Below are positions 1-64,000 of a DNA stretch of 64,000 bases, piece after piece. This DNA is from Sphingorhabdus wooponensis. Lineage in GTDB: Bacteria; Pseudomonadota; Alphaproteobacteria; Sphingomonadales; Sphingomonadaceae. The translations under genes were made by a program, and so were the position numbers. Each line of letters opens with the position of its first letter. The first letter of the stretch is position 1. The stretch lies in NCBI RefSeq assembly GCF_003933235.1, contig NZ_RWJI01000001.1, forward strand, positions 1,246,001-1,310,000, in the 5' to 3' direction. A model generated the notes under the pieces. It was not told the DNA's origin. It saw only the letters and a list, made by a program, of their open reading frames with translations, and searched no databases.

Positions 1-157
1 TATCGGCCGTAAGAAGGGTCATGGCTTGCTGGGTGCAGGCATTGGTCTGGTGGCCACGCGGATAGCGACGCGTTCGATTCCAGGCCTATTGCTGGTCGGC
101 GGCGCAATTGCGGCCAAAACCATTTATGACAAAAGCAAAGAGCGTAAGGACGCCTAA
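1..157 (+). CDS. C-terminal end of a small hypothetical membrane-associated protein (5' truncated)
   Basis: An open frame enters from the left edge (first full codon at base 2) and stops with TAA at 155-157, giving 51 visible residues. The visible part is a Gly/Ala/Leu-rich stretch (KGHGLLGAGIGLVATRIATR, then PGLLLVGGAIAAK) followed by a charged tail ending in KSKERKDA. The glycine-rich hydrophobic stretch could be one or two membrane segments. I recognise the style of a small conserved sphingomonad protein but no function. Coding status rests on its uninterrupted frame and on gmk following 69 bases later on the same strand. Confidence 0.6.
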   Translation, partial: IGRKKGHGLLGAGIGLVATRIATRSIPGLLLVGGAIAAKTIYDKSKERKDA

Positions 158-226
158 GCTGCTTTCGTCCACCACGGACTACGCTTCCCTCTTGACGCCG
201 CCCTGCCCTTTCGCGCAGTAGCGGCT

Positions 227-880
227 ATGGCCCATACTGACCCACATAAGCCGCATGAATTGGAGCGCCGCGGTCTCCTCTTCGTCCTTTCGTCGCCCTC
301 CGGTGCTGGCAAATCCACACTTTCGCGCATGTTGCTTGATGCGGACGACAAAATCGCTTTATCGGTCTCCTACACAACCCGCCCTCCTCGACCTGGCGAG
401 ATTGAAGGTGTGCATTATCATTTCACCGATGTCGCAACATTCAAACAAATGGCGGCTGACGGTGAATTTCTGGAATGGGCGCATGTCTTTGGCAACCGTT
501 ATGGCACGCCCAAAGGCCCTGTGGAGGAAAAGCTTGCAGCGGGATGCGATGTTCTGTTCGATATCGACTGGCAAGGTGCGCAGCAATTATATCAAGAGGC
601 TGGCCCCGACGTCGTTCGCGTCTTCATCTTGCCGCCATCGATTGACGAGCTGGAGCGCCGATTATTCAGCCGCGCGCAGGACAGCGAAACCGTCATTTCC
701 GACCGCATGAGCCGTGCAAAGGCCGAAATCGGGCACTGGGATGGCTATGACTATGTGCTCATCAACGATGACGTGCAGGCCTGTTTTGAAAAAGTGCGGC
801 AAATACTCGCCGCCGAACGCATGAAAAGGCGGCGGCAAAAGGGCCTTATCGGTTTCGTGCGCGATCTCGCGGCGTCTTAG
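227..880 (+). CDS. gmk: Guanylate kinase
   Basis: Phosphorylates GMP to GDP with ATP in the cytoplasm, a step in purine salvage and dGTP/GTP supply. The 217-residue protein has the P-loop SGAGKS near residues 25-30 preceded by the beta strand GLLFVLSSPS. The GMP-binding region follows (SVSYTTRPPRPGE, then GVHYHF and EFLEWAHVFGN), and then the lid (RLFSRAQDSE...RMSRAKAEI). Length is typical of bacterial Gmk. The first eleven residues are poorly conserved in the family, so a slightly later start cannot be excluded. It ends 21 bases before the convergent DUF3429 gene. Family assignment is secure. Confidence 0.97.
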   Translation: MAHTDPHKPHELERRGLLFVLSSPSGAGKSTLSRMLLDADDKIALSVSYTTRPPRPGEIEGVHYHFTDVATFKQMAADGEFLEWAHVFGNRYGTPKGPVEEKLAAGCDVLFDIDWQGAQQLYQEAGPDVVRVFILPPSIDELERRLFSRAQDSETVISDRMSRAKAEIGHWDGYDYVLINDDVQACFEKVRQILAAERMKRRRQKGLIGFVRDLAAS

Positions 881-901
881 GGTCGCCACTTAAGCCACAA
901 C

Positions 902-1378
902 TTAAGCCAATCCCGCGAGCAACAGGGTCAATCCGCCCAGTCCAAGCGACAAATGCCAGCGCAGCTTCATCCAGCCCACAGGCAAGGCACAATGTGCGCC
1001 GAGCCAGCGATCCCCCAAGGGCGATAGCAGCAGGAAAAACCCAAGCCACGCCAAAGACGGGCCGGGCCAACTCAGTCCCCAAATCCACGGCACATAAGTT
1101 GCCAGCGCCAACAGGCTGGGCGCAACGGCCAGCGCGAATATGCCATTAGCCGACGCATCATCTGTGCGGGTGGTCATGCCCAGCGCCCACCACATGCCGC
1201 CGATAAAGCTGAAAATAAATGCGGCATAGCCATATGCCAAGGCAAGGCCAGTCCATTGATATTCGGAACCCGATAGCACCATCGCAGCGGCAATGACCTG
1301 CGGCAATAATCCGGCATAGCCCGCGATAAAGGCGGCCTTTGGAATGGGGCGTAGAGTGAAAGTTGCGCTGTCGGTCAT
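902..1378 (-). CDS. DUF3429 family integral membrane protein
   Basis: A 158-residue, strongly hydrophobic protein with about five predicted membrane helices (first near residues 14-37, last near 140-157). The opening PIPKAAFIAGYAGLLPQ and the internal FSFIGGMWWALGM are the pattern I associate with DUF3429, a family of small inner-membrane proteins of unknown function that in some sphingomonads sits near ubiquinone or membrane genes. It is separated by 66 bases, holding a terminator hairpin, from the ATP12 gene upstream on the same strand, so it probably has its own promoter or depends on read-through. No catalytic motif is visible. Confidence 0.75.
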   Translation of the reverse strand: MTDSATFTLRPIPKAAFIAGYAGLLPQVIAAAMVLSGSEYQWTGLALAYGYAAFIFSFIGGMWWALGMTTRTDDASANGIFALAVAPSLLALATYVPWIWGLSWPGPSLAWLGFFLLLSPLGDRWLGAHCALPVGWMKLRWHLSLGLGGLTLLLAGLA

Positions 1379-1418
1379 GGCTTTTTCCTTGGATGCACCA
1401 CATGCTTACACGCTGCAC

Positions 1419-1441
1419 AAAACCCCCGTGAGATGGGTTTT
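1419..1441 (-). terminator. Intrinsic terminator closing the crcB-ATP12 operon
   Basis: Seven-base stem AAAACCC / GGGTTTT with a nine-base loop. Read on the minus strand it follows the ATP12 stop codon by four bases and ends in TTTT, as an intrinsic terminator should. The symmetric A and T runs make it possible in both directions, but no plus-strand gene ends here. Confidence 0.65.
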
Positions 1442-1444
1442 CAC

Positions 1445-2146
1445 CTATGTTCCGGGTGTCAGCAGGTCGAGAAAGCGTGCGGCCGCCATAAATTCGCCTT
1501 CGCGGTCACTCCGGTTTTTTTGCGCCCAATGGTCGGCGCCCCATAATTCTTCCTGCCAAAGCTCGTCCAAGCACGCGGCTTTCCATATGTCTTCAGGCGT
1601 GCCTGCGCGCTCAATCACCGCCAAGGTTGCAACAAGCGACCCCGACAAATGCGCAAGCTTCGCCATCGCTGCCAGCTCAAATGCCCCGCGTGCCGCAACT
1701 GCTCCGCGCAATATCTCCAGCGTTGCGGCAGATTGCGGCTGGTGCATGATGCCTTCAACAATCACAAAGCTGATGTCATAGCGCCCTTGCGCCCAATGTA
1801 GCCAAGGGTCCCAAATCTCGGCCTGCCGATCGGCCAAAGCCTCACCTGCCGCCGCGCGATAACAAAAAAGATCCGTTTCACCATAAGCGGCAATGGCGGC
1901 GGCAAAACCAGCATGATCCGGCGCGATCCGGTCAATGGCGGCATTGGCAAAGCCCGTCACGGGCATCAATGCGGGGTTCAGCGTTTTTTCCACTGCTTCC
2001 CACTCGGCCACGACAGCATCCGCCATTTTCTGCGTCGGCAGCGCAAGTGCATTGCCCGTGGGTGTCTTTACCGGTCGCCCGTCGAGCCGGACCGCTTGGC
2101 CCGATGGCGTGGGTTCAAGCGTAACCTCTTTCCAAAAACGCCTCAT
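1445..2146 (-). CDS. ATP12-family F1-ATPase assembly chaperone
   Basis: The 233-residue sequence matches the ATP12 family, which in mitochondria and alphaproteobacteria binds the F1 alpha subunit during ATP synthase assembly. Seen directly: the N-terminal RRFWKEVTLE and VRLDGRPVKTPTG, typical of the N-domain; then WEAVEKTLNPALMPVTGFANAAID and the helical C-domain with FCYRA, WDPWLHW and FELAAMAKLAHLSGSLV. Length fits bacterial members. It is the last gene of a six-gene minus-strand operon, overlapping the preceding small membrane-protein gene by four bases (ATGA). ATP synthase genes are not in this window, so the function is assigned from family alone. Confidence 0.88.
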   Translation of the reverse strand: MRRFWKEVTLEPTPSGQAVRLDGRPVKTPTGNALALPTQKMADAVVAEWEAVEKTLNPALMPVTGFANAAIDRIAPDHAGFAAAIAAYGETDLFCYRAAAGEALADRQAEIWDPWLHWAQGRYDISFVIVEGIMHQPQSAATLEILRGAVAARGAFELAAMAKLAHLSGSLVATLAVIERAGTPEDIWKAACLDELWQEELWGADHWAQKNRSDREGEFMAAARFLDLLTPGT

Positions 2147-2382
2147 TGATCCGGCTTACTTTTCCATCTTTTGGAGAGGAATACAGGCACCAAAAGAAAA
2201 TTGAGCATCCCGACGGCAAACAACAGATAGCCTGCTGCCTTGGGAATTCCAAACGCCTCCCGCGCGATAGCTGCAAGGCCAACCACCAACATGATTGCGC
2301 CCGTAATCCGGCACAGATTGATCACCAAAAAGCGATATTGCGCCTGCATTTCTGCGCGGGCCTTGTCATCCATTGGCGTCAT
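2143..2382 (-). CDS. Small membrane protein, two transmembrane segments, unknown function
   Basis: 79 residues: a short charged N-terminus (DDKARAEMQAQYRF), a hydrophobic helix around residues 19-42, a second around 50-70, and a basic tail ending KRWKSKPDQ. I do not recognise a named family. That it is real is supported by four-base overlaps at both ends: its ATG overlaps the stop of the HAD phosphatase gene and its stop overlaps the start of ATP12. An internal ATG at codon 4 is an alternative start, but the overlap favours the first. Confidence 0.7.
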   Translation of the reverse strand: MTPMDDKARAEMQAQYRFLVINLCRITGAIMLVVGLAAIAREAFGIPKAAGYLLFAVGMLNFLLVPVFLSKRWKSKPDQ

Positions 2383-3041
2383 GCAAAATCCTTTAGATAG
2401 GCCTTCAGATCATCCATGTTTTCGGCGATATAGTCTGCGCCTGCTGCGCGCAACTCTGCAACGCTGTGATAGCCCCAATTGACGCCCACCGTTCGCGTTC
2501 CGGCAGCGCGGCCCATATGAATGTCATATACCGTATCACCGATAACCACCGCATCGCTGGCGTCCGCACCGGCGTCGGCCAATGCCTGATACACCATTGA
2601 CGGGTGCGGCTTGGACGGGTGACGGTCGGCGGTTTGCAGCGTCACAAACAGGCCCTTAATCGCATGATGGTCCAGACAGCGGATCAACCCGCGATCCGAT
2701 TTGCCTGTCGCCACACCCAGTAACCATCCGCTTTCATCCAATTTCGACAATAAGGCCGCCATACCATCATAAAGCGGTTCATCAACGAGGCCATTGTTGC
2801 GCAATGTCATGAACGCCGCACGATAATGTTCGGCCAAATCATCATGGGTTTTGGCATCGGCATGGGGCAACAACACCCGCATCGATTCCACCAAAGACAG
2901 GCCAACCACGCGCCGTATATCATGCCGCAGCGGTGGTGGATGCCCCGCGCCTTCAAACGCATGCTCCATCGCCATGCAAATATTGGCTTGGCTATCAACC
3001 AAAGTCCCGTCGCAATCAAATATGGCCAACTTCACCGTCAC
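2379..3041 (-). CDS. HAD-superfamily hydrolase, phosphoglycolate phosphatase-like
   Basis: 220-residue HAD subfamily IA phosphatase. Motif I is DCDGTLVDS near residues 9-17 with the two catalytic aspartates. A helical cap follows (residues about 20-85), then motif II (GVATGKS), the motif III lysine in the HPSKPHP segment, and motif IV VIGDTVYDIHMG with acidic metal ligands. The closest functional class by pattern is Gph-type phosphoglycolate phosphatase, which clears 2-phosphoglycolate from DNA repair or oxygenase side reactions, but HAD substrate specificity cannot be read from motifs. It is translationally coupled on both sides by ATGA overlaps, in an operon with a pseudouridine synthase and a PaiB-like protein. 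Confidence 0.85.
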   Translation of the reverse strand: MTVKLAIFDCDGTLVDSQANICMAMEHAFEGAGHPPPLRHDIRRVVGLSLVESMRVLLPHADAKTHDDLAEHYRAAFMTLRNNGLVDEPLYDGMAALLSKLDESGWLLGVATGKSDRGLIRCLDHHAIKGLFVTLQTADRHPSKPHPSMVYQALADAGADASDAVVIGDTVYDIHMGRAAGTRTVGVNWGYHSVAELRAAGADYIAENMDDLKAYLKDFA

Positions 3042-3637
3042 GGCAGACGGCGCATCATATCAGCGATATCGCGCTTACCCGCCTGCTCGGCACCATCGGC
3101 CGCGGCGTTGCGTGCTGTGTCGGGTTTATTTTGCCCTAATTTGCGCGTGCCGCGCCACGCGGTGATGTCCATATGAAAACCCAATATGCCCCGAAGCATT
3201 TTTTCAAAATACCCATCGGCCATTTTCGACCGATCCCAAAGCGGCTTTGGCGCCAATTTCGCTTCCTGAAATAGGCTCAGCGCATCGGATTGGGCGATGA
3301 GTTCGTCCTGCGTCATTTGGCGCATGTTACCTTGCATCTCTATGGCGCAATAGTTCCAAGTGGGCACTTGATTATCCATGCCATACCAATCTGGGCTGAT
3401 ATAACCGTCCGGACCGTTGACAACAAACAAGGCTTCCGCGCCATCCAGATATTGGGTCATCGCGTTGTTGCGCGCGATATGAAAACCAATGCGGTTTTCT
3501 GCCAAGAAAACGAACGGCAAATGGGCAACGCGCGGGCCCTGCGGGGTGGCCATAAAAAGCGTGCCAAAGCCTATATCCTGCGCAAAAGCACGCAGCGCCT
3601 CAGTATCATCCCAAGCAAAGGCGGCGTTGGGGTGCAT
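3038..3637 (-). CDS. PaiB-family FMN-binding protein
   Basis: 199 residues with the split-barrel flavin-binding fold of the PaiB family (named from the Bacillus protease-synthase regulator). Visible family features are MHPNAAFAWDDTEAL at the N-terminus, the barrel segment VAHLPFVFL, a central SPDWYGMDNQVPTWNY block and the C-terminal GFHMDITAWRGTRKLGQNKP. The GTRKLGQNK stretch is a recurrent signature. Members are annotated as negative regulators but have no DNA-binding domain. Here a role in flavin-dependent chemistry is equally plausible. The gene overlaps the pseudouridine synthase stop by one base (TAATG) and the HAD gene by four. Confidence 0.85.
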   Translation of the reverse strand: MHPNAAFAWDDTEALRAFAQDIGFGTLFMATPQGPRVAHLPFVFLAENRIGFHIARNNAMTQYLDGAEALFVVNGPDGYISPDWYGMDNQVPTWNYCAIEMQGNMRQMTQDELIAQSDALSLFQEAKLAPKPLWDRSKMADGYFEKMLRGILGFHMDITAWRGTRKLGQNKPDTARNAAADGAEQAGKRDIADMMRRLP

Positions 3638-4890
3638 TAAGCCTTCGTCCTTGGTGCAACTTTCTTCTTCACAGGTGCCCTCTTTGCTGGCGCTTTACCC
3701 GCCACGGCTTTCTTGATCACAGGCTTTTTCGCCGCGATTTTCTTACCGGCGGCCATTTGGCTGCGTTTGTTATCCTTGGGCTTGTCGGACACCGAACCAC
3801 GCGAACGGCGTTCGCCCTTGCGTTCTTTACGGGCCGATTTGGCGATATTGGCCGCAACGCGTTTCTTGCCTTCGGCGGTTTCGCTGAATTTGGGTGCGTC
3901 AAGCACTAAGGCATCGCCCATTTCAATGTCGAAGCCCAAATCGTCAAAGCTGGCCGCCATATGCGGCGGCAGGTCGGCGCGGACGTCGATTTGATGGCCC
4001 GACGGGTGGTCAATGCGGATGCGGCGGGCGTGCAAATGCATCTTACGGCTGATCGTGCCTGTCAAAAACGCGTCCTTGCCGCCATATTTGCCGTCACCGA
4101 CAATCGGGTGGCCGATTGCGGCCATATGTACACGCAGCTGATGGGTGCGGCCTGTATAAGGCTGCAATTCGACCCATGCGGTTGCATTGCCTGCGCGTTC
4201 AACAATACGATAGCGGGTGCGCGCGGATTGCCCGTCTTTTTCATCGACATGCATTTTTTCGCCGCCGCTACCCGGTTGCTTACCGATTGGCAGGTCAATG
4301 AAACCATCGGCAATATCGGGCACGCCCACGACCAAGGCCCAATATACTTTGCGCGCGGTGCGCGATGAAAATGCCTTGGCAAAATGCCCTGCCGAACGCG
4401 ATGTCCGCGCCAGCAACAGCGCGCCCGATGTATCCTTGTCCAATCGGTGGACAAGCTTTGGCCGGTTATCAAGCTCAAAGCCCAAGGCATCCAGCAAGCC
4501 GTCGACATGGTTCTCGGTCTTGGTTCCGCCCTGCGTTGCCAACCCTGCTGGCTTGTTGATCACCAAGGCCGCATCATCCTTATGGATGACCATGCTCAGC
4601 GCGAATTCCATTTCGTCTTCAGTCAAATCGCGACGCTTACGTAACGGCCGCGCGCTGGAGGATGCAGAGGTATCCGCAGGTGGAACACGCAATGTCTGGC
4701 CGCTCAGCAACCGATCGCCCGGCGTCGCGCGCTTACCATCGACGCGTAATTGCCCCGTGCGCGCCCAACGCGACACGATGTTGAACGACGCGTCGGGCAA
4801 ATGCCGCTTGAACCAACGGTCCAACCGTATGCCATCATCATCGGGGGCCACGACAAATTGCCGTATGCCTTTTTCGTCATTCTTACTCAT
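3637..4890 (-). CDS. RluA-family 23S rRNA pseudouridine synthase with lysine-rich tail
   Basis: Isomerises uridine to pseudouridine in RNA, probably large-subunit rRNA as in RluC/RluD. The start is set at 4890 because its ATG overlaps the crcB stop (ATGA) and the protein then begins MSKNDEKGIRQFVVAPDDDG followed at once by an S4-like RNA-binding domain (RLDRWFKRHLPDASFN, about residues 20-85). The catalytic motif is HRLDKDTSGALLLART with the essential aspartate, followed by GRTHQLRVHMAAIGHPIVGD. The last 45 or so residues are a repetitive Lys/Ala/Pro tail (KKIAAKKPVIKK and similar), typical of alphaproteobacterial RNA-binding proteins. An upstream extension to 5172 exists in frame but lies entirely inside crcB and looks non-coding. 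Confidence 0.9.
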   Translation of the reverse strand: MSKNDEKGIRQFVVAPDDDGIRLDRWFKRHLPDASFNIVSRWARTGQLRVDGKRATPGDRLLSGQTLRVPPADTSASSSARPLRKRRDLTEDEMEFALSMVIHKDDAALVINKPAGLATQGGTKTENHVDGLLDALGFELDNRPKLVHRLDKDTSGALLLARTSRSAGHFAKAFSSRTARKVYWALVVGVPDIADGFIDLPIGKQPGSGGEKMHVDEKDGQSARTRYRIVERAGNATAWVELQPYTGRTHQLRVHMAAIGHPIVGDGKYGGKDAFLTGTISRKMHLHARRIRIDHPSGHQIDVRADLPPHMAASFDDLGFDIEMGDALVLDAPKFSETAEGKKRVAANIAKSARKERKGERRSRGSVSDKPKDNKRSQMAAGKKIAAKKPVIKKAVAGKAPAKRAPVKKKVAPRTKA

Positions 4891-5264
4891 GCCCAAATTG
4901 CCTTTGCTATCGCCATCCCGGCGAACACAGCGCCAAGCGCCAATAAGATCGACGCGAGCGCATAGAGGGCCGCCATGCCCATCTGCCCGCGTTGCACCAT
5001 CTGCGCCATTTCCAATGAAAAGGCACTGAAGGTCGTAAACCCGCCCAAAACGCCCACACCCAGAAACAAACGCAACGGTTCCGCCGCATTGTCCCCACGC
5101 AGCAACCATAATGCCAACATGCCCATGCACAGCCCGCCAACAACATTTGCGACAAAGGTCGGCCATGGCCAACCAGCCGCGCCGACTGGCAAAGCGCGAG
5201 ACAGGCCATAACGCAAGGCTGCGCCCACAGCTCCGCCCGACATGACAAGGATGATGGGGTTCAT
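4887..5264 (-). CDS. crcB: Fluoride channel/exporter CrcB (Fluc)
   Basis: 125-residue membrane protein that exports fluoride as a dual-topology dimer. Four hydrophobic segments are visible. Family residues are GGAVGAALRYGLS near the N-terminus, the TFVANVVGG segment with its conserved Asn, and GGFTTFSAFSLE, the Phe/Thr/Ser-rich fluoride track. It heads the minus-strand operon and is coupled by ATGA to the pseudouridine synthase. The 176 bases upstream do not show a convincing fluoride riboswitch core, so control by fluoride is not supported by what I see. Confidence 0.93.
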   Translation of the reverse strand: MNPIILVMSGGAVGAALRYGLSRALPVGAAGWPWPTFVANVVGGLCMGMLALWLLRGDNAAEPLRLFLGVGVLGGFTTFSAFSLEMAQMVQRGQMGMAALYALASILLALGAVFAGMAIAKAIWA

Positions 5265-5440
5265 GCCTGCGCTTTAGCGGCGGTGAATGTTAAAAGCCAG
5301 CCAAAGCAAACGGGCGGGCGTCAACCTAAACAAGGCCAACGGAATCCATCACGCCTCGCCGACGCAGAGGAAACATGATAAGCACCTTTCTCCGCGCGCA
5401 CGCCACCCTGCCGCGCCATAAGATGTTCTAAGGAAAATGC

Positions 5441-5626
5441 ATGATCCCCTTTGTCAATATGACTGACGCGCGCGGCCAAAAAATCTCGGTCAATCCTGAA
5501 ATCGTGCAATTTGTCCGCGCAGCCGACAATGCGGATGATGAATGCTTGATCGTATTTGGAAAGGATCAGCTGCTCCGCGTGCGCGGCAGCCTCGATGAAG
5601 TCACCAACGCCTTACGCCACGGCTAA
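5441..5626 (+). CDS. Small FlbD-like protein
   Basis: 61 residues beginning MIPFVNMTDARGQKISVNPE and continuing IVQFVRAADNADDECLIVFG, then LLRVRGSLDEVTNALRHG. The layout (short strand, polar turn, NPE-x-V, alternating hydrophobics, an RVRGSLDEV helix) resembles the FlbD family of 55-70 residue proteins, although no flagellar gene is nearby, so the role is unknown. A Shine-Dalgarno TAAGGAAAA ends about five bases before the ATG, which supports coding. It lies 176 bases from the divergent crcB operon. Confidence 0.6.
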   Translation: MIPFVNMTDARGQKISVNPEIVQFVRAADNADDECLIVFGKDQLLRVRGSLDEVTNALRHG

Positions 5627-5766
5627 TCGCGGGACGCACCCGTGCGCCACGAACCCGCCTTTGGTTGGTTCGGACGCGATACGTAAATATCTGGAATTTA
5701 GTAAGAAGGTTATCCTGCGCGATTTTCATCGGAAACGACCGTCGCCCTAGCCACACACATCGCGTC

Positions 5767-5787
5767 ACCCTGAACTTGTTTCAGGGT
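5767..5787. repeat. REP-like hairpin repeat common in sphingomonads
   Basis: ACCCTGAA-CTTGT-TTCAGGGT: a perfect eight-base stem with a five-base loop. From memory, this sequence and its CGTCA-flanked form recur many times in intergenic regions of sphingomonad and related genomes. I see only this copy in the window. It could act as a stem-loop in RNA or be a remnant of a small mobile repeat. Confidence 0.6.
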
Positions 5788-5926
5788 CTTAATTCGTTTC
5801 CCACTTCTTTTTATGCTTCATCCCCCCCCCTCGCGCCCAAGCAATTTTACCCTGCCCCACCTTGCACCCCCACCCCATAAGCGCTAAGGCGCGGCCAGCA
5901 AACGAATCTCCCGCTTTTACGCTGGT

Positions 5927-5955
5927 TTGACGCGCGTTTATTGGCCGCAGATAGC
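5927..5955 (+). promoter_or_regulatory. Possible sigma70-type promoter for acnA
   Basis: TTGACG at 5927-5932, a 17-base spacer, then GATAGC at 5950-5955, leaving a leader of about 55 bases before the acnA start. The -35 is good and the -10 weak (3 of 6), so this is a tentative call. Confidence 0.35.
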
Positions 5956-6015
5956 GGCAACCGTGTTGTCTTCCCCATCCGGCCAAAAGCCCAACGCTCG
6001 AAGGGGTAAATACCA

Positions 6016-8691
6016 ATGACCGCAATCGGATTAGACAGCCTGCAAACCCGTTCCACCTTGACCGCTGGCGGCAAGACGGTGGATTATTTTTCGATCAAAA
6101 AAGTATCGGAGAAATTGGGCGATGTGTCGCGTCTGCCTTTTTCGATGAAGGTATTGCTCGAAAACCTGCTCCGTTTTGAAGATGGCGGCTTTACCGTTTC
6201 GGTGGAGGATGTGCAGGCGTTGATCGATTGGCAGAAGGACGCCAAATCGAACCGCGAAATTCAATATCGCCCTGCCCGCGTCTTGTTGCAGGATTTCACC
6301 GGCGTGCCATGCGTGGTCGATCTCGCCGCAATGCGCGATGCCATGACCGCGTTGAAGGCGGACCCATCGAAGATTAACCCGCTCGTGCCTGTGCATTTGG
6401 TCATTGACCACAGCGTCATGGTCGATGAATTCGGCCACCCCAAGGCGGCGGAACAGAATGTTGAAATCGAATATCAACGCAATGCAGAGCGTTATGATTT
6501 CCTGAAATGGGGTTCCAAGTCGCTGAATAATTTCAAGGCGGTTCCTCCCGGCACCGGCATTTGCCATCAGGTCAATCTGGAGCATATTGCACAAGCCGTT
6601 TGGACCAGCATAGGTGAAGATGGCGCGACGATTGCGTATCCCGACACATGCGTGGGTACAGACAGCCACACGACGATGATCAACGGCCTTGGCGTGCTTG
6701 GTTGGGGCGTTGGCGGGATTGAGGCTGAGGCCGCGATGTTGGGGCAGCCAGTGTCCATGCTGATCCCTGAGGTCGTTGGCTTCAAGCTGACCGGTGCATT
6801 GGCCGAGGGCGTGACCGCAACCGACCTTGTGTTGACCGCAACGCAAATGCTGCGCGCCAAAGGCGTGGTTGGCCGCTTTGTCGAATATTATGGCCCTGGC
6901 CTTGCCTCGCTTAGCCTTGCCGACCGCGCGACCTTGGCCAATATGGCGCCCGAATATGGCGCGACCTGTGGCTTCTTTGGCATTGATGAAAAGACCATCG
7001 AATATCTGCGTCTGACCGGCCGTGCGGAGGACCAGATTGCACTGGTCGAGGCCTATGCCAAGGAACAGGGCCTATGGGCCTATGCCGATATGGCCGACCC
7101 GATTTTCACAGACACGTTGGAATTGGATATGGGCAGCGTTGTCCCATCGCTTGCTGGTCCAAAGCGCCCGCAGGACAAGGTTGTCCTTACGCAAGTTGAC
7201 AATGTGTTCAACGACGATCTGATCAATGTCTACAAGCATGATAGCGCCAAGCGCGTCGCGGTTGAGGGCAAGACACATGATATTGGCGACGGCGATGTCG
7301 TGATTGCGGCGATCACGAGCTGCACCAACACATCGAACCCGAGCGTCTTGGTTGCCGCCGGATTGGTGGCGCGTAAGGCCAATGCCTTTGGCTTGCGTCC
7401 GAAGCCATGGGTGAAGACCTCGCTCGCACCTGGAAGCCAAGTTGTGACCGATTATCTTGATCGTGCCGGATTGACGGCAGATCTGGACGCGGTCGGCTTT
7501 AACTTGGTCGGCTATGGCTGCACGACCTGCATCGGTAACTCCGGTCCATTGGCCGAGCCAATTTCAGCAGCGATTAACGGCCATGACATTGTTGCCGCCT
7601 CGGTCATTTCGGGCAACCGCAACTTTGAAGGCCGCGTGTCCCCCGATGTGCGCGCAAACTTCTTGGCCTCACCGCCTTTGGTAGTGGCCTATGCGCTTAA
7701 GGGTACCGTGACCGAAGATTTCACAACGACGCCGATTGGCCAAGCGACCGACGGTACAGACGTCTATTTGCGCGACATCTGGCCAACCAACCAAGAAGTG
7801 CATGATGTCATGACCGCAAACATCGACCGTTCGATGTTCACCGCACGTTATGCCAAGGTCTATGAAGGCGATGCGCATTGGCAGAAGATTCAAGTCGAAG
7901 GTTCGGACACCTATACATGGCGCGCCGGATCGACCTATGTCGCCAACCCGCCCTATTTTGAAGGGATGAGCATGACGCCCGCACCGGTGATGGACATCAT
8001 CGAGGCAAAGCCGCTGGCGATTTTGGGTGATTCCATTACCACCGACCATATCTCGCCTGCCGGAAGCATCAAGGCCGACAGCCCTGCTGGTAAATTCCTG
8101 TTAGAGCATCAGGTCAGCAAGGCAGATTTTAACAGCTACGGCGCACGCCGCGGCCACCATGAAGTCATGATGCGCGGCACCTTCGCTAATATCCGCATTA
8201 AGAATGAAATGGTCCCCGGCATTGAAGGCGGCATGAGCAGCTATCAAGGCGAAGTCATGCCCATCTACGACGCCGCCATGAAGCATAAAGCCGACGGCAC
8301 GCCTTTGGTGGTTATCGCTGGTAAGGAATATGGCACCGGCTCTTCGCGCGATTGGGCGGCGAAGGGCACCAACCTGCTCGGCGTCCGCGCCGTCATCGTC
8401 GAAAGCTTCGAACGTATCCACCGTTCAAACTTAGTCGGCATGGGCGTATTGCCACTGCAATTCATGGACGGCGAAAGCCGCACAACCTTGGGCCTGACCG
8501 CGGATGATAGCTTCACGATCACCAGCGTTGGAAAGCTTCAGCCACGCCAGATGGTAACCGTTATGGTCACCCGCAAGGACGGATCAACGTTCAATTTCGA
8601 CACGCTCTGCCGCATCGACACCGCGAACGAAGTCGAATATTTCATGAACGGCGGCATTCTGCACTATGTGTTGCGGAAACTAGCGGCCTAA
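6016..8691 (+). CDS. acnA: Aconitate hydratase A
   Basis: Interconverts citrate and isocitrate in the TCA cycle using a [4Fe-4S] cluster. The protein has 891 residues, the usual length for the AcnA/IRP class. Cluster ligands are Cys436 (in [10 protein letters not shown]) and Cys502/Cys505 (in [12 protein letters not shown]). Other signatures are the [19 protein letters not shown] block and the C-terminal swivel domain with [13 protein letters not shown] and [15 protein letters not shown]. The first residues ([15 protein letters not shown]) fit the family start. It ends convergently with the CitE-like gene; the two stop codons overlap, leaving no room for a terminator between them. Confidence 0.97.
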
Positions 8692-9539
8692 GCCCTTGAG
8701 AGGATCGACAGCGCCGCTTTCAAATGCGGCGCGTCGATCATTTTTCCGTCCAGTTGCAACACGCCTGCGCCCGGATTGGCCGCGAACGCATCAACGATGG
8801 ATTGGGCATGCGCAAGCTGCGCTGACGAAGGCGTAAAGCCTGCGTTGATGGTGGCAACCTGCGACGGGTGAATGGCAAGCATGCCGGTGAAACCATCGCG
8901 TGCCGCTCGGCCGACATAGGACGCCAGCGCCGCCGCATCGTTGATGCTCGGGAAAACAGTATCAATGGCAGCCACGCCCGCAGCATGAGCCGCAAACAGC
9001 GTGAGCGACCGCACCATTTCATATGGCGCCGTGTAGCGGCCATCAGCTTCACGCGAGGCCGAAGCCCCGACCGCTGCGGGCAAATCCTCCGCCCCCCAGC
9101 TGACGCCAAGCAGATAATGTTTCACCTCCCGCAAGGTGCCTAGGTCAAACACCGCGCCAGGCGTTTCGGTCGCAATGGGTAAGATCAGCGGTGCCTCGCC
9201 GTCCTGACTATCGGCGACGGCAGCCGCTTCTGAGCGCAACCAATGGACCGAACGCGCGCCTTCCGCCTTCGGCAAAACAATAGCATCTGGAACATAAGGC
9301 AGAACCGATGCGAGATCGTCATGGGTAAGATGGCTGTCCTGCGGATTAACGCGGATAAAAACCGGAACCGGCCGATCACCCGACAGATACTCCGCGACAG
9401 CTTCGCGTGCCGCCGCCTTACGATCAAGCGCAACCGAGTCCTCAAGATCAATGATGATCGCATCGGCACCACTAGCGGCAGCCTTGGCAAATCGGTCAGG
9501 CCGGTCACCCGGGACGAAAAGAAGGGAACGCAGTTTCAT
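8688..9539 (-). CDS. HpcH/HpaI-family CoA-ester lyase (CitE-like)
   Basis: 283-residue TIM-barrel lyase of the CitE / malyl-CoA lyase group, which cleaves or forms C-C bonds in beta-hydroxyacyl-CoA substrates using Mg2+. Seen: [17 protein letters not shown] at the N-terminus, [10 protein letters not shown] (metal-binding acidic residues), FIRVNP, the [13 protein letters not shown] strand with its conserved Glu, and [14 protein letters not shown] near the C-terminus. It is the last gene of the MCC cluster, 36 bases after the MaoC-type hydratase. By position it could replace HMG-CoA lyase or act on a C5 dicarboxylyl-CoA. The exact substrate is not readable from the sequence. Confidence 0.85.
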
Positions 9540-9575
9540 GCCGTCATTATGCCCTGCACCGGACCTTATGGCAAT

Positions 9576-10022
9576 CTATGCCTTTTTCAGCAAAGCGGCG
9601 CGTTCCGTTTGGCAAACAAGTTCGTCACGTTGATTGAGACATCGGTGCAGGAACGTCACAACACCGGCATCGGGTCGCGACTTACTCTCCTTAAGCGCAA
9701 TGACTTCGGTTTCGGCGCGCAGTGTATCACCGATGAACACGGGCTTGGGCATCACCAATTTATCATAGCCCAGATTGGCCACCAACGTGCCGAGCGTGGT
9801 ATCCCCCACCGACAGTCCTACCATCAGCGCGAAGGTGAAGGTGCCGTTGACGAGGATTTGCCCAAACTCGCTGGCTTTGGCTGCCTCCGCATCAATGTGC
9901 AGCGGTTGCGGGTTATGCGTCATGACCGAAAACAGCAAATTGTCCGTCTCGGTCACCGTGCGGCGAATTTCGTGGGCGATTGTATCGCCGATGTGCCATT
10001 CGTTGAAATATTTGCCTGCCAT
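9576..10022 (-). CDS. MaoC-family hot-dog hydratase
   Basis: 148 residues beginning [21 protein letters not shown], with the hydratase-2 type active-site segment THNPQPLHIDAEAA (Asp/His) near residues 43-56 and FGQILVNGTFTFALMVGLS. Single hot-dog MaoC proteins hydrate enoyl-CoA double bonds. A close pattern is mesaconyl-CoA hydratase. The ATG overlaps the mccA stop by one base (TAATG), so it is translated with the carboxylase. In the MCC context the natural substrate would be 3-methylglutaconyl-CoA, normally handled by a crotonase-type enzyme, which makes this arrangement notable. The substrate assignment is inference. Confidence 0.85.
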   Translation of the reverse strand: MAGKYFNEWHIGDTIAHEIRRTVTETDNLLFSVMTHNPQPLHIDAEAAKASEFGQILVNGTFTFALMVGLSVGDTTLGTLVANLGYDKLVMPKPVFIGDTLRAETEVIALKESKSRPDAGVVTFLHRCLNQRDELVCQTERAALLKKA

Positions 10023-11890
10023 TACATTTCCACCGCTTCTATCCGCACCAACAATGCCTCGACCTGCACCTGTGCACCCGTCTCCGCATTCAACTCCGCC
10101 ACCATGCCGTCAAACGGCGCAGTTAGGCTATGTTCCATCTTCATCGCTTCGAGCGTTACCAGTTTCTGGCCTTTGGACACTGTGTCCCCCACAGCGACAT
10201 CAACCGCGATGATCCGGCCCGGCATCGGCGATAGGATTGCACCGTCGCTTGCGGCACTATGCCCCGACCCGCGCGGATCATCCAAGACATAACGACGCGC
10301 AAAACCATCGGCAAAGGCAAGCACATCAGCAGTCGGTTCGTCGGCCTCGATTTCGTCAAACGCAACGACATATAGGTTGCCAGCGTCGTCTAAAAGGCGT
10401 GCTTCCGCACGCGGCGGTGCATTCAAACGAAAACCAACTATTGCGCTTACGGGACCATCGCCGGGGCTGGCGCACAACAACGCCGCCGCCTCGGCAAGCT
10501 CTTGCGCTTCTGGCGCGGATGGATGCACAAGATTATCGACTTCACGCGCAATCAGGCCCGTATCAATATCGCCAAGCCCGAACGCCTCCAGATCCAGCAG
10601 CCGCCCCAAAAAGCCCGCATTCGTTTTCACGGGCCAGACTTCAGTGTCGTCAATGCCGTCGCGCAAGCGGTCCATCGCCGCATCGCGCGTTTCACCCCAT
10701 GATATGAGCTTAGCGACCATCGGATCATAATAAGGCGACACCTCGCCGCCTTGCTCTACACCTGTATCAACACGCAATTCTTCCGGAAAGGACAGATGGT
10801 CAAGCGGGCCAATGGACGGCAAAAAGCCTGTCGCTGGGTTTTCGGCATAAAGCCGCGCTTCCATCGCCCAGCCATTGATGCGCAGCGCGTCCTGCTGCAA
10901 TGGCAAGGGCTCCCCGCTCGCCACACGCAACTGCCATTCGACAAGGTCAACGCCTGTGATTTCTTCAGTCACCGGATGTTCGACCTGCAACCGCGTATTC
11001 ATTTCCATGAACCAGATGCGATCGGCGCGCAGGCCCTCAGACGCATCTGCAATGAATTCGATTGTGCCAGCACCGACATAGTCGACGGCTTTTGCCGCTT
11101 TCACCGCGACTGCGCAAAGCTGCGCACGGGTCGCTTCGTCCATGCCCGGCGCGGGGGCTTCTTCAATTACCTTCTGGTGGCGGCGTTGCAGTGAACAATC
11201 GCGTTCGAACAAATGGACGATGTTGCCATGGGTGTCGCCAAACACCTGCACCTCAATATGGCGCGGGCGCTGAATATATTTCTCAATCAGGACATGGGCG
11301 TTACCGAATGATGCGCTGGCCTCGCGCTGGCAAGAGGCGAGCGCATCGGCAAAGTCGCCAGCACTATCCACCTTGCGCATTCCCTTCCCGCCACCGCCTG
11401 CAACGGCTTTGATCAGCACGGGATAGCCAATTTCGGCGGCGCGCTGGCTAAGGAAATTTGGGTCTTGATTATCCCCCATATAGCCCGGGGTCACGGGCAC
11501 ACCCGCCTCGGCCATCAATTTTTTGGCGGCGTCCTTCAGGCCCATGGCGGTAATGCTGTCGGGGCGCGGCCCAACCCATATCAGGCCAGCGTCCATCACT
11601 GCTTGTGCGAATTCCGCATTTTCAGACAGGAAGCCATAGCCCGGATGGATCGCCTCTGCACCCGTGGCTTTGGCCGCAGCGATGATCTTTGCGCCGACCA
11701 AATAGCTCTCCCGCGCCGCAGAAGGCCCAATATGCACCGCCGCATCGGCTTCGCGCACATGCAATGCATGGGCATCCGCGTCCGAATAAACCGCTATTGT
11801 GCGTATACCCATGTCGCGCGCGGTGCGGATAATCCGGCAAGCAATCTCACCACGATTGGCAATGAGGAGGGATTGGATTATTTTACTCAC
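10022..11890 (-). CDS. mccA: Methylcrotonyl-CoA carboxylase, biotin-carrying alpha subunit
   Basis: 622 residues: biotin carboxylase domain ([17 protein letters not shown], about 8-450, with ATP-grasp glycine loop [11 protein letters not shown] and [13 protein letters not shown]), a linker/BT domain, and a C-terminal biotinyl domain with [10 protein letters not shown], where the lysine carries biotin. It carboxylates biotin with bicarbonate and ATP; the beta subunit transfers the carboxyl group to 3-methylcrotonyl-CoA in leucine catabolism. The start is GTG (11888-11890), overlapping the mccB stop (GTGA). Pairing with an MccB-type beta subunit, rather than a propionyl- or acetyl-CoA type, decides the call; geranyl-CoA carboxylase is the main alternative. 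Confidence 0.9.
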
Positions 11891-13488
11891 ATTCGGAACA
11901 CCCCGAAGCGGGGCGCCTCCTGTACTGGCGCGTTGAGTGCTGCGGCGAAGGCTAGGCCCAACACATCGCGGGTTTGTGCGGGGTCAATGATGCCGTCATC
12001 CCACAAGCGCGAGGTCGCATAATATGGGTTGCCTTCATCCTCATATTTTTGGCGGATGGGCGCCTTGAAGGCTTCGGCCTCTTCCGGTGTCCAATTTTCC
12101 GCATCGCGGTGGACTGTGGCGAGGACGGAAGCGGCTTGCTCGCCGCCCATCACCGAAATTCGCGCATTGGGCCAAGTGAACAGGAAACGTGGCGAATAAG
12201 CGCGCCCACACATGCCGTAATTGCCCGCGCCAAAGCTGCCGCCGATAAGGACTGTAATCTTCGGCACGCTGGCGGTGGCGACAGCGGTGACGAGCTTCGC
12301 GCCGTGCTTGGCGATGCCTTCCGCCTCATATTTGCCGCCGACCATGAAGCCGCTGATATTCTGCAAGAACAGCAATGGGATCCGCCGTTGGCAGGCAAGT
12401 TCAATGAAATGCGCGCCTTTAACGGCGCTTTCGCTAAACAATACGCCGTTATTGGCGAGGATCGCGACCGGCATCCCCCAAATATGTGCAAAACCGCAGA
12501 CCAAGCTTGTGCCGTACAGCGCCTTAAATTCGTGAAATTCGCTGCCATCGACCAAACGCGCGATAACTTCATGGACATCATAAGGCGCACGCACATCGTC
12601 GGGGATGACGCCATAAAGCTCTTCCGCGTCGAATTTTGGCGGGCGTGGTTCTTTGAAATCGATGTCGGCTTTGTGAATTGGCCCTAAATGCGAAACGATA
12701 TCACGCACAATCGTCAGCGCATGTTCGTCATTCTCCGCCACATGATCAACCACACCGGACTTCCGGCCATGTAGATCGCCGCCGCCGAGATCCTCCGCAC
12801 TAATCTCTTCCCCCGTTGCGGCCTTCACCAACGGCGGGCCAGCGAGGAAAATCGTGCCTTGGTTACGGACGATGACGCTCTCGTCGGACATGGCGGGCAC
12901 ATAAGCCCCTCCCGCAGTGCAGCTTCCCATGACACAGGCGATTTGCGGGATGCCTTTGGCGCTCATATTGGCTTGGTTGAAGAAGATGCGCCCGAAATGG
13001 TCACGGTCAGGAAACACCTCGTCCTGATGCGGCAGGTTCGCGCCGCCGCTGTCGACAAGATAGATGCATGGCAAATGGTTCGCCTCAGCGATTTCCTGCG
13101 CCCGCAAATGCTTTTTGACCGTCATCGGATAATAAGTGCCGCCTTTTACGGTCGCTTCGTTGCAGACGATCATGCACTGGCGGCCCGAAACGCGGCCGAT
13201 TCCCGTGATCAGACCTGCACCCGGAATTTCGCTATCATACAGGTCGCAGGCTGCAAGCTGGCCGATTTCTAGGAAAGGCGAACCGCTATCCAGCAGGCGT
13301 TCGACGCGCTCACGCGGCAGCAATTTCCCACGCGACGTGTGCCGCTCACGCGACTTCTCATTACCGCCCGACGCCGCTTCAGCGACTTTGGCCCATAGGG
13401 TATCGCGCAACGCCCTGTTGTGGGCACTGCGCGCCTTATACTCTTCGGAATCGGTGCTGATTTGCGTCGTTAAAGTCGGTGCTGTCAT
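11887..13488 (-). CDS. mccB: Methylcrotonyl-CoA carboxylase, carboxyltransferase beta subunit
   Basis: 533-residue carboxyltransferase with two crotonase-like halves. It shows the MCC-beta signatures [74 protein letters not shown] and [20 protein letters not shown]. It carboxylates 3-methylcrotonyl-CoA from leucine degradation. The start codon lies four bases after the ribH stop, with no Shine-Dalgarno visible before it, inside a perfect 20-bp palindrome. It is therefore probably read by coupling from ribH, or regulated at the palindrome, or both. Isovaleryl-CoA dehydrogenase is not in the window. Confidence 0.93.
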
Positions 13489-13506
13489 CGTTTCAATTGA
13501 AACGAT
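13487..13506. promoter_or_regulatory. Perfect 20-bp palindrome across the ribH stop and mccB start
   Basis: ATCGTTTCAATTGAAACGAT is identical to its reverse complement. It contains the mccB initiation codon's last two bases at one end and the ribH stop in its centre. A palindrome without a loop fits a dimeric repressor operator better than a terminator, and no T tract follows. Placement over a start codon would let a bound protein block the mccB operon. Confidence 0.55.
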
Positions 13507-13912
13507 TTTGCAGATTTAGCAAGGCCATGGCTGCAATGGCGGCCTCCCCGCCCTTGTCCTTTTGTTTCGGGTCAGCGCGTACGATAGCTTGCGCTTCGTT
13601 TTCAACGGTCAATATGCCGTTGCCGATTGCAATTCCGTCCATGGTTAATGCCATGATTCCGCGCGCGCTTTCGCCAGCGACGATTTCAAAATGATAGGTT
13701 TCACCTCGTATAACAACGCCAATGGCGACAAAGCCGTCATATATCTGCGCCTCTGCGGCCATCGATATGGTGCCAGGAATTTCGAGCGCACCGGGTACGG
13801 TAATGACCTCAACCTCATGCCCCTTGGCCTTCAACGCTGCCGTCGCACCTGCTACGAGCATGTCGTTCAAATGGTCATAAAACCGTGCTTCAACTATCAA
13901 AAACTTTGCCAT
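13493..13912 (-). CDS. ribH: 6,7-dimethyl-8-ribityllumazine synthase
   Basis: Condenses the butanone phosphate made by RibB with the ribitylaminouracil to give lumazine, the penultimate step of riboflavin synthesis. 139 residues with [20 protein letters not shown] at the N-terminus, [29 protein letters not shown] (containing the catalytic-region His) and [18 protein letters not shown]. Length is slightly short but normal for the alphaproteobacterial type. Its ATG overlaps the ribBX stop by one base (TAATG). The usual follower nusB is absent; mccB begins four bases after the stop instead. Confidence 0.96.
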
Positions 13913-15213
13913 TACTCGCCTCCGGTTCCGGGAATTGGCCGTTCGCCTACAATGGAAAGGCCATAGCCTTCAAGGCCAACCAACGTGTGGTGGGTGTTGG
14001 TGAGCAATATCATGTCTTGGACACCAAGTTCGGTCAGGATTTGCGCACCGCCGCCATAATCACGCAGTTCTTCGATCTCTGGCGCCCCAGCTTGCTTGCC
14101 CTCGGCGCGCAACTGCATAAACCGAGAGACTATGCCCTTCATTGGCTTGTTAATAACCACAATCACACCTGCGCCTTCGGCAGCGATGGCCTCCATCGAA
14201 CGTGACAAAAGGCCAGAACGCTCATTTTCTTCGCCAAACACATCAACGAACATCGACATGGTGTGCATGCGCACCAATGTTGGTTTTTCTGGGTCAATGC
14301 GGCCCTTTATCAAAGCAATGGTCTCATCGCCCGTCGCCTTGTTGTAAAAGGTCATAGCGGACCAATCACCACCCCAACGGCTGTTAAACTTCATCTCCGC
14401 GCGCTTTTCGACCAAATGGTCATGCTTGCGGCGATAGGCGATCAGGTCGCGGATTGTACCCATCTTGAGGTTGTGCATACGAGCGAAGGCCACGAGGTCA
14501 TCCATCCGCGCCATTGTGCCATCGTCTTTCATGATTTCACAAATCACGCCTGACGGGTTGAGCCCGGCAAGTCGGCTTATGTCGACGGCCGCTTCGGTAT
14601 GTCCCGCGCGCACCAGCACGCCGCCATCGCGCGCGGTGAGTGGGAAGACGTGGCCGGGCGAAACAATGTCGTCAGGCCCCATAGAGGCGTCCACAGCGAC
14701 GGAAATGGTTCGCGCCCTGTCGGCAGCACTGATACCCGTGGTAACACCCTCACGGGCTTCTATGGACACCGTGAAAGCTGTTTGCATGCTTTCGCGGTTC
14801 TCGCGCGCCATCGGCGTCAGGCCAAGCTGCTCGCAACGCATTTTGGTCATCGAAAGGCAAATGAGGCCACGGCCATGCGTTGCCATGAAATTGATTGCAT
14901 CTGGCGTTGCCATTTGCGCTGGAATAATCAAATCGCCTTCATTTTCCCGGTCTTCGTCATCGACGAGAATATACATGCGGCCATTACGCGCCTCTTCAAT
15001 TATTTCTTCAATCGGCACTAGCGCAGGTGTGTCGTCGTTGGAGAACAAATAGCTTTCCAACTTACGCAGGGTTTCAGCGGTTGGGTTCCAGCCCGGCTCA
15101 TCAAGGTCGCGCAAAGTATTGGCATGAAGGCCAGCAGCGCGGGCTAGGCCGGACCGTGACAAGCCACCGTCGTTGACGAGGCTACGAAGCTTATTGATCA
15201 GTTGAGTGCTCAT
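13912..15213 (-). CDS. ribB: 3,4-dihydroxy-2-butanone-4-phosphate synthase with N-terminal HTH and degenerate RibA-like domain (RibBX type)
   Basis: 433 residues in three parts. Residues 1-58 contain an XRE-like helix-turn-helix ([20 protein letters not shown], then [12 protein letters not shown]). Residues about 68-270 are a complete RibB domain with [11 protein letters not shown] (85-95), [12 protein letters not shown] and [10 protein letters not shown], which makes the butanone phosphate from ribulose 5-phosphate. Residues about 275-433 follow the GTP cyclohydrolase II fold but lack all three zinc cysteines: the region that should read as C-x10-C-x-C is [21 protein letters not shown] cyclohydrolase activity is therefore unlikely, as in the RibBX proteins known from proteobacteria. 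The HTH suggests DNA binding, possibly at the palindromes just upstream. Confidence 0.9.
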
Positions 15214-15225
15214 GATTCGTCATTT

Positions 15226-15241
15226 TCACACTCTGGTGTGA
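15226..15241. promoter_or_regulatory. Palindromic operator candidate 1 in the ribBX promoter
   Basis: TCACAC-N4-GTGTGA, perfect 6-4-6 inverted repeat 13 bases upstream of the ribBX start. On the minus strand it directly follows a TTGACA hexamer (complement of 15243-15248), filling the expected 17-base spacer. A protein bound here should block transcription. Confidence 0.55.
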
Positions 15242-15256
15242 TTGTCAAAGAGCATA

Positions 15257-15272
15257 TTCACATCAATGTGAA
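15257..15272. promoter_or_regulatory. Palindromic operator candidate 2 in the ribBX promoter
   Basis: TTCACAT-CA-ATGTGAA, perfect 7-2-7 inverted repeat. It shares the TCACA/TGTGA core with the neighbouring palindrome, and their centres are 31 bp apart (about three helical turns), so both face the same side of the DNA. The divergent DUF2855 gene begins 73 bases on the other side and may share control. Confidence 0.55.
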
Positions 15273-15345
15273 CAATTAGAAACATGGTCTTTCATTGAAT
15301 GCGCAACGAAGGGCGGTTATGCCGACGGGCAAAGGAGAAGCACAT

Positions 15346-16434
15346 ATGGCATCGACGATCTGGGTAAATAAAAGGGCGCTGACCGAAACACAGGTGCATG
15401 ACACAGCATTGTTGCCGCTCGCAGACGGCGCCGTTCGTTTACGGATCGAAAGCTTCTCGGTCACGGCAAACAACATCACTTATGCCGTGATCGGTGATAT
15501 GTTTGGCTATTGGAATTTCTTTCCAGCAGCAGGTGATTTTGGTGTCGTGCCTATGTGGGGCCATGCCATGGTCGAAGAATCGCATTGCCCCGATATTGCG
15601 GTAGGCGAGCGGGTCTATGGCTATTTACCGATGGGAACACATCTTGATGTCGTACCCGGCAAAATTAGTGCAGGCGGCTTCACGGATATGGCCGCACACC
15701 GTCAACCCATGAGCCCCATCTACAACCAATATAGCCGCCTTGCTGCCGATCCAGAACATGACGCCGAAAAAGAGGCAGAGCGCATGTTATTCGGGCCTTT
15801 ATTCAAAACCGGGTTTTTGATTGAAGCCATGCTGCGCCGCGAAGGCTGGTTTGGCGCAGAAACGCTTCTCATAACTAGCGCTTCCTCAAAGACAGCTCTT
15901 GGCCTTGCGAGCGTTGCAAAGGATTTATCGCCCAGCATAAAGCGCATAGGTCTGACCTCTAAAGGCAATGTGGACTTTGTCACGGGAACTGGCCTTTACG
16001 ACAAAGTCATATCCTATGATGACGTTGACGCCCTGCCCAAAAATGCTTCGGTATGCGTCGATTTTGCCGGCAATTCGCGCCTGCTTCGGGCAATCCACGA
16101 ACGAATGGCCAGCCATCTAGTATATAGCTGCTTGGTCGGAGCGACCCATGTTGACGCAAGGGGCCCAAATAGTGCTGGTGCAAGCGGCAGCGAGATGCCC
16201 GGACCGAAGCCCGTCCTGTTCTTCGCACCCGATCACGCCGTCGCAACTATTCAGGAACTTGGCCCTAAGGGCTTTGGCGAAGCTGTCGGCCGCAGTTGGA
16301 AAAGCTTCCTAACCGCAGCCGACGGCGTTGTGGGCATAGAAACCCTTGCAGGATTAGAGGCCGCAGCAAGCGCCTTTGTGGAAACGCTTCAAGGCCGGAC
16401 CGATCCGCAAAAGGGAATTATCATTCAGCCTTAA
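15346..16434 (+). CDS. DUF2855 family protein
   Basis: 362 residues from the ATG at 15346, chosen because AAAGGAG lies eight bases upstream; an earlier in-frame ATG at 15295 has no ribosome site. The protein looks like a divergent member of the quinone-oxidoreductase fold: N-terminal segment VRLRIESFSVTANNITYAVIGD and a central Rossmann-like part (ETLLITSASSKTALGLA). This is the DUF2855 pattern. Function is unknown; a reductase or dehydrogenase acting in catabolism is a fair guess. It is divergent from ribBX and its 3' end overlaps the convergent amidohydrolase gene by 14 bases. Confidence 0.8.
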   Translation: MASTIWVNKRALTETQVHDTALLPLADGAVRLRIESFSVTANNITYAVIGDMFGYWNFFPAAGDFGVVPMWGHAMVEESHCPDIAVGERVYGYLPMGTHLDVVPGKISAGGFTDMAAHRQPMSPIYNQYSRLAADPEHDAEKEAERMLFGPLFKTGFLIEAMLRREGWFGAETLLITSASSKTALGLASVAKDLSPSIKRIGLTSKGNVDFVTGTGLYDKVISYDDVDALPKNASVCVDFAGNSRLLRAIHERMASHLVYSCLVGATHVDARGPNSAGASGSEMPGPKPVLFFAPDHAVATIQELGPKGFGEAVGRSWKSFLTAADGVVGIETLAGLEAAASAFVETLQGRTDPQKGIIIQP

Positions 16435-17725
16435 AAACCCGCCCGTCCTTCATGACGAAACGCACCGATTTCAATGTTGTGATGTCTGCAATGGGGTCAC
16501 CTGAGACTGCGATCAAATCGGCTGCTTTACCGGGTTCAATTGAGCCAACCTCTTTTTCAACGCCCAATAAGGTCGCGGCATTCATTGTCGCGGCCTGAAT
16601 GGCGGCGCTGGCGGGCATGCCATGCTTGACCATTAATTCAAATTCGTCTGCGTTCCGGCCATGTTTGGAAACACCAGCATCTGTACCAAATGCAATTTTT
16701 ACACCGGCAGGATAGGCTTTAGCAAGGCTCTTACCGGTCACACCAATGCGCCATTGCACTTTTGCAAGAACGTCGGGCGGATAGGCATTAGGGTTTGCAG
16801 CCAATCGCTCAAGATAGCCATTTACGGTAGACAGCGTCGGCACATAATAGGCCCCCGCCGCCTTGAACAATTTAATGCTCTCTTCGGTCATCATGGTACC
16901 ATGCTCAATCGAGTCCGCGCCCGCAGCTAAGGCGATGTTGACGCCGTCGTCACCATGGGCATGCACGGCAATTTTCTTGCCATAAAGATGCGCGGTATCC
17001 ACTAACGCCTTCACCTCGTCATCGAATAATTGCCGCCCAAGTCCTGCGCCAATGCGGCTGTTTACGCCGCCTGTCGTTGCGATCTTGATGACGTCCACGC
17101 CGCGCCGGACCTGTTTACGTATTGCCTGACGGCAGCTTTCAACACCATCACACAGATTTTCCTGACCGATGCTATTATGCAGGTCTTCAGAGACGGATAA
17201 TGTCGCATCCATATGCCCGCTGGTCGTTGAGATTGAGCGGCCAGCATCGATAATCCGGGGTCCGGGAAGTTCACCCGCAGCGACCGCATCGCGCAACGCA
17301 AGCGTTGCGCCAGTGCCGTCACCCATATTGCGCACTGTGGTGAAGCCAGCCATCAACGTCTTCTTCGCATTACCCGCAGCGCGATAGGCGGCCCGTGCCG
17401 GACTGTCGGTAAAGCCCTCAATCAATGCTGCATTACCGCCAGCATCGCTATCCAGATGCACATGGCTGTCGATTAAGCCTGGGAGAACAAATTTGTCTTT
17501 CAGATCGATTTGCGTCGCGCCTGCGGGCCCCTGCTGATGGCCAGACAAAACTTCAGCGATTTTGCCGTTGCGAATAATGACAGTGGATGGCCCACGCGGT
17601 GGGGTCCCTGGCTTGTCCAATAGTTTGCCGACATGGATTACCGTAACCACGTCGCTTGATTGGGCTGCCAAGGGCATGCTCGCTAGCAAGACTGCGCCTA
17701 ATGAGACAAAAACGACTTTCTTCAT
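16421..17725 (-). CDS. Secreted metal-dependent amidohydrolase (imidazolonepropionase-like)
   Basis: 434 residues from the ATG at 17725, preceded by GGGAG at good distance. An in-frame extension to 17818 runs into the TIGR03084 gene and would hide the signal peptide MKKVVFVSLGAVLLASMPLAAQS. Metal-binding motifs are LPGLIDSHVHLD (HxH), IAVHAHGDDGVNIAL, SIEHGTMM and FGTDAGVSKHGRN (Asp), in the order expected of the amidohydrolase superfamily, with a C-terminal GSIEPGKAADLIAVSGDP. Related secreted enzymes cleave Xaa-Pro peptides, amides or lactones. Substrate unknown. It ends the five-gene run that begins with DUF1330. Confidence 0.88.
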   Translation of the reverse strand: MKKVVFVSLGAVLLASMPLAAQSSDVVTVIHVGKLLDKPGTPPRGPSTVIIRNGKIAEVLSGHQQGPAGATQIDLKDKFVLPGLIDSHVHLDSDAGGNAALIEGFTDSPARAAYRAAGNAKKTLMAGFTTVRNMGDGTGATLALRDAVAAGELPGPRIIDAGRSISTTSGHMDATLSVSEDLHNSIGQENLCDGVESCRQAIRKQVRRGVDVIKIATTGGVNSRIGAGLGRQLFDDEVKALVDTAHLYGKKIAVHAHGDDGVNIALAAGADSIEHGTMMTEESIKLFKAAGAYYVPTLSTVNGYLERLAANPNAYPPDVLAKVQWRIGVTGKSLAKAYPAGVKIAFGTDAGVSKHGRNADEFELMVKHGMPASAAIQAATMNAATLLGVEKEVGSIEPGKAADLIAVSGDPIADITTLKSVRFVMKDGRVFKAE

Positions 17726-17730
17726 GCTAT

Positions 17731-18534
17731 TCAAACTCCCCTGTCGGCGCGATGCCGTGAACCTTTTGCGGGTGGATCTTGTGGTGGCCCTGCAAAACAT
17801 TGCGCAATATCCATCCATTGATGCGCGACTTCGCCTGTGACTTCAAGCGCAGTGTCTGCAATGTTGCGACATTGGGTGACGACTTGGCAGAATTCTGTAG
17901 CACTGCCGGAAATCATACCACTTTCGGAGGGCTCGCCAAATTCCCAAACAGCACCCGATGGCGCGAACAGGCGAACTCTTGGCATCTCGCCCGGTGGATC
18001 GAGGCGGCGATTTTTCCATGTGAAGCCCCATGTATTTACACCAAGGCGTACAATGTTTCCAATCCGGTCAGTGTCCTGCCGCTCCACGCCAAGCGCATCG
18101 TAAACGGCCTGCCCATGTGCCCATGTTTCCATTAGCCGCGCAGTGATCGAACTTAGCGCGCTCATATCCGGGCCAACCCATTTGAGACGAAGCTTAGGAT
18201 CTGTGGCAGCAAATGCAGTAGCAGTGTCTTTCGCACGCTCTATCCAAGCGTTTCGTAATGCATGGCCCGAAAGACCATCCAGATAGCTTGCTTCAAACTC
18301 AGGCAGCTTCCCCCCGCGAACGCCAGCCATCATCTCGGCCACAAACGCAACAAAAGCCGCCTCATCACGCAACGATAAATCGACTGCCATGTTCCAAACA
18401 TGCAGATGGCGGATGATGTTGTTAATGGTCCAGCCCTTGAACAGGGTTTGTGCGTCAAAATCTGCTTCGGAAAGCGGTGTCAGTAGTGCGCATAACGCCT
18501 CACTTTCTGCCAAAAAATCGGTTGCCTGTTGCAT
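17731..18534 (-). CDS. TIGR03084-family metal-binding protein (DinB/maleylpyruvate isomerase-like)
   Basis: 267 residues of the DinB/MDMPI-like four-helix fold. Seen are FKGWTINNIIRHLHVWN near residues 32-48 and ARLMETWAHGQAVYDALG near 131-148; their histidines are the likely metal ligands. The C-terminal half is a wing domain (PRVRLFAPSGAVWEFG...AEFCQVVTQCRNIADTALEVTGE in style). The family has no proven activity; it often sits in acyl-CoA or steroid catabolic clusters of actinobacteria and sphingomonads. The gene lies five bases upstream of the amidohydrolase start. Confidence 0.82.
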   Translation of the reverse strand: MQQATDFLAESEALCALLTPLSEADFDAQTLFKGWTINNIIRHLHVWNMAVDLSLRDEAAFVAFVAEMMAGVRGGKLPEFEASYLDGLSGHALRNAWIERAKDTATAFAATDPKLRLKWVGPDMSALSSITARLMETWAHGQAVYDALGVERQDTDRIGNIVRLGVNTWGFTWKNRRLDPPGEMPRVRLFAPSGAVWEFGEPSESGMISGSATEFCQVVTQCRNIADTALEVTGEVAHQWMDIAQCFAGPPQDPPAKGSRHRADRGV

Positions 18535-18570
18535 AAGTTCAGTCGTCCCAGATCAGTTCCAAATTCAAAA

Positions 18571-18960
18571 CTATTGGTCTTGCCAATAAGCAAACACATC
18601 GCCCTGAAGCTTGCGAATATGTGCATGCGCTTGCGGACCGGTCCACTCGCCCTGATAATCGGTCCGCCCCGTCCACCAACCCTGCCCCGGCAAGCCATCA
18701 CCTTCACGTACCACAAGCACCGCAAGCGCAGGCGCGCCTTCTTCGGCCGTGATCTGGTCTATCTTATCGAGCGTCTTGCACACCGCCCGCATTTTGGGCC
18801 GTGTGAAGCGGAAGCCAAGGTTCAGCAAAAGCTCCGAATAGCTGATCGCACGGCCATCACGCCCACATTGCTCCAATATAGCCTTGATCCGCGCAACATC
18901 GTGCAGCGCCGAAACATCCGCTGCAGGATCGCTTAGAAGCGCTTCAAGGACGGAGTCCAA
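18571..18960 (-). CDS. Conserved hypothetical protein with winged-helix-like region, TTG start
   Basis: 129 residues. The segment GRAISYSELLLNLGFRFTRPKMRAV followed by LAVLVVREGDGLPGQGWW resembles the winged-helix fold seen in Ada/MGMT-type and some phage or restriction-associated small proteins, where a YSEL helix is followed by a VV-x-GLPG loop. The start is TTG at 18960: AGGA stands seven bases before it and an in-frame stop lies just upstream, so no ATG alternative exists before residue 60. It begins nine bases after the nitronate monooxygenase stop. Function unknown. Confidence 0.65.
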   Translation of the reverse strand: MDSVLEALLSDPAADVSALHDVARIKAILEQCGRDGRAISYSELLLNLGFRFTRPKMRAVCKTLDKIDQITAEEGAPALAVLVVREGDGLPGQGWWTGRTDYQGEWTGPQAHAHIRKLQGDVFAYWQDQ

Positions 18961-18969
18961 GTCAAAATC

Positions 18970-19908
18970 CTAAAGATAATCGCGTCGCAAATCATTCATG
19001 ACAGCATAAAACTCGTCCATCACCTCATCGATAATTTGCTTGGCGGGTTTCACAGAGTCAATGCGTCCTGCCACTTGCCCAGAAAGAGCTACAGCAGCCT
19101 CCATGTCGCCGCCGAAATACAAATCTAGCACACCGCGCATTTCCGCCATGATATTGTCCGTTGGTTCTATATCCAGCTTTGTTGTTCGTTCGGTTCGCAA
19201 GGCGCGCAATGCCGGTCCGGGTCCATGGCGGTTCAGGAATAACGTATCGGTTTCCTTCGCGTTGATGATGGCGTCTTTCCAGTTATGGTGCACAGGTGAT
19301 TCCGCAGCGCTGACCATCCGTGTGCCCATTTGAACTGCCTCAGCGCCAAGCGCGAAGGCCGCGGCCATTGTCCGACCACAGACTATACCGCCCGCAGCCA
19401 CAATTGGCACATCCACTTTGCTGCGGATGAGCGGCAACAGGACCATCAGCGCGACGTCCTTCGGATTTTTGAAACCTCCGCCTTCGCCGCCTTCTACCAC
19501 AAGGCCATCAACGCCAGCATCAATAGCTTTCAACGCGCCCGCCAGTGTTGGTACGACGTGAAACACAGTAAGGCCGGCCGCCTTTAGTGGCCCACAATAT
19601 TTGTTAGGATCGCCTGCTGATGTGGTGACAAACTTGATACCTTGGTCGACGACAAAATCGACGACCCCGGGATCGCGCACAAAGGCTTGCGCGATATTCA
19701 CGCCGAAGGGTTTATCGGTAAGTTGGCGCATCTTGATGATTTCGGCGCGCACTTCATCCAACTCTCCCGAGGATGTTTCGATAATGCCAAGTCCCCCCGC
19801 GTTCGACACCGCCGATGCCAATTGTGCCCGTGCAATCCAACCCATGGGTGCCTGAATGATTGGATATTCAACGCCGAGCAGGTCGGTCATACGGTTCTTC
19901 ATGGGCTT
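18970..19908 (-). CDS. NAD(P)H-flavin nitronate monooxygenase / 2-nitropropane dioxygenase family
   Basis: About 312 residues forming an FMN-binding TIM barrel. Seen: YPIIQAPMGWIARAQLASAVSNAGGLGII at the N-terminus, VVEGGEGGG (phosphate loop), VPIVAAGGIVCGRTMAAAFALGAEAVQMGTR in the second half. The class oxidises nitronates but many members act as flavin enoyl reductases in catabolic clusters. Start is uncertain: ATG at 19908 avoids overlap with the DUF1330 stop, ATG at 19923 would overlap it, and ATG at 19899 is possible; none has a strong ribosome site. It is the second gene of the DUF1330-amidohydrolase run. Confidence 0.88.
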   Translation of the reverse strand, partial: KPMKNRMTDLLGVEYPIIQAPMGWIARAQLASAVSNAGGLGIIETSSGELDEVRAEIIKMRQLTDKPFGVNIAQAFVRDPGVVDFVVDQGIKFVTTSAGDPNKYCGPLKAAGLTVFHVVPTLAGALKAIDAGVDGLVVEGGEGGGFKNPKDVALMVLLPLIRSKVDVPIVAAGGIVCGRTMAAAFALGAEAVQMGTRMVSAAESPVHHNWKDAIINAKETDTLFLNRHGPGPALRALRTERTTKLDIEPTDNIMAEMRGVLDLYFGGDMEAAVALSGQVAGRIDSVKPAKQIIDEVMDEFYAVMNDLRRDYL

Positions 19909-19912
19909 CATA

Positions 19913-20326
19913 TTAACGTCCAATCTTACTGGTGCGGATGTTTAATTGGCCAGCAAGTCCAGCCTTACGATGAATCTCAATGGCTTGATATTCCGGCGAA
20001 GACACCATTTTTTGCATAGCGGCGAGCGACGGATATTCGACCAAAGCGATCATGTCCCATTGGTCCTCAACTTCACCGATCATCATCCCAGTAACGTTCC
20101 CAGCGTAAATTTGGCGCCCCCCGACAGCCGCCAAGCAGGCCTGAATAGCTTTCCCATAACGGGCATAAGCAGCGGTACCCGAAAGATCGGAATCGCTGCC
20201 ATCGGCATATTCCGCCTTGTCTTTGAACTTCAACAAATTGACCATGACAAACGGCCCGTTCTTTGGACCACCGAAAAATGACGTGGCCTGTTCCATTGAC
20301 GGAAATATCGCATTGTCGACACGCAT
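19913..20326 (-). CDS. DUF1330 domain protein (dimeric alpha-beta barrel)
   Basis: 137 residues from the ATG at 20326, preceded by GGGGGA nine bases upstream; an ATG 27 bases earlier lacks a ribosome site. The sequence GPFVMVNLLKFKDKAEY, YARYGKAIQACLAAVGGRQIYAGNVTGMMIGE and WDMIALVEYPSLAAMQKMVSSPEY is the DUF1330/EthD-like ferredoxin-fold pattern, small proteins that dimerise and in some cases bind or modify aromatic or ketone substrates. First gene of a five-gene minus-strand run, with a TTAATC-type palindrome 20 bases upstream of its start. Confidence 0.82.
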   Translation of the reverse strand: MRVDNAIFPSMEQATSFFGGPKNGPFVMVNLLKFKDKAEYADGSDSDLSGTAAYARYGKAIQACLAAVGGRQIYAGNVTGMMIGEVEDQWDMIALVEYPSLAAMQKMVSSPEYQAIEIHRKAGLAGQLNIRTSKIGR

Positions 20327-20345
20327 AAAGATCAATCCCCCAACT

Positions 20346-20361
20346 TTAATCATGTGCTTAA
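20346..20361. promoter_or_regulatory. TTAATC-N4-GATTAA-type operator (one mismatch) upstream of DUF1330
   Basis: TTAATC-ATGT-GCTTAA; seven pairs including the flanking T/A, one of them mismatched. It lies 20 bases before the DUF1330 start. Perfect copies of the same palindrome lie at 23522 and 54727. Confidence 0.45.
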
Positions 20362-20502
20362 ATCAGCGCTGTGATATTGTAAAAGTGATTATGCACCAAA
20401 GAACGCCGACACAGATCTCGCCAGCATGTTGTAAGGCGTGCGACGTCTAGGATCGCCAATTATAGAGGTCGGAACCTATGAGAAAGCCGAGCAATTTTCA
20501 GT

Positions 20503-21147
20503 TTATGATACGATTCTGATATGCGGCTGGGCAAGCGTATGCGCCGACGATTTTTTGCCTAGTCCCCTAAAAATTGTCTCAATAATCGTAGCAAGTTTCT
20601 CGACCCTCAACTTAGTCGTACCAACGAAAAAAAGCGCATCCGGGTTAGTGTAGCACTGCACCATCTGATTGATGAGTGACACCGCCTCATCAATCGAGAG
20701 CCCCTCAAAGTACCCCAGCTCCATAGCTTCTGCGACAATCAGGGAGAGATAATGATCCCCCAAATCCACATAGCCGCGGACAACCTCAAAATATTGCTGC
20801 CCAATTTCCAGATAACTTTTCAGAAGGTCCGGCTCGGCTTCATATTGCTCAACCATCGCCAGATAACGCCGCGCAAAAAATTGATACATCTTGTCCTGCA
20901 CAGGCAAATCGGATTCGGTTACATCAACCATTATCCGAACTTTTTCGGCAAAAAAGCGCTCGGCTACAGCTTCAAGCAACGCTTCTTTATTGTCGAAAAA
21001 GCGATATAAGTTAGAAGGCGACATGCCCGCTGCAGCCGCCAGATCTGTCATAGAGATGTCCACCGCCCCGCGCTTGCGGACCAAATCATCCACCACCTCC
21101 AGCAGTGTGGTTCTTCCAGCATCAATGTCTGTTTGTGGGCGAGCCAT
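20503..21147 (-). CDS. TetR-family transcriptional regulator
   Basis: 214 residues from the ATG at 21147 (AGGA in the leader), giving MARPQTDIDAGRTTLLEVVD. An in-frame extension upstream to 21213 would run through the operator-like palindrome and is poorly TetR-like. The HTH is VDISMTDLAAAAGMSPSNLYRFFDNKEALLEAV at about residues 28-60, the classic TetR pattern. The ligand domain (residues 70-200) is mostly helical and has no recognisable ligand signature. It lies upstream of and co-directional with the DUF1330 operon (177 bases apart) and 66 bases after the dinB stop. It probably represses itself at 21159-21176 and perhaps neighbouring catabolic genes. Confidence 0.88.
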   Translation of the reverse strand: MARPQTDIDAGRTTLLEVVDDLVRKRGAVDISMTDLAAAAGMSPSNLYRFFDNKEALLEAVAERFFAEKVRIMVDVTESDLPVQDKMYQFFARRYLAMVEQYEAEPDLLKSYLEIGQQYFEVVRGYVDLGDHYLSLIVAEAMELGYFEGLSIDEAVSLINQMVQCYTNPDALFFVGTTKLRVEKLATIIETIFRGLGKKSSAHTLAQPHIRIVS

Positions 21148-21158
21148 CTTATATCCTG

Positions 21159-21176
21159 TGTTACATGCACATAACA
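21159..21176. promoter_or_regulatory. Candidate autoregulatory operator of the TetR gene
   Basis: TGTTACATGCACATAACA, an 18-bp palindrome with 14 symmetric positions (TGTTA--TGCA--TAACA), 12 bases upstream of the TetR start codon. Size and position fit a TetR dimer operator. Confidence 0.5.
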
Positions 21177-21213
21177 GTTTCATGATATATGAAGAAAAAA
21201 TTTCAACTTTCAA

Positions 21214-22311
21214 TCAATCAAATGTAAATTGTCCCTGCGGCTTTGCACCGTGCGGCATTTCATCATGACCTAGCAAACCTGATAATGTTAGCCCCAGAAG
21301 CCGAACACCCATTTCGACCGGCAAAATTTGATCAAGCAGCACATGCGCAACTTGCGCGATAGATGCACGATCTGACAAAGCCTGCCCAAATGTGCGAGAA
21401 CGTGTGATTGTCCGGAAGTCTGAATAACGCGCCTTTAGAACCAATGTCCTGCCCTGCGCTTGGTTACGTTCTATGCGTCCCCATATGATATCGACTATTT
21501 CTTCCAAAGCATCGCGCAATTCGGCCTCGCTGCGTTTATCATCAAAATAGGTACTTTCCGCCCCGATAGATTTGCGCACGGCATTTGCGTTGACCGGACG
21601 ATGATCAATCCCACGCGCAGCCCAGAAAAGATATCCGCCCCAACTACCAAAATGCTGCGCCAGCCACGCCTCATCTTTTAACGCAAGGTCCGCGCCCGTA
21701 TGCACCCCCAGCTTCGCCATCTTCTCGGCAGTACGCGGCCCGACGCCGTGGAAACGGCGGACAGGCAAGCTGGCGACAAACTCCGGGCCTTGATCCGGTA
21801 ATATGACGCACATTCCGTCGGGCTTATTCTGATCGCTTGCCAGCTTTGCAATGAACTTGTTGTAGCTTACACCGGCGCTGGCGGTTAGTCCCGTCTCCTC
21901 GCGGATGGCCGTGCGGATCGCCTTGGCAATTTTGACTGCTGACCCAATGCCTTGCTTGTCCTGGGTTACATCAAGATAGGCTTCATCCAACGACAATGGT
22001 TGAATGAGGTCCGTGTGCCGCGCAAATATTTCGCGAATTTGCTGGGACACTATTTTGTAGGCCTCAAACCTTGGTTTGACGAAAATCAAATCGGGGCATT
22101 GCCTTTGCGCCGTGACCGAAGGCATGGCCGAGCGCACACCGAATGCACGCGCTTCATAGCTTGCCGCAGCGACTACACCACGTTTGGATGATCCGCCCAC
22201 TGCAACGGGTTTACCGCGCAGTTCAGGGTTATCCCGCTGCTCAACACTGGCATAAAATGCATCCATGTCGACATGGATAATTTTGCGATTGAGAGTGGGA
22301 TTTCCTTCCAT
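21214..22311 (-). CDS. dinB: DNA polymerase IV (Y family)
   Basis: Error-prone lesion-bypass polymerase. About 365 residues with the catalytic N-terminus KIIHVDMDAFYASVEQRDNPELRGKPVAVGG, SLDEAYLDVT (catalytic Asp/Glu), the TASAGVSYNKFIAKLASDQNKPDG block, the HhH region VRRFHGVGPRTAEKMAKLG and the little-finger domain. A GTG immediately precedes the chosen ATG and cannot be excluded as start. The C-terminus lacks an obvious beta-clamp QLxLF-type peptide, ending GHDEMPHGAKPQGQFTFD; the QGQFTF could be a weak one. No alphaproteobacterial LexA box (GTTC-N7-GTTC) is seen in the 95 bases upstream, so SOS control is not supported. Confidence 0.95.
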   Translation of the reverse strand: MEGNPTLNRKIIHVDMDAFYASVEQRDNPELRGKPVAVGGSSKRGVVAAASYEARAFGVRSAMPSVTAQRQCPDLIFVKPRFEAYKIVSQQIREIFARHTDLIQPLSLDEAYLDVTQDKQGIGSAVKIAKAIRTAIREETGLTASAGVSYNKFIAKLASDQNKPDGMCVILPDQGPEFVASLPVRRFHGVGPRTAEKMAKLGVHTGADLALKDEAWLAQHFGSWGGYLFWAARGIDHRPVNANAVRKSIGAESTYFDDKRSEAELRDALEEIVDIIWGRIERNQAQGRTLVLKARYSDFRTITRSRTFGQALSDRASIAQVAHVLLDQILPVEMGVRLLGLTLSGLLGHDEMPHGAKPQGQFTFD

Positions 22312-22406
22312 CACAGACTAGCGCCTAATAACCTAGTGCGATCCGCGATGCTTTGCGGTCAGACTTACCGATTATTGTTTTTGGCAAGACGGCCATAACC
22401 GTCACA

Positions 22407-23507
22407 TTATGCCGCGTGATACCAGCCAACGCCATCGCGGATTTCACATTTTATCCGTCCGGCAAAATGCAAATGCCGCAAATGCGCCTGCGCCTCTCCA
22501 GCGGCTAAGCCATACACAGTGTCATCGATTTCACGGTCAAACAGCAGATTGAACGTATCTACGGCGCGCATTTCAGCGCCCCGCAAAGCATGTTCAAGCT
22601 TATCAAGCCGTTCATGATGCCCGGAGGCAAGCTTGTCCAATCGGACATGCACACCGGTAAACGGTTCCCCATGTGCAGGCAGCACCAACATATCCGCGGG
22701 CAAAGCCGAACGGAACTTCGCAATGGATGCCAACCATTCACCCAACGGATCAGCTTCCGGTTCGCTGTCCATGACCGATACATTCGAGGTGATGCGCGGT
22801 AAAATCTGATCTCCCGCAATAATCATATTATTGGTAAAATCGACAAGGCTTGCATGCTCGGGCGTATGCCCGCCACCAGTCATCACAGTCCAATCCCGTC
22901 GCCCCACACGTACAACTTGTCCGTCATCCATGCGCACATGTCCCGTTGGCAACCGCGACACCGCGCGCGCAAATCCGCCCCAACCTGCTTTACGTAGCTT
23001 TTCAATGCGCGCCTCATCAAAACCGGCAAATCGACGATTGTTAAGGACTTCCTCTGGTGGCTGCTCCAACTGTTCGCTCGTCAGCATCCGCGCCATTAAC
23101 CATTCGGTGCGGTTCATCCAGATCGGAACTTTAAACTTGTTGGCCAGCCATCCCGCACAGCCCACATGGTCTGGATGAAAATGGGTTACAAAAATGCGTT
23201 TAAGCGCGCGGTCAGACAGCGCGCCTGCAAACAACGCTTTCCATTGCTCAATCGTCGCTGGCATGAAAAGCCCAGTGTCCGCGATCGCATAGCCACCATC
23301 AGCTTCATCCAGCAGCCATAGATTAATATGCGCTAGATTGCCCGGCACCGGCATACGCGTCCAGCCCATATCGGGCGCTATTGGGTAAATTTCGCCATAT
23401 TGCGGAGCATGGTCGCCCAGTGGGTAGATTAGCCCCTTAAGCTCTTTTGCTTCAAACCCATGGTCAGCAAGCGATGCGTCATATGCGGGAGGTGTGGAAA
23501 CTGCCAT
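22407..23507 (-). CDS. MBL-fold metallohydrolase
   Basis: 366 residues with the metallo-beta-lactamase motif THFHPDHVG (His109, His111, Asp113, His114), a later GGGHTPEHASL histidine, the IIAGDQILPRI aspartate, and a C-terminal helical region carrying LPAHGEPFTGVH. This is the glyoxalase-II/CaiB-neighbour type of large MBL hydrolase (winged-helix C-terminus), which often hydrolyses thioesters or lactones; the substrate is unknown. A perfect TTAATC-N4-GATTAA palindrome lies 15 bases upstream of the start, linking it to the Amacr-fadA-fadB operon. It stands between dinB and trcR but 49 bases after trcR, so it probably has its own promoter. Confidence 0.85.
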   Translation of the reverse strand: MAVSTPPAYDASLADHGFEAKELKGLIYPLGDHAPQYGEIYPIAPDMGWTRMPVPGNLAHINLWLLDEADGGYAIADTGLFMPATIEQWKALFAGALSDRALKRIFVTHFHPDHVGCAGWLANKFKVPIWMNRTEWLMARMLTSEQLEQPPEEVLNNRRFAGFDEARIEKLRKAGWGGFARAVSRLPTGHVRMDDGQVVRVGRRDWTVMTGGGHTPEHASLVDFTNNMIIAGDQILPRITSNVSVMDSEPEADPLGEWLASIAKFRSALPADMLVLPAHGEPFTGVHVRLDKLASGHHERLDKLEHALRGAEMRAVDTFNLLFDREIDDTVYGLAAGEAQAHLRHLHFAGRIKCEIRDGVGWYHAA

Positions 23508-23521
23508 CCCCCCGCCGTGCC

Positions 23522-23537
23522 TTAATCAAGCGATTAA
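23522..23537. promoter_or_regulatory. Perfect TTAATC-N4-GATTAA palindrome upstream of the MBL hydrolase
   Basis: TTAATC-AAGC-GATTAA in the 49-base gap between trcR and the MBL gene. The same arms with a different spacer occur upstream of Amacr at 54727-54742. Confidence 0.6.
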
Positions 23538-23556
23538 CGCAATCATGACGTTTCGA

Positions 23557-24258
23557 TTATTCACCCGCCTTTTTGAACAAGGTGTCGGCGGTCAATTCTG
23601 CTTTGCCAACATTTTCGTCTTCCCCGTTTAACGCAGCTTCTGCACGCCGCGCCGCTTCGGTGCGTTCTGCCCGCAATTCTTCGATCAAAGCATCACGATC
23701 GGTTCCAAGACGCGCATCATTGGCAGCGGTGTTATCGATACCGGCTTTCTTCGCAGCGCGGTTCACAATAGCATCCAACTCGCGCTGCGACGTAAGACCA
23801 AGCGTGACTGGGTCCTTCGCCTGAATTTCTGCGATGTTCCAATGGCTACGATCACGAATGGCGGCGATTGTGTTACGCGTGGTACCAATCAATTTGCAGA
23901 TTGCCCCATCCGAAATTTCTGGGTGATTGCGCAAAAGCCAAGCGATACCATCGGGCTTGTCCTGACGCTTGGATACGGGCGTATAGCGCGGGCCTTTTGT
24001 GCGGCGCACCTGATCCGGTCCTTTGGACATTTTGAGGACATAATCCTCATCAGCCTGACCTTTTTCAATTTCTTCCATTGCCAGTTCGCCAGCGTGCACA
24101 GGATCACGGCCGGTATATTTCGATCCAGTCATGTCATCAGCCATCGCTTGAACTTCAAGAATATGTATTCCGCAGAATTCGGCGATTTGCGAGAAGCTCA
24201 AACCCGTGTTGTCGACCAACCAAGCGGCGGTCGCATGTGGCATCAAAGGGGTGGCCAT
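23557..24258 (-). CDS. trcR: Cell-cycle transcriptional regulator TrcR (DUF1013)
   Basis: 233-residue DUF1013 protein, a family restricted to alphaproteobacteria and linked with cell-cycle transcription. N-terminal PLMPHATAAWLVDNTGLSFSQIAEFCGIHILEVQAMADD is an HTH-like segment; the centre holds DPVHAGELAMEEIEKGQ and RRTKGPRYTPVSKRQDKPDGIAWLLRNHPEISDGAICKLIGTTRNTIAAIRDRSHWN, a second HTH. The C-terminal tail (Glu/Ala rich) is variable. Start chosen at 24258, nine bases after GGAG. A terminator-like hairpin lies 22-43 bases upstream of the start in its leader. Confidence 0.93.
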   Translation of the reverse strand: MATPLMPHATAAWLVDNTGLSFSQIAEFCGIHILEVQAMADDMTGSKYTGRDPVHAGELAMEEIEKGQADEDYVLKMSKGPDQVRRTKGPRYTPVSKRQDKPDGIAWLLRNHPEISDGAICKLIGTTRNTIAAIRDRSHWNIAEIQAKDPVTLGLTSQRELDAIVNRAAKKAGIDNTAANDARLGTDRDALIEELRAERTEAARRAEAALNGEDENVGKAELTADTLFKKAGE

Positions 24259-24270
24259 GTCATTTGCTCC

Positions 24271-24301
24271 AATAATAAGGGCCGCCCCTTACGGAGCGGC
24301 C
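24271..24301 (-). promoter_or_regulatory. Terminator-like hairpin in the trcR leader
   Basis: On the minus strand: GGCCGCTCC-GTAA-GGGGCGGCC, a nine-pair GC-rich stem (one G.U) with a GTAA tetraloop, followed by CTTATTATT. It stands just upstream of trcR while the only gene beyond it is divergent. It is either the end of a short RNA, an attenuator, or a 5' stabilising stem. A weak TTGCCG-N17-TAATGC promoter lies right before it. Confidence 0.5.
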
Positions 24302-24419
24302 TGAATGTCTTGCCGATGCATTAGGCGAAGTTTGCCATATCGGCAAGCGACAATGCGCGTTTGGACTTGCACGCACCCTGCCACCTGTGCATTCCTCGGG
24401 GCAATCATTGGGGGAAGAT

Positions 24420-25391
24420 ATGCTACGTTTTATCAAATGGCTCGCTATTTTGTTGCTTGTCGCTTTGGCCGCACTGTTTTTCTGGGGCTATGCGCCTGAC
24501 ACGGAAGCCGCCCAGATGGAGCGCAAATACGGCAGCGCCGCGTCGCGCTTTGCCGAATTGGAGCCTGGTCTGCGCGTGCATTATCGAGATGAAGGCAAGT
24601 CAGATGGCCGCGTTCTCGTTCTTATTCACGGTTCAAACGCCTCTCTGCATACCTGGGAACCATGGGTCAAAGCTCTCGGCAAGGACTATCGCGTCATTTC
24701 GCTTGATCTCCCCGGACATGGTCTGACTGGGCGCAACCCCGCCGGAGTATACGACAATGCATCTTATGTTAGCGTTGTTGACCGTTTATTGACCAAGCTG
24801 AATGTTGATAATGCGGTCATCGGCGGCAATTCCATGGGCGGCGGCGTTTCCTGGTTGTTTGCACTGACCCATCCGGAGAAGGTCGATGCTTTGTTGCTGG
24901 TGGATGCCAGTGGGCAACCGCATGCAAAATCGGGCAATTTACCGCTTGGGTTCAAACTCATGCGCATGCCGGTAATAAAAGAAGCCGTCCGCTTCATCGC
25001 ACCCCGCAGCATTTTTGAATCGAGCGTAAAAACGTCGATGAGCGTTCAATCTAAAATCAACGACCAGCTCATTGATCGGTACTGGGAATTAAACCGCTAC
25101 CCCGGCAACCGCGAAGCAACGATGCAGCGCTTTTCAAGTCTTAAGAATATGACACCTGGCACAAAAGAGCGGCTCTCGGCCATAAAGGCGCCAGTTTTGA
25201 TATTATGGGGTGCCGAAGATAACTTAATCCCTGTCACCTCGTCCAAATGGTTCGCTGAAGCGATTCCGGAGGCGAAACTCGTCATTTATCCCAATGTCGG
25301 CCATATCCCGATGGAGGAGATACCTGAGAAGAGCGCCAATGATGTCAAAATCTGGCTAGATAGCTTGGCGGTAAAAACACCTAAGGTATAA
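24420..25391 (+). CDS. Membrane-anchored alpha/beta hydrolase
   Basis: 323 residues from the ATG at 24420, preceded by GGGGGAAG; an ATG 33 bases earlier has no ribosome site. The N-terminal MLRFIKWLAILLLVALAALF is a signal anchor. The hydrolase core follows: LVLIHGSNASLHTWEPW (oxyanion region, residues 66-82), LDLPGHGLTG, the nucleophile elbow GGNSMGGG with Ser138, the acid in WGAEDNLIP and His in NVGHIPMEE. Likely an esterase, lipase or epoxide/haloalkane-type hydrolase; substrate unknown. It is divergent from trcR and ends six bases before the convergent quinone oxidoreductase gene. Confidence 0.88.
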   Translation: MLRFIKWLAILLLVALAALFFWGYAPDTEAAQMERKYGSAASRFAELEPGLRVHYRDEGKSDGRVLVLIHGSNASLHTWEPWVKALGKDYRVISLDLPGHGLTGRNPAGVYDNASYVSVVDRLLTKLNVDNAVIGGNSMGGGVSWLFALTHPEKVDALLLVDASGQPHAKSGNLPLGFKLMRMPVIKEAVRFIAPRSIFESSVKTSMSVQSKINDQLIDRYWELNRYPGNREATMQRFSSLKNMTPGTKERLSAIKAPVLILWGAEDNLIPVTSSKWFAEAIPEAKLVIYPNVGHIPMEEIPEKSANDVKIWLDSLAVKTPKV

Positions 25392-25397
25392 AGGCAC

Positions 25398-26405
25398 TTA
25401 CACTTTCAGCATGATTTTCCCGACATGCGCGCCGGATTCCATATATGCATGGGCCGCGGCGGCTTCGGTAAGCGGGAAAATCTTGTCCATTTCGGGACGC
25501 AGTGCTCCTTCGCAAACTATTGGCCAGACTTTCGCTAATAATTGCTCCGCAAGCATTGCCTTAAATGCGGCGGCACGCGGGCGTAACGTTGAGCCCGTCA
25601 GCGTCAGGCGACGGGACATGACATAGGCCATATTAATTTCCGCTGTCAGCCCGCCCTGCACCGCAATGGTCACATGCCGCCCGTCTTCGCGCAAGCATTG
25701 CAGATTTCGTGACACATAACTTCCGGCAACCATATCCAGCACTAGATGGACGCCCTCGCCATTTGTGATCGTCTTTACACGTTCGACAAAATCGGAATTA
25801 TTATAGTTGATGGCGAAATCAGCGCCAATTTTTTGAGCTGCTGCACATTTGTCATCAGAGCCGCAGGTCACAAGCACAGTCAGGTCGAAAAGCTTGGCCA
25901 ACTTGATTGCCATAGTTCCAATTCCGCTGGTCCCTCCGTGAATGAGCACGGTCTCGCCAGGAGCGGCATAGCCCCGCTCAAAAACATTATGCCAGACGGT
26001 GAATAATGTTTCAGGCAAAGCTGCAGCTTCAGCCAAGTTCATATTTGCTGGAACCGGTAAGCACACATCCATGCGCGCAAGGCAATATTCGGCATATCCG
26101 CCGCCCGAGACCAACGCGCAGTAATGTGCGCCGATTACAGTCGGGTCGACATCATCACCCACGGCGACGACTGTTCCCGACACTTCCAATCCGGGCAGGT
26201 CGCTTGCCCCAGGAGGTGCGGGATAAAGCCCCTTGCGTTGGATAACGTCAGGCCGGTTTACGCCCGCATAAGCGACTTTCAACAGCACTTCGCCCACACC
26301 CGGAATCGGTAACGGCCGATGTGAAGGAACAAGCACCTCGGGCCCACCCGGCGTCGAAATCTCGATTACGGTCATTGTTTCCGGTAGCTTATCCATCTGT
26401 GCCAT
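25398..26405 (-). CDS. Zinc-free NAD(P)H quinone oxidoreductase (MDR superfamily)
   Basis: 335 residues starting at the ATG at 26405 (AAGGG just upstream; a second ATG at 26396 has better spacing and is possible). An in-frame extension to 26639 overlaps the divergent DUF1192 gene and is not protein-like. Features: MTVIEISTPGGPEVL, LLKVAYAGVNRPDVIQRKGLYP, GLEVSGTVVAVG, the cofactor loop LIHGGTSGIGTMAIKLAKLF and the C-terminal AHAYMESGAHVGKIMLKV. No zinc-ligand cysteines are present, which places it in the PIG3/QOR group that reduces quinones or enones with NADPH. Confidence 0.9.
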   Translation of the reverse strand: MAQMDKLPETMTVIEISTPGGPEVLVPSHRPLPIPGVGEVLLKVAYAGVNRPDVIQRKGLYPAPPGASDLPGLEVSGTVVAVGDDVDPTVIGAHYCALVSGGGYAEYCLARMDVCLPVPANMNLAEAAALPETLFTVWHNVFERGYAAPGETVLIHGGTSGIGTMAIKLAKLFDLTVLVTCGSDDKCAAAQKIGADFAINYNNSDFVERVKTITNGEGVHLVLDMVAGSYVSRNLQCLREDGRHVTIAVQGGLTAEINMAYVMSRRLTLTGSTLRPRAAAFKAMLAEQLLAKVWPIVCEGALRPEMDKIFPLTEAAAAHAYMESGAHVGKIMLKV

Positions 26406-26478
26406 ATCCCTTTTGATTGAACGGCCTCTTAAGCAAGCTTCATATTGACAGCAACCGCCCATCGGTAAAATATGCGGT

Positions 26479-26676
26479 ATGGATATTGACGAAAATCTAC
26501 CGCGTCGGCGTGACGATCCTGTGGCCAATCTTGTTACGCACGATATTGATACCCTGTCCGTGGCGGAGCTTGATGCGCGTATCGCTTTACTAAAAGCAGA
26601 AATTATACGCTGCGAAGGGAAAATAGCGTTCGCAAGCACGCATAGAAGCGTTGCGGACGCATTGTTTAAAAAGTGA
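26479..26676 (+). CDS. DUF1192 family small protein
   Basis: 65 residues: DDPVANLVTHDIDTLSVAELDARIALLKAEIIRCEGKIAF. The pattern (acidic start, then a short coiled-coil-like helix with SVAELDARI-x-L-x-AEI) is DUF1192, a small alphaproteobacterial family of unknown function. It is divergent from the quinone oxidoreductase and upstream of clpA; nothing ties it functionally to either. Confidence 0.8.
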   Translation: MDIDENLPRRRDDPVANLVTHDIDTLSVAELDARIALLKAEIIRCEGKIAFASTHRSVADALFKK

Positions 26677-26734
26677 AGAACGCTGGTCCAATGCTAAGAA
26701 AACGCCGACATAAACCGTTATCTGCCGCATCATG

Positions 26735-26764
26735 CTTGAAAGCGCCCAAAGCCAAACCGATATA
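26735..26764 (+). promoter_or_regulatory. Candidate clpA promoter, possibly heat-shock type
   Basis: CTTGAAA at 26735 and GATATA at 26759-26764, spacing 17 from TTGAAA. It can be read as sigma70 (5/6 and 3/6) or, with CTTGAA and CCGATATAG, as a weak alphaproteobacterial RpoH site, which would suit a Clp ATPase. About 40 bases upstream of clpA. Confidence 0.4.
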
Positions 26765-26803
26765 GACGTCAGAAGTTGCAGCGACTCAAAGGGAGATTAA
26801 GGT

Positions 26804-29146
26804 ATGCCATCATTTGCAGAGTCGCTGGAAACCACACTTCACAACGCATTGAAGCACGCGGGCGACCGCGCGCACGAATATGCAACGCTTGAGCATCTTC
26901 TGCTCGCACTGATTGATGACGCGGATGCCGCTAAAGTCATGCATGCTTGCGGCGTCGATCTCAGCGAACTTTCGGACATCATCATCACATATTTGGATAC
27001 CGAACTGGAAAGCCTACGCGTGGAGGGCAAGGTTGACCCATCACCGACAAGTGGGTTCCAGCGCGTTGTTCAACGTGCGATTTTACATGTCCAAAGCTCC
27101 GGCAAAGATGTCGTCACTGGGGCGAATGTGCTCGTGGCGTTATTTTCCGAGCGTGAGAGCTACGCCGTTTATTTCCTACAACAGCAGGATATGAGCAGGC
27201 TCGATGCCGTGTCTTATATAAGCCATGGCATTGGTAAAGATGGCAAGCTGGCCGAACCGCGGCCCGTCACCGGTGCGGAACAGAACAGTGATGAACCCGA
27301 AGACACCAAAGCGAAAAAGGATAAGAAAGAAGGTGTGCTGGATCAGTTCACCGTCAATCTGAATGAAAAAGCTAAACAGGGCCGTATTGATCCCTTAATT
27401 GGTCGCACGGCCGAAGTTGATCGCACCGTCCAAATTTTGTGCCGCCGGTCGAAAAATAACCCCCTTTATGTTGGCGAGCCGGGCGTTGGAAAGACGGCGA
27501 TTGCAGAAGGGCTTGCACGACGCATCGTTGAAAATCAGGTGCCTGAGGTTCTGTTACCCGCAGTAATCTATTCGCTCGACATGGGCGCTTTGCTGGCTGG
27601 AACGCGGTATCGCGGTGATTTTGAAGAGCGCTTAAAGGCGGTCGTATCCGAACTGGAAAAGCTTCCGGATGCGATCCTGTTTATTGACGAAATCCACACC
27701 GTAATAGGTGCGGGCGCAACAAGTGGCGGGGCGATGGACGCTTCAAACTTGCTAAAGCCAGCTTTGTCCGGCGGAACCATCCGTTGCATTGGGTCAACGA
27801 CATACAAGGAATTCCGCAATCATTTCGAAAAAGACCGCGCATTGCTGCGCCGGTTTCAAAAAATTGATGTCAACGAGCCTAGCGTAGATGACACAATCAA
27901 GATTCTTACCGGCCTACGCAGCGCGTTTGAAGAACATCACAAAGTAAAATACACCCCCGATGCCATCAAGGCCGCAGTGGAGTTGTCTTCACGATACATC
28001 AATGATCGTAAGCAACCCGACAAGGCCATCGACGTCATTGACGAAGTGGGGGCTATGCAGATGTTGGTTGCCCCCTCAAAGCGCCGCAAACTCATCACCG
28101 CACGCGAAATTGAGGCAGTGATTGCCACCATTGCCCGCATCCCGCCGAAGCAGGTTTCGAGTGATGACAAAACTGCGCTTGGCACGCTTGAAGCTGATCT
28201 CAAGCGCGTCGTATTTGGACAAGACAAGGCAATTGAAGTTTTGGCGAGCGCTATCAAGCTCAGCCGTGCTGGCCTGCGCGATACTGAAAAGCCCATCGGC
28301 AGCTATTTGTTTAGCGGTCCGACCGGCGTCGGCAAAACCGAAGTCGCACGGCAATTGGCTTCCATCCTTGGTATTCCGCTCAAACGATTTGACATGTCCG
28401 AGTATATGGAACGTCACAGCGTCAGCCGTCTGATTGGTGCCCCTCCGGGCTATGTCGGCTTTGACCAAGGCGGATTGCTAACAGATGCCGTCGACCAAAG
28501 CCCACACAGCGTCCTCTTGCTCGACGAAATCGAAAAGGCGCATCCGGACCTGTTCAACATACTGTTGCAAGTGATGGATAATGGTCGCCTCACCGACCAT
28601 CATGGCAAGACTGTTGACTTTCGTAATGTCATTTTGATCATGACAACAAATGCGGGTGCCAGCGACATGGCGAAGGAAGGCATTGGTTTCGGTAATAACA
28701 TCAGCAAAGAAGATGCCGGTGACGAAGCCGTTAAGAAGATGTTTGCACCGGAATTCCGTAATCGCCTCGATGCCACTGTGCCGTTTGGATATCTACCGAC
28801 CGAAGTCGTCGCACGCGTTGTCGACAAGTTCATTTTGCAACTCGAACTGCAACTTGCCGACCAAAATGTACACATCAAGCTGGACGAGGAAGCCCGCGCT
28901 TGGTTGACCGAGCGTGGCTATGACAAGCTGTACGGCGCGCGCCCGATGGGTCGCCTGATACAGGAAAAAATCAAGCAGCCGCTGGCGGAAGAGCTGTTGT
29001 TTGGGAAACTTGTTCATGGCGGTGAAGTTGCCGTGCGCATCAAGGAAGGCCAGCCTGTCTTTGAGGTAACGCCTGCTCCGCCTAAATCTGTCAAACCAAA
29101 GTCGCCGAAGAAGAATGCGGCTAAAAAACCAAGCAAAGCGGGTTAA
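26804..29146 (+). CDS. clpA: ATP-dependent Clp protease ATP-binding subunit ClpA
   Basis: 780-residue AAA+ unfoldase that feeds N-degron and other substrates to ClpP. Double Clp-N repeat at about residues 1-145 (SFAESLETTLHNALKHAGDR, EYATLEHLLLALIDD), Walker A1 GEPGVGKTA (Lys230), Walker A2 GPTGVGKTE (Lys511), Walker B LLLDEIEKAH, sensor and D2-small domain DKLYGARPMGRLIQEKIKQPLAEELLFG. No ClpB-type coiled-coil insert between the ATPase modules. The C-terminal 25 residues are Lys/Ala/Pro-rich. Good ribosome site GGGAG before the ATG. ClpS, usually adjacent, is not in the window. Ends in a strong terminator. Confidence 0.97.
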   Translation: MPSFAESLETTLHNALKHAGDRAHEYATLEHLLLALIDDADAAKVMHACGVDLSELSDIIITYLDTELESLRVEGKVDPSPTSGFQRVVQRAILHVQSSGKDVVTGANVLVALFSERESYAVYFLQQQDMSRLDAVSYISHGIGKDGKLAEPRPVTGAEQNSDEPEDTKAKKDKKEGVLDQFTVNLNEKAKQGRIDPLIGRTAEVDRTVQILCRRSKNNPLYVGEPGVGKTAIAEGLARRIVENQVPEVLLPAVIYSLDMGALLAGTRYRGDFEERLKAVVSELEKLPDAILFIDEIHTVIGAGATSGGAMDASNLLKPALSGGTIRCIGSTTYKEFRNHFEKDRALLRRFQKIDVNEPSVDDTIKILTGLRSAFEEHHKVKYTPDAIKAAVELSSRYINDRKQPDKAIDVIDEVGAMQMLVAPSKRRKLITAREIEAVIATIARIPPKQVSSDDKTALGTLEADLKRVVFGQDKAIEVLASAIKLSRAGLRDTEKPIGSYLFSGPTGVGKTEVARQLASILGIPLKRFDMSEYMERHSVSRLIGAPPGYVGFDQGGLLTDAVDQSPHSVLLLDEIEKAHPDLFNILLQVMDNGRLTDHHGKTVDFRNVILIMTTNAGASDMAKEGIGFGNNISKEDAGDEAVKKMFAPEFRNRLDATVPFGYLPTEVVARVVDKFILQLELQLADQNVHIKLDEEARAWLTERGYDKLYGARPMGRLIQEKIKQPLAEELLFGKLVHGGEVAVRIKEGQPVFEVTPAPPKSVKPKSPKKNAAKKPSKAG

Positions 29147-29149
29147 TTG

Positions 29150-29181
29150 GGCGGCCCTTCAGAACGGGCCGCCTTATCATT
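29150..29181 (+). terminator. Intrinsic terminator after clpA
   Basis: GGCGGCCC-N8-GGGCCGCC, perfect eight-base GC stem directly after the clpA stop, followed by TTATCATT. The tail overlaps the 3' end of convergent recF. Confidence 0.75.
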
Positions 29182-30232
29182 GCCCAATGGGCAGCAATTG
29201 GGCTGAAGCGCCAATGCCATTGAACAATTCAGGCTCCGTACCGGTCATCCAGACTTGTGCGCCCGTGTCTGCCAACAACCCAAATAACGCAGCGCGTCTT
29301 GATGGATCGAGATGCGCTGCGACCTCATCGAGCAATAATATCGGTGGCGCATCGCGCTGAACCGCTACAAGTGCGGCGTGCGCGAGAATGAGCGAGAGCA
29401 ACAAAGCCTTCTGCTCTCCTGTTGAACATTGTTCTGCAATCTGCCCTGAGGCGCTGTGCAATACTTCAAGATCAGCACGGTGAGGGCCGACCAACGTGCG
29501 TCCGGCGGCCGCGTCCCGATTACGCCCCTTGCGCCAAGCGGACGCAAGATCGCCTTCTGCTAAGGCATCCTTATCAACCAATTTGATTTGCGGCGTGGCA
29601 AATGGCCCTGACAGTGTCGTCCGCAATTGTGAACTCAACGCCTCTACGACCGAAGCACGCGCCGCCTGAATAAAGTGCCCGCTCTCCGCCATCTGTGCCT
29701 CAAGAGCATCTAACCAGAGTGGGTCGGCGGTAACACCGCCCGCCAAAAGACGGTTGCGTTGCTGCATAGCCTTTTCATATCGACTGCTGTGCTGCGCATG
29801 CCCCGGGTTGATCGCCAGCACCAAGCGATCCAAAAATCGGCGTCGTGCGGCTGCACCATCCGCAAACAAACGGTCCATCGCTGGCGTTAGCCAGATGACC
29901 GACAGCCATTCGGCAAGGCTGTTTATCGTGGCATTGCTTTCGTTCACACGGACCTTGCGCCGTTCGGGCTGCTCTGCGCTCACGCCTGTGCCAATCACAT
30001 TGCCGCGGACCTCAGCTACGATAGCAAAACCACCGCTGCCATCCTTGCGCGGCATATCCAACATGGCGGCCCGGCGAAGACCACGGCCGGGGACTAACAG
30101 CGACACCGCCTCAAGAATATTCGTCTTACCAGCGCCATTTGACCCATGAAGCGCAAGAAATTGCGTGTGTGGTCGAATTTCAAGCGTAGCATGATTGCGA
30201 AAATCATTGAGGGTCAAACGCGACAAAGCCAT
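29177..30232 (-). CDS. recF: DNA replication and repair protein RecF
   Basis: 351 residues of the SMC-like ABC ATPase RecF, which helps load RecA at gaps with RecO and RecR. Walker A GSNGAGKTN (Lys36), MALSRLTLNDFRNHATLEI at the N-terminus, HRADLEVLHS, the ABC signature CSTGEQKALLLSLILAHA and Walker B PILLLDEVAAHLDPSRRAAL. The start at 30232 is preferred to 30268 because the extension is not RecF-like. It is not next to dnaN or gyrB as in many bacteria. It converges on clpA and overlaps its terminator tail. Confidence 0.95.
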   Translation of the reverse strand: MALSRLTLNDFRNHATLEIRPHTQFLALHGSNGAGKTNILEAVSLLVPGRGLRRAAMLDMPRKDGSGGFAIVAEVRGNVIGTGVSAEQPERRKVRVNESNATINSLAEWLSVIWLTPAMDRLFADGAAARRRFLDRLVLAINPGHAQHSSRYEKAMQQRNRLLAGGVTADPLWLDALEAQMAESGHFIQAARASVVEALSSQLRTTLSGPFATPQIKLVDKDALAEGDLASAWRKGRNRDAAAGRTLVGPHRADLEVLHSASGQIAEQCSTGEQKALLLSLILAHAALVAVQRDAPPILLLDEVAAHLDPSRRAALFGLLADTGAQVWMTGTEPELFNGIGASAQLLPIGQ

Positions 30233-30455
30233 AATGAGCGCTGCTATAGTATGGCCACTTCTGGTCAAGCAGCTATTGGCATTTTCTCAACCCTAAATAT
30301 TGGTATTATTTCCTAATTTGTGAAGTTATTCCAGTGATACGATGCCATAAAAATTAACTAACACATTGTTTTTACATTATATATTGATTTTGGCATAAGC
30401 TATGCAGTGTACTTTCCATAGCCGGATTAGCCGGGACATGGAAAAGGATATCAAC
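30233..30455. other. AT-rich intergenic region upstream of the PspC locus
   Basis: About 220 bases distinctly richer in A and T (notably 30295-30410) than the surrounding genes, with several TTATATAT-like stretches. Such composition suits a bendable upstream activating region. The one specific signal I can support is the sigma54-like element at 30391-30406. No convincing gene on either strand. Confidence 0.5.
30391..30406 (+). promoter_or_regulatory. Sigma54-like -24/-12 promoter element
   Basis: TGGCAT-AAGCT-ATGCA keeps the invariant GG-N10-GC spacing of RpoN promoters and differs from TGGCAC-N5-TTGCA at two positions. Predicted start near 30417, about 40 bases before the small membrane-peptide gene. 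The inner GCATA-AGC-TATGC is also a short inverted repeat, so an operator is the alternative. Confidence 0.45.
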
Positions 30456-30575
30456 ATGACACAACATGCAAGCACACACATTCTATCCGCTTTCGCAGCG
30501 GTGATCTGCGCATTGTTGACGATCGGTACTAGCGTGGCACCTGCCATTGCGCCTGTTGCAGCAATTATCGCGTAA
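30456..30575 (+). CDS. 39-residue membrane peptide upstream of PspC
   Basis: Start ATG at 30456 with AAGGA eight bases upstream; an in-frame ATG at 30438 is possible but without a ribosome site. The product begins MTQHASTHILSAFAAVICAL and continues LTIGTSVAPAIAPVAAIIA, a polar N-terminus and one hydrophobic helix with a possible signal-peptidase-like end. I recall similar tiny genes beside PspC-type genes in sphingomonads. Function unknown; 35 bases before the PspC gene, so probably co-transcribed. Confidence 0.6.
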   Translation: MTQHASTHILSAFAAVICALLTIGTSVAPAIAPVAAIIA

Positions 30576-30610
30576 ATCAGAACCACATTTCATATTTAGG
30601 GAGAAGCTTT

Positions 30611-30787
30611 ATGTCACGTTTAACACTTGATAAAACCAACAAGAAAATTCTCGGCGTTTGCGCTGGCCTTGCCAATTGGACAGGCATGGATGCCATGATT
30701 ATTCGCCTGATCTTTGCCGCTGCCATTATTCTCGGCTTTGGCTCACCTATTTTGATTTATATCTTGCTGGCCATGATACTGGACTAA
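30611..30787 (+). CDS. PspC-domain small membrane protein
   Basis: 58 residues: MSRLTLDKTNKKILGVCAGL, then ANWTGMDAMIIRLIFAAAII and a long hydrophobic C-terminus ending AMILD. The KKILGVCAGLANWTGMD opening and the following membrane helices are the PspC signature, a domain of the phage-shock envelope-stress response. It is a stand-alone short PspC, without PspA or PspB nearby. GGGAG lies eight bases before the ATG. Together with the small membrane peptide and the sigma54-like element it may be an envelope-stress unit. Confidence 0.85.
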   Translation: MSRLTLDKTNKKILGVCAGLANWTGMDAMIIRLIFAAAIILGFGSPILIYILLAMILD

Positions 30788-30864
30788 ATAAGGTACGATC
30801 GGGCGCATAGCCTTGGCAGGGCAAGCTAAATCGATCTGAACAATCCGCCACAGAACGGGTTGCA

Positions 30865-30902
30865 CAAAGAAAGAGACGCGGGATTTACTTGGTGAACCCG
30901 CG
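30865..30902 (-). terminator. Intrinsic terminator after the FabH-like gene
   Basis: Minus strand: CGCGGG-N14-CCCGCG stem about ten bases after the stop, followed by TCTCTTTCTTTG. The tract is T-rich but interrupted, so strength is moderate. Confidence 0.55.
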
Positions 30903-30911
30903 CCCCTTGGA

Positions 30912-32051
30912 TTAAGCCACCTTCTGCACGAACACCGAACCCGCCGAATAGCCAGCGCCAAACGAACAGATTAAGCCAAGATCCCCAGCAGCTAAGTCTT
31001 CATTATGCTTGTGAAAGGCGATGATGGAGCCTGCGCTTGAGGTGTTGGCATAGGTATCAAGCACTGTCGGACTTTCATCCTCATTTGCTTCATGCCCCAA
31101 AACCTTTTGGGCGATCAGTCTATTCATCCCTGTATTGGCTTGATGCAGCCACATACGGCGTAAATTTGTTCCAGATAAGCCCAGGCTTTCGGCATGCTCA
31201 ACGATCATTTGCCCGACCATTGGCACAACCTCTTTAAACACCTTCCTGCCCTCTTGAACGAACAACTTGTCATTGCGCGGCCCGCTTTGATTGACAGGTC
31301 CCTGCCCATGCGCACGATTGAGAAAGCCAAAGTTGTTACGGATGTTATTCGAAAATTGGGTCTTCAGCCGTGTACCTAGGATTTCCCAATGTTGCGCAGG
31401 CGCTATATCCTTCGCCTCAACCAATATGGCTGTCGCCACATCACCAAAGATGAAGTGGCTGTCGCGATCGCGCCAGTTGAGATGCCCTGAAGTGATTTCC
31501 GGATTTACAACCAATACCGAACGCGCATTACCGCTGCGAATGTAGTCAGCAGCAGTTTGAATGCCGAACGTTGCCGATGAACAAGCAACGTTCATGTCAA
31601 AGCCAAAGCCGCGCTGCATACCAAGCTCATGCTGGATCTCTACCGCCATGGCGGGATACGCACGCTGCATGTTAGAAGCAGCGCATAAAACGGCATCTAC
31701 ATCTTCGATGCTCCGTCCAGCGCGCGCCAAAGCGTCTCGACACGCAGCAACTCCAATTTCCGCCATTAGCGAAATTTGGTCATTTGGCCGCTCTGCGTAA
31801 CGTGGCTCCATAATATCAGGGTCGACGATGGCGCGCTTGTCCATCACATGCCGAGATTTTATCCCGCTAGCTTTCTCTACAAATTCAACTGAACTGTGCG
31901 TAAGCGGCTCTGCATCTGGGTTAGCGGCGTTATATCGGTCGGCATAAGCATTGAAACTTGCTACCAGCTCTTCATTGCTGATGGTATCCGATGGCGTAAA
32001 CAAGCCTGTCGAGGAAATGACTGGAATGGCACCTTGTGCATGTTGCGACAT
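30912..32051 (-). CDS. FabH-like beta-ketoacyl-ACP synthase III family
   Basis: 379 residues from the ATG at 32051 (GGGAAAA upstream). Thiolase-fold condensing enzyme with the KAS III triad: Cys157 in NVACSSATFG, His303 in WLHQANTG, Asn336 in YANTSSAGS. It is longer than housekeeping FabH (about 320) and has an extended N-terminal third (TGIKS-like ASGIKSRHVM), which matches the sub-group often labelled beta-ketoacyl-ACP synthase III in sphingomonads and used in secondary or specialised lipid synthesis. It could condense acyl-CoA with malonyl-ACP. It is divergent from an acyltransferase-DUF1295 pair, suggesting a membrane-lipid theme. Confidence 0.88.
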   Translation of the reverse strand: MSQHAQGAIPVISSTGLFTPSDTISNEELVASFNAYADRYNAANPDAEPLTHSSVEFVEKASGIKSRHVMDKRAIVDPDIMEPRYAERPNDQISLMAEIGVAACRDALARAGRSIEDVDAVLCAASNMQRAYPAMAVEIQHELGMQRGFGFDMNVACSSATFGIQTAADYIRSGNARSVLVVNPEITSGHLNWRDRDSHFIFGDVATAILVEAKDIAPAQHWEILGTRLKTQFSNNIRNNFGFLNRAHGQGPVNQSGPRNDKLFVQEGRKVFKEVVPMVGQMIVEHAESLGLSGTNLRRMWLHQANTGMNRLIAQKVLGHEANEDESPTVLDTYANTSSAGSIIAFHKHNEDLAAGDLGLICSFGAGYSAGSVFVQKVA

Positions 32052-32170
32052 GTATTTTCCCGCGTTGATTTTTGTTGCGACGAATTGCCTAGCCTTTGCG
32101 TATTTACGAAACAAGCCGTTTGAAATGCATTGTAACGGCGTTATGTGAGCGATGGGGGAGGAATATCTTA
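32052..32170. promoter_or_regulatory. Divergent promoter region with two short palindromes
   Basis: The 119-base gap between the FabH-like gene and the acyltransferase holds CGTA-TT-TACG at 32098-32107 (extended with one mismatch to TT...AA) and TAACG-G-CGTTA at 32133-32143. Both could be operator half-site pairs for shared control. Weak evidence. Confidence 0.35.
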
Positions 32171-32776
32171 ATGTCATTGAATGAACGCCAGCCTAGCTGG
32201 CTATCCAGGTTGTTCAGGCGGGCACTGGTCGGCATCTATAAAGGCGCGGGCTGGCATGCACATGGCGTGGTACCGGAACAGCGCAAATTCGTGCTGATTG
32301 CGGCCCCACATACCAGTAACTGGGACTTTGTTTATTTTTTGGGACTGACCAATGACTTAGGTATTAAGCCCCATTTCATGGCCAAAACTTCGCTTTTCCG
32401 GTGGCCATTCACGAACTTCATGCTTGATATGGGCGGCGTTGCTGTCGACCGCAGTTCAAACCGTAATTACGTGCAGCAGATGATTGACGAATTTCGTCGC
32501 CGCGACGAATTCATGCTGACCATCGCGCCGGAGGGAACACGCGGCACGGTTAAGGCTTGGAAAACCGGTTTTTATCATATCGCGATGGGCGCAGGCGTGC
32601 CCTTGGTAGTCGGCATGATGGACTATGGTTCCAAAACGGGCGGGCTCGGTCCAGCGATCTGGCCGACCGGCGATTATAAAGCTGATATGGCGAAGGTTGC
32701 AGAAATCTATGCTAAGGTTAAACCAAAATACCCGACCAAAGGAATGACGGAGATATTTGCGAGGGACGATGCATGA
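32171..32776 (+). CDS. PlsC-type 1-acylglycerol-3-phosphate acyltransferase family
   Basis: 201 residues from the ATG at 32171 behind a strong GGGGGAGGAA site. The acyltransferase motif HTSNWD (HX4D, His47/Asp52) is followed by MAKTSLFRWPFTNFMLDMGGVAVDR and the third motif APEGTRG. Acts at the membrane, acylating a lysophospholipid or related alcohol. It is shorter than typical PlsC and close to the group annotated as glycerol acyltransferase. Its stop overlaps the DUF1295 start (ATGA), so both are one unit. Confidence 0.88.
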   Translation: MSLNERQPSWLSRLFRRALVGIYKGAGWHAHGVVPEQRKFVLIAAPHTSNWDFVYFLGLTNDLGIKPHFMAKTSLFRWPFTNFMLDMGGVAVDRSSNRNYVQQMIDEFRRRDEFMLTIAPEGTRGTVKAWKTGFYHIAMGAGVPLVVGMMDYGSKTGGLGPAIWPTGDYKADMAKVAEIYAKVKPKYPTKGMTEIFARDDA

Positions 32777-33582
32777 CTGATTTTGGTTCGACAATGCTTA
32801 TCAATGCGGCGGCGTTGCTGGCCGTAATTCTTGCCTTATGGGCATATTCCGTCAAAATTCGGGATGTGTCATTTATTGATGCCTTTTGGGCATTTGGTAT
32901 GGTGTTACTGGCCTGGGCGACTTGGGCGCAATCAAACACACCCGATACACGGTCCCACCTGCTGCTGGCGCTGACCAGCCTATGGGGTTTACGTCTCACC
33001 CTTCATCTTTGGACACGCTGGCGCGCGCATGGTGAAGATCCACGCTACGCAAAAATCATGGGTAGCGTGATGGAAAAGAAAGGCTGGAGCTGGAGCAAGA
33101 CGTCCTTGCTTTCGGTATTTCTCACACAAGCGCCGTTGCTCTTCATAACATCCCTACCCGCGCAGCTTGGCATTTGGGCAAGCGAAGGCGGCAACACAAC
33201 CTTAGGTCCCTTGGCGTTATGCGGCACAATCATTGCGATTATCGGCATATCATTTGAAACCATCGGCGATTCACAGCTTAACGCATTCCGCGCCAATCCC
33301 GCAAATAAGGGTAAAGTTCTGGATACTGGCCTATGGCGCTATACCCGCCACCCCAATTATTTTGGTGATGCCTGCACATGGTGGGGCATTTGGCTTATTG
33401 CCTGCGAAACAGGTCTAGCCGGATGGATCAGCGTCATTGGCCCGATATTCTTGACATTCACCCTGACGCGATGGTCAGGGAAGCCATTATTGGAACGTGG
33501 CATGAAGAAAACGCGGCCCGAATATGCAGATTATGTCGCCCGCACATCAGGCTTCTTTCCATTACCGCCAAAGCGCAAATAA
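32773..33582 (+). CDS. DUF1295 / steroid 5-alpha-reductase-like membrane protein
   Basis: 269 residues, six or seven hydrophobic segments, with the C-terminal block LDTGLWRYTRHPNYFGDACTWWGIWL that defines DUF1295 and is shared with the isoprenylcysteine methyltransferase fold; it likely binds a nucleotide cofactor at RHPNYFGD. Members reduce or methylate membrane lipids or steroids; no substrate can be named. Coupled to the acyltransferase by an ATGA overlap. Its stop codon abuts the convergent rimO stop. Confidence 0.85.
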   Translation: MTDFGSTMLINAAALLAVILALWAYSVKIRDVSFIDAFWAFGMVLLAWATWAQSNTPDTRSHLLLALTSLWGLRLTLHLWTRWRAHGEDPRYAKIMGSVMEKKGWSWSKTSLLSVFLTQAPLLFITSLPAQLGIWASEGGNTTLGPLALCGTIIAIIGISFETIGDSQLNAFRANPANKGKVLDTGLWRYTRHPNYFGDACTWWGIWLIACETGLAGWISVIGPIFLTFTLTRWSGKPLLERGMKKTRPEYADYVARTSGFFPLPPKRK

Positions 33583-34947
33583 TCAGGCGACCACGCCAAA
33601 CAGGTCGTGCTTGTCAGCGTCCTCGACATTGACGAGCACGACATCACCCGCCTTCAAAGTGGGAGCGACATCACGCAGATAAACATGGCCGTCGATTTCA
33701 GGCGCATCGGCCTGCGACCGTCCAGTCGCACCAATGCTGCCATCTTCATCCACGTCGCCGATTTCGTCGATGATAACTGGAATGCTACGCCCCACCTTTG
33801 CCCCAAGCTTAGCGGCGCTGATTGCGGCTGTTTTCGCCATGATACGCTGGAATCGCTCTTCCTTGACCTCTTCAGGCACTGGGTTGGGCAGATCGTTCGC
33901 TTGCGCGCCGTCCACCGGTTCAAAGCGGAACGCGCCAACACGGTCTAGTTGCGCTTCCTCCAGCCAATTGAGCAGATATTCAAAATCAGATTCGGTTTCA
34001 CCGGGGAAGCCGACAACAAAACTTGAACGGATCGCGATGTCCGGCGCGATGCTGCGCCACTTGCGAATGCGCTCAAGCACCTTGGCGTCATTGGCTGGCC
34101 GCTTCATGGCCTTCAAGACATCCGGCGCAGCATGTTGGAACGGAATGTCGAGATAAGGGGTCAAATATCCCTCCGCCATTAAAGGAATGACATCATCCAC
34201 ATGCGGGTAAGGGTAAACATAATGCAGCCGGACCCATGGTGCGATGCCGTCACTGGTGCGCAAAGAACCGAGTTCGCGTGCAAGGTCAGTCATATGCGCG
34301 CGCACCTGACGCCCCTGCCATTCACGTGGTTCATGCCGTGTATCGACACCATAAGCGGAAGTGTCTTGCGAGATAACGAGCAGCTCTTTGGTGCCAGCAG
34401 AAACTAGCTTCTCCGCTTCACGCAGCACAGCGTCTATCCGGCGGCTAGCAAGCTTTCCGCGCAGGGTCGGAATAATACAGAACGCGCAACTATGGTTGCA
34501 GCCTTCTGAAATTTTCAAATAGCTATAATGGCGCGGCGTGAGCTTCAATCCGCCTTCAGGCACCAGATCTACAAATGCACCGCGTGTCGGTGGGGCAGCT
34601 TCATGGACCGCGGATACGACAGCCTCATATTGATGCGCACCGGTAATGGCTAACACATCGGGAAAGCGAGCACGAATAACATCGGCCTCATTACCCATGC
34701 AGCCCGTCACAATGACACGGCCATTTTCCGCGATAGCCTCGCCAATGGCTTCTAAGCTTTCTTCCTTTGCGGAATCGAGGAACCCGCACGTATTTACAAG
34801 CACGACATCGGCACCCGCATAATCGGGCGACAGGCCATAGCCGTCTGCACGCAATTTGGTGAGAATTCGTTCGCTATCGACCAGCGCCTTGGGACAGCCA
34901 AGCGATACCATGCCGACTTTCGGCGCTGCTTTAATGATTGTTGCCAT
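33583..34947 (-). CDS. rimO: Ribosomal protein S12 methylthiotransferase
   Basis: 454 residues. Radical SAM enzyme adding a methylthio group to the conserved Asp of S12. N-terminal UPF0004 cluster Cys18, Cys54, Cys83 ([30 protein letters not shown]), radical SAM cluster Cys150, Cys154, Cys157 ([10 protein letters not shown]), and a C-terminal TRAM domain (IDGHVYLRD...[19 protein letters not shown] in style). SLGCPK and the GALVDSE-like SERIL segment separate RimO from MiaB. Start set at 34947; the longer frame reaches into the DUF1761 gene. Confidence 0.95.
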
Positions 34948-35036
34948 GATGGGCGGCGCATAGCGCGTTTCCGCAGGCTTGTCACGGATGTCGATCACGC
35001 GCATGGTTGCAGAGGAAAACTGCGTGAGGAAAATTG

Positions 35037-35438
35037 ATGGCGAACGCGAATTTGTTAGCGATATTGGTAGCAGCGGCGACGGGTTTCTTGATTGGTGGCC
35101 TATGGTATGGGCCATTGTTTGGTAAGGCATGGATGGCAGAGCATGGATTTACCGAGGAGCAATTGCGTGGCAGCAATATGTTTAAAATATACGGCCTAAC
35201 CTTTTCTTTTTCAGTACTTTCGGCCGTTTTCCTTGGTCATTTATTGGCGTTTTTTGATACCAATACGCGTTCGACGCTGATGATTTCTGTGGGCATTTCG
35301 TTTGGCTATATCATCCCTGCCATTGGCACCAATTACCTGTTTTCGCGTAAGTCAGGCCGATTGTTCGCCATCGATGCCGGATATTGGATCGTGTTCTACG
35401 CAGCTATGGGTTTGGTCTTCCTTATCCTTGGGCATTAG
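35037..35438 (+). CDS. DUF1761 family membrane protein
   Basis: 133 residues, about four membrane segments: [30 protein letters not shown] at the N-terminus is the characteristic DUF1761 opening ([11 protein letters not shown]). ATG at 35037 with GAGGA seven bases upstream; a TTG directly before it is not needed. Function unknown. It is divergent from rimO (89 bases) and converges on surE with a 23-base gap. Confidence 0.82.
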
Positions 35439-35461
35439 GGCCATCAGCACTAAGCGCGGCT

Positions 35462-36229
35462 TCAAATGCTATATCTCTGCTTCAATGCTGCTAGCGATTC
35501 ATGGTGTGTCAGATCAAGTTGGAGAGGCGTGACAGCAATATAACCATCTTCAATGACTTCAAGATCGGTATCATGGCCCGGCGTATGCAGCATGCCGTGC
35601 AAACCAAACCAATAATAATCATATCCGCGTGGGTCCGTTCCTTTGACAATTGACCCACGACTATAGTCGTGGAAACCCTGACGGGCGACTTTAATCCCCT
35701 TCACGTCTTGCGGCAGCAACGGCGGAAAGTTTATATTTGTCAATGTGCGCGGCGTGTCCGGCATATCGAGCAACGGACGCAAGACGCGCTCACCCCATGC
35801 TTCCGCCGCCGAGAAGGGCACAGCATCGGCCATACCTTCCTTGCTGTAAACCTGGCTCAGTGCGATGGAACGAATGCCTGCCAATGCACCCTCCATCGCA
35901 GCAGACACCGTGCCGGAATAAGTGATATCATCACCCAAATTGGCACCACGGTTCACGCCCGATAGGATAAGATCCGGCTTCGCATCTTTCATAATGACGC
36001 CGAGCCCCAGCATGACGGAATCTGTTGGGGTACCAGCGACCGAATAATGCTTTTCCCCATGCTGGCGAATGCGTACGGGCTTCGTCAAGGTAAGCGAATG
36101 GCCGGCACCAGAGTTTTCCTCCGCAGGCGCAACAATCCAGATATCATCACTGATCGTTCGGGCAATCGCCTCAAGCACCTTAAGGCCAGGCGCATTAACG
36201 CCATCATCATTGGTCAACAATATACGCAT
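35462..36229 (-). CDS. surE: 5'/3'-nucleotidase SurE
   Basis: 255 residues. Metal-dependent nucleoside monophosphate phosphatase tied to stationary-phase survival. Metal ligands Asp8 and Asp9 in LLTNDDGVNAPG, the Ser in ENSGAGHSLTL and Asn in SGVNRGANLGDDITYSGTVSAAMEG are all present. C-terminal INFPPLLPQDVKGIKVARQG fits the family. The start overlaps the serS stop by one base (TGATG), so the two are co-translated. The usual downstream partner pcm is absent. Confidence 0.96.
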   Translation of the reverse strand: MRILLTNDDGVNAPGLKVLEAIARTISDDIWIVAPAEENSGAGHSLTLTKPVRIRQHGEKHYSVAGTPTDSVMLGLGVIMKDAKPDLILSGVNRGANLGDDITYSGTVSAAMEGALAGIRSIALSQVYSKEGMADAVPFSAAEAWGERVLRPLLDMPDTPRTLTNINFPPLLPQDVKGIKVARQGFHDYSRGSIVKGTDPRGYDYYWFGLHGMLHTPGHDTDLEVIEDGYIAVTPLQLDLTHHESLAALKQRYSI

Positions 36230-37509
36230 CAGGCAGCTGGCTCCAACTTCATGAGACCGCCCATATAAGGCAGCAAGACCGACGGAATATTGACACTGCC
36301 ATCGGCCTGCTGGTGATTTTCAAGCACAGCGACAAGCGTGCGGCCAACCGCAAGGCCAGAGCCATTCAGCGTATGAACAAAAACATTGCCCTTGCCTTCG
36401 GTTGGACGGTAGCGGGTATTCATCCGCCGCGCCTGCCAGTCACCGCAGTTCGAGCAGCTTGAGATTTCGCGGTATAGTGCTTGCCCTGGTAACCAGACCT
36501 CGAGATCATAGGTCCGCCGAGCGCTTGCACCCATATCACCCGTACACAGCAGCATCTTCCGATAGGGTAATTCAAGCGCTTGCAAAATGCCTTCGGCGCT
36601 CTCCACCATGCGTTCATGCTCTGCCGCGCTGTCTTCAGGCCGAACGATGGAGACCAATTCTACCTTTTCAAACTGGTGTTGGCGGATAAGCCCCTTGGTA
36701 TCGCGGCCCGCTGCACCTGCTTCGGAGCGGAAACATGGGGTCAGCGCCGTCAGCCGGATCGGTAGTGCGCTTTCGTCCAAAATTTGTTCTCGCACACTGT
36801 TGGTCAGTGACACTTCAGCGGTTGGAATAAGCCATCGACCGTCGGTTGTCTGAAAATTGTCTTCGGCAAATTTGGGCAACTGCCCTGTTCCGAACAAAGA
36901 TTCCTGCCGCACAAGATAGGGCGTCGCGCACTCTGTGTAACCGCGCTGCGCCGTCTGATGATCAAGCATGAATTGACCAAGCGCGCGATTCAAGCGCGCC
37001 ATCTGCCCGCGCATGAAGGTGAACCGTGCACCAGAAATGGCAACACCCGTTTCAAAATCAAGGCCAAGAGCGGGACCAATATCGGCATGATCGCGGGGTT
37101 CAAAATCAAAATTGCGTGGTTCGCCCCAGCGCGCAATTTCAACATTCTCGGTCTCATCTGCGCCGTCAGGGGTATCCGCAGATGGTAAATTTGGTAAGCC
37201 TGCAAGCAAGGTGTCGAGTTCCATGCCTGCCGCTCGTTCGCGCTCTTCCAACTGTGGCAATGTGTCTTTCAACTGCGCAACTTCGGCCTTCAACACTTCG
37301 GCCGTTGCGGTATCGCCCTTGCCCATGGCCGCACCTATGGCTTTCGACGCATCGTTGCGGCGGGCCTGCGCATTCTGCATTTCGGTCAAAATTGCGCGCC
37401 GATTTTCGTCCAGAGCAAGAATGGATGCAGAAACGGGCTCGGCACCACGCCTTGCTAGAGCCGCGTCAAAGTCTTTCGGATTTTCACGAATATATTTTAG
37501 GTCATGCAT
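36229..37509 (-). CDS. serS: Seryl-tRNA synthetase
   Basis: 426 residues, class II synthetase charging tRNA-Ser. N-terminal coiled-coil arm (residues about 25-110, [27 protein letters not shown]), motif 2 [29 protein letters not shown] and motif 3 [19 protein letters not shown]. Begins [11 protein letters not shown] as expected. Upstream of surE in a two-gene operon. The 279-base region upstream holds its promoter and the divergent dksA promoter. Confidence 0.97.
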
Positions 37510-37691
37510 AGCGGCAGGCTATGCCCCGCGAATGGCAGTTTCGCAATGGGAAATGGGTACGCCCAAATGCATGCACATGCGCTGCGGATACTATTTTCTT
37601 GCCAGCCATAGCATTCAAGGTTCAAACCATTTGTATACACGTCCTATTTACCGCCCTTATGCCTGATGGACGTTAGGACGTAACATTTGGC

Positions 37692-37720
37692 TTGTGCCGT
37701 ATTTGGCCCGAGTCTATAGC
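37692..37720 (+). promoter_or_regulatory. Possible dksA promoter
   Basis: TTGTGC at 37692, 17-base spacer, TATAGC at 37715-37720. Partial match to sigma70 hexamers, 68 bases before the dksA start. Apart from this and the serS start region, I see nothing else in the 279-base serS-dksA gap. Confidence 0.3.
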
Positions 37721-37788
37721 GCCGCCAAGAGTGGATTGGTCGCAGACTCCTGCGTTCTGGAGGGGCTGCCCCAGGGTGGAGAATTAGG

Positions 37789-38253
37789 ATGGGCGTAAGC
37801 GCCAAGCCTCAAGACACAATCAGCAAAAAAAACGTCCCTGACTATGGCATCGATGATTCATATGTGCCTGGTGATGACGAGCCATTCATGAATGAACGGC
37901 AACTGAAATTTTTTGAAAAACAGCTTGTTGACTGGAAAAATAGCATCTTGGCGGAAGCACAAGGAACGCTGAACCAGCTTCAGGATGGCCCCATGCGCGA
38001 GCCAGATCTGAACGACCGCGCCTCGAGCGAAACCGATTGGGGTATCGAACTTCGAACCCGCGACCGTCAACGCAAACTTATCGCCAAGATTGATGCTGCT
38101 TTGCGTCGTATCACTGAAGGCGAATATGGTTATTGCCAAGTCACTGGGGAACCTATCTCTCTCGCGCGCCTGCGCGCAAGGCCTATCGCGACCATGACGT
38201 TAGAGGCACAAGAACGCCATGAACGTCAGGAACGCGTGTCTCGCGACGACTGA
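37789..38253 (+). CDS. dksA: RNA polymerase-binding transcription factor DksA (zinc-finger-less type)
   Basis: 154 residues. Enters the RNA polymerase secondary channel and works with ppGpp to retune rRNA and amino-acid promoters. The coiled-coil has the DxxDxA tip (Asp73, Asp76, Ala78 in PDLNDRASSE). The zinc finger is degenerate: of four cysteines only Cys116 (GYCQVTGEP) remains, the others being Thr119, Thr137 and Ala140 (ATMTLEAQERHE). This is like other alphaproteobacterial and DksA2-type proteins but goes one cysteine further. GGAG stands before the ATG. Followed by a convergent pgl gene. Confidence 0.93.
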   Translation: MGVSAKPQDTISKKNVPDYGIDDSYVPGDDEPFMNERQLKFFEKQLVDWKNSILAEAQGTLNQLQDGPMREPDLNDRASSETDWGIELRTRDRQRKLIAKIDAALRRITEGEYGYCQVTGEPISLARLRARPIATMTLEAQERHERQERVSRDD

Positions 38254-38305
38254 TTCTTAGGCTGACTGCCGCACGGACCGCCCCCGTAAACCGTGCCAAG
38301 CTAAA

Positions 38306-39013
38306 TCAGTCGTCGAGGCAGTAAATGTCGACAGGAACGACAATTTTGTCGAGCACCCGGCCGACAGGATAAGCTGATTTTCCGCCCTGTTCGATCGCTG
38401 TTTCTAGCACTTCACGTTTCTGTGCGCCGCTAATAACCAAAATAGCCGTTCGCGCCGCGCCGATGGCTGCGCCTGTTAATGTAACCCTATTAACGGGCGC
38501 TTCGGGCGGTAAAGGATCGGGTGCAACGCCCACGGCGCGAACATCTTTGCCGCTGTCCATCACCAATTCCAAATCAGGGCCAGGGAAAATCGATGCCGTG
38601 TGGCCATCTGTTCCCATGCCGAGCCAAACCAGATCTGGCGGCCAATGCAAATCAGCCAACCGTGCATTCGCCGCGCTGCCCGCCAGTTTATGGTCGGCGG
38701 CATCACTTGCGATTGGCAAAACCCGCGCACCCTTTGGAATGAAAATTTTGGCAATCATCGCCACATTAGACAAGGCATTGTCCACGGGAACTAAGCGGTC
38801 ATCGGTCGGGATAATTGTTACGTTTTTCCAACGAATATTAGCCTGAGCAAGCTTTTCCAAAATCGGCTTTGGTGTTGAACCCCCGGGAAATGCTACCAGA
38901 GCCTGCCCCCGCGCATCCAAAGCGCTTTCAATGATGAAGCTGACATCGCCGACCACGGCATCAATCAAATCTTCCGCAGCGTCAAAATCCCACCATTCGA
39001 TTTCTTCGGCCAT
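38306..39013 (-). CDS. pgl: 6-phosphogluconolactonase
   Basis: 235 residues from the ATG at 39013; a longer frame to 39121 overlaps eda. Hydrolyses 6-phosphogluconolactone made by Zwf. NagB/DevB-like fold with LVAFPGGSTPKPILEKL, IPTDDRLVPVDNALSN and the GMGTDGHTASIFPG active-site loop. Last gene of the Entner-Doudoroff operon, 16 bases after eda. A stem GCACGG/CCGTGC lies just downstream at 38271-38296, but no T tract makes it a clear terminator. Confidence 0.94.
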   Translation of the reverse strand: MAEEIEWWDFDAAEDLIDAVVGDVSFIIESALDARGQALVAFPGGSTPKPILEKLAQANIRWKNVTIIPTDDRLVPVDNALSNVAMIAKIFIPKGARVLPIASDAADHKLAGSAANARLADLHWPPDLVWLGMGTDGHTASIFPGPDLELVMDSGKDVRAVGVAPDPLPPEAPVNRVTLTGAAIGAARTAILVISGAQKREVLETAIEQGGKSAYPVGRVLDKIVVPVDIYCLDD

Positions 39014-39029
39014 ATGCCTTGCGTCTCCG

Positions 39030-39644
39030 TTAGTTCCGTAATGCCGATGCGGCGCGCGCTGCCGATTCAATCGCGGCAACTTCGGGAACGCCTTTACCAA
39101 CAAGCCAGCTACCGCCAACACATAAAATTTCCGGAACGGCCAACCAATCTGCTGCTGTATCTTGTTTTATACCACCAGTAGGGCAAAATTTGCACTGACC
39201 GAATGGTCCAATAAGCGACTTGAGTGCCGGAAGGCCGCCATTGGCCTCGGCTGGAAAGAATTTGAAATGCGTGAGGCCGAGCTCAAGCCCGCGCATGATG
39301 TCACCAGCACTCGCGACACCAGGCAAGAATGGTATGCCTTTGGCGACGGCTGCTTTACCTAAATTGTCGGTCAGGCCCGGCGAGACAATGAACTCAGCGC
39401 CAGCACCGATAGCACATTCAAGACTCGGCACATCGACAATGGTACCAGCCCCAACAATCGCGCCGGGGACTTTCTTCATTTCGGCAATCGCATCCAACGC
39501 CGCAGCGGTGCGTAAGGTTACCTCAAGCACGGGAAGCCCTCCCGCCACGAGCGCCTCCGCTATGCCACGCGCATGCGCGGCATCTTCGATTACCAGAACC
39601 GGAATAACGGGCGCAGTGCGCATGATTTTTTCGATGAGAGTCAT
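39030..39644 (-). CDS. eda: 2-keto-3-deoxy-6-phosphogluconate (KDPG) aldolase
   Basis: 204 residues; cleaves KDPG to pyruvate and glyceraldehyde 3-phosphate. TIM-barrel class I aldolase with the Schiff-base lysine in HFKFFPAEANGG, the catalytic Glu region LEVTLRTAAALDAI, GAGTIV and the phosphate site CPTGGI. Fourth gene of the zwf-edd-glk-eda-pgl operon, 12 bases after glk. The GRGTG-like phosphate features of 4-hydroxy-2-oxoglutarate aldolase overlap, but the context settles KDPG. Confidence 0.96.
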   Translation of the reverse strand: MTLIEKIMRTAPVIPVLVIEDAAHARGIAEALVAGGLPVLEVTLRTAAALDAIAEMKKVPGAIVGAGTIVDVPSLECAIGAGAEFIVSPGLTDNLGKAAVAKGIPFLPGVASAGDIMRGLELGLTHFKFFPAEANGGLPALKSLIGPFGQCKFCPTGGIKQDTAADWLAVPEILCVGGSWLVGKGVPEVAAIESAARAASALRN

Positions 39645-39656
39645 GGAGCGATGTCC

Positions 39657-40628
39657 TCAAATATGTTGCTGGGCGTAAGCAGCCGCTGCACCAAAAAGGC
39701 CTGGTTGTGGATGTGTGATAAGCTTGACCGGTATCGCAGCCATTAGGGCTTCGAAGCGCCCCTTGGCCCGAAAGCGTTCGGCAAAGCCCGAACGAATAAG
39801 GCTGTCCTTTATGCGCAAGCCTAGCCCGCCTGCAATCACAACGCCTGCGAAACCGCCCTGTGCGAGTGTGATATCACCCGCGACACTGCCCAGCGACAGA
39901 CAAAAGCGGTCAACCGCGGCAGCGGCAAGGCTGTCTTCACCTGACATGCCCATTTGCCATAAGGTCTTGTCATCATATTGTTGGACCGCACGCCCCTCAA
40001 TCGCCGCAAGCGTTTCGTAGAGGTCGATAAGGCCTGGTCCAGATACAACGCGTTCAATCGACACCCGTCGATAACGCTTGCGCAACCTTGCCAAGACCGC
40101 GTCCTCAATCGCGTCCAACGGCGCAAAATCGATATGCCCACCCTCAGTTGCTTGCACATGATAATCGTTGCCCTTGCGCCATACATGCGCCACGCCAAGA
40201 CCCGTTCCCGGCCCGATAATGCTCAACGTTCCTTCCGTAGCGAAGTCCTGCTCTGGCCCGGTCAGATGCTGGAAATGCTCTGAACCGGCTTGTGCTACGG
40301 CATGCCCAACGGCGCCAAAGTCATTAACGATGACAAAACTGTCTACCTGCAATTTCTCGCACACAAGCGACCGACGAATAATCCATGGATTGTTGGTCAG
40401 CTTGATCACATCAGCATCCACGGGCCCAGCAATTGCAATTGCCGCCGCGCGGGGAAGTGGTGTGCCATTGATCCGTTCAAATTCCTGCCACGCCGTCTGA
40501 AAACTCGCGTGCTCAGCAGTTTTCAGCGTCACCGCTTCACCCAAGGCAAGCACGCGGCCGTCTTGAACCTCAGCTAGGGCGAACCGGGCATGGGTTCCGC
40601 CGATATCGACAGCCACAATCGCCGTCAT
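39657..40628 (-). CDS. glk: Glucokinase
   Basis: 323 residues of the ROK-unrelated bacterial glucokinase (Glk) family. ATP-binding [15 protein letters not shown] at the N-terminus, [20 protein letters not shown] with the glucose-binding NNPW, the catalytic [24 protein letters not shown] and [13 protein letters not shown]. Makes glucose 6-phosphate for Zwf. Overlaps edd by four bases. Confidence 0.95.
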
Positions 40629-42448
40629 AGTCCAGCAACCGCTAACATGGCCGATCCGCCTTTCTCTGCCTCATCGGCGCCGGCCTGCATCAATGCAAAC
40701 AACTCACGCCCTGTTCCTATATGCCGTGCTGGCGTCGGTGCTGGCGCACGAGATGACCAGATATCTGCATCCACCAAGACCGACAATGTTCCAGTGTTCG
40801 CGCAAAGCCGGACGATGTCGCCATCCTGTAGCTTTGCGATAGCCCCACCACGCGCACCTTCTGGACTTAAATGGATAGCAGCGGGCACTTTCCCAGACGC
40901 GCCGGACATACGACCATCCGTGACGAGCGCCACATTAAAGCCCTTATCCTGCAACACACCGAGGCATGGGGTCAGCTTGTGCAATTCCGGCATGCCATTA
41001 GCGGCGGGACCTTGGAAACGGATAACGACAATGACATCGCGATCCAATTCGCCCGCTTTAAATGCTGCCAATGCGTCATTCTGGTCATGAAACACACGGA
41101 CGGGCGCTTCTATCTTCCAGCGGGCAGGATCGACTGCGCTGGTCTTGAATGTTGCACGGCCCAAATTGCCCGTCACCAGACGCATCCCGCCATCGGGGCT
41201 AAAGGGCGCTGACGGTGGACGCAACATGGTGTCATCTGCCGTGACCTCTGGCGCGTCTCGCCAGACAAGCTTTTCATCCTCCAGCACCGGCTCACGCCCA
41301 TAATCGCCCAAGTCATTGCCTGCGACCGTCATGATATCGCGATGCAGCAGGCCAGCGTCAATCAGTTCGCGGATGACATAACCCATCCCGCCTGCGGCAT
41401 GGAAATGGTTCACATCGCCTGAGCCATTTGGATAGACTCTGGCAATGAGCGGCACCGCAGAGGACAATTGGTCTAAATCTTCCCAGTCAATATTGATGCC
41501 CGCTGCCCGTGCAATTGCCGGAATATGCAGTGCATGGTTGGTCGAACCACCCGTGGCAAGCAAGCCCACACAGGCGTTCACAATTGCCTTTTCATCCACG
41601 CAAAGCCCCAAGGGCCGATAATCATCTCCATCCCAGCCAATCTCGCTGAGGCGATGGACGGCAGCACGTGTCAATTCGGTCCGTAACTTCGTGCCGGGGT
41701 TGATGAAAGCCGAACCCGGAATGTGTAGTCCCATCACTTCCATCATCATCTGGTTTGAATTTGCGGTGCCATAAAAAGTGCAAGTGCCCGCGCTGTGATA
41801 CGACGCGGCTTCCGCCTCTAACAATTCGGCGCGCCCGACCTTACCCTCGGCGTAAAGCTGCCGCACGCGTTGCTTTTCTTTATTGGCAAGACCCGATGGC
41901 ATGGGCCCAGCGGGCACAAGGATGGTTGGCAAATGACCAAAGCGCAATGCGCCCATTAATAGACCGGGTACAATTTTGTCGCAAATGCCCAGCATCGCAA
42001 CGCTTTCGAACATGCCGTGGCTAAGACCCACCGCCGTGGCCATCGCGATAACATCGCGGCTGAACAAGGACAGCTCCATCGAATCCTGCCCTTGCGTGAC
42101 ACCATCGCACATGGCGGGGGTCGAGCCTGCCACTTGCGCCGTGGCGCCAACCTCACGTGCAAAAATCTTCATCTGTTCGGGGTAGCGTCCATATGGCTGA
42201 TGCGCGGAAAGCATGTCGTTATACGCGCTGATAATGCCGATGTTCATCGCCTTGCCATCGCGAATGGCCGCCTTGTCCTCGCCACTAGCTGCAAAGCCAT
42301 GCGCGAGGTTACCACAGCTTAAAACCGGACGATTAACACCCGCATCGCGTTGCTTAGCGATCAGGTCGAGATAGGCCTGACGCCCAAGCTTGGAGCGTTG
42401 GATAATCCGCGCGGTGACGGCTTCGACTGTGACGTGCAATTTACTCAT
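40625..42448 (-). CDS. edd: 6-phosphogluconate dehydratase
   Basis: 607 residues of the IlvD/Edd family, [4Fe-4S] enzyme turning 6-phosphogluconate into KDPG. Cluster cysteines in [27 protein letters not shown] and [31 protein letters not shown]-terminal [22 protein letters not shown]. The Edd rather than IlvD identity comes from length, the phosphate-binding region and the operon. Overlaps zwf by eight bases and glk by four. Confidence 0.97.
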
Positions 42449-43886
42449 GCCAGCTCACTCCATCGCGTTCAGTCAGCGCTATCGCCGCATTGGGACCCCA
42501 GCTTCCCGCGCCATAGGTTTTTGGCTTAAGTGCCGTGGCGTTCCACAAGGCCCGTATGGCATCGATCCATGTCCACTGCGCCTCAACTTCATCCCGGCGG
42601 ACAAATAAAGTCTGATCGCCTTCTATGAGGTCGAGAAGCAGTCTTTCATACGCAATCCGCCGACGCGATCCGGCAAAGGCTGCCGTCAGTGACAAATCCA
42701 GCGGCACTTCCCGCAAGGTAACTCCGCCGCGATCTAGACCAGGTTCTTTTGCCATCACCAACAAGCGGACATATTCTTCCGGTTGCAAACGGATGATAAG
42801 AGTGTTGGCGTCGAGTTTTCCGCCACGGTCTCGAAATACATTGTGCGGCACAGGCTTGAATTGTATGACAATCTCGCTGCGCCGTTCGGGCAGGCGTTTG
42901 CCCGTACGCAGGAAGAACGGAACACCCTGCCAGCGCCAATTGTCGACATACGCCTTTATCGCCACAAAGGTTTCGGTGTCGGATGCTTTACCCAGATCGC
43001 TTTCATAACTTTGAACCGCATCTCCTTGGACCGCGCCTTCGGCGTATTTACCGGTCACAACGTCACCCTCCACCACAGGACGCAGCGCGCGCAGAACCTT
43101 CACCTTTTCATCACGAATGGCGGTAGCATCCAGGCTGGCGGGCGGTTCCATCGCAATCAGTGCAAGAAGTTGCAACATATGGTTCTGCACCATGTCCCGC
43201 AGCGCACCGGTATCATCATAAAAACCAGCGCGACCCTCAAGCCCGACAGTTTCGCTAACCGTGATCTGCACATGCTCTATGGCATTGGCATTCCACAATG
43301 GTTCAAACAACATATTGGCAAAGCGCAGCGCCATGAGGTTCTGCACGGTTTCCTTGCCCAGATAATGGTCTATGCGAAAGGTGCGTTTTTCCGGAAATAC
43401 GGCGTTGACGGCATCATTAATATGGCACGAGGACGCAAGATCATTGCCCAATGGTTTTTCAAGACCAATACGCACATTCTCGCCCGACAGACCGGCATTG
43501 TGCAGTCCTTTGATTGTGGCTTCGAACAAAGATGGCGCTGTGGACAGGAAAATGGACAAGCCACCCGATATATCACCGATGGTATCGGCGAGTTCCACAA
43601 AGCCATCGGGGTTAGAGGCGTCTAACGCGACATAATGTAAGCGTTGCAAGAAGGCGTCAATCAACCCCTCAGCCTTACGGTCCTCAGGCAGAAATTCGCA
43701 CAAGGCCGCGCGGGCCATGTCGCGAAAACCGTCGTCGGTCAGCGGGCTTCGCGCGGTGCCAAAAATCCGCAAATTCGGTTGAATCAAACCATCGGCGTAT
43801 AAGGCGTATAAGGACGGTAACAACATCCGGCGCGAAAGGTCACCCGTCGCCCCGAACAGCAGCAAGGTTGAACTATGGACTCGCAT
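42441..43886 (-). CDS. zwf: Glucose-6-phosphate 1-dehydrogenase
   Basis: 481 residues. First enzyme of the operon, oxidising glucose 6-phosphate with NADP+/NAD+. Rossmann loop [22 protein letters not shown] near the N-terminus, substrate motif [21 protein letters not shown] with catalytic His/Lys, and [15 protein letters not shown]. Good ribosome site AGGAGATAAAAGGA before the ATG. The 100-base gap upstream to the FabD-like gene has no terminator, so read-through from the E1/FabD-like pair into the Entner-Doudoroff genes is possible. Confidence 0.97.
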
Positions 43887-43986
43887 TCCTTTTATCTCCT
43901 AGCAAGACAACAATAATGGCCTCGCAATTCGTTCCTCCCTTTATCCGGAAGCGAGAAGGCGTCTAGCGCTTATTCGTATGCAGTAA

Positions 43987-45021
43987 TTAGCTTAACGCCC
44001 ACGCGCGCTGTTCGGCCATGCCCATCGATATCAAAACGTGTTCATCCTGCTGCCGTGCTTGGAAGTCTGCCTTGCCAGAAAGACCACGCCAACACGAAGC
44101 AATAAGCGCCTGAATGGTTGGCGCGCCTAGGGTTGTTCCGGGGCCAAGCACAATTATCGTATCGGGTGCAAATTCGGCGGCAGCGACCTGAACTGCAAGG
44201 CTAAAATCATAGCTATCGGTCAGTTGCGCACCGAACGTGTAATCATAAATAGCATCACGGCTAAATGCGCGTGGGGACCAAATTCGGCCCTGCCCATCTA
44301 TCGCCGGAATTTCGCCAAACCCGAAATCGTTAAGCGGATTGGCTGTCCGCGCCATCGGAACAACATGGTTCAGCAAAGGGCTATGGAATGCGGCATGGTG
44401 CATAAGCTTTAACGGAAAACGGTCATCTTTAGGCAACCGTTCCATTAACCATTTGAGCCCAGCCTCGTCTGCGGCAAAAACTATCATACCGCCAAGCCGG
44501 ATGGAAATATACGCACTTATTTGAGAAATTTTCTGCGCTTCATTGATTAAATTATTAACAAATAACAATTTATCTTGCTGGATATTCCAGTCATCATCCG
44601 CGACTGACCAAACAATTTGTCCACCGACCCCATGCTGGTGCATGATGCCGCCCATATTGTTGACGAGCCGTGCTCCGCCGGCAAGATCGACGATACCCGC
44701 ACAAGCTAAGGCCAGATACCACCCCATAGAATTACCGGTTACAGCGACAATGTCATATTGTTCACGGTCAATCGCAGCAAAGTCCGCCATTGCGCAGGCG
44801 TAAATCGAAGCCGAGGCATTATCGCCCGTCATATGTACTGACGGCGCGTATTTGCCTGCGGCATCAAGCTGCGATACAGTTACCTGCCCCATCGCGGTCC
44901 GAGTGGCGTCCACTGTCGCAATAACGTCTTGGCGCGCCGCATGATGCGCTTTCAGATAACCAAGTTCTGTAGCATTATAGGTCCCGCGCCCAGGGCAAAT
45001 AACTAAAGCCCGTTTTTTCAT
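43987..45021 (-). CDS. FabD-like acyltransferase lacking the malonyl-binding arginine
   Basis: 344 residues from the ATG at 45021, which overlaps the E1 stop (ATGA); a longer frame to 45198 lies inside E1. Acyltransferase (malonyl-CoA:ACP transacylase) fold: nucleophile Ser98 in GNSMGWYLALA, His213 in AAFHSPLL, and a GPGTTLG loop. Two differences from FabD: the oxyanion GQG is GRG (CPGRGTYN), and the position of the arginine that grips the malonyl carboxylate is Met123 (ARLVNNMGGIM). That points to a non-carboxylated acyl group. In context it may act on the product of the coupled E1. Product and acceptor are unknown. Confidence 0.8.
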   Translation of the reverse strand: MKKRALVICPGRGTYNATELGYLKAHHAARQDVIATVDATRTAMGQVTVSQLDAAGKYAPSVHMTGDNASASIYACAMADFAAIDREQYDIVAVTGNSMGWYLALACAGIVDLAGGARLVNNMGGIMHQHGVGGQIVWSVADDDWNIQQDKLLFVNNLINEAQKISQISAYISIRLGGMIVFAADEAGLKWLMERLPKDDRFPLKLMHHAAFHSPLLNHVVPMARTANPLNDFGFGEIPAIDGQGRIWSPRAFSRDAIYDYTFGAQLTDSYDFSLAVQVAAAEFAPDTIIVLGPGTTLGAPTIQALIASCWRGLSGKADFQARQQDEHVLISMGMAEQRAWALS

Positions 45022-47210
45022 GCCACCGCCGCCCGCGCCGCTTCGATGATAGATGCTTTGCTGGGCAACACCAGCTCCGCTGCTGGCCCCAAAGGAATGA
45101 AGCAATCTTCGGCTGTAATCCGACTGACGGCATCGCCGCGTCCAGCTTCGGTAAAAATGGTCATCAACTTTTCGCTGAGGCTTCCCGACTTGCGGCATTC
45201 ATCGACAATCAAAATCTTCCTGCAATCTGCCACTGCCGCGACAATAGCAGCGGCCTTTAACGGGTGCAGCCAACGTAGATCAATGATCCGCAGGTCAATC
45301 CCCCCCGCCTTCAATTCATCCGCCGCTTGCCGCGATAGAAAATAACCATTTCCGTATGTTATAATGGCAAGCTCAGTACCCTTGTCAAATTGACCTAGCG
45401 CACCAAGCGCGATCATTTTGTCCTGATCCGGCGCAACATAAGGTGCGGTCCAACCGCTGTCGTCCGGTTGCTGCAGGTCGGTTGTATGATAGAGCGCGAT
45501 AGGCTCAATAAAGACCACGACCCGTCCGTCCTCATGCGCCAGCCGGACGCATTCCCGCAACATTGCTGGCGCATCAGCGGCGCTGGAGGGGCAAGCAACG
45601 ATGATACCGGGAATATCGGTCAGGACGGCCAAGCTATTATCATTATGGAAATGCCCGCCAAACCCCTTTTGATATGGCAGACCAGCAATGCGGATCACCA
45701 TAGGGTTGCGATATTGCTGGTTCGAAAAGAACGATAAGGTCGCAGCCTCTCCGCGGATTTGATCCTCAGCATTGTGCAGATAAGCCAAAAACTGGATTTC
45801 GGGGATTGGCACAAAGCCGTTATGCCCCATGCCAACGGCAAGGCCCAAGATCGTTTGTTCGTCTAGTAATGTGTCAAATACACGCGCAGCGCCGAATTTC
45901 TCCTGCAAGCCTTGCGTCACGCCATAGACGCCGCCCTTGCGCGCGACATCTTCGCCAAACACCGCGACATGAGGATATTGCAACATGATGTCTGCCAACG
46001 CGAAATTAATGCTTTTGGCCAAGGTCGCGGGCTTAGCAAGGTTACGCGCATCTTTAGTGAACAGCGCATCACGCTTCGCCGCATCGGGTAAGGGCTGCGG
46101 GGGTTGCGCGGATTTCGTTGGTTCAATCGACGCCATCACTTCTGCAGCAGTTACCAAACGCGGTTTAGCCAAGGCATCCTGAGCCACGCGGTCGACCCGG
46201 GCACGCATATCTTCATAGCGCGCAACAATCTCTGCGCCTGACATGCCCGCTTGTTCATGCAAAATACGCGCGCTGTGTAACAACGGATCTTCCGCTTCTG
46301 CAGCTTCAATCTGTGCAATAGAAGCGTAGCTTAGCTCAACATCTGCACCAGCATGCCCCATCAACCGGACTGTCTGCATGTGCAGAAACACTGGCTTGCG
46401 TCGCGTACGAGCATAGGTCACCGCTTCTGCGCATCCGCGCAGAGCATCATTCATGTCCGCACCATCGCAGCTTATATAATGCAAGGCGGGCCTATGCGCG
46501 AAATTGGCGGCAATCCAGCCGCCCGGGGTTCGCACAGAAATCCCGATGCCATTATCCTCACACATAAAGACAATAGGCATCGGCAAATGCTGATATGCAG
46601 CCCAAGTAGCCGCATTGAATGCCCCTTGCGACGTTGAATGGTTCGCAGAGGCATCACCGAACGAACATAAAATTATCGCATCATGCGGCAAAACAGCATC
46701 GGCAAGCTGCAACCTTTGCGCCATGCCAAGCGAATGCGCCGCACCAACTGCCTTCGGCAAATGAGACGCAATCGTGCTGGTTTGCGGCGGAACAAAACTA
46801 TGCGCACACCCCAATACCTTGTGCCGCCCGCCCGAAATCGGGTCATCCGCGGATGCGGCGAAGGACAAGGCCATATCGTGCAACGGCGTCAGGCCACCTG
46901 CTTGCTTCTTACGTTGGATAAGGAAAGCTGCATCGCGATAATGCAAAAATGCCATGTCGGTCGAACGTGTTGCAGCGGCCATTGCGGCTGTACCCTCATG
47001 CCCCGAACTACCGATGGAATAAAAAGTTTTCCCCTTCGAACGGCGGGCCCAAAGGTCGAGATGGCGGCTCATAATCTGACTATCAAACAGATCGACAACT
47101 ATGTGCGGCGGGGCCAATTTCGTAACCTGGCTGGAGCGCGGTTCCGGAAAATCATGCGCAGCGACGCGGCGGGAAAATGCCTCGTCCAAAATCGTGGGGC
47201 GGTCAAACAT
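45018..47210 (-). CDS. Fused alpha-beta thiamine-diphosphate 2-oxoacid dehydrogenase E1 component
   Basis: 730 residues joining both E1 chains. Residues about 45-330 form the alpha half, with FYSIGSSGHEGTAAMAAA, FLHYRDAAF and the ThDP motif GDASANHST...FMCEDNGIGIS. A linker rich in Pro/Ala/Lys follows (about 355-385). Residues about 395-725 form the beta half, with VAVFGEDVARKGGVYGVTQGL, FDTLLDEQTILGLAVGMG, GLPYQKGFGGHFHNDNSL and ITYGNGYFL. It decarboxylates a 2-oxoacid (pyruvate or branched-chain type). No E2 or E3 gene is in the window; instead it is coupled to a FabD-like acyltransferase. A near-perfect TTAATC-type palindrome lies 54 bases upstream. Confidence 0.88.
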   Translation of the reverse strand: MFDRPTILDEAFSRRVAAHDFPEPRSSQVTKLAPPHIVVDLFDSQIMSRHLDLWARRSKGKTFYSIGSSGHEGTAAMAAATRSTDMAFLHYRDAAFLIQRKKQAGGLTPLHDMALSFAASADDPISGGRHKVLGCAHSFVPPQTSTIASHLPKAVGAAHSLGMAQRLQLADAVLPHDAIILCSFGDASANHSTSQGAFNAATWAAYQHLPMPIVFMCEDNGIGISVRTPGGWIAANFAHRPALHYISCDGADMNDALRGCAEAVTYARTRRKPVFLHMQTVRLMGHAGADVELSYASIAQIEAAEAEDPLLHSARILHEQAGMSGAEIVARYEDMRARVDRVAQDALAKPRLVTAAEVMASIEPTKSAQPPQPLPDAAKRDALFTKDARNLAKPATLAKSINFALADIMLQYPHVAVFGEDVARKGGVYGVTQGLQEKFGAARVFDTLLDEQTILGLAVGMGHNGFVPIPEIQFLAYLHNAEDQIRGEAATLSFFSNQQYRNPMVIRIAGLPYQKGFGGHFHNDNSLAVLTDIPGIIVACPSSAADAPAMLRECVRLAHEDGRVVVFIEPIALYHTTDLQQPDDSGWTAPYVAPDQDKMIALGALGQFDKGTELAIITYGNGYFLSRQAADELKAGGIDLRIIDLRWLHPLKAAAIVAAVADCRKILIVDECRKSGSLSEKLMTIFTEAGRGDAVSRITAEDCFIPLGPAAELVLPSKASIIEAARAAVA

Positions 47211-47263
47211 AGCCGGGGATGATTAGCGTCAAAAGGCGCAAAAGCCACAGCAAAATGATATTT

Positions 47264-47279
47264 TCAATCGCATGATTAA
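47264..47279. promoter_or_regulatory. TTAATC-N4-GATTAA-type operator (one mismatch) upstream of E1
   Basis: TCAATC-GCAT-GATTAA, extended outward by one more T/A pair on each side; one mismatched pair of seven. It lies between the divergent E1 gene and the TonB receptor, nearer E1. Confidence 0.45.
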
Positions 47280-47330
47280 ATTGCTGGATTTGTCAAATTT
47301 CGGCGATAGGATATGTCGTTCATAGAGTTT

Positions 47331-47356
47331 CTTCCCGGATTTTCCCAACCGGGAAG
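47331..47356 (+). promoter_or_regulatory. Hairpin in the TonB receptor upstream region
   Basis: CTTCCCGG-N10-CCGGGAAG, perfect eight-base stem, 73 bases before the receptor start. No T tract follows, so a leader structure or an operator is more likely than a terminator. Confidence 0.4.
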
Positions 47357-47428
47357 TGTTAAGACCGCCGTCAACCATATAAGAGCAGTAAATGCCAATG
47401 GGTTGTCGGTTAAATGGAGGAGAGAGAA

Positions 47429-50044
47429 ATGCGTCGATTTAATCGTGTTATTACCGCAGCTTTGTGCAGCACAGTTTGTAGCGTCATGCTGATGCCTGCA
47501 GCTTTTGCCCAAACAGCTGAGGCCGAAGAAGACAGCGGTAATGAGCCCATCATCGTGACCGCAACGTTGCGCGCGATGGATGTTCAGGACATTCCGTTGG
47601 CCGTGACTGCCGTTGCGCCAGAAGCACTGGAGCGTCAGGGCATCAACGACATTAAGAATCTGGCGGCAATTTCCCCCAGTTTCAACATCCAGTCATCGCA
47701 GACTGAAACGCAAGGCACCTCAATCAAAATTCGTGGCGTCGGCACGACTGGCAACAATACCGGCCTTGAGAGCTCGGTTGGCGTGTTCATTGACGGTGTA
47801 TACCAGTCGCGTCCAGGCGTTGCACTCGGCGACCTCGTTGATCTTGAGCGCCTTGAAATCTTGCGTGGTCCGCAAGGCACTTTGTTTGGCCGCAACACCT
47901 CAGCTGGTGCGCTGAACGTAACTACAAAGCGCCCTAGCCTTTCGACGACCGAGGGCTTTGTGAATGCCAGCTATGGCAATTATAATTTCATGAACTTGCA
48001 AGCAGGTGTTAGCGTTCCTGTTGTACAAGATGTCGCAGGGCTTCGTATGTCCGGCACATGGCGCAAGCGTGATGGTTATTTGAAGACCCCGTCCGGTGTC
48101 GAAAGCAATGATCGTGACCGCTATATGCTGCGCGGACAACTCTACGTAGAACCCAATGCGGATGTGAGCATCCGACTGCTTGCGGATTACGCCAAGACGG
48201 ACGAGCAATGCTGTCAGGCCGTCATCGTGCGTGAAACCGAACTAGCGCCTTTCTCGGCGCTACATGGTTTGGCCAGCGATGGTGTTGATCAATCGGGCAG
48301 CTCTGCACTGAACAATCTCTCCATCAATGCGAAAAACTATCTCAACGGATCCAAGCAATGGGGCGTCTCAGGCGAACTGAAGTGGGATTTGGGCGGCGCT
48401 AAGCTCACTTATATCGGATCGTATCGTAAATTTGATTCGAGCTCGACCACCACAGGCGGCTTCACCGGTAATGACACCTACACCGTCGGCAATGGTGCGA
48501 CGACTTCGCGTCCCGGCATCTTGCCATCTGGCGACCATATCAAAACCATGACGCAAGAACTGCGCATTCAGGGCACAGCCTTTAATGACAAGCTCGATTG
48601 GTTGATTGGCGGCTTCTACGGCGATGAAGATATTACAGCCGATCAGACGATGACGTTGAATGCTGATTTCCAGAAGACGAACAGTGCGTTCAACTTTGCG
48701 AATCTTGCAGGCTCCAACCCATTGTTGGCGTTTACAAGGGCTGGCAATGGCGGCGTTGCAGTTGACGCTAATGGCAATTATGCTGAAAACCGCTTCCTTC
48801 AAAATGCCAAAAGCTGGTCAGTGTTCACGCATAATGTGTTGAGCATTACCGAAAAGCTTAGCCTCACTTTGGGCGCGCGCTATGTAAAGGAAGAGAAAGA
48901 GGCATCGTTTAGCCAGCTTGGCGCTACTACCGGTGCAGGATCTAGCGCCTGTCAGGCCACCACCAACGCCGTTTTGGCAGGTCAAGTCCCGTCGGCGTTA
49001 CAAGGCGGCGCGATCCTCCTAAACTGCTTCCCGTTTGCAGTGTCGACCAATTTGACTGCACCGGCCGCATTGGGTGGTGGTTTGGCCAGCCGGTTGCTGC
49101 CTTTGCCACGCGCATGGTCGGATACGTTCAAGGATGATGAGATCACCTATACCGCTCAGGTCGGGTACAAGGCGAATGAAGATCTGTTGCTTTATGCTGG
49201 TTACAGCCATGGCTTCAAATCGGGTGGTTTCAACCTAGACCCCATGTCCGCAGTCTTGCAGAATTCGGCAGCCGTTCTTGCTGGGTTACAAACAGGTACT
49301 GTCGTGGCACCAGTCTACGCTGAGCCAGACTTTAAGTCGGAAAAGGTCAATCAGATCGAAATCGGTGCAAAGGCGACTTTGTTCGGATCGATCAAAGCCA
49401 ATTTGGCCTTGTTCGATATGAAGATGAGCGATTTCCAAGTTTTGGAATTCACGGGCGTTCAGTTCCTTACCTTTAACGTAAATTCGGCGCGGTCAACGGG
49501 TGCTGAATTAGAGTTGTTTGGCAAGCTGAGCGACAATATCTCGGCCAATGTCTCGGCAACTTATGCCAATTCGCGCTATCCTGGAAATTGTGCGGACGGC
49601 GTAGTGGCAGCGGCACTGCCGTCGACACGAAGGTTGTGCGGCTCTTCGCTGACCAATGCCCCGAAATTTGCGGGTGTTGTTGGCCTGACCTATGAAGGAC
49701 AGGTCAGTGACTCTGGCTGGGGTCTGCTGGTAAATGGTAATATCAATTATTCGGATCGCCGCCGCACTAGCACGATCCCATTGGACGTGAACACCGCCGG
49801 AACGGTCACTGCACCAGTTCCTCTCGATTATCAGGATGCCTATTTCAAAATGAATGCCCGCATCGGCCTAACTACGCCAGATGAACAGTTTACCTTTGAA
49901 ATATGGGGTACGAACCTGAGCAATGAAATCACGCGCGGCATTACCGCCAACACCCCGCTTCGCGGTGGTTTCGGTACCCGTTCGCGCATCGGTTTCGTGG
50001 AAGAACCCCGCATGTACGGCATGACCGTCCGCGCCAAGTTCTAA
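47429..50044 (+). CDS. TonB-dependent outer-membrane receptor
   Basis: 871 residues from the ATG at 47429 behind GGAGGAGAG. Signal peptide (RRFNRVITAALCSTVCSVML...AAFAQ), a TonB-box-like EPIIVTATLR, plug domain (about 45-160, with IKIRGVGTTGNN, GVFIDGVYQSRPG and LEILRGPQGTLFGRNTSAGALNVTTKRP) and a long beta-barrel ending in an aromatic residue (VRAKF). It imports a large or scarce substrate across the outer membrane using TonB energy. Sequence class resembles the large sphingomonad family of catabolic receptors, not siderophore receptors with known ligands; no FeCR or FecI partner is near. Ends in a strong terminator. Confidence 0.94.
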   Translation: MRRFNRVITAALCSTVCSVMLMPAAFAQTAEAEEDSGNEPIIVTATLRAMDVQDIPLAVTAVAPEALERQGINDIKNLAAISPSFNIQSSQTETQGTSIKIRGVGTTGNNTGLESSVGVFIDGVYQSRPGVALGDLVDLERLEILRGPQGTLFGRNTSAGALNVTTKRPSLSTTEGFVNASYGNYNFMNLQAGVSVPVVQDVAGLRMSGTWRKRDGYLKTPSGVESNDRDRYMLRGQLYVEPNADVSIRLLADYAKTDEQCCQAVIVRETELAPFSALHGLASDGVDQSGSSALNNLSINAKNYLNGSKQWGVSGELKWDLGGAKLTYIGSYRKFDSSSTTTGGFTGNDTYTVGNGATTSRPGILPSGDHIKTMTQELRIQGTAFNDKLDWLIGGFYGDEDITADQTMTLNADFQKTNSAFNFANLAGSNPLLAFTRAGNGGVAVDANGNYAENRFLQNAKSWSVFTHNVLSITEKLSLTLGARYVKEEKEASFSQLGATTGAGSSACQATTNAVLAGQVPSALQGGAILLNCFPFAVSTNLTAPAALGGGLASRLLPLPRAWSDTFKDDEITYTAQVGYKANEDLLLYAGYSHGFKSGGFNLDPMSAVLQNSAAVLAGLQTGTVVAPVYAEPDFKSEKVNQIEIGAKATLFGSIKANLALFDMKMSDFQVLEFTGVQFLTFNVNSARSTGAELELFGKLSDNISANVSATYANSRYPGNCADGVVAAALPSTRRLCGSSLTNAPKFAGVVGLTYEGQVSDSGWGLLVNGNINYSDRRRTSTIPLDVNTAGTVTAPVPLDYQDAYFKMNARIGLTTPDEQFTFEIWGTNLSNEITRGITANTPLRGGFGTRSRIGFVEEPRMYGMTVRAKF

Positions 50045-50060
50045 AACCAAGAGTGCAAAC

Positions 50061-50099
50061 AAAAAGGGCGGCTTCCAAACCGGAAGCCGCCCTTTTTTT
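50061..50099. terminator. Strong bidirectional intrinsic terminator between the TonB receptor and fadB
   Basis: GGGCGGCTTCC-N5-GGAAGCCGCCC, an 11-base perfect stem flanked by five A on the left and seven T on the right, so it can stop the receptor transcript and the convergent fadB transcript. Confidence 0.9.
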
Positions 50100-50115
50100 G
50101 TCTGCCGTTCAGGAT

Positions 50116-52311
50116 TTATGGGGCGGTTTTATACAAAGTCTCGCCCTTGTCTGCCATCTCACGGAAGTTTTTGGGCGGTGCAAACCGATGGCCAAAACGT
50201 TGCGCAAGATTGTCAGCGGTGCGGACGAAGTTTTCCAACCCAACTGTGTCGATATAGCTCATCGGACCGCCTGTATAAGGCGCAAATCCCCAACCAAAAA
50301 TCGCCCCCAAATCGGCGCTTTGCGGGTCTTTGACGACCTCTTCTTCAAAGCACTGTGCCGTGGCAATCAGTTGGATGTACAACAAACGTTGCTTCACCTC
50401 GTCAACGGACGGCTGTTCAGCGGCGAGCGGATAATGCTCCGCCATACCTTGCCACAGGCTCAGCCGTTCGCCCTTAGCATCATAATCGTAAAAGCCTGAA
50501 CCAAAGCGGCGTCCCTTGCGGCCAAGCTTGACCACCATCAACTCCATAAAGTCTTCGGTGCCGCTTGGCTGATACGCGTCGCCCAATTCCTTCTTGGTCG
50601 ACTGCATAACGTCATAGCCCAATTGCAAGGTGGTTTCATCAAGCAACGCCAGCGGACCGATGGGCATGCCAAGCGCCTTTGATGCGTTTTCAATCAACGC
50701 TGGCTTTACGCCCTCAGTCACCAGCTTCATCGCCTCACCCATATATGGCGGGAACACCCGGTTGGTGAAAAATCCACGCACATCCTTAACGACAATCGGC
50801 GTTTTCTTGATTTTGGCGTTGTAATCAAACGCCGCTGCCAAGGCACGATCACCCGTCAACGCGCCGGGGATGATCTCAAGCAATGGCATCTTTTCAACCG
50901 GTGAAAAGAAATGCAGTCCAACGAACAGTTCCGGACGCGACGAATTTTTGGCAAGGCCTGTAATCGGCAGGGTCGATGTGTTGGACGCAAATACGACATC
51001 AGGACCGATGACGGCTTCTGCCTTCTTGATTACATCGGCCTTCACATCAGGACGTTCGAAAACGGCTTCAATGATCAGATCAACATCTTTTAGGTCGTCA
51101 TAATTGTCGGTCGGCGTAATCCGCGCCATGAAGGCGTCGCCAGCCTCCTTGGTCATCTTGCCACGGCTAACGGCCTTGTCGATGATCTTACGGCTGTAAT
51201 CGACGGCCTTGTTGGCGTCTTCCAAGCTACGATCGAGAACAACCACATCCATGCCGCCCTTGACGGTGACATGTGTGATACCCGACCCCATCAGGCCGCC
51301 ACCCAACACGCCAACCTTCTTGATCTCCACTGGAGGCACGCCTGCGGGACGTCCAGCGCCCTTCTCGGCGGCCTGCTTATTTATGAACAAGGTGCGGATC
51401 ATGTTCTTGGCTTGGCTACCCGAAAGCAGTTTGGTGAAATATTTCGATTCCACACGCAGCGCGGTATCGAATGGCAGGATCGAGCCTTCATACAGGCAAG
51501 ACAGTATCGCCTTTATGGCATCGAAATTGCCTTTGCTCTCCTTGTGCGCCATGGCGTTGAGGCCAACGAATAACTGCACGGCGCGCGGGTCCATTGCCCC
51601 TGCCCCACCCGGGAATTTGAAATCTTTCCTATCCCAAGGTGCTGTGACCTTCGGATTTGCTTTAACCCAGGCCTTCGCATGCGCAATCAGTTCAGCCGCT
51701 GGCGCGACTTCATGGACGAGGCCTTGCGCCTTTGCCGTGGCAGGATCGAGCGCCTTGCCCTGAATGATCATCATCGCTGCATTCTGCAGACCGATCAGGC
51801 GCGGCGTCCGTTGTGTGCCACCGCCGCCGGGCAGCAAGCCCACCATGACTTCGGGCATGCCAAGCTGAATTTTCGGATGGTCGATAACGACGCGGTAATG
51901 GCACGCCAAAGCCAGCTCAAGTCCGCCGCCCAAGGCAAGTCCATTCAGCGCGCAAGCCACTGGCTTAGCTGACGCTTTACCGGAACTTAGGTCCTTGGCC
52001 GACTGACCGCCTGTTTCCATTTTGCGCAACAAGGCGTTCAACGCAAATGCCTGGTCAAAAGCTTCTTTAGTGCTGTTCGCCTTCGCGCCGCCCAACATAG
52101 TAAGGTCAGCACCAGCCAAAAAACCCGATTTTTTGCCCGAGGTGATGACCGCGCCTTTAACGGCGTCGTTGGTCGTGAAATCATCTACCCATTTGGTAAA
52201 TTCTTCAATCAGCGCGCCATTCCATACATTCATGGAGGCGTCGGGTAGATCGATGGTCAAAAGTGCAATGCCATCGGCGTCGATATCGACGGAGAAAGTT
52301 TTATATGTCAT
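50116..52311 (-). CDS. fadB: Multifunctional enoyl-CoA hydratase / 3-hydroxyacyl-CoA dehydrogenase (FadB/FadJ type)
   Basis: 731 residues from the ATG at 52311. N-terminal crotonase domain (about 1-190: GKKSGFLAGADLTMLGG, LNGLALGGGLELALACHYRV, PEVMVGLLPGGGGTQRTPRL with the catalytic glutamates), then the NAD-binding dehydrogenase (about 310-600: VGVLGGGLMGSGITHVTVKGG, FASNTSTLPITGLA, GLHFFSPVEKMPLLEII with catalytic His/Glu) and a C-terminal helical domain. Catalyses the two middle steps of beta-oxidation. Third gene of the Amacr-fadA-fadB operon, 14 bases after fadA. Confidence 0.95.
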   Translation of the reverse strand: MTYKTFSVDIDADGIALLTIDLPDASMNVWNGALIEEFTKWVDDFTTNDAVKGAVITSGKKSGFLAGADLTMLGGAKANSTKEAFDQAFALNALLRKMETGGQSAKDLSSGKASAKPVACALNGLALGGGLELALACHYRVVIDHPKIQLGMPEVMVGLLPGGGGTQRTPRLIGLQNAAMMIIQGKALDPATAKAQGLVHEVAPAAELIAHAKAWVKANPKVTAPWDRKDFKFPGGAGAMDPRAVQLFVGLNAMAHKESKGNFDAIKAILSCLYEGSILPFDTALRVESKYFTKLLSGSQAKNMIRTLFINKQAAEKGAGRPAGVPPVEIKKVGVLGGGLMGSGITHVTVKGGMDVVVLDRSLEDANKAVDYSRKIIDKAVSRGKMTKEAGDAFMARITPTDNYDDLKDVDLIIEAVFERPDVKADVIKKAEAVIGPDVVFASNTSTLPITGLAKNSSRPELFVGLHFFSPVEKMPLLEIIPGALTGDRALAAAFDYNAKIKKTPIVVKDVRGFFTNRVFPPYMGEAMKLVTEGVKPALIENASKALGMPIGPLALLDETTLQLGYDVMQSTKKELGDAYQPSGTEDFMELMVVKLGRKGRRFGSGFYDYDAKGERLSLWQGMAEHYPLAAEQPSVDEVKQRLLYIQLIATAQCFEEEVVKDPQSADLGAIFGWGFAPYTGGPMSYIDTVGLENFVRTADNLAQRFGHRFAPPKNFREMADKGETLYKTAP

Positions 52312-52325
52312 ATTTTCTGTCCCGA

Positions 52326-53540
52326 TCAATTCACGCGTTCAATGATGGTTGCGGTGCCCATGCCCGCCCCGATGCACAGGGTGGTAAGCGCAGTCGATTT
52401 GCCGGATCGCTCCAGCTCATCCAATACAGTCCCAAGGATCATCGCACCCGTTGCACCTAAAGGATGCCCCATGGCTATTGCGCCGCCGTTCACATTGATG
52501 TCGGAATGGTCGATGTTCATCGCTTCCATGAAGCGAAGGACAACCGAAGCGAAGGCTTCGTTCAATTCCCACACGTCAATATCGCCTTTGTCCATTCCTG
52601 CCCGGGCCAGCGCCTTTTGTGCGGCAAATTCGGGACCCGTCAGCATGATGGCAGGTTCAGAACCAATCGACGCCATTGAAACAATCCGCGCCCGCGCCTT
52701 CAGGCCGTATTTTTCGCCAGCTTCCTTCGTGCCAATCAGCACGGCAGCCGAACCATCGACGATACCCGAACTATTGCCCGCATGATGAACATGATTGATC
52801 TTTTCGACGTCGGGATAGCGCATGATGGCAATATCATCGAAGCCAGGCATCATCGTGCCCATCATTTGGAATGCAGGGGCCAACGCACCCAAGGACTGCA
52901 TATCGGTTTGCGGACGCATCAATTCGTCATGGTCAAGTACAACCTCACCAATAACGTCTTTGATGGGCAGGATGGAACGCGCAAAGCGCTTCTCAGCCCA
53001 TGCGCGGCCAGCGCGCCTCTGGCTCTCAACGGCATAGGCATCGACATCGTCGCGGCTATAGCCATATTTGGTGGCGATCAGGTCCGCCGAAATACCTTGC
53101 GGAATAAAGTAATTGGCAATTGCCGAACGCGGGTCGATTGGCCATGCGCCGCCGTCTGAACCCATGGGCACGCGGCTCATCGATTCAATGCCGCCGCCTA
53201 CTGCCAGATCGCACTCACCGGATTTCACCTTGGCCGCAGCAATGTTCGACGCTTCAAGGCCAGAACCGCAAAAACGGTTTACTTGAATACCCGAAGTTGT
53301 GTGCGGATAGCCCGCGGCAAGAACCGCGGTGCGCGTAATGACTGCGCCTTGTTCCCCCACGGGCGAAACGCAACCAAAGGCTACATCCTCAATTTCTTCC
53401 CCCGACAAACCATTACGGTCACGGATCGCGGCCAAGACCTGCCCGGCCAGATCGATTGGCGTAATTTCATGCAATGCACCATCTGGGCGCCCCTTGCCGC
53501 GCGGGCTACGCACCGCATCATAAATATAGGCTTCGGTCAT
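52326..53540 (-). CDS. fadA: Acetyl-CoA C-acyltransferase (thiolase)
   Basis: 404 residues with the thiolase triad: Cys91 in VNRFCGSGLEA, His in GHPLGATGAM and the second Cys in LCIGAGMGTA. The acyl-CoA binding loop and the WELNEAFASVVLRFMEAM segment fit degradative thiolases. Completes beta-oxidation with the adjacent FadB. Two bases separate it from the upstream Amacr stop. Biosynthetic PhaA-type thiolase is the alternative, made unlikely by the context. Confidence 0.94.
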   Translation of the reverse strand: MTEAYIYDAVRSPRGKGRPDGALHEITPIDLAGQVLAAIRDRNGLSGEEIEDVAFGCVSPVGEQGAVITRTAVLAAGYPHTTSGIQVNRFCGSGLEASNIAAAKVKSGECDLAVGGGIESMSRVPMGSDGGAWPIDPRSAIANYFIPQGISADLIATKYGYSRDDVDAYAVESQRRAGRAWAEKRFARSILPIKDVIGEVVLDHDELMRPQTDMQSLGALAPAFQMMGTMMPGFDDIAIMRYPDVEKINHVHHAGNSSGIVDGSAAVLIGTKEAGEKYGLKARARIVSMASIGSEPAIMLTGPEFAAQKALARAGMDKGDIDVWELNEAFASVVLRFMEAMNIDHSDINVNGGAIAMGHPLGATGAMILGTVLDELERSGKSTALTTLCIGAGMGTATIIERVN

Positions 53541-53542
53541 AT

Positions 53543-54700
53543 TCAGTCCTTGTTTGCGACCACAGCACCCGCCGCGATCAGTTGGGATATTTCATGTTCA
53601 CCGAGGCCAGCCTCGGTCAATATGTCGGCATAATCGCCGCCTTTTGTGGCAATATCGAAATGGGAAGCCAAAGGCTGTGTTGCAAGGCGCGGCGCAAGCT
53701 GTGGATGCAACCAACGCCCATCCTGTACAAAGGCCTGCCGTGCGGCATTTGCTGGATGGGATGCGGCTTCGACATAATCCAGCACGGGCGTCACGCACGC
53801 ATCGGTTCCGGCAAAAATCGCTTCCCATTCGTCGCGCGTTTTAGTCGCGAACACATCTTCCAGCAATTCATGCTGCTTTGCCCAAGCTGCGCGGTCATGC
53901 TGCCCACCATAGGTATCTTTATCGACGGGTAAGCGCTCCATCATCGCGGCGAAAAACTGCGGTTCAATACAGCCAACGGCCATAAACTTACCGTCCGACG
54001 TCATATAACAACGGTAGAATGGGGACGCGCCATCAAGCAAATTTGCTTCACGCTGCGTGCGCCATTGGCCAAGCCCGGCCATGCCATGAACAAAGCTCAT
54101 CAGGCTGTTGGTGCCATCGACAATCGCCGCATCGACTATATTACCTTTGCCGGTCCGTGCGCGCTCGACCAAAGCGGCAAGGATACCATTGACGAGGAAC
54201 ATCGACCCGCCACCAAAATCACCAACCATATTGAGCGGCGGAACCGGCGGCTGCCCGTTCTTACCGATCGCGTTCAAAACGCCCGTCATGCCGATATAAT
54301 TTATGTCATGCCCGGCCATTTGGCTCCACGGCCCCGTTTGCCCCCAGCCCGTCATCCGGCCATAAATCAGACCAGGGTTGACCGCGTGACAGGCATCGGG
54401 ACCTACCCCCATGCGCTCGGTCACACCAGGCCGCAGTCCTTCAATCAAGACATCAGCCGATGCAACCAGCTTCAACAAAGCGGTCACCGCTTCAGGCTTC
54501 TTCAAATCAAGGATGATTGATTTTTTACCACGCCCATCAATGGCCTTGGGCACGATAGAGCCACCCGGCCTATCAATGACAATTACGTCCGCCCCCATGT
54601 CCGCCAGCAACTGCCCAGCATAAGGTCCAGGTCCTATACCGGCGAGCTCAACAATCTTTATGCCGCTTAACGGACCGGATTTGGGGGGAGAATCGGTCAT
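53543..54700 (-). CDS. Alpha-methylacyl-CoA racemase-like CoA transferase family III enzyme
   Basis: 385 residues of the CaiB/BaiF family. LSGIKIVELAGIGPGPYAGQLLADMGADVIVIDRP and the catalytic Asp/His region (GHDINYIGMTGVLNAIG) match the AMACR branch, which epimerises 2-methylacyl-CoA so that branched chains can be beta-oxidised; class III CoA transferase is the alternative. It heads the operon with fadA and fadB, which supports branched-chain or isoprenoid/steroid side-chain degradation. Two palindromes lie in its 209-base upstream region. Confidence 0.88.
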   Translation of the reverse strand: MTDSPPKSGPLSGIKIVELAGIGPGPYAGQLLADMGADVIVIDRPGGSIVPKAIDGRGKKSIILDLKKPEAVTALLKLVASADVLIEGLRPGVTERMGVGPDACHAVNPGLIYGRMTGWGQTGPWSQMAGHDINYIGMTGVLNAIGKNGQPPVPPLNMVGDFGGGSMFLVNGILAALVERARTGKGNIVDAAIVDGTNSLMSFVHGMAGLGQWRTQREANLLDGASPFYRCYMTSDGKFMAVGCIEPQFFAAMMERLPVDKDTYGGQHDRAAWAKQHELLEDVFATKTRDEWEAIFAGTDACVTPVLDYVEAASHPANAARQAFVQDGRWLHPQLAPRLATQPLASHFDIATKGGDYADILTEAGLGEHEISQLIAAGAVVANKD

Positions 54701-54726
54701 GAAGTGCTTTCCATTTCGATAAGATT

Positions 54727-54742
54727 TAATCGTCTGATTAAG
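54727..54742. promoter_or_regulatory. Perfect TTAATC-N4-GATTAA palindrome upstream of Amacr-fadA-fadB
   Basis: TTAATC-GTCT-GATTAA, perfect 6-4-6 repeat 26 bases upstream of the Amacr start. Same arms as 23522-23537. Confidence 0.6.
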
Positions 54743-54769
54743 ACACGTCTTTTAAGGAGCCCACGCACT

Positions 54770-54785
54770 TGACGCAAGCGTCAAC
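54770..54785. promoter_or_regulatory. Second palindromic operator candidate upstream of Amacr
   Basis: TTGACGC-AA-GCGTCAA, perfect 7-2-7 inverted repeat. Its half-site TTGACG is also -35-like on either strand. MerR-family regulators of branched-chain acyl-CoA genes use palindromes of broadly this kind, but the match is only by resemblance. Confidence 0.5.
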
Positions 54786-54909
54786 TCGGTTTTTTAGCTT
54801 GGAGTGGTTGTCGGGCAGTGCACAGAGCCTGGGGTATCATTGCCCTATTGCTGGCCGGAAGCGCAGCTTCGCCGGGGGATTAAGGACCGCTTGACGGCCA
54901 GTCCGAAAA

Positions 54910-56037
54910 TTAATCCACATCATCCACGGCGACAGCTTCCCCGGTAACCCGCTGGGCTAATGCTGCGGCGATGAAATTGTCGAGGTCACCGTCGAGCACG
55001 TCGCTGGGCGTCGGCGACGTAACGCCGGTGCGCAGGTCTTTCACCATTTGGTAAGGCTGCAGCACATAAGAGCGGATCTGATGGCCCCAACCGATTTCGG
55101 TCTTAGCCGCATATTCGCCGCTCGCGACCTCTTCACGTTTGCGCAATTCGGCTTCGTAAAGCCGCGCTTTCAACATGCCCATCGCGGTGGCGCGGTTTTT
55201 ATGCTGACTGCGGTCATTCTGGCTGGCAACGACGATGCCCGACGGCTTGTGCGTGATGCGGACGGCTGAATCCGTCGTATTAACATGCTGCCCACCTGCG
55301 CCAGACGCCCGATAGGTATCGATTTTCAAATCGCCTTCGTTGATTTCAATGTCGATATTGTCGTCGATTACTGGGTACACCCAGACGCTGGAAAAGCTCG
55401 TATGCCGCTTTGCCGCGCTGTCATAAGGCGAAATGCGGACCAAACGATGGACGCCGCTTTCAGTCTTGGCATAGCCATACGCATTCTCGCCTTTTACCAG
55501 CAATGTCGCGGATTTTATGCCCGCCTGATCACCCGCCTGATAATCGACCATCTCAACCTTATAACCGCGCTGTTCAGCCCAGCGATAATACATACGCTGT
55601 AGCATTTCAGCCCAGTCCTGGCTCTCGGTGCCACCAGCGCCAGCGTGAATTTCAATGAAGGTATCGTTGCCATCTGCCTCTCCCGACAGCAATGCAGAAA
55701 CCTTGTCGCGATCCGCCCTGTCTGCCAATGCCTTCAATGCGGCAGCGCCCTCGTCGCCCAACTCGGCATCGCCTTCCATCTCGGCAAGCTCGATTAACTC
55801 AACCGTGCCCGCCTTATCGGCGTCAATTTCGCGCACGGTAGCAATGGCCGCATCCAAACGGCGGCGTTCGCGCATGACTTCTTCGGCGGCTTTCGGATTG
55901 TCCCACAAGGTTGGATCCTCCACCTTGGCGTTCAATTCGTCCAAACGACGCAAAGCACGGTCCCAATCAAGCGACATCTTGACGAGGTTGAGGGCGGCAT
56001 CAATGCGGGCAACATAGCCTTCTGCGTCGGCGCGCAT
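54910..56037 (-). CDS. prfB: Peptide chain release factor 2
   Basis: 375 residues from the ATG at 56037 (GGAG six bases upstream); a TTG-initiated form four codons longer is unlikely. Recognises UGA/UAA stops. It has the GGQ hydrolysis motif ([16 protein letters not shown]) and the class-II stop-recognition region with SPY where E. coli RF2 has SPF ([15 protein letters not shown]). The whole protein is in a single frame: there is no in-frame UGA programmed frameshift near the start, as is usual for alphaproteobacteria. It lies 118 bases downstream of mrcA on the same strand. Confidence 0.96.
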
Positions 56038-56155
56038 AAGAAACTCCAAGGGAATGAAAAGGTCAGCCGCGGCCTTTAGCGGATTGGGCGCTCAAGTCAA
56101 AGGCAGCGATGACCAGAGTTATCCGCCACGTCGCAGAATTTACCAAGCACATCGC

Positions 56156-58672
56156 TTAATAAATTCCGCCCTCTTGCTGGATAAATTCTTGGTCACGCTT
56201 CGTCCCGACACTTGCACTTGGGGCATTGGCTGCACCGACAGCACCGACAGACTGCGTTTCATCCGCTTTCTTTGGCTTGTCATCACGCGCGGCCAATTCT
56301 TCCTGACGGATGGATCGCTTTGGTTCGGTCTCGGCCTTAAACGCCTCCCAGATGACTGGGCTCAGAGGGTCATCACTCGGCCAAGCACCATAAACACGCT
56401 TGCCACTTCTGCGATCCACGCGGACAAGCCGTGTGCCGGCAGGCGCAATGAACGGTGTCTTAGGCATATCGGCCATAGCAGTCCGTGCGAATTGTTTAAA
56501 AATGGGCGCGGCAAGTGAGCTTCCCTGCGCATATCCACCCATATTTCGTGGCTGGTCAAAGCCCAGATAGAGGCCCGCAACCAAATGCGGCGATCCGCCA
56601 ATGAACCAGACATTTGTTGGACCAGTGGTTGTTCCGGTTTTGCCGAATAATGGCCGGTTCAGTTCGCGCAAGGTGACGGCGGTGCCGCGTTGAATCACGC
56701 CTTCCAACATATGCACGACTTGATACGCCGTGATCGGGTCCATGACTTGTTTGCCCGCAGGCGCGAAACGCGGCATTGGCCTGCCATCCCAATCGGGCGC
56801 GCGACACCCCTTACATGGCTTCCACTTGGCTGGCCAAATAACCTTGCCTTTACGATTTTGTGCGAAGTCAATGAATGTCGGCTTCAATTCACGGCCATGA
56901 TTGACCAGCATCGAATAAGCGTTGACCATTTTCAATACGGTCGTGTCCCCTGCACCCAGCGCATAAGAGAGATAATCAGGATAATCACCAATCGACATAT
57001 CCCGCAAAGTGTCCGTCACATTGTCCATGCCCGATTCAGCCGCCGCCCGGACCGTCATCAGGTTGCGCGATTGTTCAAGGCCCCAACGCATGGTTTGCGG
57101 CCCTGCCCCGCCACCTGTAAAATTGCGAAAGCATTTTTGGCCTAAGTTCGCGCCTTGCCATACGCAATAAGGCCCATCGACGATAATCGATGTTGGCGTC
57201 ATTCCATTGTCGAGCGCCGTTGCATAAACAAAAGGTTTAATGGTTGAACCCGGTTGCCGCTGTGCCTGTGTCGCACGGTTGAAGCTGGATATACGATTGT
57301 CGAAGCCACCTTGCACCGCCAGCACACGGCCATTGAAAGGGTTTTGGACAATCATGCCGCCACCGACTTCTGGCACGCTGCGGACAACAAAGCTGTTCGT
57401 GCCATTAGGTGCAACTGCGATCACATCGCCTGCTTTCATCGCAGCAGGGCCGCCATCAAGGCGTGCGGTCGAACCATCGGCAAATCCAACGCGCCCTTTG
57501 CCAAGTGCAACGCCAGCGCGCCAATTGGCATAATCGATAGCAATATTGGTCGACGCAAAGCGGGATGGCCATTTGTCATCGCTAACGTCAATTGTGCCCA
57601 AATTGGCTTTCCACGCCTTACCCGCATTGTAGCGCAGCAAGCCATCCCGCAGCGCCTTCGTCGCCGCAATTTGTTGCTCGGGATGCATGGAGGAGCGAAC
57701 CCAAAGGCCGCCCGAATATACGCTATATGGCCCCGCCTCGTCGGTTTCTCCAAATTTTTCGATAAGCTGACGACGCACTTCTTCTGCAAAATAACCGCCA
57801 ACATTTTTATACGCGGTGCCGCGTTGCGTTACGAGGCCAAGCGGTTGGGCACGCGCGGTCGCAAGCTGCGCATCGGTGATCCACCCGTTTGCGCGCATTT
57901 CGCCCAACACCCAATTACGGCGGGACATCGCGAGGTCAGCATTTTTGGCACGCCCATAACGTTCCGGTGCCTTTGGAAGGATGGCGAGAAAGGCCATTTC
58001 ATGCAGTAAAAGCTGATCAACGCTTTTCCCGAAATAAGCCTGCGCCGCGGCCTCAACCCCGAAAGATTGGCGCCCAAGTGCAATTTCATTAAGGTAGAGC
58101 GACAAAATCTGAGGCTTGGTCAGCGCGCTTTCGATGCGCTTCGCTAAGATGGCCTCTTTGACCTTGCGCGTATAACTATATTCGTTGGTCAAAAGCAGAT
58201 TTTTGGCAACCTGTTGGGTAATGGTCGATGCGCCACGCGACCGCTTATCGCTAAAAATATTGTCAAAAATGGCTGACACGATACCTGGATAATCAATCCC
58301 GCCATGGCTGAAAAACGTTTTGTCTTCCGCCGCGAGATAGGCGTGTATTAACGTTTTCGGGAAGTCCGCATATTCCAATTGAACGCGCCGTTCCCGCGCA
58401 TAACTGTGAAACGGCTCACCGTTGATATCGCGCACCACAGTTGGCAGCGGCGATTCATATTCTATGAGCGCTTCTGCATCGGGAAGATTACGGGCGAACA
58501 ACACCCAGAATATGAGGAGCAATACAAACAATGCGCCCGCCGCGTATGTGGCCAAACGAAAACGCTTGTTTTGCCACCATCCCTGCCAGCGGGTCACGAA
58601 ATCTTCAGCGTCGCGTTTCAGCCGGTAACTGATCGTTGTCGGCTTTTCGGCAGATGGGGTTTGGGTATCCAT
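56156..58672 (-). CDS. mrcA: Penicillin-binding protein 1A
   Basis: 838-residue bifunctional wall synthase. Cytoplasmic N-terminus, one membrane helix near residues 40-60, glycosyltransferase 51 domain (AAEDKTFFSHGGIDYPG with the catalytic Glu, then STITQQVAKNLLL and KVKEAILAKRIESALTKPQILSLYLNEI), and a transpeptidase with GSTIKPF (Ser nucleophile and Lys), an SxN-type motif and FGKTGTTTGPTNVWFIGG. The C-terminal tail is charged and variable. Polymerises and cross-links peptidoglycan in the periplasm. No neighbour amidase is found, although I recall such a gene between rne and mrcA in related bacteria. Confidence 0.96.
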   Translation of the reverse strand: MDTQTPSAEKPTTISYRLKRDAEDFVTRWQGWWQNKRFRLATYAAGALFVLLLIFWVLFARNLPDAEALIEYESPLPTVVRDINGEPFHSYARERRVQLEYADFPKTLIHAYLAAEDKTFFSHGGIDYPGIVSAIFDNIFSDKRSRGASTITQQVAKNLLLTNEYSYTRKVKEAILAKRIESALTKPQILSLYLNEIALGRQSFGVEAAAQAYFGKSVDQLLLHEMAFLAILPKAPERYGRAKNADLAMSRRNWVLGEMRANGWITDAQLATARAQPLGLVTQRGTAYKNVGGYFAEEVRRQLIEKFGETDEAGPYSVYSGGLWVRSSMHPEQQIAATKALRDGLLRYNAGKAWKANLGTIDVSDDKWPSRFASTNIAIDYANWRAGVALGKGRVGFADGSTARLDGGPAAMKAGDVIAVAPNGTNSFVVRSVPEVGGGMIVQNPFNGRVLAVQGGFDNRISSFNRATQAQRQPGSTIKPFVYATALDNGMTPTSIIVDGPYCVWQGANLGQKCFRNFTGGGAGPQTMRWGLEQSRNLMTVRAAAESGMDNVTDTLRDMSIGDYPDYLSYALGAGDTTVLKMVNAYSMLVNHGRELKPTFIDFAQNRKGKVIWPAKWKPCKGCRAPDWDGRPMPRFAPAGKQVMDPITAYQVVHMLEGVIQRGTAVTLRELNRPLFGKTGTTTGPTNVWFIGGSPHLVAGLYLGFDQPRNMGGYAQGSSLAAPIFKQFARTAMADMPKTPFIAPAGTRLVRVDRRSGKRVYGAWPSDDPLSPVIWEAFKAETEPKRSIRQEELAARDDKPKKADETQSVGAVGAANAPSASVGTKRDQEFIQQEGGIY

Positions 58673-59321
58673 TACGTGCCCTATCTAGCCGATTTGCTGG
58701 ACAGGTCCAGAATGTAAATCAGCAAATGTATGCGAATGTAAGCACAAACCCGTTTAACGTGACGCATTCTGCTGTGCGAAATGGACTTGAATGACATGAA
58801 ACAGCGCCCTTGCGACTATGCGCTTTCCTGTAGCGACGACCAGAAGCGGGGATCCGCTCCATTGCTTTAATGCCACCTTTCAAGCAGGAATTTTTTTACA
58901 AAACCCTATGCCAGCCAATCAATTATACAAAAATGATAGACTATGTGTCGTAATAACAGGCTAAATCGCGGGATGCTCTTGCCGACAACATGCGGGAGTG
59001 CTAGCGAATAACTACAAGGACTTCTTATGAATGTCCCGATAGTCCGCCGTTCGGTGTTTACGCTCGGCAATTTAACAGGTTGACGCTACATGAGGCATGA
59101 TATTTCCACCAACGCCGCCCGGTTAGGGCATGGCGCATGGGTTGGAAATCAAGCGCGCGCGATACACGCCCGCCATGCACAAGCAGCAGACGCATTTTTA
59201 ACCATTCCACCATATCACTTTGCCGACTGGAACGCTGAGCGTCCGGCCTGGCAACGTATCAACAATGAAGCGAGCGGCCTTCGGCTAACATTCGGCTGCC
59301 GTGCTCGCTGGAGTAAATTAC
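58673..59321. other. 649-base intergenic region containing the long rne leader
   Basis: The gap between divergent mrcA and rne holds no convincing full gene. AT-rich stretch about 58885-58960 (promoter-like, TTTTTTTACA...AATTATACAAAAATGATAG). Downstream of it lie an 18-codon ORF (59027-59083) and about 240 bases to the rne start that also carry an open frame (59090-59398) overlapping rne, which I do not accept as a gene. RNase E mRNAs often have long, self-regulating leaders, and this spacing fits one. Confidence 0.5.
59027..59083 (+). CDS. 18-codon leader ORF in the rne upstream region (putative)
   Basis: ATG with AAGGA exactly six bases upstream, encoding MNVPIVRRSVFTLGNLTG and ending TGA. 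The ribosome site is better placed than the one of rne itself. It could be a regulatory uORF, the fossil of a lost gene start, or chance. No conservation evidence is available from this sequence. Confidence 0.3.
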   Translation: MNVPIVRRSVFTLGNLTG

Positions 59322-61949
59322 ATGACAACGCGTATGCTTATCGACGCGCGTCACCGGGAAGAAACCCGGGTCGCAGTCGTAACAGGAAACCAGATTGAGG
59401 AATTCGATTTTGAATCGGCTGAGCACAAGCAGCTCAAAGGCAATATCTACCTCGCAAAAGTAACCAGGGTCGAACCATCGCTGCAGGCAGCTTTCGTCGA
59501 TTATGGCGGCAACCGCCATGGGTTCTTGGCATTTGCCGAAATTCACCCTGATTATTACCAAATTCCGCGGGAAGATCGCGACCGGTTGTTAGCCGAAGAA
59601 GCTGAAGCCGCTGCGGAAGAAGCTGCCCTGCGTGAGCAGGAAGAGGAAGAAAGCGACGAGCCCTCCGACATTATGCAGGGCTCAGCGGAACGCGACGAGG
59701 ACGCAACGGACCTAATCGAAGTCGATAGCGATGACAGCATCGATACCATCGACATGACGGAAGGTGAAGAGCCCGACCTTGGCGGTAACGGCGACGATCT
59801 CGACGAGAACGAACGTGGCGACCAGCAGGGCGAGAACGGTCGTAACAACCGCCGCCGGCGTGGACGTGGCGGACGCAATGGCGAGGGCCGTGCGCCTAAG
59901 GCAAGTGATGAAGTGCGCGCAAAGCGCATGAACTTGCGCCGCCGGTACAAAATCCAAGACGTGATCCATCGCCGTCAAGTTTTGCTCGTTCAAGTCGTTA
60001 AGGAAGAGCGCGGTAACAAGGGCGCTGCGCTGACGACCTATCTCAGCCTTGCTGGCCGTTATTGCGTCTTGATGCCCAACACTTCGCATGGCGGTGGTAT
60101 CAGCCGTAAAATCCATAGCGCAGCCGACCGTAAGCGTCTAAAAACGATCATTTCCGACCTTACCTTGCCATCAACAATGGGTTGCATCATCCGGACCGCT
60201 GGGCTTGCCCGGACAAAGCCGGAAATTAAGCGTGATTTTGATTATCTGGCGCGCTTGTGGGACGAAATCCGTGAGCGTACCTTGCGCGGTGCGGCGCCCA
60301 TGCTGATCCACACCGACAGCGACCTTATCAAACGGGCTATCCGCGATATCTACAATAAAGATATTGACGAGGTGTTCGTTGAAGGGCCCGATGGGTATAA
60401 GGCGGCCAAGGACTTTATGAAGTTGCTTATGCCAAGCCACGCAAAGCGTGTGCAGCATTATGCCGACCCTGTTCCCTTGTTCCAGCGTTATCATGTCGAA
60501 GATCAGTTGAACGCGATGTACCAGCCGATCGTTCAATTGAAATCCGGCGGCTACATTGTGATCAACCCGACCGAAGCCTTGGTTTCGATCGATATCAACT
60601 CAGGCCGTTCGACCAAAGAACATGGCATTGAGCAAACCGCGCTTTCAACCAATTTGGAAGCCGCGCGCGAAATTGCTCGTCAGTTGCGCTTGCGCGATAT
60701 GGCCGGACTTGTCGTCATCGACTTTATTGACATGGAGCATCATTCAAACGCCCGCAAAGTCGAGCGCGCGATGAAAGAGGCGTTAAAGCATGACCGCGCC
60801 CGTATTCAGGTAGGCCGCATCTCGAGCTTTGGCCTCATGGAAATGAGCCGTCAGCGTTTGCGCACAGGCGTTTTGGAGGCATCGACCCGCGAATGTCCAC
60901 ATTGCGAAGGCACTGGCCTTGTCCGCACCGCATCGTCGGCGGCATTGTCCGCGCTGCGTCTTATCGAGGACGAGGCCGCAAAGGGTCAAGGCAACCAGAT
61001 CGTTTTGCAAGCAAGCCAAGAAGCAACTATTTATTGTCTCAACAACAAGCGCGCAGAATTGGCCGCGATCGAAGATCGCTATCATGTCCGCATCTTGATA
61101 GTCCCCAATGGCGAGACCGAGGGTGCGAAGCTTTCTGTTTCCAGTTCCGGCCCGCGTCCAGAGCGTCCAGCAGAACTACCGCCGATTATCGACCTCGATG
61201 ATGACGACATTGAAGACGACATCGAAGATTTCGACGACGAGGGTGAAGCACTCGAGGAAACCGCGCGTGAACCACGTCGCGCCCGTGAAGAGCGTCCACG
61301 CGAAGAAGGCGAAGGCGGCGAAGGCCGTAAACGCAAGCGTCGGCGTGGTCGCCGTGGTGGCAAAGGCCGCGACCGTGACGGTCGTCCTGAAGGCGAAGAT
61401 GCTGTTGCAGGCGGAAATGAGAATGCGGCAGAGCGCACTGAAAACAATGAGATAGGCCAAACCCCTGAAGCTGAAGCTGCTTCGGATGCGAAGCCAAAGG
61501 CGCGTCGTGGACGTCGCGGTGGCCGAGGTCGCGACCGTCAGGAAACCGGCGCTGATGTAATTGTTGAAACATCAGCACCTGTCGAGGCCGAAGTGCCTGC
61601 AGCGCCAGACGTTGCGCAAGAAGCCGACGCCAAGCCCAAGCGCCGCAGCCGCGCTAAGCCAAAGGCTGACGCGGTTGTTGATGCAGCTACAGACGCGCCT
61701 GCAGAGGCTGCTGTTGCGGCACCTGCTGCAAAGGCAAAAGCCCCAGCCAAGCCACGCGCCAAGGCCAAGGCAACACCTGCTGTTGCGGAAACTCCGGTTG
61801 CAGAAGCGGTCGAAGCACCAAAGGCTAAAGCCCCACTCAAAAAAGCAGCCGCAAAAGATACTGCGAAAGATGTAGCATCCATGCAAGCGGACAGCGCCCC
61901 TGAAGATGGCACGCCCCGCACTGGTTGGTGGCAACGCACCTTTGGCTAA
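59322..61949 (+). CDS. rne: Ribonuclease E
   Basis: 875-residue endoribonuclease, hub of the RNA degradosome. Start MTTRMLIDARHREETRVAVV with GGAG 9 bases upstream. The S1 domain (from about residue 36) is split by a long acidic then Arg/Gly-rich insert (about residues 84-200), typical of alphaproteobacteria. Then come the 5'-sensor/RNase H and DNase I-like core with catalytic Asp residues in VSIDINSGRSTKEHG and VVIDFIDMEH, and the Zn-link CPHC (RECPHCEGTGLV). The C-terminal 300 residues are low complexity: Asp/Glu-rich, then Arg-rich, then Lys/Ala/Pro-rich, a natively unfolded scaffold. Confidence 0.96.
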   Translation: MTTRMLIDARHREETRVAVVTGNQIEEFDFESAEHKQLKGNIYLAKVTRVEPSLQAAFVDYGGNRHGFLAFAEIHPDYYQIPREDRDRLLAEEAEAAAEEAALREQEEEESDEPSDIMQGSAERDEDATDLIEVDSDDSIDTIDMTEGEEPDLGGNGDDLDENERGDQQGENGRNNRRRRGRGGRNGEGRAPKASDEVRAKRMNLRRRYKIQDVIHRRQVLLVQVVKEERGNKGAALTTYLSLAGRYCVLMPNTSHGGGISRKIHSAADRKRLKTIISDLTLPSTMGCIIRTAGLARTKPEIKRDFDYLARLWDEIRERTLRGAAPMLIHTDSDLIKRAIRDIYNKDIDEVFVEGPDGYKAAKDFMKLLMPSHAKRVQHYADPVPLFQRYHVEDQLNAMYQPIVQLKSGGYIVINPTEALVSIDINSGRSTKEHGIEQTALSTNLEAAREIARQLRLRDMAGLVVIDFIDMEHHSNARKVERAMKEALKHDRARIQVGRISSFGLMEMSRQRLRTGVLEASTRECPHCEGTGLVRTASSAALSALRLIEDEAAKGQGNQIVLQASQEATIYCLNNKRAELAAIEDRYHVRILIVPNGETEGAKLSVSSSGPRPERPAELPPIIDLDDDDIEDDIEDFDDEGEALEETAREPRRAREERPREEGEGGEGRKRKRRRGRRGGKGRDRDGRPEGEDAVAGGNENAAERTENNEIGQTPEAEAASDAKPKARRGRRGGRGRDRQETGADVIVETSAPVEAEVPAAPDVAQEADAKPKRRSRAKPKADAVVDAATDAPAEAAVAAPAAKAKAPAKPRAKAKATPAVAETPVAEAVEAPKAKAPLKKAAAKDTAKDVASMQADSAPEDGTPRTGWWQRTFG

Positions 61950-61973
61950 GAAGCGACTTGAATTACGTTAATA

Positions 61974-62010
61974 AAGCCCCGCCCGTCCCTGACTGGCGGG
62001 GCTTCTTTTT
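61974..62010 (+). terminator. Intrinsic terminator after rne
   Basis: AAGCCCCGCC-N11-GGCGGGGCTT, perfect ten-base stem followed by CTTTTT, 24 bases after the rne stop. Confidence 0.88.
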
Positions 62011-62059
62011 GTCTCATTTCTTCATTGCGCGTTCATGCAGTTCGGGCCATTCAACAAAC

Positions 62060-63427
62060 ATGGGTTATTTTACGCTTCGCGCCGTCCGGGCAATATTTGT
62101 CCTGCTTCTTGCTGTTATGGTGTCCGTGCACCCCGTCATGGCCCAGTCGATTTTGCGCGATGCGGAAACCGAAGCCTTTTTCGAAGAAATTTCCGCGCCG
62201 TTAATTGAGGCGGCAGGACTTGATCCCAAAAATGTCGACATCATCCTGATCAATGACAAGTCAATCAATGCCTTCGTCGCGGGCGGGCAAGCAGTTTACA
62301 TCCACAGTGGCTTAATCGACGCAGCAACAACCGCAAATGAAGTCCAAGGCGTGATTGCGCACGAGCTAGGTCATATTGTCGGAGGCCATGTCGTGCGCTT
62401 TGACGAGGGTGTCTCAGCCGCTAGCGGCATTAGCATCGCTAGCCTCATTCTCGCAGCAGCGGCCATTGCGGCGGGTGCAGGCGAGGCAGGCATGGGAATA
62501 TTGTCGGCAGGTCAGCAGGCCGCGATGGGCAAGTTCTTAGCTTACAGCCGCGGACAAGAAGGGACTGCCGATGCGTCAGGTGCGCAATATTTGTCAAAGG
62601 CAGGGATATCAGGCCGCGGTTCAATAAGCTTCTTCAAAAAGCTGCAAAATTTTGAATTCCGCCTCGGCATCCCGCAAGAGGATAGCTACGGCCGCACGCA
62701 CCCTTTATCCGGTGAGCGTATTGCGATTCTGGAAGACACATATGCAGCAGACCCTGCGTGGAACGCGCCGCTTAACCCCAAATGGGAAAGTGATTTCAAG
62801 CGCGTCAAAGCAAAGTTAACTGGCTATCTCGCTGACCCAACGGCGACGATGCGGGATTATCCTGAGTCCGACAAATCCGTGCCTGGCCGCTATGCCCGCG
62901 CATATGCCTGGCACAAGTCGGCTTATCCGCAAAAAGCGCTGGATGAATCATCTGCCCTTGTCGCCTCAGCGCCCGAAGATCCCTATTTCCTTGAACTACA
63001 TGGACAGATTTTGTTGGAATCGGGGCGCCCTGCCGATGCGATCGCACCATTGCGCAAAGCCGTGAACCTGACTGGCAACCAGCCATTAATCGCCGCCATA
63101 TTCGGACATGCATTGATCGCTACAGAAGACAAAACGCAACTGGATGAAGCGGCGCAGGTGTTAAAAGCCGCCGTCACCAAAGATAACCAAAACCCCTTCG
63201 CATGGTATCAGCTTGGCGTTGTCTATGCACAAAAAGGTGACACGGCGCGCGCCGCACTCGCCAGCGCGGAACGCTATATGATGGAAGGCGCACCACAATT
63301 CGCGTTATCTAATGCGCAAACCGCAATGGCTGGGCTGCCCGAATTTTCACCGGATTGGATCCGCGCGCAGGATATCAATATGGTGGCCGAGGCACAGCTT
63401 GCACGGTTGAAGAAGCGCCGACGCTAA
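62060..63427 (+). CDS. Periplasmic M48-family metalloprotease with TPR domain (BepA-like)
   Basis: 455 residues from the ATG at 62060; the longer frame runs back through the rne terminator. Signal peptide GYFTLRAVRAIFVLLLAVMVSVHPVMAQ, zinc motif VIAHELGHIVGG (His101, Glu102, His105) and the third ligand in the GQEGTADASGAQ region. The C-terminal half (about residues 290-450) is TPR-like, with repeated helices ending in KKRRR. Matches the BepA/YfgC class that checks outer-membrane protein assembly, here only by domain layout. Co-directional with the DsbA-family gene 40 bases downstream. Confidence 0.92.
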   Translation: MGYFTLRAVRAIFVLLLAVMVSVHPVMAQSILRDAETEAFFEEISAPLIEAAGLDPKNVDIILINDKSINAFVAGGQAVYIHSGLIDAATTANEVQGVIAHELGHIVGGHVVRFDEGVSAASGISIASLILAAAAIAAGAGEAGMGILSAGQQAAMGKFLAYSRGQEGTADASGAQYLSKAGISGRGSISFFKKLQNFEFRLGIPQEDSYGRTHPLSGERIAILEDTYAADPAWNAPLNPKWESDFKRVKAKLTGYLADPTATMRDYPESDKSVPGRYARAYAWHKSAYPQKALDESSALVASAPEDPYFLELHGQILLESGRPADAIAPLRKAVNLTGNQPLIAAIFGHALIATEDKTQLDEAAQVLKAAVTKDNQNPFAWYQLGVVYAQKGDTARAALASAERYMMEGAPQFALSNAQTAMAGLPEFSPDWIRAQDINMVAEAQLARLKKRRR

Positions 63428-63467
63428 AAAGCTGGCAGAATATGCGTGGCGCAGCTAATCAATATCT

Positions 63468-64000
63468 ATGAATGAACAAGCTCCAACTCGCCGGATTATC
63501 ATCGCAGCCATCATTACAGGATTAGCGATTTTACTTGCCTTAGCGGCCTATATCTTCTGGCCAAGCGCCGTCACGGTTCGCCCTTCTGATGCAGCACCTG
63601 TCGCCGAAGACGCTGCAAAATCGGCCGACGAGGCTGTTGCTGCTGCTGGCATGTCGCCCGCCAATCGCAAGGCGACAGAGGCATTGGTGAAAGCCTATAT
63701 CCTCGAAAATCCAGAAATCATAACCGACGCTGTCGCCATTCTCCAGCAACGCGAAATCGCACAACGCCTATCCGCTGCAGGAAATGAGATCACCAAGCCC
63801 TTCCCCGGAGCAGAAGCGGGTAACCCTAAGGGCGATGTGACGATTGTCGAATTCACCGACTATAATTGCGGATTTTGTCGGGCGAGTGTGCCCGATGTCC
63901 AGCGCTTGCTGAAAAGCGATGGTAATATCCGCTTGGTTTATCGCGAATTGCCGATACTCAGCCAATCTAGCCGCGACGCGGCCTTATGGGCGCTTGCGGC
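63468..64000 (+). CDS. DsbA-family thiol-disulfide oxidoreductase (3' truncated by window end)
   Basis: 177 residues visible, frame open at the right edge. An N-terminal anchor helix (RRIIIAAIITGLAILLALAA, about residues 8-29), an Ala-rich linker, a small helical dimerisation region (ALVKAYILENPEIITDAVAIL, about 72-92), then the thioredoxin domain with VTIVEFTDYNCGFCRAS, active-site Cys134-Gly-Phe-Cys137. This is the ScsC/Com1-like layout with an N-terminal oligomerisation segment. Works in the periplasm, consistent with its M48 protease neighbour. The ribosome site before the ATG is poor. Confidence 0.88.
   Translation, partial: MNEQAPTRRIIIAAIITGLAILLALAAYIFWPSAVTVRPSDAAPVAEDAAKSADEAVAAAGMSPANRKATEALVKAYILENPEIITDAVAILQQREIAQRLSAAGNEITKPFPGAEAGNPKGDVTIVEFTDYNCGFCRASVPDVQRLLKSDGNIRLVYRELPILSQSSRDAALWALA

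What the first reader, a model, noticed from the sequence alone, without database searches (positions are those of the whole stretch)
43987..47210. E1 alpha-beta fusion coupled to a FabD-like acyltransferase without the malonyl arginine; no E2/E3
The 2-oxoacid dehydrogenase E1 stop and the acyltransferase start overlap (ATGA). The acyltransferase keeps Ser98 and His213 but has Met123 where FabD has the arginine that binds the malonyl carboxylate, and GRG in place of GQG. Normally E1 hands its acyl group to a lipoyl E2, which is missing here. A chemically consistent reading is that a 2-oxoacid is decarboxylated and the acyl or aldehyde-level product is passed to, or edited by, an unusual acyltransferase, possibly onto a carrier protein. 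I know of no named pathway with this pair.
Basis: partly seen in the sequence, partly recalled or inferred. Interest (0 to 1): 0.66.

Follow-up and report, generated by a model that had tools for sequence, protein, structure and literature searches.

The report
Likely 2-oxoadipate dehydrogenase with acyltransferase partner
A pair of overlapping bacterial genes, found together in many Proteobacteria and often next to the gene for the following step, probably makes glutaryl-CoA from 2-oxoadipate, a step in breaking down lysine whose bacterial enzymes are poorly known.

Summary
A 730-aa fused E1 (45018-47210, minus) and a 344-aa FabD-fold acyltransferase (AT; 43987-45021, minus) overlap by ATGA. 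The AT has Ser98, His213, GRG, and Met123 at FabD's malonyl-binding Arg.

It is a conserved unit: the E1 lies upstream of the AT, same strand, in 79 of 80 named loci and 30 of 30 strong loci of the family, window included. Arg12, at FabD's Gln of GQG, is invariant in 41 of 41.

The pathway clue lies outside the window. Glutaryl-CoA dehydrogenase (gcdH) is directly upstream in 33 of 117 distinct loci gathered through the AT; aminotransferase, aminoadipate-semialdehyde dehydrogenase and lysine dehydrogenase genes recur. Best reading: a 2-oxoadipate E1 of BCKDH/PDH type that borrows lipoyl E2 and E3, with an AT that transfers glutaryl from lipoyl to CoA or clears stalled adducts.

Against: 13 of 29 E1-bearing genomes lack the AT; genome-wide co-occurrence with gcdH or the semialdehyde dehydrogenase is not significant in the family; no biochemistry exists.

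New variant of a known kind; the RefSeq name 'ACP S-malonyltransferase' is probably wrong.

The parts
45018..47210 (-). Fused alpha-beta 2-oxo acid dehydrogenase E1 (730 aa), proposed 2-oxoadipate-specific
   Evidence: Pfam PF00676, PF02779, PF02780 above cut-off; catalytic positions kept by alignment to BCKDH alpha and PDH beta chains; 23 of 24 tested positions invariant in 111 E1 rows, E420 in 109
43987..45021 (-). FabD-fold acyltransferase (344 aa) with Ser98/His213, Met123, Arg12; proposed to act on glutaryl thioesters
   Evidence: AlphaFold and Foldseek, profile match to FabD structures, conservation
45018..45021 (-). ATGA stop/start overlap coupling the two genes
   Evidence: sequence; same 4-base overlap in 30 of 40 relatives

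Best explanation
The E1 is a 2-oxoadipate decarboxylase/dehydrogenase of the fused BCKDH/PDH type. It binds ThDP, decarboxylates 2-oxoadipate (from lysine or another 2-aminoadipate source) and glutarylates a lipoyl group borrowed from an E2 of another complex; glutaryl-CoA is the product and goes to glutaryl-CoA dehydrogenase. The AT forms a Ser98-glutaryl enzyme and moves glutaryl from dihydrolipoyl to CoA; because it is dispensable, it may help a borrowed E2 rather than replace it. Shown by sequence: the conserved gene pair, intact E1 catalytic positions, AT fold and dyad, and linkage to gcdH and lysine genes. Inferred: the substrate, the borrowed lipoyl, and the direction and acceptor of the AT.
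For: gcdH lies directly upstream on the same strand, 12-311 bp away, in 33 of 117 distinct loci gathered through the AT (35 of 119 with L182 and L183, which I fetched because searches already showed gcdH beside the E1). They spread over the window's family, Roseobacteraceae, Paracoccaceae, Phyllobacteriaceae, Alteromonadaceae, Colwelliaceae, Shewanellaceae, Oceanospirillaceae and Hahellaceae (families as printed); close species pairs remain in the count. The neighbour matches solved glutaryl-CoA dehydrogenases (E 2e-180 and 6e-179). A P6C/aminoadipate-semialdehyde dehydrogenase (representative 824 bits, cut-off 730) is in 14 of 117 loci and a saccharopine/lysine dehydrogenase-like gene in 9 of 117. 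Two Ruegeria plasmids carry aminotransferase - acyl-CoA dehydrogenase - E1 - AT in a row. The window's own genome has gcdH and this semialdehyde dehydrogenase side by side on another contig (G000:C2:35902-38713). Without the AT, the E1 still follows gcdH in 3 of 4 cases of the phylum sample that lie inside the AT clade (L203, L204, L215, not L206), and in L182. E1 residues D186, N220, H286, E451 and H522 match cofactor or catalytic positions (roles recalled) and are invariant in 111 rows. Precedents, passages seen: human 2-oxoadipate E1 shares E2o and E3 (PMC9367764); actinobacterial OdhA uses lipoyl provided in trans (PMC10415282).
Against: Across 199 family genomes gcdH occurs in 26 of 30 AT carriers and 125 of 169 others (p = 0.10), the semialdehyde dehydrogenase in 6 of 30 and 23 of 169 (p = 0.25): no significant association; four carriers have no gcdH match. 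Of the 117 loci, 72 have no gcdH in the held flanks and 8 have too little flank; in the window itself gcdH is not adjacent. The AT has no match in 13 of 29 E1-bearing genomes, so it cannot be essential to the E1. An ordinary 2-oxoglutarate dehydrogenase E1 can also use 2-oxoadipate in vitro (E. coli E1o, PMC5986005, passages), so a dedicated E1 is not strictly needed. No substrate, product or interaction of these proteins has been measured.
Confidence: 0.55

Rival explanations
1. The AT is a repair hydrolase: it removes glutaryl stuck on the lipoyl groups of E2s that this E1 has loaded, as the serine hydrolase ABHD11 does in human mitochondria.
For: ABHD11 removes glutaryl from the lipoyl group of the E2 shared by the 2-oxoglutarate and 2-oxoadipate complexes (PMC12643935, abstract and passages). 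The AT is an accessory, absent at four places inside its own clade of the E1 tree, which suits a repair role. Stand-alone AT-fold acyl hydrolases exist and lack the malonyl Arg, mostly having Gln there (PMC11775670, passage).
Against: ABHD11 has a different fold (recalled). Nothing here tests hydrolysis. The AT keeps the FabD-type Ser/His pair that also serves transfer.
Confidence: 0.25
2. The AT loads glutaryl (or another acyl group) onto an acyl carrier protein, for example to feed biotin synthesis from glutaryl units.
For: FabD enzymes use ACP; Agrobacterium makes biotin from glutaryl-CoA through BioZ and its resting cells can use lysine or 2-oxoadipate (PMC7645780, passages). Four carriers have no gcdH match (G068, G111, G141, G174).
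Against: I recognised no ACP or biotin gene among the 40 commonest neighbour clusters, read by eye; but that survey left out ORFs under 80 aa, so a small ACP could be missed. BioZ was reported to use glutaryl-CoA; linkage to gcdH points to catabolism.
Confidence: 0.1
3. The E1 acts on a different 2-oxo acid and the link with gcdH is regulatory or historical.
For: 24 of 30 carriers in the family have no match to the aminoadipate-semialdehyde dehydrogenase, and gcdH is common anyway, 151 of 199. In the window the pair adjoins the Entner-Doudoroff genes, not lysine genes. E. coli 2-oxoglutarate E1 can use 2-oxoadipate (PMC5986005, passages).
Against: gcdH adjacency recurs in many families in the same order and strand and is kept in most of the AT-less relatives inside the clade. 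The tested active-site positions are the same in AT-plus and AT-less rows.
Confidence: 0.25

Closest known systems
Human 2-oxoadipate dehydrogenase complex (DHTKD1 E1a with shared E2o and E3)
   Same: Proposed reaction; no E2 of its own; borrowed lipoyl carrier (PMC9367764, passages)
   Different: DHTKD1 belongs to the long 2-oxoglutarate dehydrogenase type of E1 (recalled); this E1 is a BCKDH/PDH-type alpha-beta fusion with an AT beside it
Branched-chain/pyruvate dehydrogenase E1 (alpha2beta2)
   Same: Domain order and catalytic positions
   Different: Alpha and beta fused; invariant His71, His90, His150, Lys153 where the BCKDH alpha chain 1dtw_A has Glu92, Gln112, Gln167, Gln170; no E2 beside it
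FabD malonyl-CoA:ACP transacylase
   Same: Fold and Ser/His dyad
   Different: Met for the malonyl Arg, GRG for GQG, Asn for His before the serine; far below the fabD cut-off
Actinobacterial OdhA
   Same: E1 plus acyltransferase that depends on lipoyl provided in trans (PMC10415282, passages)
   Different: OdhA has an E2-type transferase domain in the same chain, not a FabD fold
ABHD11 glutaryl-lipoyl thioesterase
   Same: Possible serine-based handling of glutaryl-lipoyl (PMC12643935, passages)
   Different: Different fold (recalled), mitochondrial, acts by hydrolysis
gcdR-gcdH-gcoT cluster of Pseudomonas putida
   Same: A LysR gene, gcdH, then a source of glutaryl-CoA (PMC6667623, passages); a LysR cluster is in 22 of 66 loci surveyed here
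   Different: GcoT is a CoA-transferase using glutarate; here the E1 and AT take that place

Membership tests
2-oxo acid dehydrogenase E1 (BCKDH/PDH type) | E1_dh plus transketolase pyrimidine and C-terminal domains | tested here: met
   all three above Pfam cut-offs
2-oxo acid dehydrogenase E1 (BCKDH/PDH type) | ThDP-binding and catalytic residues | tested here: met
   the roles of the residues are recalled
2-oxo acid dehydrogenase E1 (BCKDH/PDH type) | Works with a lipoyl E2 | not testable with these tools
   No E2 in the window; three E2 domains elsewhere in the genome
FabD (malonyl-CoA:ACP transacylase) | FabD fold with Ser/His dyad | tested here: met
FabD (malonyl-CoA:ACP transacylase) | Arg that binds the malonyl carboxylate | tested here: not met
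   Met in 40 of 41, Thr in one; aligned to Arg
FabD (malonyl-CoA:ACP transacylase) | Curated fabD score | tested here: not met
   24.4 bits against 260.9
2-oxoadipate dehydrogenase (function) | Gene linkage to the use of glutaryl-CoA | tested here: met
   gcdH directly upstream in 33 of 117 loci gathered through the AT
2-oxoadipate dehydrogenase (function) | Genome-wide co-occurrence with gcdH and aminoadipate-semialdehyde dehydrogenase | tested here: inconclusive
   26/30 against 125/169 and 6/30 against 23/169, p = 0.10 and 0.25
2-oxoadipate dehydrogenase (function) | Activity with 2-oxoadipate | not testable with these tools
   no biochemistry available
ABHD11-type lipoyl deglutarylase | alpha/beta-hydrolase fold (recalled) | tested here: not met
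   FabD fold
ABHD11-type lipoyl deglutarylase | Glutaryl-lipoyl thioesterase activity | not testable with these tools
   needs an assay
OdhA-type two-in-one enzyme | E2-type transferase domain fused to the E1 | tested here: not met
   Only E1 domains found in the E1 chain; the three PF00198 domains of the genome lie elsewhere

The most novel reading that the evidence does not exclude
A bacterial 2-oxoadipate dehydrogenase built from a BCKDH/PDH-type E1 and a FabD-fold enzyme recruited to act on glutaryl-lipoyl: a fatty-acid-synthesis transferase turned into a lipoyl transacylase or lipoyl deglutarylase, giving the E1 a way to use other complexes' lipoyl arms without blocking them.
Probability: 0.35. 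Interest if true: 0.78.

Novelty: new variant of a known kind. Interest (0 to 1): 0.62.

Why it matters
It proposes dedicated enzymes for 2-oxoadipate to glutaryl-CoA in bacteria. In the listings and passages I saw, that step is assigned to a human complex, and in bacteria only alternatives appear: E. coli 2-oxoglutarate E1 accepting 2-oxoadipate in vitro (PMC5986005, passages) and HglS of Pseudomonas putida, which makes D-2-hydroxyglutarate instead (PMC7286885, abstract in the listing). The claim can be tested with two purified proteins.

Tried and rejected
Branched-chain substrate: not favoured, because the recurrent neighbours are gcdH and lysine genes. Obligate two-gene enzyme: rejected after 13 of 29 E1-bearing genomes showed no AT; nine of these E1s lie on one side of a branch and the other four, with L182, lie inside the AT group. 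Genome-wide co-occurrence as support: tried, not significant. A free lipoyl carrier in the window's genome: seven biotin/lipoyl domains passed the cut-off; I assigned them by frame size and place to the E2s, a PDH beta subunit, BCCP and two carboxylases, which is inference; GcvH belongs to another Pfam family (recalled) that was not searched. Exceptions followed: L168 (Micavibrio MAG) has AT, gcdH, semialdehyde and lysine dehydrogenase genes but in its held genome only a 30% match to the beta part of the E1; G049 (L182) has gcdH and E1 but no AT match at E 1e-3. Paper searches listed no paper whose title or abstract start names this pair; this covers only the held open-licence library. I saw passages of ten papers (PMC9007349, PMC5653290, PMC4334477, PMC7645780, PMC11775670, PMC10415282, PMC9367764, PMC5986005, PMC12643935, PMC6667623) and read none whole.
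Full report
What is there. The finding's coordinates are right and both genes are on the minus strand. The E1 (45018-47210) is one 730-residue chain with the E1_dh domain followed by the transketolase pyrimidine and C-terminal domains. The AT (43987-45021) is 344 residues; its ATG overlaps the E1 stop as ATGA. The next gene downstream on the same strand, zwf, starts 100 bases on.

The AT. It has no Pfam match above cut-off and scores 24.4 bits with the fabD model against a cut-off of 260.9, yet its profile matches FabD structures (best E 8.2e-14) and its AlphaFold model (pLDDT 96.5) matches them by Foldseek (best E 5.1e-18). In 41 sequences Arg12, Asn97, Ser98 and His213 are invariant and Met123 is present in 40. 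In one search Met aligns with the FabD Arg that binds the malonyl carboxylate (Arg117 of E. coli FabD in PMC11775670, passage). Arg12 aligns with the Gln of GQG in a weak local alignment that rests on the PG.G motif. That FabD Gln11 lies at the active site is recalled. So the AT is not an ordinary malonyl transferase, and a conserved arginine exists elsewhere that could meet a longer dicarboxylic acyl group.

The E1. Aligned to a BCKDH alpha chain (1dtw_A; human, recalled) and to PDH beta chains, it keeps the positions expected for metal, ThDP and catalysis (D186, N220, R282, H286, D290, E451, H522; roles recalled). It carries His71, His90, His150 and Lys153 where the BCKDH chain has Glu92, Gln112, Gln167 and Gln170; all four are invariant in 111 of 111 rows. 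These extra basic groups would suit a dicarboxylic substrate, but this is inference. The E1 model is weaker (pLDDT 84.7) and matches transketolases, OdhA and E1 beta chains.

Conservation of the pair. In the window's family, 54 of 199 genomes match the AT at E 1e-3; 30 are strong (E below 1e-80) and the other 24 are weak matches. All 30 strong loci, the window's included, have the E1 upstream on the same strand. In the order sample 44 of 296 genomes match at E 1e-10 (only part of these loci were opened). All 40 longer loci fetched have the pair. In a phylum sample of 398 genomes, 16 have the AT and all 16 have the E1; 29 have the E1, so 13 have it without an AT match. In a tree of 111 E1s, nine AT-less E1s lie on one side of a well supported branch and five AT-less ones sit among the AT rows at four places (L204 with L215, L206, L182, L203). 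The root is a midpoint for drawing, the method was the quick one, and some branches are long.

The pathway. Of 119 distinct loci, 117 were gathered through the AT; L182 and L183 were fetched because gcdH beside the E1 was already seen. In the 117, gcdH lies directly upstream on the same strand at 12-311 bp in 33; four more have it in another arrangement (L117 downstream; L133, L148 and L168 on the other strand); 8 have too little flank; 72 have none in the held flanks. Distinct means different AT sequences, so close species pairs remain. For scale, a single gcdH per genome would fall next to a given gene about once in a thousand or more by chance (estimate, no call). The neighbour is glutaryl-CoA dehydrogenase by comparison with solved structures. 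Lysine-side genes also occur: an aldehyde dehydrogenase above the curated cut-off for L-piperidine-6-carboxylate dehydrogenase, matching solved alpha-aminoadipic semialdehyde dehydrogenases, in 14 of 117; a saccharopine/lysine dehydrogenase-like protein in 9 of 117; an aminotransferase in a few. Annotated Ruegeria plasmids show aminotransferase, acyl-CoA dehydrogenase, E1 and AT in a row, the AT named 'ACP S-malonyltransferase'. A Shewanella plasmid shows acyl-CoA dehydrogenase, E1, AT. Between an aminoadipate aminotransferase and GcdH the missing step is 2-oxoadipate to glutaryl-CoA (established pathway; the aminotransferase's substrate is inferred). The window's own genome has gcdH and the semialdehyde dehydrogenase as divergent neighbours on another contig. 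Of the 13 AT-less E1 loci of the phylum sample, gcdH is directly upstream in three of the four inside the AT group, and a GcdH about 50% identical to the query lies within the flanks in five of the nine others (L211's matches solved GcdH at E 1.6e-142).

Results against. Genome-wide co-occurrence in the family is not significant for gcdH (26 of 30 against 125 of 169, p = 0.10) or for the semialdehyde dehydrogenase (6 of 30 against 23 of 169, p = 0.25). Four carriers have no gcdH match at the threshold used. Other sources of 2-oxoadipate, or another role in some lineages, are open. The AT cannot be essential, since the E1 persists without it. E. coli 2-oxoglutarate E1 accepts 2-oxoadipate (PMC5986005, passages), so the step does not strictly demand a dedicated E1.

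Mechanism. E1 chemistry needs an oxidised lipoyl acceptor (established for this family). None is encoded beside the pair, and I account for the seven biotin/lipoyl domains over the cut-off in the genome by other enzymes, judging by size and place. Two of the three E2s have an E1 within 2 kb; the third has none adjacent, and E3 was not searched for. Human 2-oxoadipate E1 shares E2o and E3 (PMC9367764, passages) and OdhA uses lipoyl provided in trans (PMC10415282, passages), so borrowing is a fair assumption. The AT may carry glutaryl from dihydrolipoyl to CoA through Ser98. Alternatively it clears stalled glutaryl-lipoyl, as ABHD11 does in human mitochondria (PMC12643935, abstract and passages), which would explain why it is optional. 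An ACP as acceptor is less likely but was not properly tested (one search left out ORFs under 80 aa). I cannot choose between these by sequence.

Verdict. A real, widespread gene pair without a name in the searches made (paper searches), placed here in 2-oxoadipate and glutaryl-CoA metabolism. I rate it a new variant of a known kind.

Noticed in passing
window 38306-43886, minus: The pair sits directly before zwf, edd, glucokinase, eda and a 6-phosphogluconolactonase-like gene on the same strand; zwf and edd follow the AT in several relatives too (L039, L040, L111, L113, L114, L115, L119, L121).
   Followed up: partly
window 50116-54700, minus: Beyond the TonB receptor lie genes read by eye as FadJ-like and thiolase, and a family III CoA-transferase (Pfam); together they could carry crotonyl-CoA to acetyl-CoA, but a link to this pair is untested.
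   Followed up: no
L168 10001-11017: A Micavibrio MAG has the AT beside gcdH, semialdehyde and lysine dehydrogenase genes, but its held genome (1.7 Mb, completeness not given) shows only a 30% match to the beta part of the E1.
   Followed up: partly
L205, L207-L214: Nine fused E1s without the AT form a separate group in the E1 tree but share the tested invariant residues.
   Followed up: partly
L042, L044-L047, L050, L051, L053, L054, L057: In ten of twenty loci from the window's family a protein read by eye as a flavin monooxygenase lies after the AT (cluster c2).
   Followed up: no
L202: On a Shewanella aestuarii plasmid the acyl-CoA dehydrogenase-E1-AT run lies between nitrate reductase genes and a transposase, with a conjugation gene at the edge of the stretch.
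   Followed up: no
window 10040-10237, minus: A biotin/lipoyl domain in a 653-aa frame, probably a biotin-dependent carboxylase (the function is inference).
   Followed up: no
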